Positions 1 to 64,000 of a stretch of DNA of 64,000 nucleotides are shown here, in pieces; positions within the stretch are counted from its first letter, which is position 1; each line of letters opens with the position of its first letter. Origin of the DNA: Niallia alba (lineage in GTDB: Bacteria > Bacillota > Bacilli > Bacillales > Cytobacillaceae); the NCBI RefSeq assembly GCF_012933555.1, contig NZ_JABBPK010000001.1:3822001-3886000 (forward strand), given 5' to 3'. The notes below the pieces were generated by a model. The model had not been told where the DNA came from. It made no database searches and worked only from the letters and a program-made list of their open reading frames with translations. The position numbers and the translations under genes were made by a program.

Positions 1-40
1 AAGCTGTAGCTTACTGCCCATTAAGAGTGGGTAAATTATT
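1..40 (+). repeat. Repeat family A, 3' end only (cut by window edge)
   Basis: The first 40 bases match the right end of the family A intergenic repeat seen intact near 12.3, 19.4 and 36.3 kb: a CAGCTTGAG-like stretch, then TTACTGCCCRTTAAGAGTGG and a GATAAA-like tail. The left part lies outside the window. The rest of the leader to position 367 is AT-rich and holds only the possible chr promoter and a palindrome. Confidence 0.65.
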
Positions 41-260
41 TCATATCTACACCATTAAATTATTTTGCTATCATAATTTGAACTACTACTTTCTGAAAAC
101 GTTTAGACTTAAGGCAATAAGGAATAGTATAATGAGCCATTATTTACGAAAGCTAGGATGAAGATAACTCTTACTTAAATATATTTTTATTATTTTATTA
201 TATGTTGATTTATTTTTCAATGGATAAGATAGTCCAAATAAACTTTCTATTAGTATAGAT

Positions 261-323
261 TTAACATTTTCTTTAAACACATTAATAATAAATCGTGGTA
301 TTATAGTTACGTATCGTAATTAT
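261..323 (+). promoter_or_regulatory. Possible chr promoter and operator palindrome
   Basis: A TTAACA -35-like box (261-266) is followed after about 17-18 bases by an AT-rich -10-like stretch (about 284-290). Just downstream, 303-323 is an almost perfect 9-3-9 palindrome with arms ATAGTTACG and CGTAATTAT. Its position at or just after the expected transcription start would suit a repressor site, plausibly for the Lrp-type regulator encoded third in this operon. The link is inference. Confidence 0.4.
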
Positions 324-367
324 TTTTTCTATATCGTTACACTTGTTAAGAAAGGAGAAATAAATTC

Positions 368-934
368 ATGTATAAAGATTTAATTCTAGGCATGCTACGT
401 GCAGGTATTTTTGGATTTGGAGGAGGTCCTTCTGTCATTCCACTAATTCGTCACGAAGCGGTGACAAAATATAAATGGATGGATAATGAAGAATTTGGAG
501 ACGTATTAGCAATTGCCAATACACTCCCTGGGCCAATTGCTACTAAAATAGCCGCCTATTTAGGTTATCGCCAAAAGGGAACTGTCGGAGCAATCGTTAG
601 TGTTCTAGCTCACATATTACCGACTTGTTTGGCAATGGTATTCTTATTTTCCTTTATATCTATTCTTAGTCACTCACCAATAATAACAAGCATGATTTCA
701 GCAGTTGTTCCTGTAATTGCCGTCATGCTTGGCTTAATGGCATATGAATTTGGAGAAAAAGCAGTGAAAGGCCTGGGAATCTATGTGGGAATTGGACTTA
801 CCATTGTCTGTCTCATCCTCTTACAAACATTTTCCATTCATCCTGGTATTGTTGTGCTCGTTTTTCTTACCTATGGAGCATTCCATTTTAAACTAAAAGA
901 AAAATTTATACATAAGAAAGAAAGAGGCCAGTGA
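368..934 (+). CDS. Chromate transporter, CHR family, first half-size subunit
   Basis: A 188-residue membrane protein of the CHR family (PF02417). Single-domain CHR proteins work as a pair to export chromate from the cytoplasm. The N-terminal FGFGGGPSVIPL and the [15 protein letters not shown] motif are the family hallmarks, followed by several hydrophobic segments and a basic C-terminal tail. GAAAGGAG precedes the ATG. Its stop overlaps the next gene (931) by 4 bases, so the two subunits are translationally coupled. In B. subtilis the equivalent pair is ywrB/ywrA, next to the regulator ywrC. Chromate specificity is inferred from the family only. Confidence 0.9.
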   Translation: MYKDLILGMLRAGIFGFGGGPSVIPLIRHEAVTKYKWMDNEEFGDVLAIANTLPGPIATKIAAYLGYRQKGTVGAIVSVLAHILPTCLAMVFLFSFISILSHSPIITSMISAVVPVIAVMLGLMAYEFGEKAVKGLGIYVGIGLTIVCLILLQTFSIHPGIVVLVFLTYGAFHFKLKEKFIHKKERGQ

Positions 935-1476
935 ATATGATATTTGTCAGTATTTTTCTCAGTTTTCTTGTTGCTAATTTATTGGGATATGGAGGCGGTC
1001 CCGCTTCTATTCCGTTAATGTATGAAGAAATAGTAAATAGATATAATTGGTTATCCAACACTGAGTTTTCGAATATGTTAGCTTTTGCTAATGCCTTACC
1101 TGGTCCAATTGCGACAAAAATCGCTGCCTATGTAGGATTTGGAGTTGGTGGTTGGGGAGGGTTTTTTATTGCTTTACTTGCAACCATCCTCCCTTCAGCT
1201 ATAGCACTTATTTTTTTATTGAAAATAATGAGAAAACATCAGGATTCAGTGATTGTTAAAGGTATGACCCTTCTAGTTCAACCTGTCATAACAGCATTAA
1301 TGCTAGTTTTGACCTTTGAAATGTTTCAGGATTCCTATCATTCCATAGGTATTATTCAATCAGGTGTTATTGCATTAGTTGCATTTTTATTGCTACAAAA
1401 ATGGAAGGTGCATCCCGCATTTGTCATTATACTTGCCTTTCTTTACGGTGGCCTCATTGTTCCTCACTTAAGTTAA
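931..1476 (+). CDS. Chromate transporter, CHR family, second half-size subunit
   Basis: The 181-residue partner of the preceding gene, with the same CHR landmarks: [14 protein letters not shown] near the N-terminus and [16 protein letters not shown] around residues 55-70, then four or five hydrophobic helices. The two subunits are clearly paralogous, as expected for a split CHR transporter whose halves have opposite membrane orientation. It starts inside the end of the upstream gene (ATGA-type overlap) and is followed 37 bases later by an Lrp-family regulator read in the same direction. Confidence 0.9.
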
Positions 1477-1513
1477 ACAATTAAGGCGAAGAAAATTAGT
1501 TGGAGGATTTTTT

Positions 1514-1990
1514 ATGGATAAAAAGTTTTATGTTCCTAATATAAAATTAGATAAAATTGATCGACATATTTTGTCCTTGCTTCACGAGAATAGCCGGATC
1601 TCCTATACAGATATCGGAAAAGAAATTGGGATTTCTCGAGTTGCTGTTCAAACAAGAGTAAATACTTTATTTGAAAATGGCATAATTGAGAAGTTCACAA
1701 CTGTTATTAATCCTGCTAAAGTTGGGAAAACGGTCTCTGCTTTCTTTAATGTTGATGTAGAACCTCAATACTTAGAAAGCGTGGCTAATACACTTGCAGA
1801 TGATCCTGCGGTTACAAGTCTGTACCATATGACAGGTCCAAGTAAATTACATATGCATGGAATATTTATTGATAACCAAGAAATGGAGTCCTTTCTCACA
1901 AATAAATTGTATGCAATAAAAGGTGTTGTTAGTGTAGACTGTCAAATTCTTATCAAACGATATAAGAGCAGAATCGGCATGAAGCTATAA
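1514..1990 (+). CDS. Lrp/AsnC family transcriptional regulator (ywrC-like)
   Basis: 158 residues. An N-terminal winged helix ([20 protein letters not shown], then [19 protein letters not shown]) is followed by a C-terminal Lrp/AsnC ligand-binding domain. A GTTGGAGGA ribosome site lies just upstream. It is in an operon with two CHR subunits; in B. subtilis the homologous regulator YwrC (ChrS) controls the neighbouring chromate transporter genes, so a local regulatory role is likely. Here the regulator is last rather than first in the operon. The palindrome at 303-323 is the best candidate operator. The inducer is unknown. Confidence 0.85.
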
Positions 1991-2017
1991 AAAACTTCTA
2001 TCAGTGGAGTTTTAAGA

Positions 2018-2388
2018 GAAGCTGGGACATAAGTATTTTCAACCAAATAACCCCGAACGATTATACGTACATGCTAAGAAAGGTTCGTATAATTGTTTGG
2101 GGTTTATTCATTTTAAGAAAGAATATTTGTGGTTATTACCCGCAGACTGAATGATATGCTCCCATAGGAGTCTCCGTGTATTCAGTCTGCTTTGTATTAC
2201 CCATTATATTTTCTTTTTAAAAAATGGTGGAACGAAACAACCTTTAAAAACGGAGTGAAATGGAGCGGAGGACACTCAACTCCTGCAGAAAGGGAGTGTC
2301 TGTAGCGTAATGGAACGAGTTGGTTTCGCTACTAAATGAGAAATGATTCCTCTTTATCTATTATATATTTTGTTTTGTCCCAACCTCT
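2018..2388 (-). repeat. Repeat family B, copy 1 (long intergenic repeat)
   Basis: A ~370 bp intergenic repeat whose reverse complement matches 38846-39288. Its outer ends are similar inverted sequences (GCTGGGACAT at 2021, TTTTGTCCCAACC at the right). Inside are an inverted module around CAGACTGAAT..ATTCAGTCTG, a GGAGCGGAGGACACTC block, and a strong hairpin at about 2051-2104 (CCCCGAAC..GTTTGGGG arms). A short family A fragment (1991-2016) abuts it. No coding frame is credible. It may also end transcription from both flanking genes. Confidence 0.75.
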
Positions 2389-2400
2389 TTGTGATCAACG

Positions 2401-2958
2401 CTAATACAGTTCTCTTAGCTGTGCCCAATCATTAATACGATTAAACTCAAGATGCTGATTATATGGATGATCTTTCACATAAAGCTTTGTTGATTGTTCT
2501 TGAAGTGTTTCCAGTACAGCTGGCTTATCATCAAAATAATAGTCTAACTTAAGCGCTTGGATGATAGCTATTTTTTCATGATCTTCCATTCCGCAATAAA
2601 AATGACTATCCAAAATTGGAAAACCTACTTCTCTCATCCAATCTTTCGTTTTTTCTGCAAATTGTTTTTTCCGTGCCGTAATATAATAAACCTCATGACC
2701 ATGACTTACAAGCTCATTTAGTGTTTCTATTGCTGATGGAAAAGGGGGACAAGTTGTAAAGTAAATCTCTTCCCTAAGGGAATCCCATAATTGCTTTCCT
2801 TCAATAGCATTTAATCCAAATGGTTCATGAATTTCGACTGTTTTTAATGCATGGAAGCTTTCTAACGTAATATTCTTCTTTAACTTTTTATTATAAAGTT
2901 CAAAAGCATGCTGCCTTAAATTGATAAGTGTATCATCTATATCAAACCCAAACTTCAT
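2401..2958 (-). CDS. HAD-family nucleotidase/phosphatase (NT5C/YorS-like)
   Basis: A 185-residue haloacid-dehalogenase hydrolase. Motif I is DIDDTL at residues 6-11, motif II is YYITAR around 90, and motif IV is YYFDDKP around 142. Size and motifs fit the 5'(3')-deoxyribonucleotidase (NT5C) group, which dephosphorylates nucleotide-like monophosphates. It is the last gene of a tight minus-strand operon ribA-ribD-HAD (20-base gap to ribD). This suggests it may dephosphorylate the RibD product 5-amino-6-ribitylaminouracil phosphate, although the known phosphatases for that step belong to another HAD branch. Substrate is inference. Confidence 0.75.
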   Translation of the reverse strand: MKFGFDIDDTLINLRQHAFELYNKKLKKNITLESFHALKTVEIHEPFGLNAIEGKQLWDSLREEIYFTTCPPFPSAIETLNELVSHGHEVYYITARKKQFAEKTKDWMREVGFPILDSHFYCGMEDHEKIAIIQALKLDYYFDDKPAVLETLQEQSTKLYVKDHPYNQHLEFNRINDWAQLRELY

Positions 2959-2978
2959 TGACTTCCTCCATAGAATTA

Positions 2979-4079
2979 CTATTTATTACTCACAGGATAA
3001 GCTGTTATTTTAATATCTGCTCCAACCCATTCCGTCTTTTCAAAACGTAATGGTACAGCCTCCTCTACTTTATCAATATCTTCTCCTCTAAATGGCGTAT
3101 AGGAATTTGTACCACCTACTATTTTAGGGGCAATATATACTAGATACTTGTTAATAAGTCCTTGCCGCATAAAGCTTGCATTTACTTCACTTCCGCCTTC
3201 AAGAAGAATATCCGTAATTCCGCGCTTATATAATTCCTTTAATGCTATTTTTAAATCTAATTGCCCATTAATAGAAGGAACTGTCAATAGGTCTACTCCC
3301 TTTTCTTCCAAAGCAATTGCTTTGGAAGAATGAGCAATTGCAGAAGTTACAATAATTGTCTTCGCTTCCTTACAATCTGTTATGTGAGCTTCTAAAGGAG
3401 TCCTTAAATTAGCATCCAAAATAATACGAATAGGATTTTTTGATGGTCCCTCTAATCGGGTTGTCAATCTAGGATTATCTGCTAATACTGTTCCAATACC
3501 AACTAAAATACCATCCACTTCGTTTCTTAAAAGATGGACTTCCTTTCTTGCCGCTTCACCCGTAATCCATTGGCTATGTCCAGTATGAGTAGCAATTTTT
3601 CCATCTAAAGTCATTGCAACCTTGGAAATGACAAACGGAGTTCCGTGAATCATATTATGGATAAAACGCTCATTTAATTGTTGGGCCTCTTTTTGTAAGA
3701 TTCCAACTTCAACCTCAATTCCCGCTTCTCTTAAGATGTTAATTCCCCTACCCGCTACTTGTGGATTAGGATCTTCTGTTGCCACTACTACCCTTTTCAC
3801 CCCAGATTCTTTAACCAAAAGTGCACATGGCGGCGTTTTTCCATAGTGTGAGCAAGGCTCTAATGTAACATAAAGGGTTGCATCTTTTGCATGGTCTCCT
3901 GCCATTCTAAAAGCATGGACTTCAGCATGTGGTTCTCCAGCTTTCCGATGAAGACCTGTGCCGACAATTACTCCATCCTTTACAATCACAGCTCCCACCA
4001 CTGGATTCGGATTTGTCTTCCCTAGTGCTGATGCTGCAAGTTCCAACGCCATTCTCATATAATCTTGATCAAGCTTCAT
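2979..4079 (-). CDS. ribD: Riboflavin biosynthesis bifunctional deaminase/reductase RibD
   Basis: 366 residues, normal length. The N-terminal zinc deaminase domain has PHAEVHAF (about residues 50-57) and PCSHYGKTPPC (74-84). The C-terminal reductase domain carries DGKIATHTGHSQWITG near 155 and a late LLEGGSEVNASF. It converts the GTP cyclohydrolase II product to 5-amino-6-ribitylaminouracil 5'-phosphate. It lies 11 bases after a ribA-like gene and 20 bases before a HAD phosphatase. No ribE or ribH follows, unlike the B. subtilis ribDEAH operon, so this may be a second, special-purpose copy. Confidence 0.92.
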   Translation of the reverse strand: MKLDQDYMRMALELAASALGKTNPNPVVGAVIVKDGVIVGTGLHRKAGEPHAEVHAFRMAGDHAKDATLYVTLEPCSHYGKTPPCALLVKESGVKRVVVATEDPNPQVAGRGINILREAGIEVEVGILQKEAQQLNERFIHNMIHGTPFVISKVAMTLDGKIATHTGHSQWITGEAARKEVHLLRNEVDGILVGIGTVLADNPRLTTRLEGPSKNPIRIILDANLRTPLEAHITDCKEAKTIIVTSAIAHSSKAIALEEKGVDLLTVPSINGQLDLKIALKELYKRGITDILLEGGSEVNASFMRQGLINKYLVYIAPKIVGGTNSYTPFRGEDIDKVEEAVPLRFEKTEWVGADIKITAYPVSNK

Positions 4080-4090
4080 ACCTATTCTCC

Positions 4091-4828
4091 TTAAATGGTC
4101 ACCGTATTTTTCAAGGGAATATGACCAGATTTATTAACTTTTGTCTTTAAATAATTCTCATTATAAGAAGAAACATCCCCCCATAACGGAACATTTTCTT
4201 CAGCTGTTAGCCCCAGTTTCTTAAGAGCTTCTAGCTTTTTAGGATTGTTGGTTATTAATTTCACTGGCTTTTGACGAAGAAATTGAAGTACTTTAAGAGG
4301 TGCTTCATAGCTTCTCAAATCATCTGGGAAATCAAGTGCAAGATTCGCTTCTACTGTATCGAAACCATTTTCTTGTAAAAGGTACGCAAGGGATTTTGTA
4401 AATAATCCAATACCTCTTCCTTCATGATTGGCTAAATAAAAGAGTGCGCCATTTCCATTCTCCACAATCATTCTCATAGATTCTTTTAATTGATATCCAC
4501 AATCACACCGTTTACTACCGAAAATGTCGCCCGTATGACAAATGCTATGCATACGTATTAATGCATTTTCTTCTGATGCGAAGTCCCCATACACTAAAAC
4601 AGATGATTGTTGATAATCTGCTAAATCTAGAGCTGGTAAGGAACGAAGAACTTCTTCTTTCGTTTCATTTTTATTTATTGGTAACCATGTATACCATTGA
4701 AAAGTAACCACTTGATCATCTAATTGAACTGGCAGTTTCACTGGTCCAACTAAGCTTAAATTCTGTTCTTCATTAAATGCGATTATTTCCATTTTATCTT
4801 GAAGAAGATCGATAATATTTTGATCCAT
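4091..4828 (-). CDS. ribA: Divergent GTP cyclohydrolase II (stand-alone RibA-like)
   Basis: 245 residues, a single GTP cyclohydrolase II domain without the RibB half found in B. subtilis RibBA. The three zinc cysteines are intact (HSICHTGDIFGSKRCDCG), as are EGRGIGLF, DTVEANLAL, TNNPKKLEAL and the C-terminal NENYLKTK. Several usually constant positions differ: HSEC is HSIC, the RQEGRG segment is ANHEGRG with one extra residue, and DLRDY is DLRSY. The family opens the GTP ring and releases formate. Changes at conserved positions suggest a paralogue whose product or specificity may differ. First gene of ribA-ribD-HAD. Confidence 0.8.
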   Translation of the reverse strand: MDQNIIDLLQDKMEIIAFNEEQNLSLVGPVKLPVQLDDQVVTFQWYTWLPINKNETKEEVLRSLPALDLADYQQSSVLVYGDFASEENALIRMHSICHTGDIFGSKRCDCGYQLKESMRMIVENGNGALFYLANHEGRGIGLFTKSLAYLLQENGFDTVEANLALDFPDDLRSYEAPLKVLQFLRQKPVKLITNNPKKLEALKKLGLTAEENVPLWGDVSSYNENYLKTKVNKSGHIPLKNTVTI

Positions 4829-4944
4829 TCGAAAATCCCCTTTTTGTCGTATTATTCCTTCATGTATCAGCTAATATATCACTTATAAATAAATTTCATC
4901 TTATAGTTTGTGAAAAAAGAATTTAGATTATTAATCCCCTTTTC

Positions 4945-4965
4945 ACTTACTATGCGTAAGTAAGT
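4945..4965. promoter_or_regulatory. 21 bp palindrome upstream of ribA (candidate operator)
   Basis: Perfect 7-7-7 inverted repeat with arms ACTTACT and AGTAAGT around ATGCGTA, 117 bases upstream of the ribA start and 290 bases before the divergent tetR gene. Size and symmetry resemble a TetR or MarR family site. The other parts of this 424-base gap (4829-5253) are AT-rich and hold the tetR promoter. No FMN riboswitch was recognised. Confidence 0.4.
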
Positions 4966-5174
4966 TTACAATCATAAGAAATTAACGTCAAGTAATCAGC
5001 TCTTTTAAACATTATAAACCAATTGGATTACTCAACTTTTGTTCTTAAATCTTTTCTGACTACTATCATATAGCAAATCCCTCATTCATACAATTCGAAA
5101 ATTCTCTACTTCTCACCAAAGAGCTGCGAAGAAAAGCTCTATTAATTGATTTTTCTTTTCATTTACTATATAAT

Positions 5175-5220
5175 TTGACTAACTAGTCACAAATTCAATA
5201 TCATTATGACCGTTTAGTCA
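5175..5220 (+). promoter_or_regulatory. tetR promoter with two operator palindromes
   Basis: TTGACT (5175-5180) and TATCAT (5199-5204), spaced 18 bases, form a SigA-type promoter. Two related 14 bp palindromes lie on it: TGACTAACTAGTCA at 5176-5189 over the -35 and TGACCGTTTAGTCA at 5207-5220 just past the -10, 31 bases apart (about three helical turns). This is the classic layout of TetR autorepression. The gene starts 34 bases further on. Confidence 0.65.
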
Positions 5221-5253
5221 ACTTTACTTCCTATATGCACAGGAGGAAATTAC

Positions 5254-6129
5254 GTGAAAGAAAAAGAAAAAATAATTATCGATTCTGCGATAAAATTTTT
5301 TGCGCAAAAAGGCTTTTCTTCTACATCTGTACAAGAAATTGCAAGTGATTGTGGGATATCAAAAGGTGCCTTTTATTTATACTTTAAATCAAAAGATTCC
5401 CTTCTTTATAAAATCTTACAATATTATTATGATGAACTGATCGAAACACTTGAAGAAATTAGTCAAAGGCCAGTCCCATCTAGAGATAAATATATAGATC
5501 AACTGACCTTTATGTTCGATCACGCATTAAAGCATAAAGAGTTTATCATTATGCAATCAAAAGAACAGGCAATTCCTTTAAACAATTCTATTAAGGAACT
5601 CTTAGCAAAAATGCAAGCAGAACTGCAAGACTATAATCTAAAAGGTCTCCTTGCTATTTATGGGGAAGAGAAGAAGAAATACCTTTTAGATTTGCTTATT
5701 ATCCAAGATGGACTTATTCATTCTTTTTTGAAAGTTTCGATTTTAGATTCCATTAATGTCTCGTCCAAAGATATTGCCAGTTACTTATTAAAAAGATTAG
5801 ATTCCATTATAACGGATATGGTAAAAGAGAACGAGCATCCTCTCTTTTCCAATGTTTTTCTTAAATATATTATTAAGAAGCCTGCTATCAACTTTATGGA
5901 AGATAATCATCAACATATAGTAGATGCTATTAACTCTATTCAAAAGAAAATGGAGCATATTGCAAATAAGGAAGAGATAGAAGTAACATTGGAAGTATTA
6001 ATGACAGAAATCCATGCAGAAGAACCAAGAGTCCCAATTATCAAGGGAATGCTTTATAACTTGAATGGTTATGATGACTTTCAAACAGAACAAAAAAAGA
6101 TTGCTGATTATTATCAGATAGAACTTTGA
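5254..6129 (+). CDS. TetR/AcrR family transcriptional regulator
   Basis: 291 residues, long for the family. The N-terminal HTH reads AIKFFAQKGFSSTSVQEIA then GISKGAFYLYFKSKDSLL, very typical of TetR. The C-terminal region is a helical ligand-binding domain with no recognised ligand. It starts at GTG after AGGAGG. Length and style recall B. subtilis YerO, the repressor of the SwrC efflux pump, but no efflux gene follows here. Two 14 bp palindromes over its own promoter point to autoregulation. A terminator separates it from the downstream K+ channel. Confidence 0.85.
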   Translation: MKEKEKIIIDSAIKFFAQKGFSSTSVQEIASDCGISKGAFYLYFKSKDSLLYKILQYYYDELIETLEEISQRPVPSRDKYIDQLTFMFDHALKHKEFIIMQSKEQAIPLNNSIKELLAKMQAELQDYNLKGLLAIYGEEKKKYLLDLLIIQDGLIHSFLKVSILDSINVSSKDIASYLLKRLDSIITDMVKENEHPLFSNVFLKYIIKKPAINFMEDNHQHIVDAINSIQKKMEHIANKEEIEVTLEVLMTEIHAEEPRVPIIKGMLYNLNGYDDFQTEQKKIADYYQIEL

Positions 6130-6144
6130 GTATATTCTACTAAA

Positions 6145-6175
6145 AAACTTTCATTTGATTATGAAAGTTTTTTTA
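6145..6175 (+). terminator. Terminator after tetR
   Basis: 10 bp stem AAACTTTCAT/ATGAAAGTTT, 6-base loop, followed by a T run. It lies 15 bases after the stop. Confidence 0.85.
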
Positions 6176-6219
6176 TTGGTCAATAATGCAAAGGATAACA
6201 ACTTTATGAGGTGTTTACT

Positions 6220-7209
6220 TTGCCTAATTCTATACTTTCTAGATTCTTAAGATTACCGTTAAGTATTCGTGTATTAACAATTTCTTTAACTATTATTATC
6301 CTATTCGGTTTCTTTATCACCTTTATTGAACCAGAAACATTTCCCACTATATTTGAAGGAATCTGGTGGGCGATTATTACGACTTCCACAGTTGGCTATG
6401 GTGATTATGCTCCCATTACCGTTTTGGGGAGAATAACAGGAATGTTATTAATATTAACAGGGGTAGGATTCCTTTCGACCTATTTAGTGACATTAGCTAC
6501 TGCGGCTGTAGCTAAACAAAATGCTTATCTAGAAGGAAAAACGACTTATAAAGGGCAAAACCACTTGATTATCATTGGGTGGAATGAACGGTCAAAGCTG
6601 ATTATTCATTCTATTATTAAAGACCAGGAAAATATCCCTATTACATTAGTTGATGAGTCTTTAACAACCAATCCAGTGCCAGAAACCATTCACTTCGTAA
6701 GAGGCAATTCAAACTTAGACAGCGTCCTGCTGAAAGCAAATATAATGACCGCTAGTAAGGTTATTATTACAGCTGATCAAAACAAAGAAGAGTTACAAGC
6801 TGACATGCATTCAATATTGTCGTTACTTGCGATAAAAGGTTTGAATGCTAAGATACCATGTATTGTTGAAATACTAACTGCAGAACAAATCCAGAACGCT
6901 AAAAGAGCTGGTGCAGATGAAATTATTGAGACAAATAGTTTAACGAGCTTTGTTATGCACAATAGTTTAACTTCTCAAGATACAATGATTGCATTTCTGG
7001 AGCTTTTAAATCAACTGAAGGATAAGAAGCTTCAATTTATCCCTTTAACAAATATTCATGGTGAATTAGGAGACTATTTGATATTAAACAATTATTTATT
7101 AGCAGATGGAAAGCTATTATTAGGGGTGAAAAGAGGGGGGACTAGTTACCTTAATCCTAATCCTGCATTCCAGTTTGAAGAGAATGATGAATTAATTATT
7201 ATCACTTAG
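6220..7209 (+). CDS. yugO: Two-TM potassium channel with RCK (TrkA-N) domain, YugO-like
   Basis: About 329 residues. The first helix (about residues 15-40) and a pore loop with TTSTVGYGDYAP (selectivity filter TVGYGD) precede a second helix, then a cytoplasmic TrkA-N/RCK domain (HLIIIGWNERSK) and a RCK C-terminal part. Family role: gated K+ efflux; B. subtilis YugO mediates K+ signalling in biofilms and sits near pgi as here. GAGGTG at 6208-6213 favours a TTG start at 6220 over the GTG at 6211, which overlaps the ribosome site. The small upstream gene mstX is not seen. Confidence 0.85.
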   Translation: MPNSILSRFLRLPLSIRVLTISLTIIILFGFFITFIEPETFPTIFEGIWWAIITTSTVGYGDYAPITVLGRITGMLLILTGVGFLSTYLVTLATAAVAKQNAYLEGKTTYKGQNHLIIIGWNERSKLIIHSIIKDQENIPITLVDESLTTNPVPETIHFVRGNSNLDSVLLKANIMTASKVIITADQNKEELQADMHSILSLLAIKGLNAKIPCIVEILTAEQIQNAKRAGADEIIETNSLTSFVMHNSLTSQDTMIAFLELLNQLKDKKLQFIPLTNIHGELGDYLILNNYLLADGKLLLGVKRGGTSYLNPNPAFQFEENDELIIIT

Positions 7210-7242
7210 CCTAAGTGAAGTTATTTAATAATAGATTATTTT

Positions 7243-7288
7243 CTGAGGCATACTACTCGCTTTTCAAGAAACAAAAAGTATGCCTCAG
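7243..7288. terminator. Bidirectional terminator between yugO and the copper protein gene
   Basis: Perfect 12 bp stem CTGAGGCATACT/AGTATGCCTCAG. A second hairpin (about 7288-7316, AGAAGCTTAAGGAT arm) follows and runs into the end of the convergent gene, covering its stop codon. Confidence 0.65.
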
Positions 7289-7305
7289 AAGCTTAAGGAT
7301 TATCC

Positions 7306-7638
7306 TTAAGCTTCTAAAAAAGTTTTGCAAGCATTAGCGCACTCCATACAAATTTCTGCACAATATTGGCAATGGCGATGGTCATGTTTCTTGCATTCGC
7401 TAGCGCAATCGGTACATACAGATAAGCAAATCTCCGCAAACTCTTTTGCATATGGAGACTTTCTAATAATAGCTTGTTCTAAATAACTACAAAACTGTAT
7501 ACATTCTCTATTGGCATGAATACAATCAAGCATTGGTGTTACCTTCTCACTTGCTAAACATTCATTTAGACAATGGTTACAAACAATCATACATTCCTGT
7601 AATGTTTTAATTAATAACTGTTCTTTTTCCACAAGCAT
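7306..7638 (-). CDS. Four-helix-bundle copper-binding protein (YhjQ/DUF326-like)
   Basis: 110 residues with 16 cysteines, mostly in CxxxC and CxxC spacings along predicted helices (CMIVCNHCLNEC near the N-terminus, CSYLEQ midway, CLSVCTDCASEC and CQYCAEICMECANAC at the end) plus HDHRHC. This matches the cysteine-lined four-helix bundles of the YhjQ/Csp type, which store Cu(I). No signal peptide, so cytosolic as in Csp3-type proteins. AAGGAGG precedes the ATG by 8 bases. Monocistronic. Copper as the metal is inferred from the family. Confidence 0.8.
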   Translation of the reverse strand: MLVEKEQLLIKTLQECMIVCNHCLNECLASEKVTPMLDCIHANRECIQFCSYLEQAIIRKSPYAKEFAEICLSVCTDCASECKKHDHRHCQYCAEICMECANACKTFLEA

Positions 7639-7743
7639 CCCTACTTCCTCCTTCTAATACCTATTTCTATTTATTTAACCTTTCATGAAACCTTTAAACA
7701 TTTTGAAAAGCGAAATGGCATCAATAGAATAGAAAGAGAAACT

Positions 7744-7786
7744 AAAAAAACTATCGGTAACCCTCATTTTCTGAGTTTACCGATAG
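7744..7786 (-). terminator. Terminator after pgi
   Basis: Stem CTATCGGTAA/TTTACCGATAG. On the minus strand it is followed by a T run; it lies just past the pgi stop. Confidence 0.85.
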
Positions 7787-7802
7787 CTTCATCACTACAA
7801 TC

Positions 7803-9149
7803 TTATAAACGACTTTCTAATTCTGCTTTTTTCTCTTCAAATCCTGGTTTACCAAGCAATGCGAACATATTTACTTTGTATGCTTCTACTCCTGGTTGAT
7901 CAAATGGATTTACACCTAGTAAATAACCGCTGATTGCGCAAGCTTTTTCGAAGAAATATGCTAGATATCCAAATGTATATTCATTCATTTCTGGAATTGT
8001 TACAATAAGATTTGGTACTCCACCATCTGTGTGTGCAAGCAGTGTTCCTTCGAATGCTTTATTGTTTACAAAGTCAACAGTTTGTCCTGCTAAGTAATTC
8101 AAACCGTCTAAGTCATTTTCTTCTGCTTCAATAACTAATTCATGACGAGGCTTGTCTACTTTTACAATTGTTTCAAAAATATCGCGACGGCCTTCTTGAA
8201 CATATTGTCCTAATGAGTGCAAGTCTGTTGAGAAGTTTGCAGAAGAAGGATAAATCCCTTTTTGATCTTTCCCTTCACTTTCACCAAACAATTGTTTCCA
8301 CCATTCAGAGAAATATTGCAAGCCTGGCTCATAGTTAATTAACATTTCAATTGTTTTTCCTTTATTATAAAGGACATTACGAACTGCTGCGTATTGATAA
8401 GCAATGTTATTTTTTAATTCAGATGTACTGAAATCAGTTCGTGCAGCTGCCGCACCTTCCATCATAGCCGTAATATCTGCACCACTAACAGCGATTGGCA
8501 ATAAACCAACTGGTGTTAACACAGAATAACGTCCACCTACATCATCAGGAATGATGAATGATTCATATCCTTCTTCCATCGCTAAAGTTTTTAACGCCCC
8601 ACGAGCTTTATCAGTAGTAGCATAAATTCTCGTTCTTGCTTCTTCTACTCCATATTTTTGTTCTAATAATTTACGGAAAATACGGAACGCAATTGCAGGC
8701 TCTGTTGTTGTTCCTGATTTAGAAATAACATTAATAGAGAAATCTTTATCGCCAAGGAAATCAATGACATCACTCATATAAGTGGAGCTAATATCTTTTC
8801 CAATGAAGATAATTTGTGGTGTTTTTCTCTTTTCTTTAGATAAAGAATTGTAGAAACTATGATTTAGCATTTCGATTGCTGCGCGTGCGCCTAAATAAGA
8901 ACCACCAATACCAATTACAAGTAATACCTCTGAATCACTTTTAATCTTTTCTGATGCCTTTAAAATGCGTGCGAATTCATCTTTATCGTATGCTACAGGA
9001 AGATCTATCCATCCTAAGAAATCGCTTCCTTGTCCTGTCTTTTCATGCAAGGAATGATGAGCAACTTTTACTGCATCTTCTAAATATGTAATTTCGTGTT
9101 CTCCAAAGAAGCTTAATGCCTTTGAGTAATCAAAACGAACGTGTGTCAT
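7803..9149 (-). CDS. pgi: Glucose-6-phosphate isomerase
   Basis: 448 residues, the size of short Firmicute Pgi. It interconverts glucose-6-phosphate and fructose-6-phosphate in the cytoplasm. Visible landmarks: [16 protein letters not shown] near 78, [15 protein letters not shown] near 142 (the phosphate-binding SxSGTTxE), and [16 protein letters not shown] near 200. A ribosome site GGAGG precedes the ATG. It follows the B. subtilis order (pgi = yugL, between yugO and yugJ). It has its own terminator. Confidence 0.97.
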
Positions 9150-9297
9150 AAATGATCCTCCAATATAATATTTATTTATACTCCTCTTCCACTTTATCGG
9201 AAGTAGAAAAAGGAATCAAGAAAGAACTCGTTATGAAAGCGAATACAATATCTTTTTTTTTCATTTTTCACCAATTATTCAATTTCCTTCTCTGTTG

Positions 9298-9343
9298 CAT
9301 AAAAACGTACAAACAATTCATACAAAATGTTTGTACGTTTTTA
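9298..9343. terminator. Bidirectional terminator between pgi promoter region and yugJ
   Basis: Perfect 15 bp stem AAAAACGTACAAACA/TGTTTGTACGTTTTT, with T/A runs built into the stem. It directly follows yugJ on the minus strand. Confidence 0.85.
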
Positions 9344-9348
9344 TTCTT

Positions 9349-10512
9349 TTATAGAGATGCTTTATAAATTGCTAAAACATCCTTTTCGTTTAACACTTTA
9401 AAATTCCCAAATCCACCATTTGTCATTGCTTTTTCAACCATTAATTCTAACTTGCTATCATCAATGGCGTAATCAGCTAAACGGGAAGGAGCTCCTAACT
9501 CATTCCAAAAAGCACGAAGTTTTTCAATTCCCTCAAGCCCACTTTCTTCTGCTGTTTTCCCTTCTGGGTCTACGCCGAATACACGAACGGCTAATTGTTT
9601 AAAACGTTCTGGTTTTACAGATAAATTATGTTTCATCCAATTAGGGAATAGAATTGCAAGTCCACCACCATGAGGAATATCATATACTGCTGAAACAGCA
9701 TGCTCAATATTATGTGAAGCCCAATCACCACGGTATCCCATATTGAGCATTCCATTTAGAGCCATCGTACCGCAATATAAAATAGCAGCTCGATATTCAT
9801 AATTTTCTAAGTCATTAACAAGTTTTGGTCCAAACTCTATGACAGTTTTTAATACAGATTCACACATATAATCTTGAAGTTCTGTATGTTCTTCTAAGTG
9901 GAAATAATGTTCAAAAACATGAGACATCATATCCACAATTCCATATATCGTTTGATCCTTTGGAACTGTATATGTATTTTCCGGATCCAAGATAGAGAAC
10001 ACAGGGAATGTAAATGGACTTCCCCAGCCAACTTTTTCTTGTGTTTCCCAATTTGTTATAACAGATCCAGCGTTCATTTCTGATCCAGTTGCAGCAAGCG
10101 TTAAAACTGTTCCAAACGGTAAAGCTGCTTTTGGAGCTGCTTTTTTCGTAATGAACTCCCATGGGTTTCCATCAAATTTTGCACCGGCAGCTATAGCCTT
10201 TGTACAGTCAATAACACTGCCTCCACCAACTGCTAAAATGAAATCAATTCCTTCTGTTTTGCAAATATCTACTCCACGCTGTACAGTAGTTAAGCGAGGA
10301 TTTGGCTCTACACCAGATAATTCAAATACCTCATTACCATGTTCATTTAAGATAGCCATTACTTTATCATAAAGACCATTTCTTTTAATACTTCCTCCCC
10401 CGTAAACAAGCAGGATTTTCTCTCCATAGGAAGCTAATTGATCTTTTAATTGCGCCAATTGCCCTTTACCAAAAATAAGTTTTGTTGGGTTATAAAAAAC
10501 AAAGTTTTCCAA
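9349..10512 (-). CDS. yugJ: Iron-containing NADH-dependent butanol dehydrogenase
   Basis: 387 residues, equal to B. subtilis YugJ. Rossmann-like part with [16 protein letters not shown] and [16 protein letters not shown], then metal-binding residues in [12 protein letters not shown] and the histidines of [21 protein letters not shown]. Group III iron-dependent alcohol dehydrogenase that reduces aldehydes such as butanal with NAD(P)H. Only one copy is present, whereas B. subtilis has tandem yugJ and yugK here. Physiological substrate is not determined by sequence. Confidence 0.92.
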
Positions 10513-10729
10513 ATAAAACGCCTCCCATTTCTTTTTAAAATTAGTAACAAAAACTAATGTGTATGCCTAATTATTAATCAAACTGCTCGGAAAATCAAAA
10601 GATTAAGCTTCGCACCGACTGATAGTATGTGTATTCTCAACTATGAATTATTCGTACAACTTTTCTGTATGTATAGTTTTATGGATTTAACAAAAAATAA
10701 AAGGGATTCTACTATAAGGAGGATACAAT

Positions 10730-10963
10730 ATGAGCGCAATCCAAAGAATTGCATTGGTTTTAACAATAGTAGGAGCAATAAATTGGGGACTAATTGGTTT
10801 CTTTCAATTTGATCTAGTTGCAAGCATTTTCGGTGGTCAAGGAGCTGCAATCTCCCGAATTATCTATGGTCTTGTTGGAATTGCCGGCTTAATAAACCTT
10901 GGGCTGCTATTTAAGCCAACTGCAGAGGTTGTTCGAGACCCCGAACCTAGATCGACTCGATAA
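10730..10963 (+). CDS. yuzA: DUF378 small membrane protein YuzA
   Basis: 77 residues with two hydrophobic helices (IQRIALVLTIVGAINWGLIG and the IYGLVGIAGLINLGLLF region) and a charged tail. The INWGLIGFFQFDLVASIFG stretch typifies DUF378. AAGGAGGA precedes ATG. Located between yugJ and yugI as in B. subtilis yuzA, though rocD is inserted after it. Function of the family is unknown. Confidence 0.85.
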   Translation: MSAIQRIALVLTIVGAINWGLIGFFQFDLVASIFGGQGAAISRIIYGLVGIAGLINLGLLFKPTAEVVRDPEPRSTR

Positions 10964-10978
10964 TTAACAAATTTAACA

Positions 10979-11022
10979 GATAAAAGCTGACATGCCTTCT
11001 TTATTAAATGTCAGCTTTTATC
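10979..11022. terminator. Bidirectional terminator between yuzA and rocD
   Basis: Perfect 15 bp stem GATAAAAGCTGACAT/ATGTCAGCTTTTATC between convergent genes. Confidence 0.85.
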
Positions 11023-11036
11023 TATAAGAGCGTATT

Positions 11037-12248
11037 TTAAATTGGACTATTTAATATTTGTTTTATACGTTCTAGCGCCCAATCTAGCTCTTCCTTTGTA
11101 ATCGTTAATGGAGGAGCAAAACGGATTACCGTTTCATGAGTCTCTTTACATAATAATCCCACTTCTTTTAGCTTTTCACAGTAGGATCTTGCTTCTACCG
11201 TAAGCTCAACTCCAATAAATAATCCTCTTCCTCTAATATCTTTTATAATAGGGTTTTTAATTTCTGTTAATTTTTGTAGAAAATAATCTCCTAATTGTCG
11301 CGAACGATCGGTTAAATTTTCTTCTATAATGACATCTAGCGCAGCAATCGATACAGCACAAGCTAATGGGTTTCCACCAAATGTTGATCCATGAGAGCCT
11401 GGATTAAATACTCCTAGAATGTCTGAATCAGCAACTACACAAGAGATAGGAAACACACCCGCTCCAAGCGCTTTTCCTAATATATACATATCTGGTACAA
11501 TACCGTACCATTCACTCGCAAATAATTTGCCTGTTCTTGATAGGCCTGTTTGGATTTCATCTGCAATAAACAAAACATTTTTTGCTTTACATAATTCATA
11601 TGCTTCTTCCATGAAACCTTGAGGAGGAATGATAATACCTGCCTCTCCCTGAATTGGCTCAACAATAAATGCGGCTGTATGCTCTGTAATAGCCTCTCTC
11701 AATTGATTTATATCTCCATAAGGAATAATTTTAATTCCAGGCAACAGTGGCCCAAACCCCCGCTTATATTCGTTATCAGAGGAAAGGGAAACGGCTCCCA
11801 TTGTTCTTCCATGAAAATTCCCTTCACATACGATTAGTTCTGCCTTATCTTTTTCTACTCCTTTACAATCATACGCCCATCTTCTTGCAGCTTTAATAGC
11901 AGTTTCTACCGCTTCAGCTCCTGTATTCATCGGTAGAACCATTTCTTTCTTAGTTAGTGCACTGATTTTTTCATACCAAGGACCTAATTGATCATGATGA
12001 AAAGCACGGGATGTTAACGTAACACGATCTGCTTGTCTTTTTAACGCTTCAATTATTTTGGGATGACGATGACCTTGGTTTAGAGCAGAATATGCGCTTA
12101 ACATATCCATATATTTATTTCCTTCAGGATCGCTAATCCACACACCTTCTGCTTCCGAAATGACTATTGGGAGTGGATTATAATTTTTTGCTCCATATTT
12201 CTCAGACTGTTCAATTAACGAGATTGATTTATTGACTTCTTGTACCAT
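11037..12248 (-). CDS. rocD: Ornithine aminotransferase RocD
   Basis: About 403 residues, class III PLP aminotransferase. It transfers the delta-amino group of ornithine to 2-oxoglutarate, giving glutamate semialdehyde for proline/glutamate metabolism. Motifs: [64 protein letters not shown], and the PLP lysine in [10 protein letters not shown] longer frame reaches 12290, but its first 14 residues lie in repeat family A, and GGAAGGATG sits before the ATG at 12248, so I use that start. rocD is not at this place in B. subtilis. Confidence 0.93.
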
Positions 12249-12274
12249 CCAATCATCCTTCCATTTCGTTGTAT

Positions 12275-12445
12275 AAAGTGAAACTTCCATCAGTGGGGGG
12301 TTTTCCTTCCTCCCTCACTGAAGGTTAGTTGAACCAATCGGACCTTAACGGACAGCTGATTTCCCATCTATCTTCCTCGTGTTCTCCTAAGCTTGAGGGG
12401 GAAGTCTTACTGTCTGTTAAGAGTGGGATAAAATGAAACTTCTAT
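12275..12445 (+). repeat. Repeat family A, full copy 1
   Basis: ~170 bp. First stem-loop: CATCAGTGGGG pairs with CCCTCACTGAAGG (12287-12324). Second long-range stem: TTAACGGACAG (12345-12355) pairs with CTGTCTGTTAA (12410-12420), enclosing CTTCCTCG and a CTTGAGG box. Related copies are near 15.2, 19.5, 36.3 and 57.7 kb, all in this orientation. Confidence 0.75.
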
Positions 12446-12572
12446 AGATTAACTTTAGCCGATTTTTCAGTGGAAGGATAGATTTTCTTATCGATATTTT
12501 CTAATAATTCGTTATTTTATTCGATGACCTAGTTCCATTTAAAGGTTTTATGAAAAAAGCAAATTTCTCATC

Positions 12573-12650
12573 AAAAAAAGCTGCCCATAAGCGCAAACTT
12601 CATCTGATTAATACAAATGAAGTTTAAAGCCATAATGGACAGCCTTTTTA
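12573..12650 (-). terminator. Terminator after yugI
   Basis: Two-part long stem: AAAAAGCTGCCCAT with ATGGACAGCCTTTTT at the base, and ACTTCAT/ATGAAGT as an inner hairpin. Directly after the yugI stop. Confidence 0.75.
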
Positions 12651-12660
12651 TAAATATTAA

Positions 12661-13065
12661 TTATTTTTTAATTAAATCGTTACGGTCGGATTGATCAATC
12701 CACTCTTGTAATTTATCTTTTAACGTATTAAAACCTTGTACGTTTTCTGTTTCAACTACAGTAGATGTTTGACGCTTAGGACGAGGTTTTTTTGCTTTAG
12801 CAGCTTCCGGTTGTGCAGGTGCTTCTTCTGTTGCACGGATAGAAAGACCAATTTTTCCTGCGTTTTCGTCAATTGAAAGAACTTTAACGTTCACTTCATC
12901 TCCAACTTTTAAAAATTCGTTAATATCTTTTACATAACCATGTGTTACTTCAGAGATATGAACTAAACCTTGTGTATTTTCATCCAAAGAAACAAACGCT
13001 CCGTAAGGTTGAATACCTGTAACCTTTCCTTTAATAACACTTCCAACTTCGATTTTATCTGACAT
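12661..13065 (-). CDS. yugI: S1-domain RNA-binding protein YugI (general stress protein 13)
   Basis: 134 residues. An S1 RNA-binding fold occupies residues 5-75 (VGSVIKGKVTGIQPYGAFVS, GLVHISEVTHGYVKDI, VKVLSIDENAGKIGLSI). A low-complexity basic linker (KAKKPRPKRQ) and an acidic/polar C-terminus follow. B. subtilis YugI (GSP13) is a ribosome-associated stress protein. AGGAG precedes ATG. It is its own transcription unit between yuzA/rocD and alaT. Confidence 0.9.
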   Translation of the reverse strand: MSDKIEVGSVIKGKVTGIQPYGAFVSLDENTQGLVHISEVTHGYVKDINEFLKVGDEVNVKVLSIDENAGKIGLSIRATEEAPAQPEAAKAKKPRPKRQTSTVVETENVQGFNTLKDKLQEWIDQSDRNDLIKK

Positions 13066-13226
13066 GAGAACACTCCTAATTGTTTATATTAATTTTTCCT
13101 TTTATACGCATTATAAGATTATATCACAATATCGGCATATTTACAAAAGGATTTATTTATTGTATTTATGATTCCCGTTTATCAATTGCATAAACTATGT
13201 CTTTAAAGGGATAAAATTAACACAAT

Positions 13227-13306
13227 AAAAAGAGATGTTATAAAGGAAGAACAACAACTTTACGCCAATCAATGAGTTGTTCCACTTATATAAACACCTC
13301 TTTTTT
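13227..13306 (-). terminator. Terminator after alaT
   Basis: Long imperfect stem from AAAAAGAGATGTT to AACACCTCTTTTTT with an inner GAACAAC/GTTGTTC hairpin; T run on the minus strand. Confidence 0.75.
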
Positions 13307-13311
13307 ACCTA

Positions 13312-14481
13312 TTACGCATATTTATCAACAAAGCGTTTCATCCGTTTCATTGCCTCTTGTAATTGTTGCAAAGAAGTTGCATAAGAACAACGAACATGCC
13401 CTTCTCCACTTTCTCCAAATACACTTCCAGGTACAACCGCTACTTTCTCTTCCATCAAAAGCTTTTCAGCAAACGTCTCAGCGTTCATTTTTGTTGCGGT
13501 TATATTAGGAAAGGCATAAAAGGCTCCGCCAGGTATATGACAAGTTAACCCCATGTCATTTAATGACTGAACAATAAAATTCCTTCTTCGTCTATAACTT
13601 TTCTTCATTTCTTCTACATCGTTTTGACCACTTCTTAATGCCTCAAGTCCAGCATATTGTGCCATTGTTGGGGCACACATTAAACTGTATTGATGAATCT
13701 TTAACATCGCTTGGATTAATTCTTCTGGACCGCATACAAAACCTAGTCTCCAGCCTGTCATAGCAAAACCTTTAGAAAAACCCGAAAGAAGAATCGTCCG
13801 CTTCCATGCTCCCTCTATCGCCGCTGTACTTGTATATTCTTCATCATAGCAAAGCTCTGCATAAATTTCATCGGATAGAATAAGTAAATCATGTTTTTCT
13901 GCAACTGCCACGATTGCTGCAAGCTCTTCTTTGGAAAGTGTTGTTCCAGTTGGATTATTAGGTGAACAAAGCATGATTGCTTTTGTGCGGTCCGTTATAA
14001 CTTCTTCTAGCTGAAATGGTTTGATTTTAAAATCATTTTCTTTTAAGCTTTGAACCGTAATTGGAACCCCGCCAGCAAGCGTCACTAACGGTGCATAGGA
14101 AACAAAACACGGTTCTACAACAATTACTTCTTCTCCTTGATTAAGAATAGCTCGTAAAGCAATATCAATTGCCTGGCTAGCTCCAACCGTAACGATTATT
14201 TCGGATGCAGGGTTATATGAAACAAAAAATCTTTTTTGCATATAATGACTAATTTCCTCGCGAAGCTCTAGTAGTCCAGGATTTGCTGTATAAGAGGTAT
14301 ATCCTTGTTCCAACGATAAAATAGCCGCCTCTCTTGTAGACCAGGAAGTTACAAAGTCTGGTTCTCCTACCCCAAGAGAAATTACGCCTTCCATCCCAGA
14401 AGCTAAATCAAAAAATCTGCGGATTCCAGATGGCTTCATTTCCTCTACTTTTTGTGCGACATAACTTTTGGTTTGCTTCAT
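13312..14481 (-). CDS. alaT: Alanine transaminase AlaT (class I PLP aminotransferase)
   Basis: 389 residues. Class I aminotransferase fold with SLGVGEPDF near 36, CSPNNPTGTTLSKEEL near 170, ILSDEIYAELCYD near 200, and the PLP lysine in LSGFSKGFAMTGWRLGFV near 232. B. subtilis AlaT (YugH) makes alanine from pyruvate. The start ATG overlaps the stop of the upstream regulator gene by one base (TAATG), so alaR-alaT are translationally coupled. This pairing with an Lrp-type regulator is the main support for the exact name. Confidence 0.9.
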   Translation of the reverse strand: MKQTKSYVAQKVEEMKPSGIRRFFDLASGMEGVISLGVGEPDFVTSWSTREAAILSLEQGYTSYTANPGLLELREEISHYMQKRFFVSYNPASEIIVTVGASQAIDIALRAILNQGEEVIVVEPCFVSYAPLVTLAGGVPITVQSLKENDFKIKPFQLEEVITDRTKAIMLCSPNNPTGTTLSKEELAAIVAVAEKHDLLILSDEIYAELCYDEEYTSTAAIEGAWKRTILLSGFSKGFAMTGWRLGFVCGPEELIQAMLKIHQYSLMCAPTMAQYAGLEALRSGQNDVEEMKKSYRRRRNFIVQSLNDMGLTCHIPGGAFYAFPNITATKMNAETFAEKLLMEEKVAVVPGSVFGESGEGHVRCSYATSLQQLQEAMKRMKRFVDKYA

Positions 14482-14981
14482 TATGGGGACACCACTATTC
14501 TTTTATCATCATCGGATGGTTCAAAAATCGTTCCATCATGCTTATATTGTTTTAAAATAAAATGAGTAGTAGTGGAGATAACCGAATCCAGCGTTGAAAG
14601 CTTTTCGGAAACAAATCTAGCTACTTCATTCATCGATTTCCCTTCAATAATGACAGATAAATCATATGCACCAGACATTAAATATAATGACTTAACTTCT
14701 TTAAAACGATAAATTCTTTGCGCAACCTCATCGAAGCCAACTCCTCTTTTCGGAGTCACTTTGACATCAATCATTGCCGTTACTCCTTCATGGCCTTCTA
14801 CTTTTGACCAATCTACAATCGATGTATAGCGAACAACCACATTAATTTCTTCTAGTTTCGTGATCATTTCTTTCGTCTTCTCTATATTTTCTCCAATCAT
14901 TTTTGCTATATCTTCGTCAGAAATCCTCGCATCTTTTTCTAGAATTTCCGCAATTTCAATTTCCTTATCTGTTAATCTCAT
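14481..14981 (-). CDS. alaR: Lrp/AsnC family regulator AlaR
   Basis: 166 residues from the ATG at 14981, chosen because AGGAGGATAAAC precedes it; an upstream in-frame ATG at 15014 adds 11 residues without a ribosome site. N-terminal HTH (EIAEILEKDARISDEDIAKM) and C-terminal Lrp ligand domain (IDVKVTPKRGVGFDEVAQRI, VKSLYLMSGAYDLSVII). In B. subtilis AlaR activates alaT expression. First gene of alaR-alaT. Confidence 0.9.
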   Translation of the reverse strand: MRLTDKEIEIAEILEKDARISDEDIAKMIGENIEKTKEMITKLEEINVVVRYTSIVDWSKVEGHEGVTAMIDVKVTPKRGVGFDEVAQRIYRFKEVKSLYLMSGAYDLSVIIEGKSMNEVARFVSEKLSTLDSVISTTTHFILKQYKHDGTIFEPSDDDKRIVVSP

Positions 14982-15170
14982 GTTTATCCTCCTGCTCGCT
15001 TGAAATATTCTCATTATACCAAATTATCGCTAAATTCATCGTACTAATTTCATTTTTTGATTCTGTTATTTAAATGATTTTTTCCGCCATAATGAATTAA
15101 AAAGGGAACCCCCAACAGGAATGAACATTTAGACTAATCTTTTATATAAACTTACATCTGTAACGTTTTT

Positions 15171-15290
15171 TTTCCGCCCCCACCACTTATGATAGGGACC
15201 TTTACGGGCGAGTTTCACCATCTGACTTCCTCGCTTTTCCGCAGCTTGAGCTCGGGGACTTACTGCCCGTTAAGAGTTGGATAAATGCAC
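15171..15290 (+). repeat. Repeat family A, copy 2 (degenerate left half)
   Basis: The second stem is well kept: TTTACGGGCGAG (about 15201-15212) and TTACTGCCCGTTAA (about 15260-15273), with CTTCCTCG and CAGCTTGAG between them. The first stem is eroded. Lies between alaR and the yugE-like gene. The rest of 15015-15308 shows nothing else. Confidence 0.65.
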
Positions 15291-15308
15291 AAAAATTCAG
15301 TTTTCCCT

Positions 15309-15570
15309 TTAAAAAGAACAAGAACTACTTCGTTTTACATACATTAGTTTATTTGAGATTGCTAAGCAATTTTCTAATGGAATGACTTCTTCGAAAGAAA
15401 ATTCATAAATAGCTTGGATAGCATTCGCTAGTTCTTCTTCCGAATCCAAATCATATAAAGCTTGAAGACTGTCCGCAATCTCTGTTTCATAATTCCCCTC
15501 ACCTATTGAAAATAGGATCCCATTCATTTAATAAACGGATAAATTCTAAATTCATTTCTTGACTATTCAT
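15309..15570 (-). pseudogene. yugE: YugE-like DUF1871 gene with an internal frameshift
   Basis: Reading from the ATG at 15570 (after AAAGGGTGG) gives MNSQEMNLEFIRLLNEWDP, which then runs into a TGA at 15499. The +1 frame continues as IGEGNYETEIADSLQALYDL through the rest of the family sequence (YEFSFEEVIPLENCLAISNK) to 15309. The joined product resembles the small DUF1871/YugE family, and B. subtilis has yugE near alaR. The switch must occur around 15505-15520, near an ATTTT run. Either a pseudogene, a sequencing error, or, less likely, programmed +1 frameshifting at AGG TGA. The ATG at 15527 lacks a ribosome site. Confidence 0.65.
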
Positions 15571-15691
15571 TCGTTGCCACCCTTTGTTCCTGTTTGCTAA
15601 AGAACATTCTATCATATATCCCTTTAAAGAACATAAGCGAAAAGAAGGGATTATCGGATAGAATCAGACCGTTTTAAATTGTAAATTTATA

Positions 15692-15720
15692 TTGACAATT
15701 CAGTATTTTAGCTTTATTAT
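15692..15720 (+). promoter_or_regulatory. Promoter of the metNIQ operon
   Basis: Consensus-like SigA promoter: TTGACA at 15692-15697, 17-base spacer, TATTAT at 15715-15720. The SAM riboswitch begins about 20 bases past the expected start point. Confidence 0.75.
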
Positions 15721-15745
15721 TCATTTAGTGAAAATTTCATATTTA

Positions 15746-15849
15746 CTTATCAAGAGAGATTGAGGGAACAGGCCCGATGACATCCAGCAACCTCCTTTCC
15801 TAAAGGAAGGTGCTAACTCCTGCAGAATGACTTATTCTGAAAGATAAGA
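15746..15849 (+). ncRNA. SAM-I (S-box) riboswitch
   Basis: The aptamer begins CTTATCAAGAGAGATTGAGG, continues with GGCCCGATGACATCCAGCAACC, a CTTTCC/GGAAGG arm and a GGTGCTAACTCCTGCAG core, and closes with GATAAG at 15844-15849, which pairs with the opening CTTATC. These are the standard S-box conserved boxes. When SAM is bound, the downstream terminator (15869-15897) forms and stops transcription of metNIQ. Confidence 0.97.
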
Positions 15850-15868
15850 TCGGTATATATATACGATA

Positions 15869-15897
15869 CTTCTTTCAAATGAAAGAAGTTTTTTTAT
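15869..15897 (+). terminator. Riboswitch-controlled terminator
   Basis: Stem ACTTCTTTCA/TGAAAGAAGT with a short AA loop followed by seven T, right after the S-box aptamer. Between this and metN (16007) no other signal is seen apart from the ribosome site. Confidence 0.9.
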
Positions 15898-16006
15898 TTT
15901 CCAGATATTTTAAAAAAATATTTCATAAATCTACTTAAAGAAAACGATCTTTTAAAGACGGCATTAAACGAGCAAATGGTTATGCAAAGGGGGATAGTAA
16001 TTTCTA

Positions 16007-17020
16007 ATGATACAAATAAACGATTTAGTAAAAGTATATAAAACGAAAAAAGACCAAGTCGTAGGCGTTGACCATGTTTCTTTATCCATTAAAAAAGGAG
16101 AAATATTCGGAATTGTAGGCTACAGTGGTGCAGGAAAAAGCTCTCTTCTTCGATGTCTCAATTTATTGGAAAAGCCTACAAGCGGCGAAGTTATCATCGA
16201 TAATATTTCCTTAACAAAATTAAATCAAAAGCAATTAAGAGCTGCCCGGTTAAAAATAGGAATGATTTTTCAACATTTTTATCTTGTAAGTAGTAAAACA
16301 GTTTATGAAAATATCGCTTTTGCTTTAAAAGCAGCAAATCTTCCAGCGAAGAAAACTCATGAACGGGTAATAGAATTGCTCGAGATGGTAGGGTTAGCAG
16401 ATAAAAAAAATGTCTTTCCAGCACAATTAAGCGGTGGACAAAAACAAAGGGTTGGAATTGCTAGGGCACTTGCTAACAATCCAGCAGTACTGCTTTGTGA
16501 TGAAGCAACTTCAGCACTTGATCCAACAACCACAAAGTCTATTCTTGCATTATTAAAAAGAATTAATAAAGAACTTGGTTTAACTATCGTTCTCATCACC
16601 CATGAGATGGAAGTGGTAAAAGATATTTGCGATCGAATGGCTGTAATGGAAGCAGGAAAGGTCATTGAAGAAGGGTCAGTTTATGATATGTTTGCTAATC
16701 CGAAGCAGGAGCTTACTAAAAACTTTGTGAACAGCATTCTTCAGTTTGAATTACCAAACCACTTATTAGAGGAAAGAAAAGGAAAAATTATTAAGGTTAC
16801 CTTTCAGGGACCAATTGCAGAAGAAGGAATTATCTCTGATGCCTTTCAGCACTACAAAGTGAAAGGAAATATTCTACATGGCAAGATTGAATATATCCAA
16901 AACAATCCACTTGGTATTTTCATCATGGAATTAACAGGTGAGGACGATGAGATTACAAAAGCGATTCAGTATATTAAAGATCGCACCAAAAACGTGGAGG
17001 TGATCCATCATGCCTCTTAG
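16007..17020 (+). CDS. metN: Methionine ABC transporter ATP-binding protein MetN
   Basis: 337 residues. ABC ATPase with Walker A GYSGAGKSS (about 37-45), signature LSGGQKQR near 142, Walker B VLLCDEATSALDP near 160, H-loop ITHEM. The C-terminal ~80 residues form the NIL regulatory domain that senses methionine. First gene of metNIQ under the SAM riboswitch; its end overlaps metI by 11 bases. Imports methionine and probably its sulfoxides, as for B. subtilis MetNPQ. Confidence 0.96.
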   Translation: MIQINDLVKVYKTKKDQVVGVDHVSLSIKKGEIFGIVGYSGAGKSSLLRCLNLLEKPTSGEVIIDNISLTKLNQKQLRAARLKIGMIFQHFYLVSSKTVYENIAFALKAANLPAKKTHERVIELLEMVGLADKKNVFPAQLSGGQKQRVGIARALANNPAVLLCDEATSALDPTTTKSILALLKRINKELGLTIVLITHEMEVVKDICDRMAVMEAGKVIEEGSVYDMFANPKQELTKNFVNSILQFELPNHLLEERKGKIIKVTFQGPIAEEGIISDAFQHYKVKGNILHGKIEYIQNNPLGIFIMELTGEDDEITKAIQYIKDRTKNVEVIHHAS

Positions 17021-17687
17021 CATTGATTGGAATTATATTATAGAATTACTTCCTGATTTAAATTCTGCTTTTTTTGAAACTTTATATATGGTAGGCATCT
17101 CTATTGTTGTGGCCATTATTGTGGGTTTACCGTTAGGAATACTTTTATTTGTTACCGATAAAGGGTTATTTCTAGAAAACCCATTTATTAAAAACATTGT
17201 TGGCTTTGCTGTGAATATGGTTCGCTCGATCCCTTTTATTATCTTATTAATAGCTCTTTTACCTTTAGCAAAATGGATTACAAACACAACAATCGGTCCA
17301 ACTGCGGCTTCCGTTTCTCTATCAGTCGCTGCCATTCCTTTTTTTGCGAGAATAGTAGAACAAGCTCTTCGAGAAATTGATAAAGGGGTTATTGAAGCTT
17401 CAGTCGCTATCGGAGCTTCCCCCTTGATGATTATTTGGCAAGTATTAATTCCAGAAGCGAGACCAGGAATCATTCAAGGGATTACTATTACGATAATCAA
17501 TTTAATAGCCTATTCTGCCATGGCCGGAATAGTCGGCGGCGGCGGTGTTGGCGATCTTGCGATTCAATATGGCTATTATCGTTATGATAATACTGTAATG
17601 ATTACAACCGTAGTTGTTCTTATCTGTTTAGTTCAAATCATTCAATTTTTCGGAGACAAAATTTCAAAAACATTGGATAAACGTTAA
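17010..17687 (+). CDS. metI: Methionine ABC transporter permease MetI/MetP
   Basis: 225 residues with about five membrane helices. The EAA loop that docks on the ATPase is EASVAIGASPLMIIWQVLIPEA near 130-150, and GIVGGGGVGDLA follows near 175. Called metP in B. subtilis. AGGTGATCC precedes ATG inside the end of metN. Second gene of the S-box operon, 29 bases before metQ. Confidence 0.95.
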   Translation: MPLSIDWNYIIELLPDLNSAFFETLYMVGISIVVAIIVGLPLGILLFVTDKGLFLENPFIKNIVGFAVNMVRSIPFIILLIALLPLAKWITNTTIGPTAASVSLSVAAIPFFARIVEQALREIDKGVIEASVAIGASPLMIIWQVLIPEARPGIIQGITITIINLIAYSAMAGIVGGGGVGDLAIQYGYYRYDNTVMITTVVVLICLVQIIQFFGDKISKTLDKR

Positions 17688-17716
17688 ATCGAAATAATAC
17701 TTTAGGAGGAAAAACA

Positions 17717-18538
17717 ATGAAAAAAATACTTATCGGATTTCTTTTACTACTATCATTTAGTGTACTTAGCGCTTGTGGACAAGAGAAAGACAATGCGGAC
17801 GCAGGAGAGAAAAAAGAGATTAATATAGGTGCAACTTCTGGCCCTTATGCAGACATGGTAAAAAAAGCAATTAAACCTATTCTTGAAGATAAAGGCTATA
17901 AAGTAGAAGTTACAGAGTTTACTGACTATGTGCAACCAAATAATGCATTAGCTGAAGGAAGTATTGATGCGAACCTATTCCAACACAAAATTTATCTGGA
18001 ATCTTTTGCTGCACAAAATAATTTAGAGTTATCCGAACTAATTTCTGTTCCAACTGCTCCAATGGGCATTTATTCAAATAAATTTGACAGTTTAGAAGCC
18101 ATTACAGATGGTGCGACAATTGCTATCCCTAATGATCCAACTAATGCAGCTCGTGCCTTCTTAATTTTAGAAGAAGCAGGTTTAATTGAAATTGATTCAG
18201 CTGCCGATCCACTTACTGTCTCTGATAAAGATGTAACGAAAAATATTAAAAACTTAAAATTCGAACCAATTGAAGCAGCACAATTACCACGTGCTGTAGA
18301 CAGTGTAGATTTATCTGCTGTTCCAGGGAACTTCGCACTAGCAGCTAAAATGAATTTATTAGATTCCCTTCAATTAGAAAATATGCTGGACCAATATCGT
18401 AACCGTGTTGTTGTTAATACAAAAGATTTAGATACTCCATTTGCTAAAGACATTAAAGCAGCTGTTGAATCAGCAGAGTTTGAAAAAGTAATTGATGAAG
18501 AATTTGAAGGCTTTGGGAAACCAGAGTGGATGAAGTAA
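17717..18538 (+). CDS. metQ: Methionine-binding lipoprotein MetQ
   Basis: 273 residues, NlpA/MetQ family. Signal peptide with lipobox LSAC (acylated cysteine at 20), then INIGATSGPYADMVKKAIKP and the family pattern YVQPNNALAEGSIDANLFQH, IPNDPTNAARAFLILEEAGL, and a C-terminal VVNTKDLDTPF. It captures methionine at the outer membrane face for MetNI. AGGAGG lies 8 bases upstream. Ends the operon before a strong terminator. Confidence 0.96.
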   Translation: MKKILIGFLLLLSFSVLSACGQEKDNADAGEKKEINIGATSGPYADMVKKAIKPILEDKGYKVEVTEFTDYVQPNNALAEGSIDANLFQHKIYLESFAAQNNLELSELISVPTAPMGIYSNKFDSLEAITDGATIAIPNDPTNAARAFLILEEAGLIEIDSAADPLTVSDKDVTKNIKNLKFEPIEAAQLPRAVDSVDLSAVPGNFALAAKMNLLDSLQLENMLDQYRNRVVVNTKDLDTPFAKDIKAAVESAEFEKVIDEEFEGFGKPEWMK

Positions 18539-18563
18539 ACAAATATTTGCTCTAACGTAGTAA

Positions 18564-18609
18564 AGCAAGCTAGACTGAGAAACTCTATCTCAGCCTAGCT
18601 TGCTTTTTT
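18564..18609 (+). terminator. Terminator of metNIQ
   Basis: Long stem GCAAGCTAGACTGAGA/TCTCAGCCTAGCTTGC (one mismatch) followed by TTTTTT. Confidence 0.9.
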
Positions 18610-18785
18610 CTTATTTTAAATTATTTTTATTTTCTGATTATTAAAATAAAGTCACATTTTTACCTTATTTCTTTCACAAATTGGACACACCTCCCCTCTC
18701 TACAACTGCAATGTGTGTGTTAATATAATGTTGTATTGTGAATCCATTCACAGACAATAAAAAAGAACAATTATAGGGGGAACAA

Positions 18786-19334
18786 ATGATGAAAATTACA
18801 CCAAAAATTTTACTTGCTTCAATCTTAGCAGGAGCGCTTTTAACTGCTTGCGGAAATACAGACACAGAACCAAAAAAAGAAGATAATAAAGCTGAGGATA
18901 AAGCTGATGTAGTAACAACTGCTTCTATCGTTAACGAAGCAGATGCATTAGTTAATGGATTAAGTGAAAACGGTACTTGGATTGTTGCAACACTTCAAGA
19001 TTTAACAGTTGACAGCGATATCGTAGTTGCAGGTGAATTCCACGATAAAGGTGATGCTGCAAATCCACTTTATCGTAAACTTGGTCTTTATACACAAGAT
19101 GAAGATCATAACATCATTGATTCTTTCACTTTAACTGCTCCTAAAATGACAGTACAAAGTGAAAACTTCAAAATTCAAGGTGGTACATTTGTTGGTGATG
19201 TTTATGTAGAAGCTAACGGATTTACTGTAGACGCAACTGCAAAAGTTGATGGTAATGTATACTACAAGAGCGATGAATTCAAAGCATCTGCTGTAATTGA
19301 TGGAGAAGTAACTGGTGAACAAGAAGTACAATAA
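18786..19334 (+). CDS. Putative secreted lipoprotein with bactofilin-like repeats
   Basis: 182 residues. Signal peptide with lipobox LTAC (about residues 18-21), an acidic/lysine linker, then a domain rich in short beta-type periods: DLTVDSDIVVAGEFHDKGD, MTVQSENFKIQGGTFVGDVYV, then GFTVDATAKVDGNVYY and AVIDGEVTGE. These look like the six-residue turns of polymer-forming bactofilin folds, but the protein is exported. AGGGGG precedes ATGATG. Monocistronic, with its own terminator. Family and function not recognised. Confidence 0.7.
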   Translation: MMKITPKILLASILAGALLTACGNTDTEPKKEDNKAEDKADVVTTASIVNEADALVNGLSENGTWIVATLQDLTVDSDIVVAGEFHDKGDAANPLYRKLGLYTQDEDHNIIDSFTLTAPKMTVQSENFKIQGGTFVGDVYVEANGFTVDATAKVDGNVYYKSDEFKASAVIDGEVTGEQEVQ

Positions 19335-19343
19335 TAGCCTATA

Positions 19344-19374
19344 AACCTAGCTGAAACTCAGCTAGGTTTTTTTA
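19344..19374 (+). terminator. Terminator after the lipoprotein gene
   Basis: 11 bp stem AACCTAGCTGA/TCAGCTAGGTT followed by TTTTT. Confidence 0.9.
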
Positions 19375-19439
19375 TTTTATTTTTTCATCCTTCTTCCTCT
19401 CCTCCTACAAAAAAATCTTCCCATATTATTCTCTATTTA

Positions 19440-19588
19440 AAGAAAACTTCCATCATTGGGAGGTTTCCCTTATCCCTATCTGATGATTAGTGTCCCTTAT
19501 GGGCGAGTTTCAACGTCTAAGCCTAGCCTCCTCTATTTTCTACAGCTTGAGGCAGGAATCTTCCTGCCCGTTAAGAATAGGATAAATT
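19440..19588 (+). repeat. Repeat family A, full copy 3
   Basis: Contains CATCATTGGGAGG with ATCTGATGATTAG (first stem), TTATGGGCGAG (19497-19507) with CTGCCCGTTAA (second stem) and the ACAGCTTGAGG box. Same orientation as the other copies. Sits between a terminator and the mntH promoter. Confidence 0.75.
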
Positions 19589-19624
19589 CACAAAATTTCT
19601 CCTAACTTATTTAACACAAATAGA

Positions 19625-19682
19625 TTGACAATTTTCTAATTTAGGAATATCTTTTATATAAAAGTTGCATTAGAGAAACTTT
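19625..19682 (+). promoter_or_regulatory. mntH promoter with MntR-like operator
   Basis: TTGACA (19625-19630), 17-base spacer, TATCTT (19648-19653). Directly after it, 19661-19682 is an inverted repeat AAAGTT-N10-AACTTT with the central GCATTAGAGAAAC typical of MntR boxes in Bacillus. The site would cover the start point, so Mn(II)-MntR would repress mntH. Confidence 0.65.
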
Positions 19683-19711
19683 TTAAACCAAAGTAAAATC
19701 AGGTGAGAAAA

Positions 19712-20986
19712 ATGGGAAGAAACCAATCAATAGAAGGTACCCCTTCTAGATCAGCAAAAAGTATTTTAAATGGGGAAGTTAAAGGTCTAAAAAGAATCCT
19801 TCCCTTTTTAGGTCCAGCATTCATTGCAGCGATTGCATACATTGATCCAGGAAATTTCGCAACGAATATTGCTGCTGGATCAAAATACGGCTATTTATTA
19901 TTATGGGTAATTCTATTTTCCAATATTATGGCATTAGTCATTCAATCATTATCAGCAAAATTAGGAATTGCTACAGGCAAAAACTTAGCTGAAGTAGCTA
20001 GAGAAGAATTTCCAAAACCAGTTTCTATCGGTTTGTGGATACAAGGTGAACTTGTTATTATGGCAACTGATTTAGCAGAATTTATTGGGGCTGCACTTGG
20101 TATCTACCTCCTTTTTGGCATTCCTCTATTGGAGGCTAGTCTAATTGCAGCTGTCGGGTCTTTTGCTATTCTTGAATTACAAAGACGAGGCTATCGATCC
20201 CTAGAAGCGGGAATTACCGGCATGTTATTCATTGTTGTCCTTTCATTTATCGTACAAATGTTCTTTGCGAAGCCGGATGTTCCATCTTTACTTCACGGAT
20301 TATTTACCCCTCAATTTGATGGAATGGATAGTGTTATTTTAGCAGCAGGAATCCTTGGCGCAACTGTTATGCCCCATGCTATTTACTTACATTCTGCATT
20401 AACACAAAAAAGAATTGTTGGGGAAACAGATAAAGAGAAAAAGCAAATTTTCCGCTTTGAATTTATCGATATTCTCATTGCCATGTTGATTGCAGGTTTT
20501 ATTAACGGAGCGATATTGATCGTTTCTAGTGCATTATTTCATAAGAATGGATTATTTGTGGAAGATTTAGATATAGCTTTTAACTATTTCGGACAATTAG
20601 TTAGCCCCCTTTCAGCCATTCTATTTGGATTGGGATTATTAATAGCCGGATTATCTAGCTCATCTGTGGGTACAATGTCCGGTGATGTGATTATGCAAGG
20701 GTTTATCCATTTTCGTATTCCATTATATGTTAGAAGATTTATTACAATGGTACCGCCAATTGCTATCATAGCACTCGGAATTAATCCAACGACTGCACTT
20801 GTTGCAAGTCAAGTAACCTTATCGTTTGGAATTGGTTTTGCTCTTATTCCACTAATAATGTTTACTAGTTCAAAACGTATCATGGGAAATCTAGTTAACA
20901 CGAAATGGATTACGGTTATTTCATGGATAATGGCTATTTTAATTGTCGCATTAAACCTCTTTATTCTTGTTCAAACATTTCAGTAA
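19712..20986 (+). CDS. mntH: Nramp-family Mn2+/H+ symporter MntH
   Basis: About 424 residues. Nramp fold with the metal-binding IAAIAYIDPGNFATNI (helix 1, DPGN) and the helix 6 ATVMPHAIYLHSAL (MPH), eleven hydrophobic helices, and an internal GLLIAGLSSSSVGTMSG. It imports manganese with protons. AGGTGAGAAAA favours the ATG at 19712 rather than the GTG at 19703. The MntR-like site upstream supports manganese control. A hairpin element (21093-21145) lies in its 3' region. Confidence 0.95.
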   Translation: MGRNQSIEGTPSRSAKSILNGEVKGLKRILPFLGPAFIAAIAYIDPGNFATNIAAGSKYGYLLLWVILFSNIMALVIQSLSAKLGIATGKNLAEVAREEFPKPVSIGLWIQGELVIMATDLAEFIGAALGIYLLFGIPLLEASLIAAVGSFAILELQRRGYRSLEAGITGMLFIVVLSFIVQMFFAKPDVPSLLHGLFTPQFDGMDSVILAAGILGATVMPHAIYLHSALTQKRIVGETDKEKKQIFRFEFIDILIAMLIAGFINGAILIVSSALFHKNGLFVEDLDIAFNYFGQLVSPLSAILFGLGLLIAGLSSSSVGTMSGDVIMQGFIHFRIPLYVRRFITMVPPIAIIALGINPTTALVASQVTLSFGIGFALIPLIMFTSSKRIMGNLVNTKWITVISWIMAILIVALNLFILVQTFQ

Positions 20987-21092
20987 TGACATAGAAAATA
21001 TTTTAAAAACTATTTTTATAAAGTTTGATGCAAGTAACTCGTAGCATGAGTAGTAATTGCCGCTATCGAAAACATTTTTCCAGAAAAAAACA

Positions 21093-21145
21093 AAGAAAAG
21101 ACGGGAGACTCAAGAGTAACGGGTTCGGTTTTGAAGTACAAAATT
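21093..21145 (+). repeat. Hairpin element D, left copy (3' of mntH)
   Basis: About 50 bases starting AAGAAAAGACGGGAGACTC and containing AACGGGTTCGG then AAGTACAAAA. Nearly the same sequence lies in inverted orientation at 24002-24058 after sodC. Arms ACTCAA and TTGAAGT can pair with one bulge. In the other copy the same positions read ACTCTT and AAGAGT, a compensated change, so the structure looks conserved. The rest of 20987-21226 is AT-rich with no other feature seen. Confidence 0.6.
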
Positions 21146-21226
21146 TAAATTAACAATAAAAAAAACGTACCGATTAACACATTTTTCAACCGATAATTAT
21201 CAGTTAAATTAGCATTAAAAATCGCC

Positions 21227-21255
21227 AAAAGAGGGATGGAAACCATCCCTCTTTT
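21227..21255. terminator. Terminator after the small membrane protein gene
   Basis: 13 bp stem AAAAGAGGGATGG/CCATCCCTCTTTT. It suits the minus-strand gene that ends at 21264 and would also stop readthrough from mntH. Confidence 0.8.
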
Positions 21256-21263
21256 AATGTTAT

Positions 21264-21506
21264 TTATGCTCTTTTCTTACTTCGCCAAAATACTATTGTG
21301 AGTATAAGAAGTAGAATTGGTATAAACCCAATTAGCCTCAATCCGTTTTCTGCACCAAGAAAGTAATAAGCGACTGGTAGGAACGTTACAGAACTGATAA
21401 GCATTGATACCCAAGACCGCTTTACTAATCCAATTAGTAATGTAATTATTGAAACCCCGAAGGAGACCTGCCAAAGAAAAACAATCCAATTGAATGTATC
21501 CAACAC
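21264..21506 (-). CDS. Small hydrophobic membrane protein, unknown function
   Basis: 80 residues with three hydrophobic stretches: WIVFLWQVSFGVSIITLLIG, SMLISSVTFLPVAYYFLG, and LRLIGFIPILLLILTIVFW, ending in basic SKKRA (cytoplasmic tail expected). The upstream GGGGTGAGGAGT is an adequate ribosome site for the ATG. It lies downstream of the transposase-like gene on the same strand and could be a native gene or part of the element. No family recognised. Confidence 0.6.
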   Translation of the reverse strand: MLDTFNWIVFLWQVSFGVSIITLLIGLVKRSWVSMLISSVTFLPVAYYFLGAENGLRLIGFIPILLLILTIVFWRSKKRA

Positions 21507-21580
21507 TCCTCACCCCTTTATGATTTATATTATAATTTTAACATATATTTCCACTATCCTTTGATAACTTTTCAGAATAT

Positions 21581-23536
21581 TTATCTTAGATAAATAATGT
21601 CGTTTAATTCATATTGTTTTTTAGCTATTCCTAATCGTTGAGCAGGTGTAGCGATTGTTTCAGTTTTTCCTTCCTTTGTCTTATAAGCCAAACAGAAATT
21701 GTAATAAGTCCGAAGGATGGTTAAAGCCATTTGAGCATACTTTGGATTGAAGTTTGAGTAAATATAGCTCTTTCCATCGCCACGAGCCGTTGTCAGTGGT
21801 CTTTCTAAAATGGATAACCTTCTCCGAATGTGTTGAATGAAGGTGTTCGTGGCATTATCATTCACATTTACAATTAATGCCGCAACATCTTTTGCCTCAA
21901 GAAAGGAGACATCCGTTGTGCAATCAACTGACCGAAACCCTCTGTCAGGTGTAGCTAAAGGATGTTCAATTGGATTATCGGCATACTCGTTATGGGAACT
22001 CACCCCATCTGATTCGACTTTATGGAATTTGTGAGTTTCAAATAATTCCGTAAGGTATAGATATGCCAATTTGCGTAAAGAATTTGTTCCTATATCCCTT
22101 ACTGAGCCCCACTCCAATAAATTCGCTTTTGCCTCCTTAAATTCCTCATAGGCTTTCTTGCGAGATTTGGTCTTATCCGTTTGGCATAAAAAATGGTGTC
22201 CATCTGTACGGCGAATTTCCTGCGAAAATACACGATGGATGGAGTTGATTAATGATTTATCATCATCGGTGACAAAACGCCATTCAGAAGTCTTTACAAG
22301 CTGTTTAATCAACCAAAAATGAGCGATAGTGGTGTAGGCTGCCTGAACGTGCAGTCCGTCAATATATTTCTCCCGACGTTCTATTTTAAGCAGTTCTTTA
22401 TGGTAATCCGATTGTGTTTGTGTATCATTTTTAGATGGTGGCATTGGGAAATGAGAATATGCATCAAACCGAGCGTGTTTTTTAGCAAATAAGTTTAAAT
22501 GGTCTTCTTTCAACAATGCCGTATCAAGGGCAATGTCACTTAAGGTAATATCCCAATCATATGCCACATCACATCGAAACACATACCTGGAGAGAACATC
22601 AGCGGAAATAACTACACTTGTTGGTAGTTGAAGTTCCTCGATTCCATCAAATTGAGAACTGCCTTGCCCCTTTTTGCGGACATTATTTAAATAATAGGTC
22701 ATCTTATCCGTATTCAACCACATTTTCTTGAATTCAGCGTTTATTAAAGGCTTGGTTTCGTGTTTTTCTAGAAACTCCAAACACCTTCGGTATAAGATTT
22801 CGAGCTTATCATAATAAGTACCTCTGCCAATCCCTAAGATTTCACAGGTTCTACTCACTGGCGTTCGATTAAGCAGGAGTTTAGCAAATAACGGCATTAT
22901 CTCGCTTCTTTTCTGGTGGTAGGTGGATGATTGCCTTTGGTTTGGGAGCACATTGGTAAACTTCTTACACTCCTTACATTGGTATCGTTGAGAGTTAGCC
23001 GTACTTTTTCCTCTTTTATAGAAAGTTTTTGGTTCGATAAAAGGGGTTAAATCAGAAGCAATACACCCTTCCTTATGAAAATCATAATCTGGTTCAATAT
23101 CCTCAACCGTTTGAATACGGACCAATCGTTCAATTTCTTCCGCCACAGACCAATTCGAAACAACATAAGTCCTAGAGTCCAAAACTGCACCGTATCCTAT
23201 TTTGATGGGGTCTGGATTACAATTTAATGATTTATCATCACCCGCACCAGAAAGTTTATATCGGCTCGGTTTACCCTTTACATCAAACTTCTCTTGAGGC
23301 AAACCGAACCACTTACAATAAGGATTGAGGCAATGATTGTACTGGAATTGGAGTAGTTGTCCATTCCAAGTTAACTCAGCAGGTTTAAATAACAACTCTT
23401 TATATTTTGTGCCAAACTGTTTTGGTGTGAGTTTGTCGTAATCTTTCAAACGGTTCGTTAGCTCCTCGTTTGACAAAGGGGAATGGACAATAACAGGATT
23501 ATCATCTTTAGTAGCTAACCGTTTTAACTTAGCCAA
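21581..23536 (-). CDS. Large zinc-finger transposase-like protein
   Basis: 651 residues. N-terminal Cys pairs (CLNPYC around 69-74) and a zinc ribbon CKECKKF near 189 precede a helix-turn-helix-like CEILGIGRGTYYDKLEILYR. A central region has VVISADVLSRYVF and WRFVTDDDKSLI, candidate acidic residues of an RNase H-type catalytic core. The C-terminus TPAQRLGIAKKQYELNDIIY matches the ends of many DDE transposases. TTG start after GGAGGAGG; it overlaps the small upstream gene by 8 bases. Exact IS family not recognised, and it may be an integrase of a larger element. Confidence 0.65.
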   Translation of the reverse strand: MAKLKRLATKDDNPVIVHSPLSNEELTNRLKDYDKLTPKQFGTKYKELLFKPAELTWNGQLLQFQYNHCLNPYCKWFGLPQEKFDVKGKPSRYKLSGAGDDKSLNCNPDPIKIGYGAVLDSRTYVVSNWSVAEEIERLVRIQTVEDIEPDYDFHKEGCIASDLTPFIEPKTFYKRGKSTANSQRYQCKECKKFTNVLPNQRQSSTYHQKRSEIMPLFAKLLLNRTPVSRTCEILGIGRGTYYDKLEILYRRCLEFLEKHETKPLINAEFKKMWLNTDKMTYYLNNVRKKGQGSSQFDGIEELQLPTSVVISADVLSRYVFRCDVAYDWDITLSDIALDTALLKEDHLNLFAKKHARFDAYSHFPMPPSKNDTQTQSDYHKELLKIERREKYIDGLHVQAAYTTIAHFWLIKQLVKTSEWRFVTDDDKSLINSIHRVFSQEIRRTDGHHFLCQTDKTKSRKKAYEEFKEAKANLLEWGSVRDIGTNSLRKLAYLYLTELFETHKFHKVESDGVSSHNEYADNPIEHPLATPDRGFRSVDCTTDVSFLEAKDVAALIVNVNDNATNTFIQHIRRRLSILERPLTTARGDGKSYIYSNFNPKYAQMALTILRTYYNFCLAYKTKEGKTETIATPAQRLGIAKKQYELNDIIYLR

Positions 23537-23780
23537 TTACATCCTCCTCCAATGAATGTTCCAATTCTAATTGTTTCACGATACGGCGATTATTTCGCTT
23601 CTTTTCAATCCAACCAATGAAATCTTTGTCTTCAAGGATGTTCAACAAGAACTTATCAACAATTTCACTTTCGCTGTATTCCGTATATTCGGCATAGTAT
23701 TTAACAATGGCTCTGGTCCGTTCTGACAACAGCCAATCGACTTTTTCAACATTCTTGTTTTTCGGTTTAATAAAGTTCAT
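23529..23780 (-). CDS. Small ribbon-helix-helix-like protein partnered with the transposase
   Basis: 83 residues from the ATG at 23780, chosen for GAGGTG eight bases upstream; a longer frame to 23834 lacks one. The sequence VDWLLSERTRAIVKYYAEYTEYSESEIVDKFL resembles a CopG/MetJ-type ribbon-helix-helix core, followed by a charged helical tail. Its 3' end overlaps the transposase-like gene by 8 bases, so the two are co-translated. Probable DNA-binding accessory or repressor of the element. The TATGCTAWTTWA repeats upstream are candidate sites. Confidence 0.55.
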   Translation of the reverse strand: MNFIKPKNKNVEKVDWLLSERTRAIVKYYAEYTEYSESEIVDKFLLNILEDKDFIGWIEKKRNNRRIVKQLELEHSLEEDVIG

Positions 23781-23887
23781 CCTTGTTTCACCTCTATATT
23801 TGACATCAATTTTAGCAATTATTTTGGGATACATTTTAGCATACTTTTCGAATGTATGACATTAGCTATTGTCTTCCTGTTAATTAG

Positions 23888-24002
23888 TATGCTAATTTAT
23901 GTGCTATTTTATACGTCAATTGCGATTAAACCCTTTTAAATCAACAAAAATAAAAGGTTCAAATCATATGCGATTTGAACCTAAAATTGATATGCTATTT
24001 AA
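23888..24002. repeat. Repeated TATGCTA-type motifs upstream of the element genes
   Basis: Two adjacent 12-base units, TATGCTAATTTA (23888-23899) and TGTGCTATTTTA (23900-23911), a third TATGCTATTTAA (23991-24002), and an inverted AGCATA at 23838-23843. This iteron-like set is in the upstream region of the RHH-like gene and near the right copy of element D. It could bind the small RHH protein or the transposase. Confidence 0.4.
23945..23982 (-). terminator. Terminator downstream of sodC (minus strand)
   Basis: 11 bp stem AGGTTCAAATC/GATTTGAACCT with an ATATGC loop; followed on the minus strand by TTTTATTTTTG. It lies beyond hairpin element D, so element D is within the sodC transcript. Confidence 0.8.
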
Positions 24003-24058
24003 GTTTTTGTACTCTTAATCCGAACCCGTTAACTCAAGAGTCGCCTGTCTTTTTTCTT
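24002..24058 (-). repeat. Hairpin element D, right copy (3' of sodC)
   Basis: On the minus strand it reads GAAGAAAAAAGACAGGCGAC, then AACGGGTTCGG and AGAGTACAAAA, matching 21093-21145 over about 50 bases. Arms ACTCTT and AAGAGT pair perfectly. It begins 10 bases after the sodC stop. It may be the end of a mobile element or a 3'-UTR RNA structure shared with mntH. Confidence 0.6.
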
Positions 24059-24067
24059 CACCAAGAA

Positions 24068-24583
24068 CTATTTCTTCTTAATTGCTCCACACGCAATTCT
24101 TTCCCCAGAATCGCCTGCTGGTTGAGTCATTCCATCATCTTGTTGTTCAGTAATAACAATAGACGTCCCATCCTTTGTAAACAATGATGTTTTTCCATCT
24201 CTAAGAGTTACCTGTGGTGCCATTAGCTCAGCTTTTACTGTTCCATCTTCCTTTACTAGGATATTGGGCAAATCACCAGCATGGGCACCTTCTGGGTGAA
24301 GTAAACCATGTTCTTTATTATCTGGATTGAAGTGATTACCTGCAGATTGGAAATCAGGAGCATCACATTTATTCGTCTCATGTATATGAATACCATGGAT
24401 CCCTGGAGTTAAACCTTTTAAATTTAAAGATAATTTTACTCCCTTAGACTGTTCTTGTAGCTCAATTGTTCCTAAAGAGTCTCCAACATCATTAAACATT
24501 TCTACCTCTAATTTCGTCACTTCACCTTCCGCACAGCCGGTTAGGAAAAGGGTTATAAATGCCAATAAACTCAGTTTTTTCAT
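24068..24583 (-). CDS. sodC: Cu/Zn superoxide dismutase-like lipoprotein (SodC/YojM)
   Basis: 171 residues. Lipobox LTGC (about residues 14-17), then a SodC fold: GIHGIHIHE, GNHFNP, HGLLHPEGAHAGDLPN, and GERIACG, with the two disulfide cysteines (NKCDAP and IACG). Zinc ligands are present. Three copper ligand histidines are present, but the fourth, normally in VVHE/MIHA, is threonine in IVITEQ. The B. subtilis homologue YojM is also reported to lack copper ligands, so dismutase activity is doubtful. Monocistronic; GGAGG precedes ATG. Confidence 0.88.
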   Translation of the reverse strand: MKKLSLLAFITLFLTGCAEGEVTKLEVEMFNDVGDSLGTIELQEQSKGVKLSLNLKGLTPGIHGIHIHETNKCDAPDFQSAGNHFNPDNKEHGLLHPEGAHAGDLPNILVKEDGTVKAELMAPQVTLRDGKTSLFTKDGTSIVITEQQDDGMTQPAGDSGERIACGAIKKK

Positions 24584-24712
24584 CTTTTTTCCTCCATGGA
24601 CGGTTTGGTATTATTATTTGAAAAAGCCTTCATTATTATACAGCTCTTCTCGTTTATCATATACAGTCTATTTGTGATACTATAAAAGGAAATAATACTT
24701 GGAGGGATTTGA

Positions 24713-25102
24713 TTGTCAGAACTATCTATCGGTTCTATCGTAACCGCCTTTTATAAAACAGGAAAATACATCGGAGAAATTACGGAAATCCGTCCTCAGA
24801 GTTATTTAGTACGAGTTCTTGCAGTCTTAAAGCATCCGATGCAAGGTGATTTGCATCAGCCGAAAGAAGCAATGGTTGAAATATTCCATGAAAGAAAAGC
24901 TCTTTCTTATCGGGAACAGATGAATGCTCCAAAGAAAATGGTCAAACTGTATAAAGAGGATTCAATCCCTTCTTATAATGAATCATTACAAGTTGCCTTA
25001 GAAAAAATGCGCCAAGAACTCCAAGCAGACGAGTCTGCATTCGCTATTCAAAGTATGAAAAATTTAGACATACTAAATACGGAATACTATAAGCTACCTT
25101 AA
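24713..25102 (+). CDS. kapB: Kinase-associated protein KapB
   Basis: 129 residues. SIGSIVTAFYKTGKYIGEIT and YLVRVLAVLKHPMQGDLHQP are characteristic of KapB, which in B. subtilis is needed for the sporulation kinase KinB to feed the Spo0A phosphorelay. TTG start six bases after GGAGGG. In B. subtilis kapB is in an operon with kinB, but here no kinase gene is upstream: sodC lies there instead, divergently oriented. kapD follows in convergent orientation beyond repeat family C. Confidence 0.88.
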   Translation: MSELSIGSIVTAFYKTGKYIGEITEIRPQSYLVRVLAVLKHPMQGDLHQPKEAMVEIFHERKALSYREQMNAPKKMVKLYKEDSIPSYNESLQVALEKMRQELQADESAFAIQSMKNLDILNTEYYKLP

Positions 25103-25118
25103 AATGCATGTGAACAAA

Positions 25119-25312
25119 GGCTATTTTCTAAAAGATTGTTGTTTTTTCAACAGGAGAAAAGAATTAGTTGGAAAATAGAGCAGTCGGAATACACGTAGAC
25201 TGCTGTGGGATTAGCGAGACATTCTACGACCCCGGAGGCGAAGCGCGAGCCCAATGGAAAGCGAAGTGTATTCCGGCTGCGGGTAATAGCAACAAACTTT
25301 ACGAAAATAGCC
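25119..25312 (-). repeat. Repeat family C, intact copy (MITE-like)
   Basis: 194 bp between imperfect terminal inverted repeats GGCTATTTTCTAAAAG and CTTTACGAAAATAGCC. The interior has an inner inverted module (GGAATACACGTAGACTGC and AAGCGAAGTGTATTCCGGC) and GGGTAATAGCAACAAAC. The second long copy is at 49119, split by an IS110 element, with short fragments at 45026 and 61488. Flanking bases (AACAA/AAACA) do not form a clear duplication. Confidence 0.75.
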
Positions 25313-25348
25313 TAAACAGAAAAGACGAAGATTGACCTCTTCGTCTTT

Positions 25349-25963
25349 TTAGGCAAACTTATTCAGTAATTTGGACATATCAATTAAATCTCCAATAGTT
25401 GGTTGATTTGATTTGCCCATATATTTCTTGTCTTGTTCAACTAGTCTAAAAATATGATAGGTGGTTAAAGCATCATCTAGTGCCCGGTGATGTTTTCCAG
25501 TTCCTTCTCTTCCATACTCCCTAACCGCTTTCCATAAACCAGTTTGGTTTTTATCACCGAAAAAACGCTTATATTCCATCGATAAATCCACTTCTTTACA
25601 TGACACGATAAAGGGAAGCTGTGCCTTTTGACAATTGTCCTTAAGCACTTTCATATCCATGTTTCCCCATGTAACAATGATATTTTGGTATCCTCCGCAA
25701 ATTGTTTCAAGCTTTTTCATTAAATCATACAAAGATATCCCGTTATTGACTTGTTCTTGTGAAATATGTAGAAAAGATTTGCATCTCCTTGAAAGTGTTG
25801 AAAACTTACGGGGTACAACGTAAGACGAAAACTGTTCCCTTATTGAATCACCTACAACAGCGACAATACCTACTTCAATAATTTCTGGATAAAACCCCTT
25901 AAACTTACTACTTTTCTCCGGCATGGTGAATTCAAAGTCAATAAATAAATGTTGCTTTTCCAT
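25349..25963 (-). CDS. kapD: 3'-5' exonuclease-like sporulation inhibitor KapD
   Basis: 204 residues, DEDDh exonuclease fold: Exo I FIDFEFTMPE (D9, E11), Exo II with VTWGNMDMKVLKDNC near 100, and Exo III HHRALDDALTTYHIF near 155. In B. subtilis KapD inhibits the KinA branch of sporulation initiation. ATG 25963 is preceded by GAAAGG. Convergent with kapB, as expected of this locus. Confidence 0.88.
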   Translation of the reverse strand: MEKQHLFIDFEFTMPEKSSKFKGFYPEIIEVGIVAVVGDSIREQFSSYVVPRKFSTLSRRCKSFLHISQEQVNNGISLYDLMKKLETICGGYQNIIVTWGNMDMKVLKDNCQKAQLPFIVSCKEVDLSMEYKRFFGDKNQTGLWKAVREYGREGTGKHHRALDDALTTYHIFRLVEQDKKYMGKSNQPTIGDLIDMSKLLNKFA

Positions 25964-26231
25964 TCTTTCACCTTCTTTTTCATCAATATTTCACATGATC
26001 GCGTGTTCAATTTGTTCTTTCTTTTCAAAAATAATTCCAAACTATGTTTCTTCACACAAGCTGGTTTCCCTTATTTATCTATCTATATTATAACAGAATA
26101 TCACTTAACCTTTTTAATTTTCTGTATTTTTTCACTGTGTTTTTTGGAGAGAAAAAAGCTTTGTTTTTATCACATAGTTAAGCAAAAACATTTCTCTTCC
26201 TGCACATATTTTTATCTCACCGGTAAAACAT

Positions 26232-26272
26232 AAAAAAGAGACAAATCCTTATGTAAGGCTGTCCCTCTTTTT
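26232..26272. terminator. Bidirectional-type terminator
   Basis: Stem AAAAAAGAGACA/TGTCCCTCTTTTT directly after the small gene ending at 26280. The rest of 25964-26231 is AT-rich with nothing recognised beyond the kapD promoter region. Confidence 0.8.
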
Positions 26273-26279
26273 CAAACCA

Positions 26280-26486
26280 TTATTCTACTGCCATTTTCCG
26301 GATATATTCTCTTGGCTCAAATGGAATCATTGTTTCTTCGAGAATAAGAGAGTCGTCTTCTTCTATTAATAGGAGCTCCGTTAATGAATAAAACTCCCTT
26401 TTTTGAAAATCATTCAAGAAGATTCCTACTAAAAGACAAAGAGAAAATATACAAATAGACATCCATATCTTTGCTTTCATATGCAT
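26280..26486 (-). CDS. Small membrane-anchored protein, unknown
   Basis: 68 residues from the ATG at 26486, which has GAGGTGG eight bases upstream. One N-terminal hydrophobic segment (MSICIFSLCLLVGIFLNDF) is followed by an acidic domain with LLLIEEDDSLILEE and FEPREYI. Probably a single-pass protein with the C-terminal part outside. It lies between kapD and the mrp operon on the opposite strand. No family recognised. Confidence 0.55.
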   Translation of the reverse strand: MHMKAKIWMSICIFSLCLLVGIFLNDFQKREFYSLTELLLIEEDDSLILEETMIPFEPREYIRKMAVE

Positions 26487-26713
26487 GTTTATAACCACCT
26501 CATCATTAGTTTGAGCAAAAAGGTGGTTATTTTACACCAAAAAGCAAAAAAAATTTTCCCGTTTTTTGACCGGTTTCTTCCTATTTAATAGCAAAGTTTA
26601 TCGCCCAATATATTTCATGTTTCCTCTGTGCACAGTCATTTTTTTTGCGTTATACTTTAATATATTCATTCATTATCAAGCGACTTTTTCAGATTAATTA
26701 AGGAGGGTTTAAT

Positions 26714-29104
26714 TTGTCTATTCTTCATTGGGCTGTACTTGCGCCTTTTATATACACCCTATTGATTCCTATCACATACAAACTTTTGAAAAGGGTACAT
26801 ACAGGATGGTTCGTACTTCCACTTCCAATTCTACTATTTGTTTATTTTTCCAGTAATATTGGGACAACCTCCAGTTTACAGGCAAAAATAGCATCAATCC
26901 CTTGGATCCCATCATTAGGAATTGATTTCGCAGTAAAATTAGACGGTCTTGGGATGCTTTTCTCCTTATTAATAGCTGGAATCGGTTCACTTGTTATTTT
27001 ATATTCCATCTATTACTTAGATAAAGATAAAGAAAAGCTTAATCAATTCTACGTGTATCTTCTCTTTTTCATGGGAGCTATGCTTGGAGTCGTATTATGC
27101 GATAATTTGATTGTTTTATATATGTTTTGGGAAATTACAAGTATCTCTTCGTTTCTTTTAATAGGTTTTTGGAATAACCGAAGTAACTCTCGATATGGAG
27201 CAATTAAATCGATGGTTATTACTGTATTTGGTGGTCTTTCCTTATTAGCTGGAATTGTACTCCTATATTTAATGACAGGGTCATTCAATATTTCAGAAAT
27301 TATTACTTCTGTTCAACAAAACTCTATTATCTCTCATCCTTTATTTATGTTAGGGATGATTTGTATCTTACTAGGAGCATTTACAAAATCTGCTCAATTC
27401 CCATTCCATATTTGGTTGCCGGATGCGATGGAAGCTCCAACTCCAGTCAGCAGCTATTTGCATTCAGCTACGATGGTTAAGGCGGGAATTTATCTTATTG
27501 CCCGTTTAAGTCCTGTTTTTGCAGTATCTGGTTATTGGCTTTGGATTGTATCACTTATCGGGATTATTACCCTATTGTACGGATCATTTCTTGCCGTAAA
27601 ACAAGTAGACCTAAAAGGACTTCTTGCATACTCAACAATCAGTCAGCTCGGAATGATTATGTCTTTACTAGGGATTGGTGCTGCAGGTGTTCATTATGAC
27701 AATGAAAGTATTTATTATATCGCAACAGCTGCGGCAGTCTTTCATCTTGTCAATCATGCAACCTTTAAAGGTAGTTTATTTATGATGGCTGGGATTGTTG
27801 ACCACGAAACAGGTACAAGAGATATTCGTCGTTTGGGCGGCCTTATGAAAATTATGCCGATCACATTTGCTATTGCATTGATTGGTTCGCTATCAATGGC
27901 TGGTATCCCACCATTGAACGGATTCCTTAGTAAGGAAATGTTCTTTGCGAGCATGTTGAATATTCGTGATTTCAATATGTTTCATTTAGATACTTGGGGA
28001 GTTCTATTACCAATCATCGCTTGGGTTGGTAGTATCTTTACATTCGTATATAGTATGATTCTTGTATTTAAGACTTTTACCGGAAAATATCAACCAGAAA
28101 AATTATCTACTAAGCCACATGAAGCACCAATGGGAATGTTAATTTCACCAATTATATTAGTATCTCTTGTTGTGATTTTCGGGTTATTTCCCGGGGTATT
28201 ATCTAATACTATTCTATCCCCTGCCATTACATCTATTTATGGTGGAGGCGTTTATGATTTGCATATCTATCATTGGCATGGATTCCAACCAGAATTATTT
28301 ATGACAATTGGCGTTATCGTTTTTGGAACAATCCTTTATTTATCAGTGACGAAATGGTCTGTTATTTATCAAGCTATTCCTGTTGTTTGGAATCGGATAT
28401 ATGATTGGTTATTTGGAGAAACAGAAAATACATTTAACAAACTGACGAATAAATATATGACTGGTTCCCTTCGTACCTATTTGATTTATATCTTTTCTTT
28501 CTTTACCCTTATCCTTTTTTATACTTTATTTGCGAAGGATGGATTTAAAATAGACACTTCCCTACTAGCACCAATTGGAGGATATGAAGCTGTTCTATCG
28601 CTTGTTCTTGTTATTTCGACTATAGCGATATTGTTCTCTAAATCACGTTTGACCTCTATTATTCTTTTAGGTGCAGTCGGTTATACCGTTTCTTTATTCT
28701 ATGTAGTATTTCGAGCACCTGACCTTGCGTTAACTCAATTGGTCATTGAAACAGTTTCTGTCGCTTTATTTTTACTATGTTTTTATCATTTACCTAGAAA
28801 CGCAAGGAAAAAGGAAAGTATTCCTTTCAAAATATCAAATGCAGTAATTTCTGTGCTAGTAGGGCTGGTTGTAATGCTGATTGCCATTGCCTCTTATAGC
28901 ACAAAATTATTCGATTCCATTTCTCCATATTATGTGGATAATACCTATATTAAAGCGGCAGGAGAAAATATGGTCAATGTTATCTTAGTTGATTTCAGAG
29001 GATTTGATACTCTCTTTGAAATTACAGTACTAGCTATTGCTGCAATTGGTATTTATTCGATGATAACCTTAAGAATGGGCGGAAAGAAAAATGAAAATAA
29101 ATAA
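26714..29104 (+). CDS. mrpA: Na+/H+ antiporter subunit MrpA
   Basis: 796 residues, full length, about 20 hydrophobic helices. NuoL-like part with YMFWEITSISSFLLIG (catalytic Glu region), GAFTKSAQFPFHIWLPDAME, LHSATMVKAGIYL and SLSMAGIPPLNGFLSKE, and the C-terminal extension with YVVFRAPDLALTQLVIET and LVDFRGFDTLFEITVL. Part of the Mrp complex that exports Na+ for protons, giving salt and alkali tolerance. TTG start seven bases after AGGAGGG. First gene of mrpABCDEFG. Confidence 0.97.
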   Translation: MSILHWAVLAPFIYTLLIPITYKLLKRVHTGWFVLPLPILLFVYFSSNIGTTSSLQAKIASIPWIPSLGIDFAVKLDGLGMLFSLLIAGIGSLVILYSIYYLDKDKEKLNQFYVYLLFFMGAMLGVVLCDNLIVLYMFWEITSISSFLLIGFWNNRSNSRYGAIKSMVITVFGGLSLLAGIVLLYLMTGSFNISEIITSVQQNSIISHPLFMLGMICILLGAFTKSAQFPFHIWLPDAMEAPTPVSSYLHSATMVKAGIYLIARLSPVFAVSGYWLWIVSLIGIITLLYGSFLAVKQVDLKGLLAYSTISQLGMIMSLLGIGAAGVHYDNESIYYIATAAAVFHLVNHATFKGSLFMMAGIVDHETGTRDIRRLGGLMKIMPITFAIALIGSLSMAGIPPLNGFLSKEMFFASMLNIRDFNMFHLDTWGVLLPIIAWVGSIFTFVYSMILVFKTFTGKYQPEKLSTKPHEAPMGMLISPIILVSLVVIFGLFPGVLSNTILSPAITSIYGGGVYDLHIYHWHGFQPELFMTIGVIVFGTILYLSVTKWSVIYQAIPVVWNRIYDWLFGETENTFNKLTNKYMTGSLRTYLIYIFSFFTLILFYTLFAKDGFKIDTSLLAPIGGYEAVLSLVLVISTIAILFSKSRLTSIILLGAVGYTVSLFYVVFRAPDLALTQLVIETVSVALFLLCFYHLPRNARKKESIPFKISNAVISVLVGLVVMLIAIASYSTKLFDSISPYYVDNTYIKAAGENMVNVILVDFRGFDTLFEITVLAIAAIGIYSMITLRMGGKKNENK

Positions 29105-29516
29105 TTTAGTTTTACAAACGATTACTAAAGTCATTGTCTTTTTAATACTCCTATACTCTGTTGATCTCTTTTTTGCTGGACATTATACACCAGGTGGAGG
29201 ATTTATCGGTGGATTAATGGCAAGTGGAGCGATTGTTTTATTACTTATTGCTTACGATTTAAAATTTGTGAAGAAAATCTTCCCTGTAAATTTTATTTAC
29301 GTTACCGCAATAGGACTGTTAATAAGCTTTTTAACAGGAATGATTGCTGTACTTTCTAACAAACCATTTTTAACCCATTTTTTTAATAAACATGTGCACC
29401 TACCTTTATTAGGAGAAACGTCTCTTCATACTGCTGCATTATTTGACTTGGGTGTTTTCTTAGTAGTAGTTGGCGTTACAATGACCATTATTCAAACGAT
29501 TGGAGAGGATGACTAA
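29091..29516 (+). CDS. mrpB: Na+/H+ antiporter subunit MrpB
   Basis: 141 residues, four membrane helices. The MnhB hallmarks are GHYTPGGGFIGGLMASGAIVL around 32-50 and the C-terminal LGVFLVVVGVTMTIIQTI. It starts 14 bases before the end of mrpA, so it is translationally coupled. Subunit of the hetero-oligomeric Mrp antiporter in the cytoplasmic membrane. Confidence 0.96.
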   Translation: MKINNLVLQTITKVIVFLILLYSVDLFFAGHYTPGGGFIGGLMASGAIVLLLIAYDLKFVKKIFPVNFIYVTAIGLLISFLTGMIAVLSNKPFLTHFFNKHVHLPLLGETSLHTAALFDLGVFLVVVGVTMTIIQTIGEDD

Positions 29517-29854
29517 TGGAATTTTTAATGGCATTCATCATCGGCATTCTATTTATGTGTGCAACGTATTTAATTCTTTCTAAGAGTCTTTTACGAATTA
29601 TTATTGGAACAGGACTCTTGAGCCACGGGGTTCATTTATTATTATTAACGATGGGCGGATTAAAAAAAGGTGCTGCCCCTCTCTTAGGACAGCATGCAGA
29701 AAGGTATACTGATCCATTACCCCAAGCATTAATATTAACTGCCATTGTTATTAGCTTTGGAGTTACATCTTTCTTGTTAGTGCTCGCATACAGAACTTAT
29801 CAGGAATTAGGAACGGATAATATGGAGAAGTTGAGAGGGAAAAAGTATGATTAA
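29516..29854 (+). CDS. mrpC: Na+/H+ antiporter subunit MrpC
   Basis: 112 residues, NuoK-like with three helices. GTGLLSHGVHLLLLTMGGLK and DPLPQALILTAIVISFG are the conserved stretches. The start codon overlaps the mrpB stop by one base, and the end overlaps mrpD by 8 bases. Structural subunit of the Mrp complex. Confidence 0.96.
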   Translation: MEFLMAFIIGILFMCATYLILSKSLLRIIIGTGLLSHGVHLLLLTMGGLKKGAAPLLGQHAERYTDPLPQALILTAIVISFGVTSFLLVLAYRTYQELGTDNMEKLRGKKYD

Positions 29855-31319
29855 TCTAATTCTACTTCCAATTTTAATTCCTTTATTTATGGGAATTATC
29901 TTGATTTTCTTTCATAAGAAAATCATTTTACAACGCATTTTTTCCTTGTTGAGTACTAGTACTTGCATTATTGTTGCACTATTTATGATTGATAAAATTA
30001 AAAATGCAGGAATTCAAACAGTTAATTTAAGTAATTGGGATGCACCGTTTGGGATAACGATTGTATCAGATATGGTATCAGCGCTTCTTGTGTTAACAAC
30101 AAACATTATCGCATTCTGCTGCATCCTCTATTCTTTTAAAGGAATCGATAGCGAGAGAGAAAATTACTTTTATTACTCCATGATTCAATTTCTTTTAGTC
30201 GGTGTTATTGGTGCTTTTTCTACGGGGGATATTTTTAACCTGTTTGTCTTCTTTGAAGTGATGTTAATGGCTTCCTATGTACTACTTGTGCTTGGAAATA
30301 CCAAAATACAGTTAAGAGAAACAGTAAAATATATTATTATAAATGTTGTCGCTTCAGCACTCTTTGTTATTGCAGTTGCTTATCTTTATTCTGTTGTTGG
30401 TACTTTAAATATGGCGTTTATTTCAGAGAGAATCAGTGGATTGGGTGATACTGGAATATTAACCGTTATTGCGGTCTTGTTTTTAATTGTTTTCGGACTA
30501 AAAGGCGCGATTTTCCCATTATTCTTCTGGCTTCCAGGATCTTATAACGCCGCTCCAATACCGATACTTGCATTATTTGGAGCTTTATTAACGAAGGTTG
30601 GCGTTTATTCAATTGCTAGAACATACTCCCTATTCTTTTACGAGGATTCATATGTCTTTGCGTTATTAGGCACTCTTGCTCTTATTACGATCATTTTAGG
30701 GGCTATCGGTTCCATTGCTTATAATGATGTAAAGAAAATAATTATCTATAATATTGTTACGGCGATTGGCGTTATTTTATTTGGATTCTCGACATTTAAT
30801 ACAGCTTCACTAACTGGAGCGATTTTTTATCTGATACACGACATGATTATTAAAGGAGCTCTATTCTTATTAATCGGAATCATAATTTATATTACCGGAA
30901 CTAGTAATTTAAAATCTATGAGTGGATTAATAAAGAGATATCCTCTACTTGCTTGGACATTCTTTATTGCAGCACTTGGGCTAGCGGGAATTCCGCCATT
31001 AAGTGGATTTGTCGGTAAATTACTCATTATCCAAGGGGCTTTTGAAGAAAGTAATTATATTGGTGGCTTTATTATTGTTCTATCTAGTCTCCTCGTATTA
31101 CTTTCTGTTATCAAGATTTTTGTTAAAGCATTTTGGGGAGATGAATCAGATAATGTTACGAAAAAGCCTATAAAGACACTTTTATTCCCTGGCTGTATAC
31201 TAGTTCTTCTTTCCTTCCTTATAGGCATTGGAGTAGAGATGCTTTTACCATATATTTCTCTAGCTGCTGAGAGCCTGTTGCAACCGGAAAACTACATACA
31301 TGCCGTATTAAAGGAGTGA
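29847..31319 (+). CDS. mrpD: Na+/H+ antiporter subunit MrpD
   Basis: 490 residues, NuoN/NuoM-like proton-translocating subunit with about 14 helices. Motifs: NLFVFFEVMLMASYVLL (key Glu), FGLKGAIFPLFFWLPGSYN (Lys), PIPILALFGALLTKVGVYS and GLAGIPPLSGFVGKL. AGGGAAAAAGT precedes ATG inside mrpC. Ends at 31319, five bases before mrpE. Confidence 0.96.
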   Translation: MINLILLPILIPLFMGIILIFFHKKIILQRIFSLLSTSTCIIVALFMIDKIKNAGIQTVNLSNWDAPFGITIVSDMVSALLVLTTNIIAFCCILYSFKGIDSERENYFYYSMIQFLLVGVIGAFSTGDIFNLFVFFEVMLMASYVLLVLGNTKIQLRETVKYIIINVVASALFVIAVAYLYSVVGTLNMAFISERISGLGDTGILTVIAVLFLIVFGLKGAIFPLFFWLPGSYNAAPIPILALFGALLTKVGVYSIARTYSLFFYEDSYVFALLGTLALITIILGAIGSIAYNDVKKIIIYNIVTAIGVILFGFSTFNTASLTGAIFYLIHDMIIKGALFLLIGIIIYITGTSNLKSMSGLIKRYPLLAWTFFIAALGLAGIPPLSGFVGKLLIIQGAFEESNYIGGFIIVLSSLLVLLSVIKIFVKAFWGDESDNVTKKPIKTLLFPGCILVLLSFLIGIGVEMLLPYISLAAESLLQPENYIHAVLKE

Positions 31320-31324
31320 TGACA

Positions 31325-31801
31325 ATGGCTTTTCAATTATTATTAAATTTCTTAATCAGTTTTGTTTGGATGTTTCTGAAAGGTTCCTTCGCTCCAGACA
31401 CATTTCTAATCGGGTTTATTATCGGATTAATGCTCATTTATATTACAAGAAGATTTTTCACCGATAAGTTTTATTTATATCGAGTTGTTTCCATTATAAA
31501 ACTTTTAGGTATTTTTCTAAGAGAACTAGTACTTTCCAATATTGCGGTGTTAAAAATTATACTTCGACCAAGGCTAAGAGTGACACCCGGAATTTTCGCC
31601 CTAGAAACAGCTTTAACAAAGAATTGGGAAATAACGATCCTTTGTAACCTTATTACCCTCACACCTGGAACGCTTGTTGTGGATATATCTGAGGACAATA
31701 AAATTCTCTATATTCATGCGATGGACATTCGTGATAAAGAGGCTACAATCAGCAGTATCAAAAATAGCTTTGAAAAAGCGATCCAAGAGGTGAGTCTTTA
31801 A
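31325..31801 (+). CDS. mrpE: Na+/H+ antiporter subunit MrpE
   Basis: 158 residues. Two N-terminal hydrophobic helices, then a cytoplasmic domain with ITLTPGTLVVDISEDNKIL and YIHAMDIRDKE, typical of MrpE. Earlier in-frame starts (GTG 31316, ATG 31319) overlap the AAGGAG site, so the ATG at 31325 (MAFQLLLNF) is preferred, matching the B. subtilis protein start. Its stop overlaps mrpF by one base. Confidence 0.95.
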   Translation: MAFQLLLNFLISFVWMFLKGSFAPDTFLIGFIIGLMLIYITRRFFTDKFYLYRVVSIIKLLGIFLRELVLSNIAVLKIILRPRLRVTPGIFALETALTKNWEITILCNLITLTPGTLVVDISEDNKILYIHAMDIRDKEATISSIKNSFEKAIQEVSL

Positions 31802-32088
31802 TGTTCCAAACGATCATGCATATATCTTTACTTATCATTTCTATTTCGACTATTTTATTCATTTATCGAGTTGTAAAGGGACCATCCACCCCTGATAGAG
31901 TGGTTGCACTTGATGCAATCGGAATTAATCTTGTTGCTATTACTGCTATTTTATCAGTAGTATTAAAAACTTCGGCCTTTTTGGAAGTTATTCTTCTTAT
32001 TAGTATTTTAGCCTTTATTGGTACGGTGGCTTTTTCTAAGTACCTGGAGAGAGGAGTAATTATCGACAATGACCGAGACAATCATTAA
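31801..32088 (+). CDS. mrpF: Na+/H+ antiporter subunit MrpF
   Basis: 95 residues, three helices. RVVKGPSTPDRVVALDAIGIN is the family signature, followed by FLEVILLISILAFIGTVAFSKYLERG. Starts in a TAATG overlap with mrpE and overlaps mrpG by 20 bases. Small membrane subunit of the complex; MrpF has also been linked to cholate resistance in B. subtilis. Confidence 0.95.
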   Translation: MFQTIMHISLLIISISTILFIYRVVKGPSTPDRVVALDAIGINLVAITAILSVVLKTSAFLEVILLISILAFIGTVAFSKYLERGVIIDNDRDNH

Positions 32089-32431
32089 TATTATTATAGC
32101 GATTCTTATTCTCTTAGGAGCCTTATTAAGTCTAATTGCAAGCATTGGAGTATTGAGGCTACCAGATGTGTATACAAGAAGTCATGCAGCATCGAAATCA
32201 GCGACGCTGGGAGTAATGTTTATTCTCCTTGGTGCCTGTCTGTATTTTTTCCAATTAGAACAAATTTTTAATTCTCGTTTAATTCTTGCGATTGCTTTTA
32301 TTTTCTTAACATCTCCCGTAGCTGGGCAACTTATTATTCGCTCTGCTTATAATAGTGAAGTACCAATGGCAGAGGAAACGATAAGAGATGATTTAAAACA
32401 GGCAAAAGATGCAGCAGAAAGAAGCAAATAA
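32069..32431 (+). CDS. mrpG: Na+/H+ antiporter subunit MrpG
   Basis: 120 residues, three helices then a charged C-terminal tail. ASIGVLRLPDVYTRSHAASK is the conserved MnhG motif, and LTSPVAGQLIIRSAY follows. GGAGAGAGGAGT lies before its ATG, inside mrpF. Last subunit gene, completing the seven-gene mrp operon in the standard order. Confidence 0.95.
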   Translation: MTETIINIIIAILILLGALLSLIASIGVLRLPDVYTRSHAASKSATLGVMFILLGACLYFFQLEQIFNSRLILAIAFIFLTSPVAGQLIIRSAYNSEVPMAEETIRDDLKQAKDAAERSK

Positions 32432-32539
32432 GCCATGATTTGCCTAATGAACCATTGTTTCGGTGGGTTTAGCTTGTACAAAATAGTGAATAATAAGGAC
32501 GTCCTTCTATTGGACCAAAACATCATAGGAGAATAACAT

Positions 32540-32722
32540 ATGAAGAATATTCGTGAAGGATTAATTCCCACCGTCCTAGGAACAGCCGTTACAACTGCTG
32601 GTATCGTAATGAAGCAAAATCGGAAAATTGATTCCATGATTTCCAATACTGTTTTCGGTTTCGGACTAGCGCATGTTGTCTTAGGAGCAATTGACTTAGT
32701 CGAACATCGCAATAAATTTTAA
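32540..32722 (+). CDS. Small conserved-type hydrophobic protein, unknown
   Basis: 60 residues. REGLIPTVLGTAVTTAGIVM and NTVFGFGLAHVVLGAIDLVE form two hydrophobic, glycine-rich helices separated by a basic KQNRKI turn, so a helical hairpin in the membrane is likely. TAGGAG lies 10 bases before ATG. It follows mrpG by 108 bases on the same strand and could be read through from it. Proteins like this are common in Bacillus, but I know no function. Confidence 0.6.
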   Translation: MKNIREGLIPTVLGTAVTTAGIVMKQNRKIDSMISNTVFGFGLAHVVLGAIDLVEHRNKF

Positions 32723-32757
32723 GAAAAGCGAAAGCGCGTTGAATAATCGATCCCATT

Positions 32758-32817
32758 TTAAAGACTTGAAATCAAAGGCAAATTTGCCCTTTAAGTGATT
32801 TCAAGTCTTTATTTTTT
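32758..32817 (+). terminator. Terminator downstream of mrp and the small gene
   Basis: Perfect 14 bp stem AAAGACTTGAAATC/GATTTCAAGTCTTT, with an inner AAAGGCAAATTTGCCCTTT hairpin, followed by ATTTTTTA. Confidence 0.85.
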
Positions 32818-32894
32818 AGCGCTAATCATATTCTCCCTCTATAGAGAATATGATGGAAGAAGTTAGAATTTTATGTACGAAAGGAATGGCTACT

Positions 32895-33275
32895 ATGTAC
32901 CAAGCTCTTTATTATCATCGCAATACTACTACTTCAGCAGCATTCCATCCATATCTTCATTACCCAATTTATTTTCGAGAATTTCCCGAGGTAAATCCTG
33001 CTAAACTTATGGATTCTGCTAAGGATACATTAACACTTTTACCCGACGTGGAAGCATGTTTAAATCAATTAGTTAATTCCCCTGACTTTTCTAAAAACTT
33101 AATGAGTGCCGCCCAATTATCGAAAACAGCAACGGTTGAACAATTAATTAAATCAATTGGTATAAAAGAAATTCCGAAGATATCTTATAATCCAGATGGA
33201 ATAACGTTAAATTTTGACCATAAAAATAAGCCCCCACATTGCTGCTATTTGTCTGTTCAATTAAGATGGCGCTAA
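32895..33275 (+). CDS. Hypothetical protein, possibly YuzC-like
   Basis: 126 residues from the ATG at 32895 (AAAGGAATGG upstream); frames from 32850 lack a ribosome site. N-terminus rich in Tyr, His and Pro (MYQALYYHRN, HPYLHYPIYFREFPE), a helical middle (LPDVEACLNQLVNSPDFSKN, LSKTATVEQLIKSIGI) and a C-terminal IPKISYNPDGITLNFDH ending CCYLSVQLRW. From memory this pattern recalls B. subtilis YuzC and related small Bacillus proteins of unknown, perhaps spore-related, function. Not confirmed. Confidence 0.6.
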   Translation: MYQALYYHRNTTTSAAFHPYLHYPIYFREFPEVNPAKLMDSAKDTLTLLPDVEACLNQLVNSPDFSKNLMSAAQLSKTATVEQLIKSIGIKEIPKISYNPDGITLNFDHKNKPPHCCYLSVQLRWR

Positions 33276-33469
33276 ACCCTCTTTTCATGAATAATAGATT
33301 ATTTCAGACTGTACATAAGTTCAGCCTGAAATAATCTAAACGAAACGCTATTTATTTTTTAAATTTTTTCTCAATACTCGTTATTACTTTCTCTTAGGAA
33401 GCTCGTTGATTTTACCTCTATCAAGTAGGATCTTCATTTATGGTAAAAGCTACATATAACCACGATATT

Positions 33470-33661
33470 TTAGTAATAAGGATAAGGTCCGTATGGTACT
33501 GGGCCATATGGGACTGGACCATATGGCACCGGGCCATAAAACGGTCTAGGTCTAACTAAAGCTCCGCCTAATACTCCGCCTAATAAACCGCCCACAAATG
33601 GTGCTGCAAACCAAGCTCTGGAATCTTGCTGCGGATATTGATAAGGATATCCATGCATCAT
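33470..33661 (-). CDS. Small Gly/Pro/Tyr protein with tandem GPVPY repeats
   Basis: 63 residues: MMHGYPYQYPQQDSRAW, a glycine-rich hydrophobic stretch (FVGGLLGGVLGGALV), then RPRPFYGPVPY with three exact GPVPY units and GPYPYY at the end. The DNA shows matching 15-base tandem units at about 33476-33535. GGAGG lies nine bases before ATG. Composition suits a spore coat or surface-associated protein, but no family is recognised. Confidence 0.6.
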   Translation of the reverse strand: MMHGYPYQYPQQDSRAWFAAPFVGGLLGGVLGGALVRPRPFYGPVPYGPVPYGPVPYGPYPYY

Positions 33662-33905
33662 TCACAATTACCTCCACTCTCTTTTTAGACTTATTTCTCT
33701 CTCTCTATTTTCTATGCGAATGCCCTCTTTTTGGACTGGGCTATCGCCTGTTAATCCTAAATTTCCAAATAGGACAAAGCCATCACTATTTGTAAATAAG
33801 GAAGAATTAGGATAGGCATAGGTAAATCCATTAATTTATTCACCCTTAGGACATTGCTTGTCTATACTATATGGAATAGATGTCGCAGGAGGAATGGTAA
33901 ATAAA

Positions 33906-34673
33906 ATGAATTCACTTTTGGATTTCACGAATAAGACAGCAATTATCTCTGGAGGGAGTCGAGGATTAGGAGAACAGATGGCTACTACATTAGGGGAAGC
34001 AGGTGCTAATATCGTCATTTGTTCGAGAAACATAGAACAGTGTACAAAGACAGCTACTAAGTTACAGAATAAAGGGGTAAACGTATTAGCCCTTCCTTGC
34101 GATGTATCCAAAAAAGAGGAGATAGACCGTGTTATAAGTAAAACAATCGCCAAATTCGGAACGATAGACATCTTAATTAATAACAGTGGTACTTCCTGGA
34201 TGGCACCTTTTCTAGATTATCCAGAGGACAAATGGGACAAAGTGCTCGAGGTTAATCTTAAAGGTTCTTTTTTATTTTCACAGGCAGTCGCTAAACAAAT
34301 GGTGGAGCAAAAACAAGGCAAAATTATCAATGTTTCTTCCGTTACAGCATTTAATGGTACACCACCACAATTATTAGATGCGATTGCGTATAACACAAGT
34401 AAGGGTGCACTTATTACGTTAACTAAGGAATTAGCTATAAAATTAGCCCCCTACAATATACAAGTAAATGCGATTGCACCAGGATTTTTCCCGACAAAAA
34501 TAACGACAGTATTTGAAGACCATTATAAACAAATTACTGCCAGAATTCCGGCAGGACGTTTAGGGGAACTAACTGATTTAGACGGAATTATTCTTCTCTT
34601 GTCCGGAGAAGCATCCAATTATATCACCGGACAAACTATTGCCATTGATGGTGGACTTTCTTCAAGTCTATAA
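33906..34673 (+). CDS. SDR-family oxidoreductase of the PHA cluster (FabG/PhaB-like)
   Basis: About 255 residues, classical short-chain dehydrogenase: SGGSRGLGEQ nucleotide motif, CDVSKKEEID, NNSG near 91, catalytic Ser in INVSSVTAF, and YNTSKGA (YxxxK). Immediately upstream of phaR and phaC, it may be the acetoacetyl-CoA reductase making (R)-3-hydroxybutyryl-CoA, but the sequence also resembles gluconate 5-dehydrogenase-type SDRs. Start uncertain: ATG 33894 is too close to AGGAGG, ATG 33906 is 13 bases from it, and a TTG at 33858 has no site. Confidence 0.8.
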   Translation: MNSLLDFTNKTAIISGGSRGLGEQMATTLGEAGANIVICSRNIEQCTKTATKLQNKGVNVLALPCDVSKKEEIDRVISKTIAKFGTIDILINNSGTSWMAPFLDYPEDKWDKVLEVNLKGSFLFSQAVAKQMVEQKQGKIINVSSVTAFNGTPPQLLDAIAYNTSKGALITLTKELAIKLAPYNIQVNAIAPGFFPTKITTVFEDHYKQITARIPAGRLGELTDLDGIILLLSGEASNYITGQTIAIDGGLSSSL

Positions 34674-34716
34674 GTAAAGTGCAAGCTAAAAAAAGAAAAG
34701 AAAGAGGGATAGGAAA

Positions 34717-35205
34717 ATGGCTCATGTTACAATCGACTTTTATGAGTTATTAAAAAAAGGTGGAACATTGCTACAATATCGATTAAATAATCGAATTAAA
34801 AATAGCTTAAATCAAATGTCTATCATTGATTTAACTAATTCAAAAGCAAATCCATTAACCAACAAAATAGATCAAATTCAAAATTACACAGAACAATTAA
34901 GTAATTATATTAATCTTCCTACTAAAACAGATTTAGCGAATGCAACCCAACTAATTCTTCAATCTGAAGAAAAAATTGATAGTCTAGATGATCAATTATT
35001 TGAATTAACAAATATGATGAAGGAAGTTAAACAACTAATCGAACAACTAGGCAGTAACCCTTCTGATGATTATTCCAATCAATTGACCAATAAAATCACC
35101 GAGCAAGAGCAAAGAATTTCTACTCTACAAAATGAATTAGTGCAAGCAAGACAACAATTGGATTCCCAAAAAGAAGAATTCAACTTTACTAATCAGGCGA
35201 TATAA
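34717..35205 (+). CDS. phaR: PHA synthase subunit PhaR (class IV)
   Basis: 162 residues, mostly charged helix with coiled-coil heptads (EKIDSLDDQLFELTNMMKEV, ITEQEQRISTLQNELVQARQ). N-terminal FYELLKKGGTLLQYRLNNRI. The position two bases before phaC, size and helical nature fit PhaR, the obligate partner of PhaC in Bacillus class IV synthases. AGGGATAGG lies ahead of ATG. Low direct motif content, so assignment rests on context. Confidence 0.82.
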   Translation: MAHVTIDFYELLKKGGTLLQYRLNNRIKNSLNQMSIIDLTNSKANPLTNKIDQIQNYTEQLSNYINLPTKTDLANATQLILQSEEKIDSLDDQLFELTNMMKEVKQLIEQLGSNPSDDYSNQLTNKITEQEQRISTLQNELVQARQQLDSQKEEFNFTNQAI

Positions 35206-35207
35206 AA

Positions 35208-36221
35208 ATGGCAAAAAAAAATCTAGCTAATTTCATTCATACCTTATCGTACGATCCAGTTGTCGGGCAATCAGAAAGATATGCAATATGGAAGAAAAAT
35301 AAAGCAACGTTGTGGTACTACCCTGCTAAAAGAAGAAAATACAAAGAATCCATCTACCTTATTTATTCTATCGTAAATAAACCATATATTCTCGACTTAG
35401 GTCCTTCTATGAGTTTAATCGAGGCGTTTAATACTGCAGGATATGATGTATATTTAATCGATTTTGGTATACCTGCATATGAAGATCGCCACTTAACAAT
35501 AGATGATTATATAACAAAGTACATTCAGCAAGGATTTAAAAGGGCAATTCGACATGCCAGAACGGATTCTTTTACAGTCATTGGTTTTTGTCTAGGAGGA
35601 ACACTTGCTACCATATTTGCTGCATTAGATAATCGTCATATAAAAAATTTAATTCTAGCTGTTTCGCCTATCGATTTTTCTGCTTTTCCTGATTACAATA
35701 ATTGGCTGATGGCCCTTCGCGAAAATGAATTACAGATTGACGAACTTATTGATAAAATGGGGATCATTCCACCAGAATCGGTAAAATACGGGACAAGATT
35801 ACTTGTTGCCCCCTTGTCATTCAGTCATTATTTAGCACTTCTCAATCGTTCTGGAGAAAAGAATTACACCGAGAAATGGGCAAGAATGAACAAATGGACA
35901 CTTGATCATATTCCAGTTGCTGGTGAAACATTTAAACAAATTATGAATGATTTTGTAAGGGATAATAAAATGGTTGAGGGTGGATTAACAATCAATGGAG
36001 AAGAAATTGATTTCTCTAACATCCAATCCAATCTACTCGTATTTTCCACCAAAAATGATCCTCTTGTTCCTAGTTCACTTTGCGAACCAATCATGAATCT
36101 TGTTTCAAGCAAAGATAAATCCTTCGTTTTATTTGAAGGAGGGCATGCTGGTCTTGTTGCGAAATCACATATGCCAGAGCCGATGGAATCTTGGCTGAGA
36201 GCTCATAGTACGTCTATTTAA
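35208..36221 (+). CDS. phaC: Class IV polyhydroxyalkanoate synthase subunit PhaC
   Basis: 337 residues, short alpha/beta hydrolase synthase. The lipase-like box is GFCLGGT with the nucleophile Cys near 129; the acid is Asp in STKNDPLVPSS and the catalytic His is in FEGGHAGL. It polymerises hydroxyacyl-CoA into storage polyester on cytoplasmic granules together with PhaR. The order here is SDR-phaR-phaC, whereas B. megaterium has phaR-phaB-phaC. No phasin gene is recognised nearby. Confidence 0.93.
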   Translation: MAKKNLANFIHTLSYDPVVGQSERYAIWKKNKATLWYYPAKRRKYKESIYLIYSIVNKPYILDLGPSMSLIEAFNTAGYDVYLIDFGIPAYEDRHLTIDDYITKYIQQGFKRAIRHARTDSFTVIGFCLGGTLATIFAALDNRHIKNLILAVSPIDFSAFPDYNNWLMALRENELQIDELIDKMGIIPPESVKYGTRLLVAPLSFSHYLALLNRSGEKNYTEKWARMNKWTLDHIPVAGETFKQIMNDFVRDNKMVEGGLTINGEEIDFSNIQSNLLVFSTKNDPLVPSSLCEPIMNLVSSKDKSFVLFEGGHAGLVAKSHMPEPMESWLRAHSTSI

Positions 36222-36227
36222 AAAGAT

Positions 36228-36259
36228 GCCAAAGCCCCGTTTCTTATAAGGGCTTTGGC
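36228..36259 (+). terminator. Probable terminator after phaC
   Basis: 10 bp stem GCCAAAGCCC/GGGCTTTGGC with a 12-base loop. The T tract is weak. Confidence 0.6.
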
Positions 36260-36277
36260 TAATTACATATATATGAT

Positions 36278-36431
36278 AAAGAAAACTTTCACCAGTGGTT
36301 TTTTATCCTCTCCCACTGATGGCTAGTTGCACTTATCGGACCTTTACAGGAAAGCTTCCACACCTAGTAGCTTCCTCGATTTTCCACAGCTTGAGCTGGC
36401 GGCTTGCTGTCCGTTAAGAGCGAGATAAAAT
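36278..36431 (+). repeat. Repeat family A, full copy 4
   Basis: ACTTTCACCAGTGG with CCACTGATGG forms the first stem. CTTTACAGGAAAG and CTGTCCGTTAAG are the partly changed second-stem arms, with CTTCCTCG and CACAGCTTGAG between. Lies between phaC and pepA (convergent), same orientation as the other copies. Confidence 0.75.
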
Positions 36432-36435
36432 ATCT

Positions 36436-37938
36436 TTATTTTGCACCTTCAAATCTTTCCACAAATAGTGCTAAAGTTCTTGTCATGACGCCCGTTGCAC
36501 CTGCTTGACCTAAATCAGTTGTTTTACTTTGCGTTGACGTTCCAGCAATATCTAGATGTACCCATGGAGTTTCCTCTGCAAATTCTCCAATAAATGCACC
36601 ACCCATAATTGCATGCCCTGCTCCACCTGGTGAATTATTTAAATCAGCAATCGGGCTATTGCGTACTAATTTCTTATGACTATCAAAAATAGGCAATCTC
36701 CACATTTGCTCGCCCGCTTCATAGGATGCTTCTAGCACTTGTTCAAATAATGATTCATTATTCGTCATGGCACCAGTTGTCTCCATCCCTAATGCAGTGA
36801 TTACCCCACCTGTTAGTGTTGCAACATCAACAAGATAATTAGCTCCATGATGTTTAGCATAGGTTACTGCATCTGCTAAAACTAACCGACCTTCTGCATC
36901 CGTATTTAATACTTCAATTGTCTTTCCACTCATAGATGTGATAACATCATCTGGTTTAAATGCATGACCACTTATCATATTGTCAGTAGATGGAATAACG
37001 GCAACAACGTTTTGTTCTGGTCTTAATTCTCCAATAATCTCCATTGCCCCAAGTACTGCTGCAGCTCCACCCATATCTGTTTTCATGCCAACAATACCTG
37101 CTTTTGTCTTAATAGAATAGCCACCTGTATCAAACGTAATCCCTTTTCCTACTAAGCCAATGACATCTTCCCAGTTTTCTTTTCCTTGATATTTTAGAAC
37201 AATCATTTTAGGAGGCTCGGTAGAACCTTGGTTTACTGCCAGTAACGCACCCATCCCAAGCTTTAGCATATCTTCTTTTTCTAAGATTTCTGCTTCAAAT
37301 CCATATTTTCCTGCTAATTCTAAAGCAAAATTAGCTAGATCTGTTGCCTTTAACATATTTCCTGGTAGATTAACTAGCGTACGAGCAGAGTTTGTTGCTT
37401 GTCCATATACATAACCTACCGTTAGTGATGCCTTTACTTCTTCACCTTCCGCATTGCTATAGACGGTAATTTCCATAATTTCCTTTTCAGGTTCATTAGA
37501 CTTTTGCTTATAGCCTGCAAATTCATACGTAGAAAGCCCAAATGCTTCACTGCATGCATGCGCAACATCCTGTGCTTCATTCTGTTCTGTTACAAAGGAA
37601 TCCAAATAAATAGCTGTTTCCACCCATTTTTCACTTTTAATACGTTTAAATGTTGCTCCAAAGATTTCTTTTAGTTCATCAAAAGAAAGTTCTTTTTCCT
37701 TGCCTAATCCAACAAAAACAATTCTTTTTGCTCCAATTTTTCCAAAAGTATGTATAACCGTAATGGATTTTTTCTTTGCTGAAATATCGCCATCTTTTAC
37801 TAGATTGGTTAACTCTCCATCAAAGCGTTCATCTAATTGTTGAAGCTTTCCTTCTAATTTAATAGATTTATCAAATAACCCGACAATGATACTTTCATGG
37901 TTATTTTGCAATTCCCATTCTGACTGATATGAAAACAT
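36436..37938 (-). CDS. pepA: Leucyl aminopeptidase (M17), YuiE-like PepA
   Basis: 500 residues. The C-terminal catalytic domain has [20 protein letters not shown] (metal/catalytic Lys), [12 protein letters not shown], and [17 protein letters not shown], the M17 signature, with [11 protein letters not shown] after it. Hexameric, two-metal cytosolic aminopeptidase. In B. subtilis the equivalent gene is yuiE next to yuiD, as here. The start has GGAGG before ATG. Monocistronic. Confidence 0.95.
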
Positions 37939-38345
37939 ATACTCATTCCTCCATTCATTTCTTCTTCCATTATAACGAATTTATTCATCATTTCGTATAG
38001 CTAATTAAATTTTCTAACATCTATTCTGCAAATATAAAAAGATTTTTTCGAATTTAAGTAGAAAGCTCGATAATTGGTTATGTTATAATAAGATAAGTGG
38101 AAACGCAAAAATTAGAGGCGTAGTCAATGCTATCCTAATAGGCAACCATAATGGCATTTATTACTCTTCGATGGCTTTAAAAATATACATACATAAAGAA
38201 AATCATTACACTCTATTATTAACTCCACTGTCTACCTCCTTATTTCCATTAACATTCCTTATATGAAAGATTAATAATGAGTTAAATAAGGTATACATAC
38301 TAAAAGTACTACAGATTCTACCAAGAAATGACGAGGTGTTTTTTT

Positions 38346-38822
38346 ATGGAACTACTAGCTAACTTCCCTTTACTTGCGAGCTTATTTGCAATCTTTTTTG
38401 CACAATTTGTCAAAGTACCGATTACCTTTTTTGTTACAAAAAAAATTGATTGGTCTTTGTTAACTAGTACTGGAGGCATGCCAAGTTCTCATTCAGCCGC
38501 TGTGACCGCCCTTTCAACAGGGATTGCACTTCAAACAGGATTTGATTCACCAATATTTGCTGTTGCTGCAATCTTTGCGATTATCACTATGTTTGATGCA
38601 ACAGGGGTTAGAAGGCAAGCAGGAGAACAAGCCATTGTTTTAAATCGTTTAGTAAATGATTTTAATAAGTTCTTAAACGAAGCAAAAGGATGGCAAAACA
38701 AACCAGAACAAGAAAAAAGAAAAGAATTAAAAGAATTATTGGGACATAAACCAATTGAGGTATTTTTTGGTGGACTAACAGGAATTCTATTAACACTACT
38801 TTTACATATGTTAATTTATTAA
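38346..38822 (+). CDS. yuiD: Divergent PAP2-family membrane protein YuiD
   Basis: 158 residues from the ATG at 38346 (GAGGTG seven bases before); an earlier ATG at 38328 precedes the ribosome site. Motifs STGGMPSSHSAAVTALSTGI and FDATGVRRQAGEQA define the DUF212/YuiD family, related to PAP2 phosphatases. Four membrane helices. Upstream 37939-38345 contains a TATAAT at about 38084 and no other feature I can identify. Confidence 0.9.
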   Translation: MELLANFPLLASLFAIFFAQFVKVPITFFVTKKIDWSLLTSTGGMPSSHSAAVTALSTGIALQTGFDSPIFAVAAIFAIITMFDATGVRRQAGEQAIVLNRLVNDFNKFLNEAKGWQNKPEQEKRKELKELLGHKPIEVFFGGLTGILLTLLLHMLIY

Positions 38823-38845
38823 TACTGCTATTTGAATAATAAAGA

Positions 38846-39288
38846 CGCTGGGACAAAACCAATATATAATGCGTAAAGACGAACAATCTCTCATTTAGTA
38901 GGAAAACCAATTCGTTCCATTGCGCTACAGACCCTCGCTTTCCGCGGGGAGCAACCTAAGCCTCCTCGGCTAAAGCCTGTGGGGTCTTAGGCTTTGCTCT
39001 ACTTCCCGCAGGAGTCGAGTGTCCTCCGCTCCATTTCACCCCGTTTTTAAAGGTTGTTTCGTTCCATCATTTTTTAATAAAGAAAATATAATTATTAGGA
39101 AAAACGGAGCAGACTGAATACACGTAGACTCCTATGGGAGCTGCGAGAAAGTCCGAGACCCTGCAGGCGAAGCCGAAGCGGCTCGGCGCTCGCCCCATGG
39201 AAAGCGAAGTGTATTCAGTCTGCGGGTGACTACCACAAAACCCATTCAGAATGAAAAAAACAAACAATTATACGAAAATTTGATTAAC
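38846..39288 (+). repeat. Repeat family B, copy 2
   Basis: ~440 bp, the fullest B copy. Blocks in order: GCTGGGACAAAACC, CTCTCATTTAGTAGGAAAAC, CGTTCCATTGCGCTACAG, a CCTAAG..CTTAGG inverted module, GGAGTCGAGTGTCCTCCGCT, GTTTTTAAAGGTTGTTTCGT, then GCAGACTGAATACACGTAGA with its inverted partner GTGTATTCAGTCTGC, and ACAAACAATTATACGAA at the end. Matches the reverse complement of 2018-2388. No coding frame is credible. Confidence 0.75.
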
Positions 39289-39454
39289 ATCTCCATATAA
39301 TTGTTCAAATTTATCCTTGGTTAGAATACTGTTGTTCCAGCCTTTAATTCTAGTATAAAAATGTGGATATTCTAAAGGAAGGCTCACACAAACCTTCTTG
39401 ACTCTTGTAAAAAACACTTTCTATAAGACATCGGTTTTCGATTTATCTATGTAA

Positions 39455-40162
39455 TTATTTATTTTCTGCTTTAGTATACTGTTGACGGAATACTTGCATA
39501 GATTCTTCTTCATTTAATGAACTTAATGTTTCTTCTGTTAATTTCCCTTTACCCATTTCCACTATGTATACATCGATTGTTTTCTTGCCCCATTGGCTAT
39601 AGACGTCATCTACGGTTTCATAGTATAAATCTAATTTATTTCCATTAATTGCTGAACCAGTATCAGCAACTACTCCAAATCCATAATCAGGGATGAAAAG
39701 AATAGTACCAATTGGAAATACACTAGTATCAGCAGCAATTGTACTATATAAATCTCTTTTTACTTTTACTCCTGAATAAGTGATTCCAAACTGGGGATGC
39801 CCAGGATTCTTACCTGTTGATTCATATCCAGCTGTATATCCAGTTGCAACGACTCTTTTTGTTGGATATTGTGACCAATCTTTCATATTTTCTAGCAAAG
39901 GAGGTTTACCTGCAACCTCTTTACTTGATGAAATTTGTGTTTTGTCCACTAATACTTTTTTAAAGCTTTTTAATGCTACACCAATTTGCTTTATTGTATG
40001 ATCAAACTGATCGTTATCTTCGCTTGCTTCTACTTGTTCGTAACTGCTATAATTTATCGAACTAGCCTTTACACCTGAAATTGACTGAAATGTGGTTAGT
40101 AGTGCTGCCATAAAAAGTAGAACCATGCCTACCCTTCTAAAAAACTTTTTATAAAAATTCAT
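39455..40162 (-). CDS. yuiC: 3D-domain exported protein YuiC (stationary-phase, MltA-like)
   Basis: About 235 residues from ATG 40162. Signal peptide ([19 protein letters not shown]), a spacer, then the 3D domain: [52 protein letters not shown] with the aspartates of the lytic-transglycosylase-like active site. YuiC/Sps proteins cleave peptidoglycan glycan strands with release of anhydro-muropeptides. Follows the B. subtilis yuiE-yuiD-yuiC order. Confidence 0.88.
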
Positions 40163-40478
40163 ATTTTTCACTCCTCCCAAAACTATTCATTTCCCATATT
40201 CAAAGAATTTATTCATAAATAGTTAAAAAGCGGAACTTTTCCCCTAGTAAAATACCAAATAATGCAAAAAAATATCAGTTAGGATACACTAATCGATTGT
40301 TTCTTATTCCTTCCACTAGTCAATAATCGATGTTAACAGAGGAAAACTACCAAATTTTAACTATACCATTTTAAAAAAGTAGGATGTGGTTCTGCTGAAG
40401 ATTAAAAAAGTGAGAAATCATAATCATTGTGATATGATAGCTTGTAGAATCAATCTTTATTAGGAGGGTTTAGGAAAA

Positions 40479-41471
40479 TTGGAAGAAAATCAAACCATTT
40501 ATGATATTACAGTTATTGGTGGTGGACCTGTTGGAATGTTCACTGCTTTCTATGGAGGGATGAGACAAGCAACCGTCAAAATCATTGAAAGTCTCCCTGC
40601 ACTTGGCGGTCAGCTTACAGCACTCTATCCTGAAAAATATATATATGATATTGCTGGATTTCCGAAAATTCGCGCTCAAGAGTTAGTTGATAACTTAGAA
40701 GAGCAAATGAAAAAATTTGAACAGTCTATCGTGCTAGAACAAGCTGTTCAAACGGTTGAAAAACAAGGGGATGGTATTTTCAAAATCACTACAGATAAAG
40801 AAGTACATTATTCCAAAACAATTATTATTACAGCTGGAAACGGAGCATTCCAACCTCGTAGATTAGAATTGGAGCAAGCAAAAGAATTTGAAGGAAAAAA
40901 CCTTCATTACTTTATCAATGACTTAAATCAATTTGCAGGAAAAAAAGTAATGGTGTTTGGCGGTGGGGATTCTGCCGTAGACTGGGCATTAATGCTAGAG
41001 CCTATTGCTGATACCGTTTATCTAGCACATAGACGCGATAAATTCCGTGCACATGAGCATAGCGTAGAAAACCTTAAAAATTCAAAAGTTAACATTAAAA
41101 CACCTTATATTCCTTCTGAATTAGTGGGAGATGAGGAGATTAAACAAGTTATTCTTGAGAATGTAACAACACAAGAAAAAGAAATTATTGATGTAGATGC
41201 AGTCATTGTAAACTACGGATTTGTTTCTTCCTTAGGTCCAATTAAAGAATGGGGCTTTGATATTCAAAAGAACTCCATTGTTGTTAACAGCAAAATGGAA
41301 ACGAATATTCCAGGTATCTATGCTGCAGGCGATATCTGCACATATGACGGAAAAGTAAAATTAATTGCTACTGGATTCGGCGAAGCACCTACAGCTGTTA
41401 ATAATGCCAAAACATATATGGATCCGAAAGCGCGAGTACAACCGCTTCATAGTACTTCTTTATTTAAATAA
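40479..41471 (+). CDS. yumC: Ferredoxin/flavodoxin-NADP+ reductase YumC
   Basis: 330 residues, thioredoxin-reductase-like FNR. FAD motif [25 protein letters not shown] motif [18 protein letters not shown], and a C-terminal [20 protein letters not shown]. No CxxC redox pair, as expected for YumC. Supplies reduced ferredoxin/flavodoxin. TTG start about 10 bases after AGGAGGG. Same position as in B. subtilis. Convergent with yutM through a shared terminator. Confidence 0.95.
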
Positions 41472-41577
41472 ACCTACTAAGACGGAGGACAATCTTTTGC
41501 TTCTTTTTCACAATTCATTGAATTGCTCTTGAAAAAACAAAGATTGATAACAGTATTTTATTTGTTGCTAACAAAAA

Positions 41578-41608
41578 ACACGACTATCATCTAATTGAAT
41601 AGTCGTGT
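41578..41608. terminator. Bidirectional terminator between yumC and yutM
   Basis: Perfect 10 bp stem ACACGACTAT/ATAGTCGTGT flanked by A and T runs. Confidence 0.8.
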
Positions 41609-41629
41609 TCATTATTCAGCTCTTCGTAA

Positions 41630-41995
41630 TTAGCACTCTTCAGGTGTCCCAGCCACTTTTGCTGTACGGAAAGATGACCCACAACCGCATGAAGCAATCG
41701 CATTTGGATTATCGATGGTGAAGCCTCCGCCCATTAGAGATTGTTTGTAATCAATTTTTGTTCCTTTTAGAATTGGACCATCGTTTTGATCTACTAAAAC
41801 ACGAATACCAAATTGCTCAAACAATTGATCATTCTCTTCTTTTTCTGGTGAAAAGCCCATTCCATAAGATAAACCACTGCAGCCTCCACCTTTTACTGCT
41901 ACTCTTAAATAAGAATTTTCTTCGTCATTTTCCTTCATCATTTCTTTTATTTGAAGAGCAGCGGCTTCTGTTATGTGTACAATTTCTTCTGTCAC
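41630..41995 (-). CDS. yutM: A-type iron-sulfur carrier, HesB/IscA family (YutM)
   Basis: 121 residues. KGGGCSGLSYGMGF (first Cys), and the C-terminal ASCGCGSSFRTA (CxC) provide the three cysteines of A-type Fe-S carriers; TIDNPNAIAS is also typical. It passes clusters to target enzymes with SufBCD. The likely start is the GTG at 41995 (VTEEIVHITEAA), spaced from AAAGGAG; the upstream ATG 42013 overlaps the site. yutI (NifU-like) lies 3 kb further. Confidence 0.9.
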   Translation of the reverse strand: MTEEIVHITEAAALQIKEMMKENDEENSYLRVAVKGGGCSGLSYGMGFSPEKEENDQLFEQFGIRVLVDQNDGPILKGTKIDYKQSLMGGGFTIDNPNAIASCGCGSSFRTAKVAGTPEEC

Positions 41996-42310
41996 TGTCC
42001 ATTCTCCTTTCAACGTATCATTATTTTTTATTATATACCTCTATTCCCAACTACTCAACTGAAGGGACTTGTGTAAAACCTGGTAACAAAAGGTTACGTA
42101 TTGTTGCAAGTATTTGCAAAATAATCATTTGTTACCTCATCATAAATACAAATTTATCCGTTTTCCTTTCCCACTAAAACCGACAGATACTCAAAACAAA
42201 GACTTTTTACCTATTTATAATATTTGTATAGGAAGTATTACTCACTGTAATGTATAATAGTAAATATAGCGAATGCGCCTTATTACCCATCAAACAAAGG
42301 AGTGAGCAAC

Positions 42311-42997
42311 TTGAACAAAATTGAACCATTATATGATAAACAATGCACTTGTTTGCTTTGTCATACTAAATTTACTACAAAAAAATTACGTTCAAGATTT
42401 GTTAAATTGGAGAAATTAGATACAGATTTTTTTCCTATTTACGCTGAGCATAATCCTCTCCTTTATTTCATAAATGTTTGCCCAGCTTGTGGCTTTTCTT
42501 ACAGTGATGATACAGTTCCTTCTTTTTCTCCCGATAGTAAAATGATGCTGATTGAAAAAGTATGTTCCCAATGGATTCCTCATTCATTTGGTGAGGTGCG
42601 TAGTATAGAAGATAGTGTTAAAACTTATAAGTTAGCCGCTTATTGCGCATCTTTACGGAAGGACAAGCATATTACCCTCGCAGGTCTTCATCTGCGAATT
42701 GCATGGCATTATCGGATGTTAAATAATACAGACCGGGAAATGCGTTTTATAAACCTTGCATTATCAGAATATGAGACCTCCTATTCGGTTGGTGATTACC
42801 AAGGGACCCAAGTATCAGAATTAAGAACGATTTATTTAATAGCAGATCTTTCTAAGCGTACGAATAATCTTGAAAAGGCTACTAAATATTTTTCGAAAGT
42901 AATCGAGCAACAAAGTAGAACAGTGGAAACACAAATTGTGAAGCTTGCCAAAGAAAGTTGGCAGGAAATGAGAGATTACCAAAAAACTTTCATATAA
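42311..42997 (+). CDS. DUF2225 family protein with zinc-type cysteines
   Basis: 228 residues. CTCLLCHTKFTTKKLRSR (CxxC) near the N-terminus and VCPACGFSYSDD (CxxC) near 55 suggest a zinc site. The rest is helical with TPR-like spacing (AGLHLRIAWHYRMLNN, KYFSKVIEQQ). DUF2225 proteins are widespread in Firmicutes without known function. TTG 42311 sits eight bases after AAAGGAG; the GTG at 42302 overlaps that site. Followed by a strong terminator. Confidence 0.82.
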   Translation: MNKIEPLYDKQCTCLLCHTKFTTKKLRSRFVKLEKLDTDFFPIYAEHNPLLYFINVCPACGFSYSDDTVPSFSPDSKMMLIEKVCSQWIPHSFGEVRSIEDSVKTYKLAAYCASLRKDKHITLAGLHLRIAWHYRMLNNTDREMRFINLALSEYETSYSVGDYQGTQVSELRTIYLIADLSKRTNNLEKATKYFSKVIEQQSRTVETQIVKLAKESWQEMRDYQKTFI

Positions 42998-43054
42998 AAC
43001 AGTTTAAATCAGTGGGTTGATTTTTTCTTCTCGCCGCTGATTTAAACTGTTTTT
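42996..43054. terminator. Bidirectional terminator between the DUF2225 gene and yuzB
   Basis: 16-17 bp stem AAAACAGTTTAAATCAG/CTGATTTAAACTGTTTT between convergent genes. Confidence 0.85.
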
Positions 43055-43055
43055 A

Positions 43056-43292
43056 TTAAAAAGGGTTTTCTTCTAAATATTGATAAATATTTTTCACCAG
43101 ATCTTTCGAATCTTCTCCTGTTATTACTTCTCCATCTACGAGAGCAAATAACGCTTCTCCACATTGTCCACAATAACTTAAGCAGCCATACTCAATAACA
43201 TCTACCGTTTCATCCTGCTCAAGCATTTCTTTCGCTTCGTAAGCACCAGATGAAAGGTTACTAAGACAAAATTCGATCAATGGTTTAAACAA
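43056..43292 (-). CDS. yuzB: YuzB, DUF1450 small cysteine protein
   Basis: 78 residues. VIEYGCLSYCGQCGEALFAL holds the conserved cysteines, and LVDGEVITGEDSKDLV follows; both match YuzB. Function unknown, perhaps iron-sulfur or thiol related from the CxxxCxxC arrangement. The TTG at 43292 (encoding FKPLIEFC next) is preceded by GAGAGGTGAG; the longer frame to 43346 has no site. Neighbour of yutJ as in B. subtilis. Confidence 0.82.
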   Translation of the reverse strand: MFKPLIEFCLSNLSSGAYEAKEMLEQDETVDVIEYGCLSYCGQCGEALFALVDGEVITGEDSKDLVKNIYQYLEENPF

Positions 43293-43495
43293 ACGTCTCA
43301 CCTCTCTCCTGTAAATTATACTAGTTTTTTCTTGGAATTGTTGCAAAGAATACTAAAGAGAAAAAGCCATTTTCCTACTGTAAAAACGAATAAACTGTCC
43401 TAATCTTTTAATATACTCTAAGGAGAAGCTCCGACTTTTATGGACGATTTATATCGCTATAGATATCTTTGCGCTTATATTAAAGGGGGGAAAGA

Positions 43496-44569
43496 ATGAA
43501 AAAATTAGTAATATTAGGTGGTGGATATGGCGGTATGCGCGTTTTATCCTCCATCATACCTCATTTACCATATGATTTAATGGTCATCTTAATAGATAAA
43601 GTACCATTTCACTTTCTTAAGACAGAATATTATGCAATTGCCGCTGGTACTGTTCATGATAAGAGCCTACAAATTCCTTTTCCTAATCACCCTCAAGTAA
43701 GCCTAATACAAGCAGAAGTGGAAAAAATTGATTTACACAATAATAAAGTTTGGTTGACGGGAAAAAATCCAATTGAATACGATGATTTAATTATTGGACT
43801 TGGCTGTGAAGACAATTATCATCAAGTCGAAGGTGCAGAAAAATACACTCATAGCATTCAAACCATAAGTAAATCTAAACGTACACATAAGCAGCTCCGC
43901 CACTTACCTGAGGGAGCAAAGATAGCTATTATTGGCGGTGGATTAAGTGGAGTGGAATTAGCAGCTGAATTAGCTGAAAGTAGTAAGTTACAAATATCAC
44001 TTTTCGATCGTGGGGATGCTATACTATCTTCCTATCCTAAAAAAGTAAGAAATTATGTAGAACGATGGTTTAAGGACAAAAAAGTAATTGTTATTAAAAA
44101 CAGTGTAATTACGCGCATAGAAGAGGATATCGTTTATAACCATGGAAGCCCGATTCCTTTTGACTGCATTGTTTGGACTGCTGGCATACAGCCAAATAAA
44201 ATAGTACGTACACTAGATGTGGAAAAAGATAAGAAAGGACGAATTACCTTATCAAAGTATCATCACCTTCCTAATAATGATCGTGTGTTTGTTGTCGGCG
44301 ATTGTGCTAGTTTAAAGCATCCCCCAAGTGCACAGCTTGCTGAAGGTCAAGCAGAACAAATTGCCTTTGTCCTGACATCAAGATGGAAAGGGAAAGTACT
44401 TCCAGATCATTTGCCTCCAATAAAGCTAAAAGGAGTCCTTGGATCATTAGGAAAAAAAGTCGGTTTTGGTCTCATTGCCAAAACTGCTTTAACAGGAAGA
44501 ATTCCCCGTTTAATTAAACACGGAGTCTTATGGAAAGATAAAAATAAAAAAAATAAAATTACTGACTAA
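43496..44569 (+). CDS. yutJ: NADH dehydrogenase-like FAD protein YutJ
   Basis: 357 residues, type II NADH dehydrogenase family. FAD motif KLVILGGGYGGMRVLSSI, NADH motif KIAIIGGGLSGVELAAELAE near 140, and RVFVVGDCASLKHP near 260. It lacks an obvious C-terminal amphipathic anchor, though it ends with basic residues, so membrane association is uncertain. GGGGGG precedes ATG. Terminator follows. Confidence 0.9.
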   Translation: MKKLVILGGGYGGMRVLSSIIPHLPYDLMVILIDKVPFHFLKTEYYAIAAGTVHDKSLQIPFPNHPQVSLIQAEVEKIDLHNNKVWLTGKNPIEYDDLIIGLGCEDNYHQVEGAEKYTHSIQTISKSKRTHKQLRHLPEGAKIAIIGGGLSGVELAAELAESSKLQISLFDRGDAILSSYPKKVRNYVERWFKDKKVIVIKNSVITRIEEDIVYNHGSPIPFDCIVWTAGIQPNKIVRTLDVEKDKKGRITLSKYHHLPNNDRVFVVGDCASLKHPPSAQLAEGQAEQIAFVLTSRWKGKVLPDHLPPIKLKGVLGSLGKKVGFGLIAKTALTGRIPRLIKHGVLWKDKNKKNKITD

Positions 44570-44578
44570 TAACGCACT

Positions 44579-44615
44579 AGAGTGCTGTTTTCAATAGGAA
44601 AACAGCACTCTTTAT
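44579..44615. terminator. Terminator between yutJ and yuzD
   Basis: 14 bp stem AGAGTGCTGTTTTC/GAAAACAGCACTCT followed by T residues. Confidence 0.85.
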
Positions 44616-44621
44616 TTCTAT

Positions 44622-44945
44622 TTATATACTCGTATATCCGTATTTCTTAAATTCCTCATATATTTTCTTCAATTTTGGATTGCCTTCACCAACAATCTCT
44701 CCTTCAATTACGACTACTGGATAAAACAAATCTTCATCAATAATTTTCCGGCAAAATTCATTTTTATCTTCCTCGTAATTAGCTTGAAAAATATCATAGT
44801 AATTAATGTGAAAAGTTTGTTCTGGAAATTTTCTACTTAAGGCAGCTTGTAGCCATTCATATGTATCTTTAGAGGATGGCAAATTAACACAGCTTGCACA
44901 AATTTGATCTGCACCATATATACTTACTTCAATTTCTTTTTTCAA
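44622..44945 (-). CDS. yuzD: YuzD, DUF1462 thioredoxin-like protein
   Basis: 107 residues from a TTG at 44945 (AGGGGGAG upstream). EVSIYGADQICASCVNLPSS has a CxxC as in thioredoxin-like folds, KDTYEWLQAALSRKFPEQ follows, and FYPVVVIEGEIVGEGNPKLK closes the fold with the usual cis-Pro region. The longer frame to 44996 lacks a site. Neighbouring yutI and yutJ match B. subtilis order. Possible role in Fe-S or disulfide chemistry, unproven. Confidence 0.82.
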   Translation of the reverse strand: MKKEIEVSIYGADQICASCVNLPSSKDTYEWLQAALSRKFPEQTFHINYYDIFQANYEEDKNEFCRKIIDEDLFYPVVVIEGEIVGEGNPKLKKIYEEFKKYGYTSI

Positions 44946-45025
44946 ATAAAATCTCCCCCTTATATAGACACGCTTGCTAATCCTATATTTCAACACTCAT
45001 AATAGTGCCTTTTTATTTATCCATT

Positions 45026-45062
45026 GGCTGTTTTCGTAAAGTTTGTTGCTATTATCTGCAAC
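45026..45062 (+). repeat. Repeat family C, left-end fragment
   Basis: GGCTGTTTTCGTAAAGTTTG followed by TTGCTATTATCTGCAACC matches the first ~37 bases of family C (as at 49119). The rest is missing. Confidence 0.6.
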
Positions 45063-45157
45063 CTATCCATTTATTGTTTATTTAATTCGTGTTCCTTGAT
45101 TATAGATTTTTTATCCTAATGTGATTATAATAAATAATAGGAAAGGAGTCGATATGT

Positions 45158-45394
45158 ATGCAAGAAGTTGAAATAAAAGAACAAGTACAAGAAGTACTAG
45201 ATAAATTACGTCCATTCCTTTTAAGAGATGGTGGAGACTGTGAATTAGTTGATGTTGAGGATGGTATTGTTAAGCTACGCTTACTAGGTGCTTGCGGAAG
45301 CTGCCCAAGCTCTACCATTACTTTAAAAGCTGGTATTGAGCGTGCTTTATTAGAAGAAGTACCAGGCGTTTATGAAGTAGAGCAAGTATTTTAA
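45158..45394 (+). CDS. yutI: NifU C-terminal-like Fe-S scaffold protein YutI
   Basis: 78 residues, single NifU_C/Nfu domain. [20 protein letters not shown] and the CGSC motif in [20 protein letters not shown]. Binds a cluster between two subunits and delivers it to target proteins. GGAAAGGAG ahead of ATG. Followed by a terminator and the convergent threonine operon. Confidence 0.93.
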
Positions 45395-45420
45395 TCCTTC
45401 CTACATTGAAAAGCAGAAAG

Positions 45421-45451
45421 AGAAAGAGGATGCGATTGCATCCTCTTTTCC
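45421..45451. terminator. Terminator between yutI and thrB
   Basis: 10 bp stem AAGAGGATGC/GCATCCTCTT with a GATT loop; A and T runs on the two sides serve both strands. Confidence 0.85.
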
Positions 45452-46372
45452 TTATTTAATCTCTGTTGCAATAGCTCCAGAACAAATACTTCCTTCCTTA
45501 TCTATTTCCAAAGGTAGAAAACACATTTCAGGTAGTATAGCCGTTAATCCTTCCATTAACGAATCCATTTCTCCAGGCTTTACAAAGCATAACACCGTTG
45601 GTCCTGCCCCACTTAAAGCCACACCATATGCACCAAGCTTATAGGCCTGTTCCTCCATTATTTGCAAATGTGGAACAAGCTCTTTTCGATATGGTTGATG
45701 GTACTTGTCCTGTTTCATCATCTTGCCTGCAAGCTTTAAATTGCCTGTTAACAGAGCTGCAACTAGCAAATTGGAGACGGCACCTGCTGAAACAGCTTCT
45801 CCAAAAGAAAGAGAGCTTGGCAATACTCCCCGCGATGATTTCGTTAAGAGCTCTTCTTCTGGAATGACCGCCAACACATCTAAATCTATGGAATGAATGA
45901 TTTCTGCATCCACTTCTTCTCCTATTTGACAGCCAATAACTAATCCACCAAAAATACTCGCACCAACATTATCTGGATGACCCTCCATTTTGGAGGCAAT
46001 TTCAAACTTCTGTTGTTTAGTCAGCTGCAAATTCCCCACTTGATCAGCTAGCTCAATTCCGGCAACAATAGCAGAAGCGCTAGATCCTAGTCCCCTTGCT
46101 AAAGGAATATTGCTGTCAACTTTAATCTGACAAGGGGCAAGAATAGTTTCAAATGTCTTCGCAACTTCGATTGCTGTTCGAATAATGAAATTACTTTCAT
46201 CATTTGGAAATTCCTTCAGCTCCTCTGTTAACGGAATAACCTCCCAACATTCACTTCGAGCAACTTCCAATGTTAAATATAAGTTTAACGCTAATCCAAT
46301 ACTATCAAAGCCTGGACCTAAGTTTGCGGTGCTTGCCGGAACTTTAATCAGTAACATCTCACCTTCGTTCAT
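45452..46372 (-). CDS. thrB: Homoserine kinase ThrB
   Basis: 306 residues, GHMP kinase. [20 protein letters not shown] near the start, the ATP loop [17 protein letters not shown] near 90, and [15 protein letters not shown] near 255. Phosphorylates homoserine for threonine synthesis. It starts four bases inside thrC (ATGA overlap), so hom-thrC-thrB is one coupled operon. Confidence 0.96.
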
Positions 46373-47430
46373 ATATGAACGACTCCTTTAATATGATTAG
46401 CGACTGCTTTCTCATCATTAGGCAGCACTACTGGTTTTAATGGACTCACATCGATAGCTGTATTTGGATCCTTCAAGCCATTTCCTGTAAGAATGGCTAC
46501 TATTTTGCTGCCCTTTGGAATTTTTCCATTTTGGATATGTTTATACACACCTGCAATAGACGCACAGGAACCTGGTTCAGCAAAAACGCCTTCTTTAGCA
46601 GCAATCGCACGATATGCAGCCACAATCTCTTCATCTGTTACTTCATCTATAATTCCATTTGACTCTTCTTGCGCTTGAACAGCTAACTTCCAGCTTGCTG
46701 GATTACCGATACGAATTGCTGTAGCAATCGTTTCTGGATTCTCAAACACCCGATTATGCACAATCGCTGCTGCCCCCGCTGCCTCAAAGCCATGAATTTT
46801 AGGCAGTCCCGTTTGCTTTACTTCGTGATATTCTTTAAATCCTTTCCAATAGGCACTAATATTCCCAGCATTTCCAACTGGAATTGCTAAGATATCCGGT
46901 GCTCCTCCCAATTGATCACATAATTCAAATGCAGCTGTTTTTTGCCCTTCTAATCGGTATGGATTTACAGAGTTTACAAGTGCAACTGGTTCTGTTTCAC
47001 TTATTTTTCGAACCATTTGCAAAGCTTGATCAAAGTTCCCCTCAATGGCAATAATCTCTGCACCATACATGACGGCTTGTGCGAGTTTCCCCATCGCTAT
47101 TTTCCCTTCAGGTATAACAACAATACAGCGCATTCCTGCACGTGTAGCATAAGCTGCTGCTGCTGCTGATGTATTTCCAGTAGATGCACAGATAACTGTT
47201 GAGTTTCCTTCTTCCTTTGCTTTGGCAACAGCCATTACCATACCTCTATCTTTAAATGAGCCAGTTGGATTTGTTCCTTCTGTTTTTACGTACAACTCTA
47301 CTCCCCATTCTGCAGACAACTTTTCCAGCTTGATAAGTGGAGTATTTCCTTCATTCAGTGTTAACATTGGTGTAGATTCATTTATTGGTAAATATTCCTT
47401 ATATTCTTCTAAAAGGCCCTTCCATCTCAT
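46369..47430 (-). CDS. thrC: Threonine synthase ThrC
   Basis: 353 residues, PLP enzyme of the short ThrC type. PLP lysine in [20 protein letters not shown], substrate loop [19 protein letters not shown], phosphate-binding [13 protein letters not shown]. Converts phosphohomoserine to threonine. Its start overlaps the hom stop by one base (TAATG). Middle gene of the operon. Confidence 0.97.
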
Positions 47431-48725
47431 TACTTTATTCCTCCCTCAACTCGATAAGAACTTTTTACTGTTCGCACAGATGCTAAATCGCTTAATTCTA
47501 ATAAAATATTTTCATAGTTTAATAAAGAAGCATGATGGGTAACTAAGACAATTTCCGCTAATCCTTTTTCCTTCACTGGCAATTGAAGAATCTTTTCAAA
47601 GCTTACTCCGTGTTGCGAGAAGATGGAGGTAATTTCAGCAAACACACCAACCTCATCTTTCACCTGTAACCGTAAGAAATATTTTGAGAACATTTCATCT
47701 GGTTCTTTTAGCTTCTTTTTAAATTGTGGAGCAATGGCACCTTTTCCATTTACACCTAATCTCATATTTTTCAATACATTCATTAAATCAGATACAACAG
47801 CAGTTGCTGTAGGCAAACTACCAGCTCCTGGCCCATAAAACATTGTTTGTCCAACCGCTTCCCCGTACACATATACAGCATTGTATTCATTATGAACAGA
47901 TGCCAATGGATGACTATCTACAATAAAAGTTGGCTGCACACTAACCTCTACTTTTTCTTCGTTCCTTTGTGCAATGCCAATGAGCTTCATTGTATAGCCT
48001 AACTGCTTTCCATACAGGATATCTTCATCTGTTACATTAGAAATCCCCTGTACTTTTACATCTTCTAAGCCAATATTCATAGAAAAACCAAGTGTTGCCA
48101 AAATAGTCATTTTTCTTGCTGCATCTAGGCCTTCCACATCTGACGTAGGATCACTTTCTGCAAATCCTAATTCTTGTGCTTCTGCTAGGACATCTTCATA
48201 CGCTCTTTGTTGCTGGCTCATCTTTGTTAATATAAAATTAGTTGTCCCGTTGACAATTCCCATTAATTTAACGATTCGATCTGAGGCTAATCCATCAACT
48301 AAACCTCTTAGAATCGGAATTCCCCCTGCAACACTAGCCTCATAAAATAAATCACAATTATTATGGGACGCTGCTTGTAAAAGTTCCGCCCCATGTACAG
48401 CCATTAAATCCTTATTGGCTGTCACTACTTGCTTTTTGTTATTTAACGCTTTAAGTAAGATATTCTTTGTCTCTTCAATCCCACCCATTACTTCAATTAC
48501 CACATCTATTTCAGGATCATCCAAAATGTCATTTGCATCACCCGTTAAGAGAATATCTGTTAACTCAACATCTCTCTCTTTATTGATATTTTTGACAAGA
48601 ATTTTTCTCACTTTCACTGGGCATCCAACTTGATGCATAATTTTATCCTGATGATTTTCAATAATTTTCACAACACCCGATCCAACAGTTCCTAATCCGA
48701 GTAGTCCAATTGAGATTGTCTCCAT
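47430..48725 (-). CDS. hom: Homoserine dehydrogenase Hom
   Basis: 431 residues. NAD(P) motif [18 protein letters not shown], catalytic region [20 protein letters not shown], and [12 protein letters not shown]; the C-terminal ~80 residues are an ACT domain ([20 protein letters not shown]) for threonine feedback. Reduces aspartate semialdehyde to homoserine. GGGAGG precedes ATG. No riboswitch or T-box is seen in the AT-rich 48726-49112 leader region. Confidence 0.97.
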
Positions 48726-49290
48726 CTGTTTACCTCCCGCTGATGTTCTTTTTACGAGAACAACTGTCTTTGTATAGTAGACATTATAGTGTTTGAATCC
48801 TTTTTTTACAAGGGGTGTTTATACATTCTTTAAAAATTTCTATTTTATAAATAGAATATATATGTATTTATTCTAAAAAAAATCAAAAGAATGCTCGTTT
48901 ACTTATTGAATCCATTATATAGGAAGATGATAATAATCTAAAAGGAAAATTATAAATTTTATGTATATTTAGATTTTTATTTACATTTTATATTTTTTAA
49001 TGGTTTTTCCGCTCTATTATGTTTACATGTGAGCGAAGGTTTAGATTAATCATCTTTGCTGTTACCTTTTCTTCTCCCTAGATATAACGCACTCTAATCT
49101 ATATATTCTTTTAATGAAAGGCTGTTTTCATAAAGTTTGTTTCGATTACCCGCTGCCGGAATACACTTCGCTTTCCGTGGGCTAAGCTTAAGCCACCTCC
49201 GCTTCGTCTTCGTGTATTCCGGCTGCTCCATTTTCCAACTAATTCTTTTTTCCTATCGAATAAACATCAATCCTTTAGAAAAACTCTCAT

Positions 49291-49480
49291 GGCGGCGTTA
49301 CCCGCCGCCACCGTCTATCATGAAAACTTGCTCCTATCCCATGATAGAAAGTCTAAACCACTTAACACCTGACCATAATTAATAGTACAATACGACCAGT
49401 CCGAAGACTGTTTGGTGGATCAATACAAGTTGATACCCCGTTAGAAAAACTGGTTGTGACAGTTTAAAAGAACCGTCTAA
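49291..49480 (+). ncRNA. Candidate IS110 bridge-RNA locus
   Basis: Structured left end of the IS110-family element. Hairpins: GGCGGCG/CGCCGCC (49291-49309); CTATCATG/CATGATAG with a 17-base loop (49315-49347); ACCAGTC-CGAA-GACTGTTTGGT (49395-49416); and a CCCCGTTAG..AACTGG region (about 49435-49455). IS110 elements encode a ~180-nt bridge RNA here whose loops pair with target and donor DNA. Exact RNA ends and loops are not determined. It is now 1.9 kb from the recombinase start. Confidence 0.5.
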
Positions 49481-49539
49481 TGTGTTTATAAACACGAATA
49501 CAAAAATTTTGTATGATGACTTCTGTCGCTTGTATTGTA

Positions 49540-49547
49540 TTAAAAAT
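49540..49547. repeat. Target-site duplication, left copy
   Basis: TTAAAAAT directly before the IS6-like left end GGTAGTGTC. The identical 8 bases occur at 51386-51393 after the right end. Confidence 0.85.
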
Positions 49548-49620
49548 GGTAGTGTCAAAAGATTTATGAAAACTACCTAAAGGGTTAGTTTCTCTCCTAT
49601 TTACTGGATGGAGATGCGCC

Positions 49621-49770
49621 GCAATCGCTCTTGACAAACACGCCAATGGTTTGAGGATTGTTTAACAAGGGCGAAGGGAACAAAAGAAGGCATACCAAAT
49701 AAGCCCTTGGTTGTTTCCATTTTAAACCATTGGCAAGTTCGGTTTGTCAAGAGTTCGCTCCGCCGATTGC
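49621..49770. repeat. Long inverted repeat inside the IS6-like element
   Basis: Arms at about 49621-49672 and 49703-49770. The left arm contains GCAATCGCTCTTGACAAAC, CGCCAATGGTTT and AACAAGGGC; the right arm reads GCCCTTGGTTG, AAACCATTGGC, GTTTGTCAAGAG and CCGATTGC. A cruciform or very stable transcript hairpin is possible. It occupies the ~250-base non-coding end downstream of the transposase. Confidence 0.65.
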
Positions 49771-49803
49771 TGAATTAGCTTAAGGGCTCAGCTAAACAAA
49801 AAG

Positions 49804-51243
49804 TTAGGCTTGTCTTTGTTCTACTATCCATTGTTGTGCTAATCCAATGAGCTTTGTCCAACGTGCTGGCATTGTTGGAAGCCCCTTGAGTTCTGGATTC
49901 ACTACGGGCACTTTTCCTTCTAAGGCGGCATGCGGACGCAAAAAGTTAAAGTAGGCCGTAAATAAGGTGACGTATGAAATGGAACCATGTTCAGAGCCGA
50001 ATCCATGAGTGGAGCGATAATTGCCCTTAAAGGTGCGGTTAAGTCTCTCAATTATTTGTTTCAGTGGTCTATATTCGGTCGAAACAGGGTCCTCATTGGT
50101 TAATCCAATGACCTGCTTCACATCGAATGAAATCCCATGTTGAGCGAAGAAATGTTGGGCTAAAAGATAGATTGGATTCCCGTCTACCACAAAGGTCAGA
50201 TTTTCTGGAATCTCTTTCATCTTGATTAAGACCTCATCAATTGCTCGAATGGCTGTTGCTGTGTCTCGATTAGGCGACACCGGATACGAAAGAATAATCT
50301 TTTTCACGGCGTCAAAAAAGAAAAATAAATAATGCCATCGACCGTTTACTCTGATATACGTTTCATCACCGCAGAATTGGTCTGAAAGTTCATAGGGATA
50401 GTGATCCACATAAGGTTTAAGTAATAAAGCTACGCTATTTTCGTAGTTCAATACAGTCTGATGTGAAATCATCACTCCGTGTACGTCCTGCATAATCGCA
50501 GCTGTTTTACGGGCCGAAAGGCCATAGTTTACATGATAGGTTAGGATTAATCCTAATGTATGTGGTGATGCATAAATCTTTGATAAGTCAACGGCCGGCA
50601 GTTCTGGTGATTCCTTGGATAACGGCTGGAAATCGATATGAAACTGACGGAAAATGTATCTTAATTTAAATGCTTGAGGGTCCTTTTTGAACCTTTTCTT
50701 TTCTTTTGAAGTCATCCCATTGAGCTTCTTTTGATAATAAGAACAGTCATTGTTCTTGCACTTAAACACGTGAAAATCTTTTCTTTCTTTTATTTTCTCG
50801 AGAGTTTTGGAACAATGAGGACACTTCAGGATGGCTTCCTTAGAATAACGGTTCTTTTCACTGAAGAGCTCTGTACACACCTTGCATTGATACTGGCCTT
50901 TATCTCCATTGTTGGCATAAAGATAATCTGATGGAGCACCACACTTTGGGCAGTTCATGGATTTAGGTACGGAAACTTTTGCATTCTTACGCCTTTGAAC
51001 AGGTTTAAGTGGTTTCCCGTTCTTCTCTAGATATTCACTAAGAAGAACTCGATAATCAAGCTGTTCCAGAACTTCAATGACCGGAAGGTCGTCCACTTGA
51101 AGTTTTCGATATGGTTTATTTACTGGCTGTTCAGTAGGCTTATCAAACATACTCTTACCAATCAATAAAGTAAGCAATGTTCGAATTAGTTGTTCTTGAT
51201 AGTTTATAAAAGTTAATAAATAGGTTATAATTTGAGGGTACAA
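49804..51243 (-). CDS. DDE transposase, IS6/IS240-like with N-terminal zinc fingers
   Basis: 479 residues from a TTG at 51243 (AAAAGGAAGTGACAA upstream). A hydrophobic N-terminal helix (PQIITYLLTFINYQEQLIRT), two zinc-finger segments (CPKCGAPSDY with CKVC; CPHCSK with CKNNDC), then the DDE core: CGDETYIRVNGRWHYLFF (first Asp), FVVDGNPIYLLA (second Asp), QIIERLNRTFKGNYR (Glu). No stop or frameshift, so it may be active. A longer frame to 51288 lacks a ribosome site. Confidence 0.88.
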   Translation of the reverse strand: MYPQIITYLLTFINYQEQLIRTLLTLLIGKSMFDKPTEQPVNKPYRKLQVDDLPVIEVLEQLDYRVLLSEYLEKNGKPLKPVQRRKNAKVSVPKSMNCPKCGAPSDYLYANNGDKGQYQCKVCTELFSEKNRYSKEAILKCPHCSKTLEKIKERKDFHVFKCKNNDCSYYQKKLNGMTSKEKKRFKKDPQAFKLRYIFRQFHIDFQPLSKESPELPAVDLSKIYASPHTLGLILTYHVNYGLSARKTAAIMQDVHGVMISHQTVLNYENSVALLLKPYVDHYPYELSDQFCGDETYIRVNGRWHYLFFFFDAVKKIILSYPVSPNRDTATAIRAIDEVLIKMKEIPENLTFVVDGNPIYLLAQHFFAQHGISFDVKQVIGLTNEDPVSTEYRPLKQIIERLNRTFKGNYRSTHGFGSEHGSISYVTLFTAYFNFLRPHAALEGKVPVVNPELKGLPTMPARWTKLIGLAQQWIVEQRQA

Positions 51244-51385
51244 ATTGTCACTTCCTTTTCTAGGTTGTTGAGAGTGTCGTAACCTCAATTATCCTTAGAA
51301 TTCAGGGGGTGGCAATTTTTTTGCTTATAAAGCCCTCTCAGATAGGATTTAATAACCTATTTACTATAAAAGTTTTGACAATACG

Positions 51386-51393
51386 TTAAAAAT
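51386..51393. repeat. Target-site duplication, right copy
   Basis: TTAAAAAT, identical to 49540-49547. It is followed by CTTTGAGGTGATTAT and the IS110 recombinase start, so the insertion kept the recombinase's ribosome site. Confidence 0.85.
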
Positions 51394-51408
51394 CTTTGAG
51401 GTGATTAT

Positions 51409-52638
51409 ATGGAAGCTATGATTGAACGGTGTGCAGGCCTAGATGTACACCAAGAAACAGTAGTTGCTTGTGTTTTATTTGGTTCATTAGATAAAAAACC
51501 AAATAAAGAGATTCAAACCTTTCCAACAACCACAAGTGGCCTTTTGGCACTTAGCGACTGGCTATCCTCACACAAAATAACGGATGCTGTAATGGAAAGT
51601 ACCGGTGTATATTGGAAGCCCGTTTGGAATGTTATAGAATGTGACTTCCAATTAATCCTCGCCAATGCCCAACATGTTAAAAATGTTCCCGGAAGGAAAA
51701 CAGACGTAAAAGATGCGGAGTGGTTAGCTAAACTTTTGCGTTCTGGACTAATTGAAAAAAATTTTGTACCGCCCAAAGAAATTCGTGATTTGCGAGATTT
51801 AACCCGGTATCGTAAAAAACTCATCCATACACGAACTTCTGAGCGCAATCGAATCCACAAAATTCTACAGGATGCAAATATTAAACTAACTTCTGTTTTA
51901 TCTGACATTTTTGGTGTCACTGGTTGTCGCATTATTGAAGCCCTAATAAACGGCGAAAAAATAGGTGTGTTTGAACTTCAACAAATGGTTGATTCAAGAG
52001 TTAAGGCGAGCACAACAGATATTGCAGAAGCCCTTAACGGTGGAATACGTAAACATCATATTGATATGTTACGTTTCCATTGGGACCATATCAATCACAT
52101 CGATGAAACAATCGAAAAAGTAGTTGAACGCATAGACCAAGCGCTTATTCCTTATCAAGAGGAGTGCGAACTACTAGATACCATACCGGGTGTGGATAAA
52201 AATGCATCCGCAATCTTTATAGCTGAAATGGGTGTAGACATGTCAGTATTTAAAAGTTCTAAACATCTAGCCTCATGGGCTGGAGTGAGTCCAGGAAATT
52301 ATGAGAGTGCCGGTAAAAAAAAAACAGGTAAAACTCAGTACGGAAACAAATCATTAAGAACCACCGCTGTTGAATGTTCCATGGCTACAGATAGACAGTA
52401 TAATCGCATATCTGCACATAGAAAAAGAATTATGAAACGACAAGGAAAATCGAAAGCACGGATCGCTTCCGCTCATTTAATCCTAACAATTGCTTACAAT
52501 ATTTTAAAAACAAGGCAACCATATCAGGAACTAGGCCCTGATTATGTTGATCTCGAACAAAGTAAAGAACAAAAAATGATTCAATACTTAAAAAGGAAAG
52601 GGTATCGTATTGAACCCACTAATGAACAAATTGCTTAA
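51409..52638 (+). CDS. IS110-family recombinase (DEDD transposase)
   Basis: 409 residues, full length. N-terminal RuvC-like DEDD domain: CAGLDVHQETVVACVLFG (Asp), VMESTGVYWKPVWN (Glu), GRKTDVKDAEWLAKLLRSGL (Asp, Asp). A coiled-coil middle (RFHWDHINHIDETIEKVVER) follows. The C-terminal Tnp domain has DTIPGVDKNASAIFIAEMG and the catalytic serine in PGNYESAGKKKTGKTQYGNK. All catalytic residues are present. GAGGTG lies before ATG, but promoter and upstream RNA locus are cut off by the IS6-like insertion. Confidence 0.93.
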   Translation: MEAMIERCAGLDVHQETVVACVLFGSLDKKPNKEIQTFPTTTSGLLALSDWLSSHKITDAVMESTGVYWKPVWNVIECDFQLILANAQHVKNVPGRKTDVKDAEWLAKLLRSGLIEKNFVPPKEIRDLRDLTRYRKKLIHTRTSERNRIHKILQDANIKLTSVLSDIFGVTGCRIIEALINGEKIGVFELQQMVDSRVKASTTDIAEALNGGIRKHHIDMLRFHWDHINHIDETIEKVVERIDQALIPYQEECELLDTIPGVDKNASAIFIAEMGVDMSVFKSSKHLASWAGVSPGNYESAGKKKTGKTQYGNKSLRTTAVECSMATDRQYNRISAHRKRIMKRQGKSKARIASAHLILTIAYNILKTRQPYQELGPDYVDLEQSKEQKMIQYLKRKGYRIEPTNEQIA

Positions 52639-52832
52639 TGAATAACAAAAGCACTATATTTAATCATTCCTAGCCTTTTAAAAAAGTTCAAATTTAGAAG
52701 GTTCAGCTTAGTGTTGCCTTTTACCTAAAGAGTTTTCATACAAACAGCCTAATGAAATATAAAAAGACCTTATTAAAAACATAAAATGTGATTTTAACAA
52801 GATCTTCTATAACCATTGCTTCTCCCCATTAT

Positions 52833-53834
52833 TCACAGCCAGGAAACAATAGGTATTTTCATTGTTTTAACTGGTACTTCTGTATTTTGGTAAAATTCCT
52901 TTAGAAAAATTTCTAAATCCCTTGATTGATTGAGCATTTTCTTTAACTTTTCTTCTAAGAATAATTGGTCTGCTTCATGTGTAGCAGAATAATAATTTTC
53001 TACACATTCAACATAATGGATAGGGAATAACAGTCTGGCATATATTAATCTCCATGCAAAAGAGCTTAATGGCATGACACTTTGATATTCCTCATAAAAC
53101 GTCTTCACTTCTCTATGATATGTTTTAATATTTCTAAAATAGCGATCTCTTGTCCATTCAGCAAGATCTCTACCACAGTGATCAAAAACCCAGTCAAATG
53201 GATTTTTGATATAATATTCTCCTGCCCATGTATCTTTGGTAAAACGGTTATAACAAATCGTACCACTATCTACAGCGCTCGGATCATCATCTAATTCTGT
53301 GTCCACAAGATATTGAATGGCATTCTCAGCAATTCCCATATAATAGGGAAAAGACTCTAAAAATAATTTATCAAAGTCACTTTCTGGTTGTTTATATAAC
53401 ATACTGTTCCAGAAACCTTCCATTTGATCCATTCTTTGTTCCCACATACTTTTCCATTGTCCCATCCTACTTATTTTTTGGACACCAAATTGAACGGTTC
53501 TTCCTCTAAAATGAAACTTTCCCAGTTTCCGTCCTAATTGTCGAGATTGAAATGGACGTATTCGATCATTAATAAGTACACAAAAGTGTTGCTCATTCAT
53601 TTCTGTTTGTTTTGTGCCTTCTTTAGTCTCTAATAACATACTGACATGTCGATCTCCAGTCTGATATATATGTGCAGCTATTTGGTCTCTTTCGTCTAGC
53701 TCTTCTTCGTCTATACTCCCTACAGGAACAAGTGTATATAGTCTCCCTTGACTAATACAAGCTTCGTAGTGGCCAATTCTAGTTTCCTCTTCCACATCAA
53801 TCCCATACTTTGAAGATAAAATATTCTGAATCAA
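52833..53834 (-). CDS. yutH: Spore coat-associated kinase-like protein YutH
   Basis: 333 residues, CotS/YutH family with a kinase-like (APH-type) fold. Features: SKYGIDVEEETRIGHYEACI, QLGRKLGKFHFRGRTVQFG, YYMGIAENAIQYLVDTELDD, TICYNRFTKDTWAG (catalytic-loop-like region but without a clear HGD). Spore coat protein in B. subtilis. TTG start after GAGGAGGAGAAA. In B. subtilis it lies by the hom-thrC-thrB operon; here the mobile nest separates them. Confidence 0.85.
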   Translation of the reverse strand: MIQNILSSKYGIDVEEETRIGHYEACISQGRLYTLVPVGSIDEEELDERDQIAAHIYQTGDRHVSMLLETKEGTKQTEMNEQHFCVLINDRIRPFQSRQLGRKLGKFHFRGRTVQFGVQKISRMGQWKSMWEQRMDQMEGFWNSMLYKQPESDFDKLFLESFPYYMGIAENAIQYLVDTELDDDPSAVDSGTICYNRFTKDTWAGEYYIKNPFDWVFDHCGRDLAEWTRDRYFRNIKTYHREVKTFYEEYQSVMPLSSFAWRLIYARLLFPIHYVECVENYYSATHEADQLFLEEKLKKMLNQSRDLEIFLKEFYQNTEVPVKTMKIPIVSWL

Positions 53835-54026
53835 TTTCTCCTCCTCCTCATTTCCCTCTCTTTTAGGAGTATATGATTGAGACTGTTAAAACTTGTTAAG
53901 AGGATTAAATTAATGAAAAGTAAGTTCCTGGAAACAATAGGAGTAGAGGAACATTTATCAATGATTGTGCATATAATAATAAACACTGTGAATACATAGT
54001 GAATAAATAAAGAAAAGGTGAAGTTC

Positions 54027-54518
54027 ATGTCATTAAAAGACCTAACAGAAAAAACAGCTAGAAAGTGGTTACATGAACGCGGAGTTGACATAGAAGATAT
54101 TGCGAAGCTTGTTTTTCTTTTACAAGAGAAGTATCATAAAGATTTACAAATGGAAGACTGTATTCACAATGTGGAAAGAGTACTTTCAAAAAGAGAGGTT
54201 CAAAATGCTATTATTACAGGAATTCAATTAGATGTGCTGGCAGAAAAGAAGCTTTTAGAATCTCCCCTTCAAGAAATAGTGGAAACTGATGAAGGTCTTT
54301 ATGGGGTAGATGAAGTACTTGCCTTTTCTATTGTGAATGTCTATGGCTCAATTGGATTTACAAATTACGGATATGTAGATAAATTAAAACCGGGTATTTT
54401 ACAAAAGTTAAATGATAAGAGTACTGGTGAATGTCATACTTTTTTAGATGACATTGTCGGTGCCATAGCAGCAGCTGCTTCAAGTAGACTAGCCCACCGT
54501 GCTAAAGGGGAGGAATAA
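54027..54518 (+). CDS. yutG: PgpA-domain phosphatidylglycerophosphatase-like protein YutG
   Basis: 163 residues from ATG 54027 (AAAAGGTGA upstream; GTG 54018 overlaps the site). ARKWLHERGVDIEDIAKLVF, EIVETDEGLYGVDEVLAFSI and VNVYGSIGFTNYGYVDKLKP, ending in HTFLDDIVGAIAAAASSRLA, the PgpA-like domain. Likely removes phosphate from phosphatidylglycerophosphate or related lipids; B. subtilis YutG is soluble and unproven. Confidence 0.85.
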   Translation: MSLKDLTEKTARKWLHERGVDIEDIAKLVFLLQEKYHKDLQMEDCIHNVERVLSKREVQNAIITGIQLDVLAEKKLLESPLQEIVETDEGLYGVDEVLAFSIVNVYGSIGFTNYGYVDKLKPGILQKLNDKSTGECHTFLDDIVGAIAAAASSRLAHRAKGEE

Positions 54519-54540
54519 GTCAAGAAGTTGAATGCTTTAC

Positions 54541-54589
54541 AAAAAAGGACGTTTCAAACCCTGTATGGTATTGAAACGTCCTCTTTTTA
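54541..54589. terminator. Terminator between yutG and yutF
   Basis: Perfect 12 bp stem AGGACGTTTCAA/TTGAAACGTCCT with flanking A and T runs, for both convergent genes. Confidence 0.85.
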
Positions 54590-54598
54590 TTATTGTCA

Positions 54599-55375
54599 TT
54601 ATTTTTTTATGACCCACTCACTTAAACTATCTACTGTATAAGCCGGCTGGACGGAATAACTACTTAATTGCGCTTTCGTTGTAACACCTGTATGGACAAG
54701 AAGAGTATCCATATTTGCATTGATACCTGCCATAATATCGGTTTGATAATTATCTCCTACCATTAAAACATCCTCTTTAGGTAAGTTCAATAATTTTATT
54801 GCTTGGTTAATGATAATAGATTCTGGTTTTCCAACAACGACTGGTTGTTGTTGTGTACTTACAGAAATGACAGAAGTTAAAGCCCCATTTCCTGGCAATA
54901 AACCCCGTTCACTTGGCAACGCTGTATCACCATTTGTAATCACAAACTTTGCTCCATTTCGAACAGCCAAGCATGCTACTGTTAATTTTTCATAGGTAAT
55001 CTGCTGATCAAGCCCAGCAACCACATAATCAACATCTTCTGAATCTTCCACTAGCTTCAAGTCCTTATCCACTAATGCTCGTTGAAGGCCTTCTTCCCCA
55101 ATCATAAATACTCTTGCTCCTGGGGATTTTTCAGCAATATAATTAGCGGATGCCATGGCGGAAGTAAATACTTCATTCGCTTTTGCTGGTATCTGAAATT
55201 CTCTCAGCTTTTGCGCTACCTGTTCTGGTGTTTTCGTTGAATTGTTCGTTACATATAAATAGGGAATTTGCGCCGCAATTAATTGTTTGACAAATTCAGC
55301 TGCCTCCGCAATAACCTCTGTTCCTCTATACATAGTACCATCTAAATCAATTAAATATCCTCTATATGCTTTCAT
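54599..55375 (-). CDS. yutF: NagD-like HAD sugar/nucleotide phosphatase YutF
   Basis: 258 residues, HAD class IIA. Motif I DLDGTMYRGTE (residues 9-19), motif II YVTNNSTKTPEQVA, motif III region VGKPESIIINQAI, motif IV DVLMVGDNYQTDIMAG. Broad phosphatase acting on small phosphate esters. Followed upstream by yutE and the EAL gene on the same strand with short gaps, as in the yut segment of B. subtilis. Confidence 0.92.
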   Translation of the reverse strand: MKAYRGYLIDLDGTMYRGTEVIAEAAEFVKQLIAAQIPYLYVTNNSTKTPEQVAQKLREFQIPAKANEVFTSAMASANYIAEKSPGARVFMIGEEGLQRALVDKDLKLVEDSEDVDYVVAGLDQQITYEKLTVACLAVRNGAKFVITNGDTALPSERGLLPGNGALTSVISVSTQQQPVVVGKPESIIINQAIKLLNLPKEDVLMVGDNYQTDIMAGINANMDTLLVHTGVTTKAQLSSYSVQPAYTVDSLSEWVIKK

Positions 55376-55403
55376 TGATAAAAAATCCTTTCACTGCTAG
55401 ATA

Positions 55404-55841
55404 TTAATTTTTAAATGCAGAAACAGGCCCTAGTTCATGCGTTAAATAGTTACTTACAGATGGGGGAAATGCTTTTATGGAAAGCATCTTCGCTTCAAAT
55501 GCAGAAACTAGTCCCGTATGATCAATATTCGTATACTGATGAACAAGCTGTTTTCTCCAAAGAATTAGTCCCTTAATATCTTCCCCTATTTCCTGTGTAA
55601 TAACTTTTTCATCGATAAGTATATCTACAATGTCATCATAACTTCCGGGATCTCTCATAATAAAACCATCAATCATACTATTTCCCACGTCCAAAATGAC
55701 TTCAATCATCATATGGGTAATCCTCTCAAGTGCCACCTTTTCCAGAAATGTACTCCAAGTATCTTGTTTTTCAAACTGACTGATAAGCTCATGGTAATAG
55801 GTTAACTGTTCTTCTATTTTTTCTCGGTCCACAAAATACAT
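55404..55841 (-). CDS. yutE: DUF86/HEPN-type protein YutE (HepT-like)
   Basis: 145 residues, all helical. It contains IMRDPGSYDDIVDILIDEKV and LILWRKQLVHQYTNID with the Rx4HxY signature of HepT/HEPN ribonuclease toxins. B. subtilis YutE belongs to the same DUF86 group. No MntA-type nucleotidyltransferase antitoxin is adjacent: the flanks are yutF and an EAL-domain gene. It may be a domesticated HEPN protein. GAGTAATGG is a weak ribosome site. Confidence 0.85.
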   Translation of the reverse strand: MYFVDREKIEEQLTYYHELISQFEKQDTWSTFLEKVALERITHMMIEVILDVGNSMIDGFIMRDPGSYDDIVDILIDEKVITQEIGEDIKGLILWRKQLVHQYTNIDHTGLVSAFEAKMLSIKAFPPSVSNYLTHELGPVSAFKN

Positions 55842-55863
55842 ATTCCATTACTCCTTTCGTGCC

Positions 55864-57159
55864 TTATGAGATTTGTAAATGATTGCTTAAACTAGTAGGC
55901 TTGGCATAGAAATATCCTTGAGCTAAGTCGACTTTATTCTTCGATAAAATAGAGGCTTCCTCTGCACTTTCGATTCCTTCTGCAACCACAACAGATCCAA
56001 CTTCTTTTGCTATAAGAAGCAGTCCTTTTAACATCGATTCTTTTACTGAATTTTTATCAATATTTTGAATAACAGAGCGGTCGATTTTGATAATATCTGG
56101 CATAATTTCACTAATTGAATTTAAACTTGCATACCCTGCCCCTGTATCATCAACTGCGATTAAAAAACCAAGCATTCTTAATACTTTGAGATTATTAGTA
56201 AAATGCTCTAACCCTTCAAAAGAATCTCTTTCTGTAATTTCAATCGTAATTTTTTGGGGAGAAATCCCTTTAAATCGACGAATAACTGCTTTAATATCTT
56301 TAATAAACCGAGGATTCCCTATTGTAACCGGTGTGAAGTTAATAAAGATATTATGCCGCCATTTTGTTTGCTGAATTTGTTCAAAAGCTTTTTCGAGAAC
56401 AATCATTTCAAGCTCGTACAAAAACTTCGTTTGCCTTGCTAAGGAAAAGAGTTGAAGAGGATTTTCTAATGAAGTTCCTTTAGGTCCCCTCGTCAGCATT
56501 TCACAGGCATGAATTTTATTTGTTTCTACATCCATAATAGGTTGGGCCAATAAGTGGATGCTTTTATTGGCTACAATATCGCTTAATGTATAGACTAATT
56601 TATTGAATTCTGTATCTGATCTTTTATGAGCCATGGCAAGCGCAAATTCATGAGCGGTTTGAATGGCTTCAGAAAGATAGGTATATTTTTTCTCAATAAA
56701 CATGTACCCTGTATTAAATACTGGGTGAATACTTCCCGAGGCACGCAAGCCACTTTCAACATTATGTATAATTTTTTTTACTAAGCCATCTAGCATGGCC
56801 AAACACTCAGTTCCTTGCTCCCATCTAATAAACATGGTCAATCCGTTCGGATTATAATCATGAATAGCAATGATTTCATTAGAAACAGTTGATTGTATCG
56901 TTGTACGAAACGATTTTTTTAGCACTCGGATATAATGAAAAAAATCCTCTGTCTCTAACTGTTGCTTTATCCTATGTAAATTCGTTATATCCATCACAAT
57001 AACGGCTACTTCATATCCATTATTCATCGCTTTTTCTACTTGATGAATGATCGGGTCTCGTAGAACAAATGATGGGGGAAAATACTTTATACATTTTGCT
57101 GGAAGGAATAATTTCCCCCAATTCAATAACCTAGCATATACAGTCTCTTGATATTTCAT
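55864..57159 (-). CDS. EAL-domain cyclic-di-GMP phosphodiesterase with degenerate GGDEF
   Basis: 431 residues. Residues 30-170 look like a GGDEF fold without the GGDEF motif (VAVIVMDITNLHRIKQQ). The C-terminal EAL domain is complete: ACEMLTR (EML form of EAL), FINFTP (Asn), ITIEITERD (Glu), AVDDTGAGYAS (DDxG), IKIDRS (Lys), VVAEGIES (Glu) and AQGYFYAKP (Gln). No transmembrane helix, so cytosolic. Predicted to hydrolyse c-di-GMP to pGpG. Upstream of yutE on the same strand with a 22-base gap. Not present at this locus in B. subtilis as far as I recall. Confidence 0.88.
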   Translation of the reverse strand: MKYQETVYARLLNWGKLFLPAKCIKYFPPSFVLRDPIIHQVEKAMNNGYEVAVIVMDITNLHRIKQQLETEDFFHYIRVLKKSFRTTIQSTVSNEIIAIHDYNPNGLTMFIRWEQGTECLAMLDGLVKKIIHNVESGLRASGSIHPVFNTGYMFIEKKYTYLSEAIQTAHEFALAMAHKRSDTEFNKLVYTLSDIVANKSIHLLAQPIMDVETNKIHACEMLTRGPKGTSLENPLQLFSLARQTKFLYELEMIVLEKAFEQIQQTKWRHNIFINFTPVTIGNPRFIKDIKAVIRRFKGISPQKITIEITERDSFEGLEHFTNNLKVLRMLGFLIAVDDTGAGYASLNSISEIMPDIIKIDRSVIQNIDKNSVKESMLKGLLLIAKEVGSVVVAEGIESAEEASILSKNKVDLAQGYFYAKPTSLSNHLQIS

Positions 57160-57300
57160 AGCTCCATTCCTCTCAAAAAGCCAACTTTTTCTGTCACTAA
57201 AGCAATTATTTCTCTATAGATGGACTTCCCTTTACTTCTACCCTTACAAAGCTAACATTTAATTTAGAAGCAAAAAGTCACATTAGGAATTTTTAAATGT

Positions 57301-57364
57301 AAAAAGAAAAACATGCATGGCTTTGTTTAGGGAGAAAGTCCTTCCCCTGCTAAACAGAGCCATT
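57301..57364 (-). terminator. Terminator after yutD
   Basis: Imperfect long stem ATGGCTTTGTTTAG with CTAAACAGAGCCAT; on the minus strand it is followed by a T-rich run. Confidence 0.65.
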
Positions 57365-57426
57365 TCTTGTTTTCTTACAGAATGGAAGCTCCTTCTTCAA
57401 GATCAAAACGAAGGATTACCGTATTA

Positions 57427-57708
57427 TTATTTTGTTTTTTTCACGACAAAATAAGCACATCCAAAATTACAATATTCATACAAATATTCTGTTAATGTAC
57501 TAATTTTCGTATCAAAGCTTGATTTTTGATTATGGTCATCAAAAAAGCCACGTAATCTTAATTGTCCATAACCCCAATCTCCAACAATATAATCGTATTT
57601 CGTCAATATATCACTAAATCTATTTTTAAATGCTTCTTCATTAAAACCTGATTTTCTTTCTTCAATCAGTTCATAACAATGGTTATTAATGCAAACCAAT
57701 CGTATCAC
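57427..57708 (-). CDS. yutD: YutD family protein (DUF1027)
   Basis: 93 residues. FKNRFSDILTKYDYIVGDWG, LRLRGFFDDHNQ and LTEYLYEYCNFGCAYFVVKK are the recognisable YutD stretches. Family function is unknown. GAGGTGATACG precedes ATG. Located between the EAL gene and lipA, as yutD lies near lipA in B. subtilis. Confidence 0.85.
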   Translation of the reverse strand: MIRLVCINNHCYELIEERKSGFNEEAFKNRFSDILTKYDYIVGDWGYGQLRLRGFFDDHNQKSSFDTKISTLTEYLYEYCNFGCAYFVVKKTK

Positions 57709-57733
57709 CTCAAAACCTGTATATATTTCATAT

Positions 57734-57810
57734 AAAGTGAAACTTCCATCAGTCGGAGTTTTCCTTCATCCCCCACTAATTAGTCGAACCATTCGGACCT
57801 TTACGGACAG
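57734..57810 (+). repeat. Repeat family A, left-half copy 5
   Basis: AAGTGAAACTTCCATCAGTC, CCCCCACTAATTAG, then CGGACCTTTACGGACAG. The right half with the CTTGAG box and closing arm is missing. The following stretch to about 57995 is AT-rich with nothing recognised. Confidence 0.7.
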
Positions 57811-57999
57811 TATTTATTGGGAGAAATAGTCAAATCATAACATTCGTCCACTATCATTATAACCCTAGGAATGATATTTACATAGCACTAACAATAAAAT
57901 CTTCCTATAAAATACAGAATTTTTATTTTATACGATTAAATATTTATTAATAAATGGGAAATTTTCTTAACGTAAGAATAGGAAGGAATCAATAGGAGT

Positions 58000-58030
58000 T
58001 AAAAATAAAGATCCCTCTGTAAGGGATCTC
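58000..58030 (-). terminator. Terminator after lipA
   Basis: AGATCCCT/AGGGATCT stem with a CTGTA loop, followed on the minus strand by TTTATTTTTAA. Confidence 0.8.
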
Positions 58031-58036
58031 AATGTT

Positions 58037-58954
58037 TTATGCTTCTTTTGCATGTTCAGCCATTTGCTGATTCTTTTTTGCCTCGTTTACTTGCTCATCT
58101 GCATGGTAAGAAGAACGTACTAATGGTCCAGCTTCACAATGGCTGAATCCTTTACTTAATGCAATTTCTTTCAATTCTTTAAATTCATCTGGATGATAAT
58201 ATTTTTGAACTTTTAAATGTTTTGCAGTTGGCTGTAAGTATTGACCAATTGTCATAATATCTACATTATTTGCTCGTAGATCATCCATTGTTGCAATAAT
58301 TTCTTCTTTCGTTTCCCCTAACCCAATCATAATACTAGATTTAGTCGGAATATTAGGCTGCATTTCTTTTGCTCTACGTAAAAACTCAAGGGAACGTTGG
58401 TATTTTGCTCTTGCACGTACTCTAGGGGTCAATCTTTCTACTGTCTCAATATTATGGTTCAAGATATCAGGCTTAGCATCCATTAATAATCGTAGGTTTT
58501 CTTCTACGCCTCCCATATCAGAAGGTAATACTTCAATGCTAGTGAATGGATTTTTTCTACGAATGGCACGAACCGTTTCTGCAAAAACAGCTGCTCCGCC
58601 GTCTTTTAAATCATCTCTGGCAACAGCAGTAATAACAACATGCTTTAAATTCATTGTATAAACAGAATCAGCCACTCTTTCTGGCTCCTGCCAGTCTAGT
58701 TCTGTTGGCAAGCCTGTTTTTACCGCACAAAAACGACAAGCTCTTGTACAAATATCTCCTAAAATCATAAAAGTAGCTGTTCTTCTTACAGCCCAACATT
58801 CATGAATATTTGGACATTTCGCTTCTTCACAAACCGTATGTAGCTGCTTTTCCTTCATCATTTTTTTCAAACCTGTATAGTTTTCATTCGTATTTAATTT
58901 AATTTTCAGCCATTCAGGTTTGCGTAAATATTCTTGTTTTCTCTCTGACACCAT
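58037..58954 (-). CDS. lipA: Lipoyl synthase LipA
   Basis: 305 residues. Auxiliary-cluster cysteines in [12 protein letters not shown] (CxxxxCxxxxxC) and radical-SAM cysteines in CTRACRFC (CxxxCxxC), then [16 protein letters not shown] and [17 protein letters not shown]; the C-terminal conserved serine is in VRSSYHADE. Inserts two sulfurs into octanoyl groups on lipoyl domains. ATG 58954 has GGAG six bases upstream; the ATG at 58960 touches the site. Monocistronic, divergent from lytH. Confidence 0.96.
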
Positions 58955-59200
58955 ATTCATCTCCTAGTAAAATAATTTTCATCATTTTTACCTAAAAACA
59001 GTATTGTATAACAGTCTCAAATCACAAAACTTTGTATGTTATACACAATAAAAAGATTGCCTCGCTTTCATTTGTCACTTTAACATAATGGAAATGCCTC
59101 TACAAGTTATTCCTTTTAAAGATTACCATTAATTGATAATTATTTTTTTCGCTATAACTCACAAAATATAACGACAGAATATGAAGGGAGGGACTAATCT

Positions 59201-60187
59201 TTGCACAGATTAATGTTTTTAATCATTATACTTATGTTTTTACTATCTAACACTGTCACATATGCGAATGAAAATACAGATGATCCTTATACCAAAAGGA
59301 TGGAACTCTACAAAAAAGTAGAAACATTATATCAAATTCCTTGGTATTATATAGCTGCTGTCGATCAATATGAACGAAATATACGCATCTCAAGAAAAGA
59401 TATCCCTAAAGCAAAAGGATGGACTGGGATATATTTTACGAAAGAAAAGTGGGCCGGTATTATCAATCCAAATTCAGAGGACACGAACCCTTTAACCATC
59501 CCATTATTTGGAGGGCTTGGAGCGGATGGAGATGGGGATGGAAAAGCAGATAGATTTAATGATGAAGATATCCTTATCGCGTTCTCTAATTATATAAGCC
59601 AATACGGAATTGATGAGGAAAACTTCAAAATTGGTTTATGGAATTACTATAAAAGAGATAAAACAGTAAGTATCATAATGGGTAAAGCTGCCATATACAA
59701 GAATTTTGGTAGGCTAAATTTAGATGCTCATGCCTTCCCTCTTCCTCTAAGAAGTAATCACAGCTATCGCAGTACTTGGGGTGATGCTCGAGGATGGGGA
59801 GGAAAGCGAATCCATGAAGGAACAGACATTTTTGCAGACTATGGAGTCCCTGTAAAAGCGACTTCTTATGGAATTGTAGAAATGAAAGGATGGAATAATT
59901 ATGGTGGATGGCGAATAGGAATACGGGACATTAATAATAACTATCATTATTTTGCCCATTTAAGTGGATTCTCGAAAGAGATTAAGGCAGGAATGATTGT
60001 TGAGCCCGGTATGATTATAGGTGGAGTTGGAAGTTCGGGATATGGACCACCAGGTACTTCTGGGAAATTCCCACCTCACCTACATTATGGGATTTATAAA
60101 GATAATGGGTATACAGAATGGTCTTTTGATCCATATGCCCACTTACGATTATGGGAAAAACAAGAACAGATAAAAGCAAAAAAATAA
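59201..60187 (+). CDS. lytH: M23-family cell-wall endopeptidase LytH-like (sporulation)
   Basis: 328 residues. Signal peptide MHRLMFLIIILMFLLSN, an N-terminal domain with VETLYQIPWYYIAAVDQYER (lysozyme-like substrate region), DGDGDGKADRFNDEDIL, and a C-terminal M23 LytM domain: HEGTDIFADYGVPVKA (HxxxD) and HLHYGIYK (HxH). B. subtilis LytH (YunA) trims peptidoglycan side chains to L-Ala in the spore cortex. TTG start eight bases after AAGGGAGGG. Same position as yunA next to lipA. Confidence 0.88.
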   Translation: MHRLMFLIIILMFLLSNTVTYANENTDDPYTKRMELYKKVETLYQIPWYYIAAVDQYERNIRISRKDIPKAKGWTGIYFTKEKWAGIINPNSEDTNPLTIPLFGGLGADGDGDGKADRFNDEDILIAFSNYISQYGIDEENFKIGLWNYYKRDKTVSIIMGKAAIYKNFGRLNLDAHAFPLPLRSNHSYRSTWGDARGWGGKRIHEGTDIFADYGVPVKATSYGIVEMKGWNNYGGWRIGIRDINNNYHYFAHLSGFSKEIKAGMIVEPGMIIGGVGSSGYGPPGTSGKFPPHLHYGIYKDNGYTEWSFDPYAHLRLWEKQEQIKAKK

Positions 60188-60214
60188 AAAATAATGACTA
60201 CTCTTTACTTCCTT

Positions 60215-60253
60215 GGAGATAAGAATGAAGTTATTTCATTCTCATCTCCTTAT
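60215..60253. terminator. Terminator between lytH and the HD-GYP gene
   Basis: 15 bp stem GGAGATAAGAATGAA/TTCATTCTCATCTCC with one mismatch. T run is short. Confidence 0.65.
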
Positions 60254-60259
60254 TAACTT

Positions 60260-61354
60260 TTAGAAAGGATGTTGAATGGTATCGCATTCCGTTATCACAA
60301 TAGAAAGATGTTCTTTTAAATCTAAGTCAAATGGAGGAATTTCTCTTCCTTGGCTCTCGACAATTCGTATAATTGGCCTTTCATTCATTCCTTTATTTTG
60401 TTTGCAAACAATGCCTTTGTCTCCATTAGATAACTTTACACTTAAACCATTAGGATAAAGAACAATAGATCTTCTAAAAGCCTCGACAATTGTTGCATCA
60501 TATAAACGATTAGACCCTGTATATAAAATTTCTAGCGCTTCATGGGGCAATAAGGCATCATGATAAACGCGATTAGAAGTGATCGCATCAAAAACATCTG
60601 CTACAGCAATGATTTTTCCAAATAAATGTATATCCTCTTCTCCCAAACCTCTTGGATAACCAGAACCATTTAAGCGTTCATGATGCTGGTAAGCACAATG
60701 GGCAACTAATAGTGGCAAGGACTCCACTTTTCTTAAAATCTCAAAGCCTGCTTCTGCATGGTTCTTTATTATCTCAAATTCTTCTGCTGTTAGTTTTCCA
60801 GGCTTCGTAAGAATTTCTAAAGGAATGGTTGTTTTGCCAATATCATGCAAAATAGCACCTAACCCTAGAATTTCCATCTGTTTAGGTGAAAGTTTTAACT
60901 CTAACCCTAATGCCAATGTATAAATAGTTACATTTAAACTGTGTGAAAAAATATAATTATCATAAAGATATACATCAGACATAATGGATGAAAGACCTTC
61001 ATAATTTTTTAATTCTGACAATACTTTTCCAACTAGTTTCTTAAAAGCAGGAGTGTTCTTCTCCATTACCATTGAAATATTTGTAGAATCAGCACTTTTT
61101 ATCATATCGAAACTTTTTTCAATGGTTTGCATCGCTTCTATCTTAACCTGCTCTGAAATAATATCCTTTACTTTAATATCCTGTGTGTGCTTATCTTCTA
61201 AATAAACATAGCTGACACCAAAATCAAGCAACCTTTTTATAATTCTTTGCTCTAATCGGACTCCACTATTTACTAACACTTTTCCATGATTATTTAATAT
61301 GGGCTTAGCTAAGATTGCACCCTCTTTTATATTCTTTGTCCCAACTAATCTCAT
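60260..61354 (-). CDS. HD-GYP domain phosphodiesterase
   Basis: 364 residues. An N-terminal ~110-residue region (RLVGTKNIKEGAILAKPILN, VSYVYLEDKHTQD) typical of Bacillales HD-GYP proteins precedes an HD-GYP domain: HDIGKTTIP (HD), NHAEAGFEIL, AYQHHERLNGSGYPRGL (HHE and GYP), IIAVADVFDAITSNRVYH. Probable cyclic-di-GMP phosphodiesterase in the cytoplasm. GGCGCC-free weak ribosome site before ATG 61354. It occupies the place where B. subtilis has yunB. Confidence 0.9.
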   Translation of the reverse strand: MRLVGTKNIKEGAILAKPILNNHGKVLVNSGVRLEQRIIKRLLDFGVSYVYLEDKHTQDIKVKDIISEQVKIEAMQTIEKSFDMIKSADSTNISMVMEKNTPAFKKLVGKVLSELKNYEGLSSIMSDVYLYDNYIFSHSLNVTIYTLALGLELKLSPKQMEILGLGAILHDIGKTTIPLEILTKPGKLTAEEFEIIKNHAEAGFEILRKVESLPLLVAHCAYQHHERLNGSGYPRGLGEEDIHLFGKIIAVADVFDAITSNRVYHDALLPHEALEILYTGSNRLYDATIVEAFRRSIVLYPNGLSVKLSNGDKGIVCKQNKGMNERPIIRIVESQGREIPPFDLDLKEHLSIVITECDTIQHPF

Positions 61355-61487
61355 GCTTTATTGGCTCCTAATAATTTGTATACAAACTATTATACCGTAC
61401 TTTCTCTCCTGTTTCTTTATACCTATAGAAAGAAAATTAAAAATAATGTTAAGTAGTTAAATCGTAGTGTGCTTCTTTCTTTAGAAA

Positions 61488-61516
61488 AGACTATTTTCAT
61501 AAAGTTTGTTGCAATA
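61488..61516 (+). repeat. Repeat family C, left-end fragment
   Basis: ACTATTTTCATAAAGTTTGT followed by TGCAAT matches the first ~27 bases of family C. Truncated against the yunC terminator. Confidence 0.5.
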
Positions 61517-61571
61517 AAAAAAGAAGGCTTAACGAAAAGATAAATATCCTCCATTCGTTAAACCTTCTTTA
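61514..61571 (-). terminator. Terminator after yunC
   Basis: 17 bp stem AAAGAAGGCTTAACGAA/TTCGTTAAACCTTCTTT with one mismatch, followed by T run on the minus strand. Confidence 0.85.
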
Positions 61572-61581
61572 CAGCTTTTAT

Positions 61582-61884
61582 TTAAACCATTTGTAACAAT
61601 GCATCTTTTCCAATCATACCTTTATGGATTCCATACGCTTCGGCTTCTATTGTCACTGATTCTAAAGGTGCCTCCAGCAATTGTTCAATCGTTCTAACAC
61701 CAACAGCTCTGCCAGCAATTATTTTTCGGTCTTTCAGCTTATCATTTAATAATCCTACATCTAGCGCTCCGCACATGATATAACCTTTATCATTTTTCAC
61801 AGCAAGTAAAGTAGTTTTAGGCAATAGTACTGAGACCGCAATAAAGGTATGTCCCTTGATATCAACAGGATACACATCAATCAT
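61582..61884 (-). CDS. yunC: YunC, DUF1805 protein
   Basis: 100 residues. KGHTFIAVSVLLPKTTLLAV, KGYIMCGALDVGLLNDKLKD, IIAGRAVGVRTIEQLLEAPL, and YGIHKGMIGKDALL are typical of DUF1805. Function unknown. Position beside yunD matches B. subtilis. GGAGTTG lies before ATG. Confidence 0.85.
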   Translation of the reverse strand: MIDVYPVDIKGHTFIAVSVLLPKTTLLAVKNDKGYIMCGALDVGLLNDKLKDRKIIAGRAVGVRTIEQLLEAPLESVTIEAEAYGIHKGMIGKDALLQMV

Positions 61885-61979
61885 AATACTTCGTGCTCAA
61901 CTCCTCTCTTTACCTTCATGGTAATTATATTCAAGAGAGAAGAAATTGATTCAGTGATTATTATGTCTCAAGAAAAATT

Positions 61980-63338
61980 TTAAGCTTTTACCTTATCGCG
62001 TAACGTATCAGCAAGAATATTCCGCATAAATTCTGGAAGAAAATAATCTTTCTTTGTTGCACGATAAATAGATGGGAAAAAATTACCGAACGTAAGCATA
62101 TCAGGAACTGTAACGATGTATTCCTGATCAGCCTGTATTTCTTTGGAATGTATATAAAATTTTTCTCTTTCTCCAATTATCTCGCGTGTAATTCCTGCTG
62201 ATATCATTCTGCCCATTAATGTTCCACGGAATCCAAGACCCTTTACAGGCAATGTCTCCCATTTTGCTGCTTTCATATCGAGCAAAATTTCTTTTAATTC
62301 AGCTCCTGTTAAAGTAACATTGCACGGATTAATTGGATGTGGACAAATCGATAATAAATCAAAGTAAGTGACATCTCCTTCATCCAATCCATTTAGTATT
62401 AACCCTTCATTAATAATGGCGCAATCTGAATGACACCAAGAAACTAATTTCTCACAGAGCATTTTTGCTAGGACTTCTCGAGAAATATGCGCATCTGTTG
62501 TGACTGCTTTTTCAGCTAATGCTTGCTTTCCTTGTAAATAATAATTTTCTATAATAGCTTTCTCTTCATGCGCAATTGGTAATTTGCTTGTATCATATAA
62601 TATCGCTTTTTTATCGATTATATTTTTTGAGTCATCGACCTTTAATTCAATATGACCAATATAATAGCCGTACTTACCAGCAGCACCTTGAAGATTATTA
62701 TTGATTAATTTCCCTTGGTGAAAAATATGATGCGTATGTGCACCTAAAATCACATCAATTTCTGGATAATTTGTTGCAATAACTTCATCATCGTTTATTC
62801 CTAAATGGGATAGCAATACTATGATATCAACATGTCCTCTAAGCGCTTCTACTTGTTGAGAAAGTTCTTGAATTGGCTCAGTCAATTTCCAGCCTAAGAG
62901 CTCATATAACCGCTCGAAATAGGCAGTAATTCCAATCACGCCTATTTTTGTCCCTTGGTCCGTCTCGTATATTTGATGAGGAATCGCCCAAGCTGGTCGT
63001 TTCCCATCACTCATATAAAGGTTAGCAACAATTACATCAAATAAAGCATCATCATATAAATGATCTAATGCCTCATAGGAGAGGGTAATTCCTTCATTAT
63101 TTCCTATTGTCACAGCGTCATATTGTTCTTTATTTAAAAGCTTCGTATTAATTCTGCCTTTCGTCGCTTCAGTATAAGGATGAGACAAATCCAAATGGTC
63201 ACCTATATCAAATAAATAAACAGCTTCGCCAGCCTCTTTATGCCATTTTTTTCTTTCACGCAGCAATTCATATATTCTTGGCCAATTTTCAAAATGGCTA
63301 TGTAAATCATTGGTATGATATATGTGGATGACTTCCAT
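61980..63338 (-). CDS. yunD: Metallophosphatase/5'-nucleotidase-like protein YunD
   Basis: 452 residues. N-terminal metallophosphoesterase: YHTNDLHSHFENWPRI, FDIGDHLDLSHP, AVTIGNNEGITLSYEALDHL (GNNE in place of GNHE), LLSHLGINDDE, ILGAHTHHIFHQGKL. C-terminal 5'-nucleotidase domain from about 290 (INEGLILNGLDEGDVTYFDL). No signal peptide, so cytoplasmic unlike classic UshA. The GNHE-to-GNNE change affects a residue that normally assists catalysis. Confidence 0.88.
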   Translation of the reverse strand: MEVIHIYHTNDLHSHFENWPRIYELLRERKKWHKEAGEAVYLFDIGDHLDLSHPYTEATKGRINTKLLNKEQYDAVTIGNNEGITLSYEALDHLYDDALFDVIVANLYMSDGKRPAWAIPHQIYETDQGTKIGVIGITAYFERLYELLGWKLTEPIQELSQQVEALRGHVDIIVLLSHLGINDDEVIATNYPEIDVILGAHTHHIFHQGKLINNNLQGAAGKYGYYIGHIELKVDDSKNIIDKKAILYDTSKLPIAHEEKAIIENYYLQGKQALAEKAVTTDAHISREVLAKMLCEKLVSWCHSDCAIINEGLILNGLDEGDVTYFDLLSICPHPINPCNVTLTGAELKEILLDMKAAKWETLPVKGLGFRGTLMGRMISAGITREIIGEREKFYIHSKEIQADQEYIVTVPDMLTFGNFFPSIYRATKKDYFLPEFMRNILADTLRDKVKA

Positions 63339-63406
63339 CTTCTCGCCTTCCTTATTTTGTATTTTCTCTATTTGTTGGAGATGATTCCTTTTGCCTTTTC
63401 TCCCAT

Positions 63407-64000
63407 TTAAAATAAATCTAATTGTCTTGGAGCTAAATTCGTATATTCTATATTTAGCAATTTAATAAGCTCTTTCCCATTGTCGGCAGCATCTCCACCA
63501 GAGTTATTATTAAAAACAACATAAATATCCCTACATATCTTTTCAAGCTGGCGAATATTTTCTGCCCACTCTTTTAATTCAACAGTATTATATCGGTATA
63601 AATAACGAACTTCTCGCCAGTTTGGATTATTGTTTTGCTGCCATCCATAATGATTTCTACCATGAAGACGAATCAGTACTTTTTCTTCACCGCCAACTTC
63701 CAGTACAGTAGGAACAGAACCTGGCTTTACTTGCGGTTCATCACAAATACTATGAATCCAATTTTCTTCCTTCATAAACCGAAGCGTTCCTTCTCGATAC
63801 TTAGGCTCAAACCAAGACTGATGTCGAAATTCAAGAGCACGAGGAATATCTCCCATCTTTTTCCTACATGCTCTTAAATACTGGACATTTCCCTTTGTAC
63901 AATCAAACCAAGGTGGAAATTGAAACAAGACCATTGCTAGTTTCCCTGCTTTTCTATACGGTACTAAGGAATCGATAAATGCAGAAAACATTTCTTCATT
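63407..64000 (-). CDS. yunF: DUF72 family protein YunF, 5' part outside the window
   Basis: 198 residues visible of a family usually near 280, with the frame still open at the window edge (an in-frame ATG at 63991 is internal). LAMVLFQFPPWFDCTKGNVQ, ALEFRHQSWFEPKYREGTLR, VLIRLHGRNHYGWQ and VFNNNSGGDAADNGKELIKL are DUF72 hallmarks (TIM-barrel fold, function unknown). Neighbour of yunD as in B. subtilis. Confidence 0.88.
   Translation of the reverse strand, partial: NEEMFSAFIDSLVPYRKAGKLAMVLFQFPPWFDCTKGNVQYLRACRKKMGDIPRALEFRHQSWFEPKYREGTLRFMKEENWIHSICDEPQVKPGSVPTVLEVGGEEKVLIRLHGRNHYGWQQNNNPNWREVRYLYRYNTVELKEWAENIRQLEKICRDIYVVFNNNSGGDAADNGKELIKLLNIEYTNLAPRQLDLF

Follow-up and report, generated by a model that had tools for sequence, protein, structure and literature searches.

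How three mobile DNA elements came to lie inside one another between two genes of Niallia alba, and what directed each of them to its site, is the question raised by this locus. The genes are called hom and yutH here, names taken over from a preliminary description, and all coordinates are positions in the window, the 64,000-nucleotide stretch of contig NZ_JABBPK010000001.1 that was analysed. At 49112..52757, a repeat of family C contains an IS110-type element, which in turn contains an IS6/IS240-like element; all three levels, claimed in the preliminary description, were found in the sequence. Taken as a whole, the locus is very likely explained by the insertion of family C, then of an RNA-guided IS110 element, and then of an IS6-like element that would read a signature of a G-run and an ATG. 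The features are as follows.

49112..49119, no strand: left 8-bp duplication TAATGAAA of family C (sequence)
49120..49283, plus strand: left part of family C, MITE-like, with ends GGCTGTTTTC / GAAAACAGCC (sequence, copy comparison)
49284..49539, plus strand: noncoding left end (LE) of the IS110 element, starting in an A-run (same in 9 of 9 copies as printed)
49387..49538, plus strand: predicted bridge RNA with outer stem ACAATAC/GTATTGT, target loop and donor loop (consensus fold)
49406..49413, plus strand: putative right target guide GACTGTTT in the 5' arm of the target loop, predicted to pair with the top strand of AAACAG.. (covariation)
49441..49450, plus strand: putative left target guide TTAGAAAAAC in the 3' arm of the target loop, same sense as the left flank (covariation)
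49498..49506, plus strand: putative donor guide ATACAAAAA, identical in sense to CATACAAA at the right end of IS110 (covariation)
49540..49547, no strand: left 8-bp duplication TTAAAAAT of the IS6-like element (single copy in 8 other IS110 elements)
49548..51385, minus strand: IS6/IS240-like element, 1838 bp, with ends GGTAGTGTCAAAA / TTTTGACAATACG (sequence, copy comparison)
49804..51243, minus strand: IS6-like transposase, 479 aa from a conserved TTG (profiles, relatives)
51386..51393, no strand: right 8-bp duplication TTAAAAAT of the IS6-like element (sequence)
51394..51411, plus strand: target signature CTTTGAGGTGATTAT followed by ATG at +15, the start codon of the IS110 recombinase (junction comparison)
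51409..52638, plus strand: IS110 recombinase, 409 aa (profile and structure-database matches)
52639..52744, plus strand: right end (RE) of the IS110 element, ending in TTTTCATAC and then an A-run (copy comparison)
52745..52749, plus strand: right tip CAGCC of family C (sequence, copy comparison)
52750..52757, no strand: right 8-bp duplication TAATGAAA of family C (sequence)

The family C repeat starts at 49120 with GGCTG and ends at 52749 with CAGCC, and its flanking duplication, first noted as AATGAA on both sides, is in fact the 8-bp TAATGAAA, two bases longer. Among the 25 other C copies having both ends, 15 were bounded by an exact 8-bp repeat, and 20 by one of at least 5 bp when a shift of up to 3 bases was allowed. 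The uninterrupted target string TTTAGAAAANAGCC occurred 53 times exactly in the same genome and 116 times with at most one mismatch (reversed control pattern: 25), and the intact copy at 25119 (minus strand), used previously for comparison, was present. Being short and noncoding, with terminal inverted repeats, a fixed-length duplication and many copies, family C behaves as a MITE.

As previously claimed, this repeat is split near its right end by the IS110 element, whose ends lie in the A-run after TTTAG (49279–49283) and at CATAC-AAA (52742–52744), and the IS110 element is split before its recombinase gene by the IS6-like element, with exact TTAAAAAT at 49540–49547 and 51386–51393. The eight other full-length IS110 copies of the genome have an uninterrupted TTAAAAAT leader without the third element. 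The proposed order (family C, IS110, IS6-like) is thus supported by the pattern of duplications. Moreover, family C is older than IS110, because the IS110 proteins are identical while the C copies diverge from one another by roughly 5%–29% among the matches listed. The empty sites expected under this order were found within the genome itself; the intermediates at hom–yutH, with C only or with C plus IS110, were not confirmed. Twelve other species of the genus were checked, with one genome per species; loci running from yutH into hom were obtained from 10 (none from L078 and L088), and neither C nor an IS was seen by eye at this spot in the intergenic stretches inspected. Separately, an independent, diverged family C copy was observed elsewhere in the hom–yutH gap of one genome (G010).

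The IS110 recombinase contained PF01548 (DEDD; E = 1.4e-29) and PF02371 (Transposase_20; E = 9e-19), both above cut-offs, scored 268 bits against NF033542 (cut-off 140), and had IS621 as its best PDB match (E = 3.4e-13). Its nine full-length copies in the genome are identical in protein, and eight of them occupy one position of family C. The ninth (L043) lies outside C, in sequence that nevertheless reads TTTAGAAAACA, and fits what a guide would allow; the parallel drawn earlier with IS621 and its REP targets was borne out by this distribution. No duplication beyond the shared A-run was added at the junctions, and by eye the inverted repeat is short (ca. 8 bp, AAAACTCT) and poorly kept in relatives. 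Since the copies are identical in protein and family C is abundant, IS110 might owe its spread to homologous recombination among C copies instead of guided insertion. We consider this very improbable: seven of the eight occupied C copies, differing in their C sequences, have kept their own matching flanks (8-mers agreeing at 7–8 of 8 positions; four perfect, three with one difference), the eighth (L040) having lost its left C end. Furthermore, the ninth copy lies outside C, yet in a guide-matching site, and relatives of other genera occupy other sequences that match their own guides.

The IS110 site was apparently chosen by an RNA guide matching the end of the repeat. The consensus fold of 11 orthologues comprised 36 pairs, with two-sided changes in four, and placed the left and right guides in one internal loop. 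When the window leader was folded as a single sequence, the bridge-like shape was absent; it emerged in the 11-orthologue consensus. A search of the region against Rfam gave no match at E ≤ 1. Covariation of guides and sites was assessed in 48 of the 53 loci entered; the truncated loci L105–L112 and the 40% relatives L074–L076 were not entered, and those dropped were L102 (match starts late), L127, L131 and L132 (guide motif not found) and L124 (junction missed by the pattern, guide and flank agreeing by eye). The guides in the 48 elements were located by a pattern that assumed a right-before-left order, and an unrestricted scan confirmed both places. The class test took the first element per guide class, leaving out L101, L104, L126, L136, L137 and L142 of the 19 distinct guide–flank pairs.

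For the left guide (13 classes), 68 of 78 variable positions matched, compared with 36.7 (sd 4.1), and none of 20,000 permutations reached this value; the guide ranked first of 229 places in the unrestricted scan (z 7.7, the next place reaching 2.7 and antisense places no more than 3.1). L142, which is not the representative of its class, matched at 4 of 10 positions owing to a one-base deletion. The signal of the right guide was weaker (19 classes; 113 observed vs. 88.6, sd 4.2; reached by 0 of 20,000 permutations), with poor matches in L097 and L129; its position was the top antisense place of 222 (z 4.1), and a same-sense place elsewhere reached z 3.4. A one-base switch was found in this guide between two relatives, GACTGTTT accompanying the flank CAGCC in L117 and GACTCTTT, with the partner base changed, accompanying GAGCC in L091. 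The donor guide also covaried (8 classes; 66 observed vs. 42.8, sd 4.7; 0 of 20,000 permutations). Inspection of the donor loop's 5' arm by eye revealed no corresponding guide for the left end of IS110.

In the course of events that we propose, a family C MITE would have inserted between hom and yutH, producing the 8-bp duplication, and the IS110-type element would then have entered its right end. The bridge-type RNA encoded in the leader would match the left half of the site, TTAGAAAA, with one arm of the target loop and pair with the right half, AAACAG, through the other, while an arm of the donor loop would match the right end of the element itself. We infer from the covariation that the guides, rather than the structure of C, set the insertion site. 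As a side observation, in Rossellomorea and G321 the flank of the IS110 relatives is similar to the left end of C taken as its reverse complement (23 of 24 bases by eye). As a lead, these relatives might target the opposite end of a C-like repeat; G321 contained only two weak C matches.

The third element encodes a transposase with a hydrophobic N-terminus, two CxxC zinc ribbons and a DDE domain, in a reading frame open from 51288 (494 aa). DDE_Tnp_IS240 (PF13610) was matched at 36.8 bits (cut-off 27), and by 15 of 15 relatives at E ≤ 0.01. An 8-bp duplication flanked all 15 copies in the genome and 63 of 82 junctions overall; the remaining 19 had no identical 8-mer at the expected distance. 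At the right end of the element, a scan for an outward promoter gave three promoter-like matches in 281 bases (shuffled: 1.1, sd 1.3). The site of the element before the recombinase gene, noted earlier, is not incidental and follows a strict target rule. In the same genome, ATG lay at +15 in 13 copies and at +16 in two. Of 82 non-tandem junctions, drawn from 39 genomes or records, 60 had ATG at +15 and 16 had it at +16, one had TTG at +16, and five had no start codon at either position; 13 loci without a readable right end were left out of this count, as was L197 (ATG at +15). Among relatives at 40%–60% identity, 9 of 11 junctions followed the ATG rule. Within one genome the junction sites are independent, and the transposases, being of one element lineage, are not. 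The exceptions were L150, which is genuine (read in two pieces, matching 8-bp flanks), an internally deleted element (L160), and L191, L252 and L256, which kept the G-run. The rule held on the start-codon side in 59 of 64 cases, compared with 3 of 64 on the opposite side of the elements. Over 62 sites chosen for ATG at +15/+16, a choice by which the spread is understated, the position of the ATG had an sd of 0.4 compared with 1.3 for the G-run. The insertion point thus lies ca. 23 bp before an ATG that usually opens a gene.

Because the downstream gene is spared by most insertions, such a pattern could be attributed to random insertion followed by selection retaining only those that spare the ribosome-binding site and start codon. 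Selection of this kind would permit any upstream distance and both orientations, whereas the spacing is fixed to 1–2 bases on one side and insertions inside genes obey the same rule; we regard it as extremely improbable. Another explanation is that the element is attracted by translation initiation in progress (through nascent mRNA, the ribosome or an open transcription complex) rather than by DNA letters. Frames of at least 60 aa lie behind 49 of the 62 ATGs (a tally without the right ends L185, L186, L200 and L228, which the 82-junction count includes), and the cut is near what we take to be the end of the footprint of an initiating ribosome. Evidence against this explanation comes from among the other 13 sites, with frames of < 60 codons. 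Ten have a usable left flank (L144, whose left flank is another IS copy in a tandem pair, and L213 and L222, with left flanks that do not match, were left out), and when they were joined with one duplication copy kept, seven lay inside an ORF of 173–454 aa crossing the site antisense (L024, L029, L030, L164) or in another frame (L033, L167, L192). In five of these seven ORFs, Pfam names a segment: DUF3231 (L029), EcoRII-N (L030), SecA_DEAD (L164), DAHP_synth_1 (L033) and DUF421 (L167). No crossing ORF was found at L031, L202 and L225. Moreover, a weight matrix built from 37 foreign sites, against which three IS6-like sites of the same genome score low, found window matches with an ORF of at least 60 aa in 16 of the top 20, 27 of the top 40 and 33 of the top 60, so that the letters alone yield a share of real starts similar to that of the insertions. 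Attraction to translation initiation is therefore unlikely in our view.

Since certain sites only mimic a gene start, lying within genes in antisense or in another frame, the IS6-like element probably recognises DNA sequence rather than translation. The transposase complex would most likely read, in one orientation, a bipartite signature consisting of a G-rich run of ca. 3–8 bp and an ATG 15–16 bp past an unspecific, staggered 8-bp cut; the transposase protein itself would do so, perhaps via its zinc ribbons and N-terminal extension. This signature is the DNA form of a ribosome-binding site and start codon, and most insertions consequently fall directly upstream of genes and leave both whole. 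Here, the IS6-like element would have entered between the bridge RNA and the recombinase gene, leaving both intact and separated by 1.84 kb.

It is likely, though somewhat less so than the history of this locus, that a whole clade of IS6-like elements, spanning Bacillales and more remote members of the phylum, treats this DNA as a universal address for landing, with distance and orientation both fixed. If so, any genome would offer thousands of sites while coding sequence is mostly spared, and an element might rewire the transcription of the gene on which it sits. To our knowledge, few insertion sequences have a sharp target rule. A rule coinciding with gene starts would explain why copies collect directly upstream of genes and would predict where they land and which genes lose their promoter. 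No report of such a rule for IS6-like elements was found in the literature searched.

Like IS26 and IS240 of the IS6 family proper, the third element has a DDE_Tnp_IS240 domain and an 8-bp duplication, and we count the tandem arrays of IS26 as a further likeness. Unlike theirs, mostly 220–250 aa according to the part available of PMC7986276, its transposase has 479 aa, and it scored 76.5 bits against the NCBIfam IS6 equivalog NF033587 (cut-off 125). By published description rather than by sequence, it resembles the long-transposase clade VIII or clade i (ISTet2, ISHahy6, ISHco2; Harmer and Hall 2019, PMC6807381; Varani et al. 2021, PMC7986276), with a length of 1.7–1.8 kb (1.7 kb in the clade description), a transposase of ca. 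450–490 aa (ca. 450 aa), a zinc finger with an extra N-terminal extension, and an 8-bp duplication. The accessible portions of these reports give no target rule, and in theirs Harmer and Hall found no experimental data on this clade, which now gains a testable property.

According to the available text on IS621 (Durrant et al. 2024, PMC11208160), the IS110 element resembles it in having an IS110-family recombinase and, in the left end, a noncoding RNA region with two internal loops and a target guide in each arm; like IS621, it favours a palindromic repeat that is abundant. Bottom-strand pairing falls to the 5' arm in IS621 and top-strand pairing to the 3' arm, whereas the 5' arm here would pair with the top strand and the 3' arm has the same sense as the left flank. 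The long noncoding region with the predicted guide RNA lies upstream of the gene, as in the IS110 group, yet the order of that group (bottom-strand guide 5' of the top-strand guide, reported for ISEc21 and IS621) was not found. Rather, the predicted order is that of the IS1111 seekRNAs of ISEc11, ISPa11 and ISKpn4, with the top-strand match 5' of the bottom-strand match (Siddiquee et al. 2024, PMC11187229, as far as available). In the same source, the IS1111 group usually has its noncoding region downstream of the gene and long subterminal inverted repeats, unlike the upstream region and ca. 8-bp repeat found here. The guide–target pairs of this element and its relatives form a natural set that includes a one-base compensatory switch. 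By joining a guide order as reported for IS1111 with an RNA upstream as in IS110, as its predicted guides indicate, this element would separate two traits reported together, the position of the guide RNA and the order of its guides.

Three nested levels were seen directly in the sequence of the window, which belongs to a genome of 5.24 Mb (G000), and were placed by sequence reading as follows.

49120 (GGCTG) to 52749 (CAGCC), family C repeat, flanked by TAATGAAA
49548 to 51385, IS6-like element, flanked by TTAAAAAT
51409 to 52638, recombinase ORF of the IS110 element

The coordinates and the order of events (C, then IS110, then IS6-like) of the preliminary description stood, whereas the duplication around C, there read as AATGAA, is 8 bp long. 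Between the IS6-like element and the start codon (ATG) of the recombinase lie 23 bp. The element's duplication starts at 49540, with the predicted bridge RNA ending at 49538; the insertion is thus one base past the RNA. Both the predicted RNA and the recombinase gene are whole despite this insertion, and any promoter that the ends of IS110 might form is now separated from the gene.

The genome contains 10 near-identical copies of the IS6-like element and five at 78%–79%. All 15 carry a perfect 8-bp duplication, and an ATG starts exactly 15 bp (13 copies) or 16 bp (two copies) past its right copy (hereafter +15 and +16), preceded by a G-rich run in nearly all cases. Relatives were found in 10/193 genomes of the family, 26/397 of the order and 7/398 of the phylum, the own genome being counted in each search, and in 11 plasmid records, eight of which were retrieved for analysis. 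Of 86 distinct right-end junctions, four were tandem; the other 82, from 39 genomes or records and with 13 loci lacking a readable right end kept outside the count, had ATG at +15 (60), ATG at +16 (16), TTG at +16 (one) or no start codon at either position (five: L150, L160, L191, L252 and L256), and identical 8-bp flanks were present in 63. By transposase identity to that of the window, ATG was found in 20/21 junctions at 90%–100% (the TTG being the other), 36/37 at 75%–90%, 11/13 at 60%–75% and 9/11 at 40%–60%. At other offsets within the first 32 bases ATG occurred at most three times each, but 13 times at +1, within the G-run context. At the opposite end, which served as the control, ATG was found at +15/+16 in only 3/64 cases vs. 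59/64 on the right, and 3.7% of window positions have an ATG at either offset. Several individual loci were also recorded. In G180, tandem arrays of the IS6-like element (L178, L179 and L180) share the same 8 bp, AATGGGAA, between units, and their gene contains a stop; a last unit (L180) still has ATG at +15. These arrays could be genuine or a product of assembly. L252 (G685) has a good ribosome-binding site, and the triplet at +16 is ATT; the site may use a rare start codon or merely resemble a gene start. L202 and L203 (G283 and G432, two species of one genus) have an identical junction and 8-bp flanks, reflecting either an old shared insertion or a recent transfer.

At 62 sites with ATG at +15/+16, the following frame was at least 60 aa long in 49 and shorter in 13. 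For the short-frame sites the empty site was reconstructed keeping one duplication copy, excluding L213 and L222 (no matching left flank) and L144 (adjoining another IS copy, with Pfam SQHop_cyclase_N on its right side). An ORF of 173–454 aa crossed 7 of the 10 usable sites, antisense at L024, L029, L030 and L164 and in another frame at L033, L167 and L192, and no crossing ORF was present at the rebuilt sites L031, L202 and L225. Pfam named segments in five of the seven crossed ORFs (DUF3231, EcoRII-N, SecA_DEAD, DAHP_synth_1 and DUF421); at L164 (G037), the element lies antisense within a SecA-like gene. When the window was scanned with a weight matrix from 37 foreign sites, 16 of the 20, 27 of the 40 and 33 of the 60 best hits were followed by an ORF of 60 aa or more. 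Three own-genome sites scored low on this matrix. Because matrix hits mostly precede ORFs, the predominance of real gene starts among the targets can be accounted for by the DNA signature on its own. Across the 62 sites the position of the G-run had a spread (sd 1.3) wider than that of the ATG, the latter being conditioned on +15/+16. The distance between them, about one helical turn, is what would be expected if a protein recognised both from a single side of the double helix.

The transposase combines a hydrophobic N-terminus, two CxxC ribbons and a DDE domain, an architecture that, compared by description, fits the long clade termed VIII by Harmer and Hall (PMC6807381) and i by Varani et al. 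(PMC7986276). For the longer bacterial elements, Harmer and Hall state that they came across no experimental data. A start-codon or ribosome-binding-site target rule for IS6 was found neither in the available parts of these two papers nor among the listed results of searches in the open-licence literature (including clade, target-specificity and ISTet2/ISHahy6/ISHco2 topics).

The outermost level, family C, is a MITE-like element of 100–212 bp in the inspected copies. Its pattern TTTAGAAAANAGCC has 53 exact matches in the genome (C 46, T 6 and A 1 at N); when one mismatch is tolerated the number is 116, vs. 25 for the control. Both ends were visible in 25 of 30 inspected loci; 15 of these 25 had an exact 8-bp direct repeat, and 20 had one of at least 5 bp when a shift of up to three bases was permitted. 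Among congeners, G004 gave at least 46 scored matches, G010 44, G002 38 and G001 18, with weaker matches in the last two, and five genomes from other genera gave 0 to 2 weak matches each; these counts are lower bounds, since no more than 40 candidates were scored per genome. The yutH–hom gap of G010 holds a diverged, independent copy (L079) at another place in that intergenic region.

The genome has nine full-length IS110 copies with identical proteins, eight of them at one common position of family C, between TTTAGAAAA on the left and CAGCC on the right. C was inserted before IS110, because seven of the eight occupied repeats retain their own matching flanks (7–8 of 8). The ninth copy (L043; G000:C1:2205770-2208400) sits in non-C sequence, TTTTTTAGAAAA...CATACTTG, that keeps the target core, and its right end is fused to a second copy from codon 343 (the last 67 codons plus right end). 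The simplest reading is a probable self-insertion, in which the gene of another copy was hit at a site that matched in part, and homologous recombination then deleted the repeat between the two. Relatives with 73%–83% identity occur in Rossellomorea, Peribacillus, Siminovitchia, Schinkia, Cytobacillus and unclassified Bacillus; others, with ca. 42%–83% identity, were found in 3/13 genomes at the genus level and 17/397 at the order level, both including the own genome. For plasmid relatives, Streptomyces was the commonest host (17/80 records). In G573, a palindromic repeat again serves as target: a 54% relative (L121, L135 and L140) lies within the left arm of the hairpin GGTGACTC...GAGTCACC, and the two arms covary between copies. 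Peribacillus-type relatives (L092–L095, L099, L100, L103, L113, L119, L139, L141 and L142) occupy variants of one repeat, around TAGTTCCATAAGAAA; at L141 the element is adjoined by an intact copy of this repeat. The left flanks of L117, L091 and L090 (ACAAAGTTTACGAAAA) resemble the reverse complement of family C's other end, and in related MITEs the guides may change from one end to the other.

Two stretches have fixed places in the IS110 leader, one of ten bases that resembles the left flank and another that pairs with the right flank. The left guide matched the flank at 68 of 78 variable positions in 13 classes (permuted partners: 36.7, sd 4.1, maximum 57), and the summed longest match of the right guide was 113 in 19 classes (permuted: 88.6, sd 4.2); neither value was reached in 20,000 permutations. 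As guides in these tests were placed by pattern, the leader was rescanned without it. For the left flank in the same sense, the best score fell at the left-guide place (z 7.7, 229 positions; runner-up 2.7, antisense at most 3.1); for the right flank in antisense, the highest-scoring place was where the right guide ends (z 4.1, 222 positions), and a same-sense place elsewhere reached 3.4. By these z values, the predicted left guide is firmly supported, the predicted right guide less firmly. Between L117 and L091, a one-base difference in the right guide accompanies a differing partner base in the right flanks. In 21 elements, a donor stretch 64–75 bases 5′ of the gene is identical over 7–10 bases to the right end of the element itself; the two covary (66 vs. 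42.8, sd 4.7, eight classes; 0/20,000 permutations as high). RNAalifold on 11 orthologues gave an outer stem, a stem around an internal loop whose 5′ arm contains the right guide and whose 3′ arm contains the left guide, and a second stem around the donor stretch; two-sided changes were seen in 4 of 36 pairs, the majority being invariant.

This fold, predicted here from sequence, has the architecture described for bridge RNAs in the available text of PMC11208160, where the 5′ arm of the IS621 RNA pairs with the bottom strand. Siddiquee et al. (PMC11187229) report that the guides run bottom-then-top in ISEc21, which is of the IS110 type, and top-then-bottom in the tested IS1111 types; for the subgroup of IS110 itself they give 395–455 aa, a range that includes our 409-aa recombinase. 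The top-then-bottom order may already be known for some other published elements. As judged from these sources, the element in the window has its predicted RNA upstream, as in IS110, but its guides run top-then-bottom, unlike those of IS621 and ISEc21 and like those of the tested IS1111 types.
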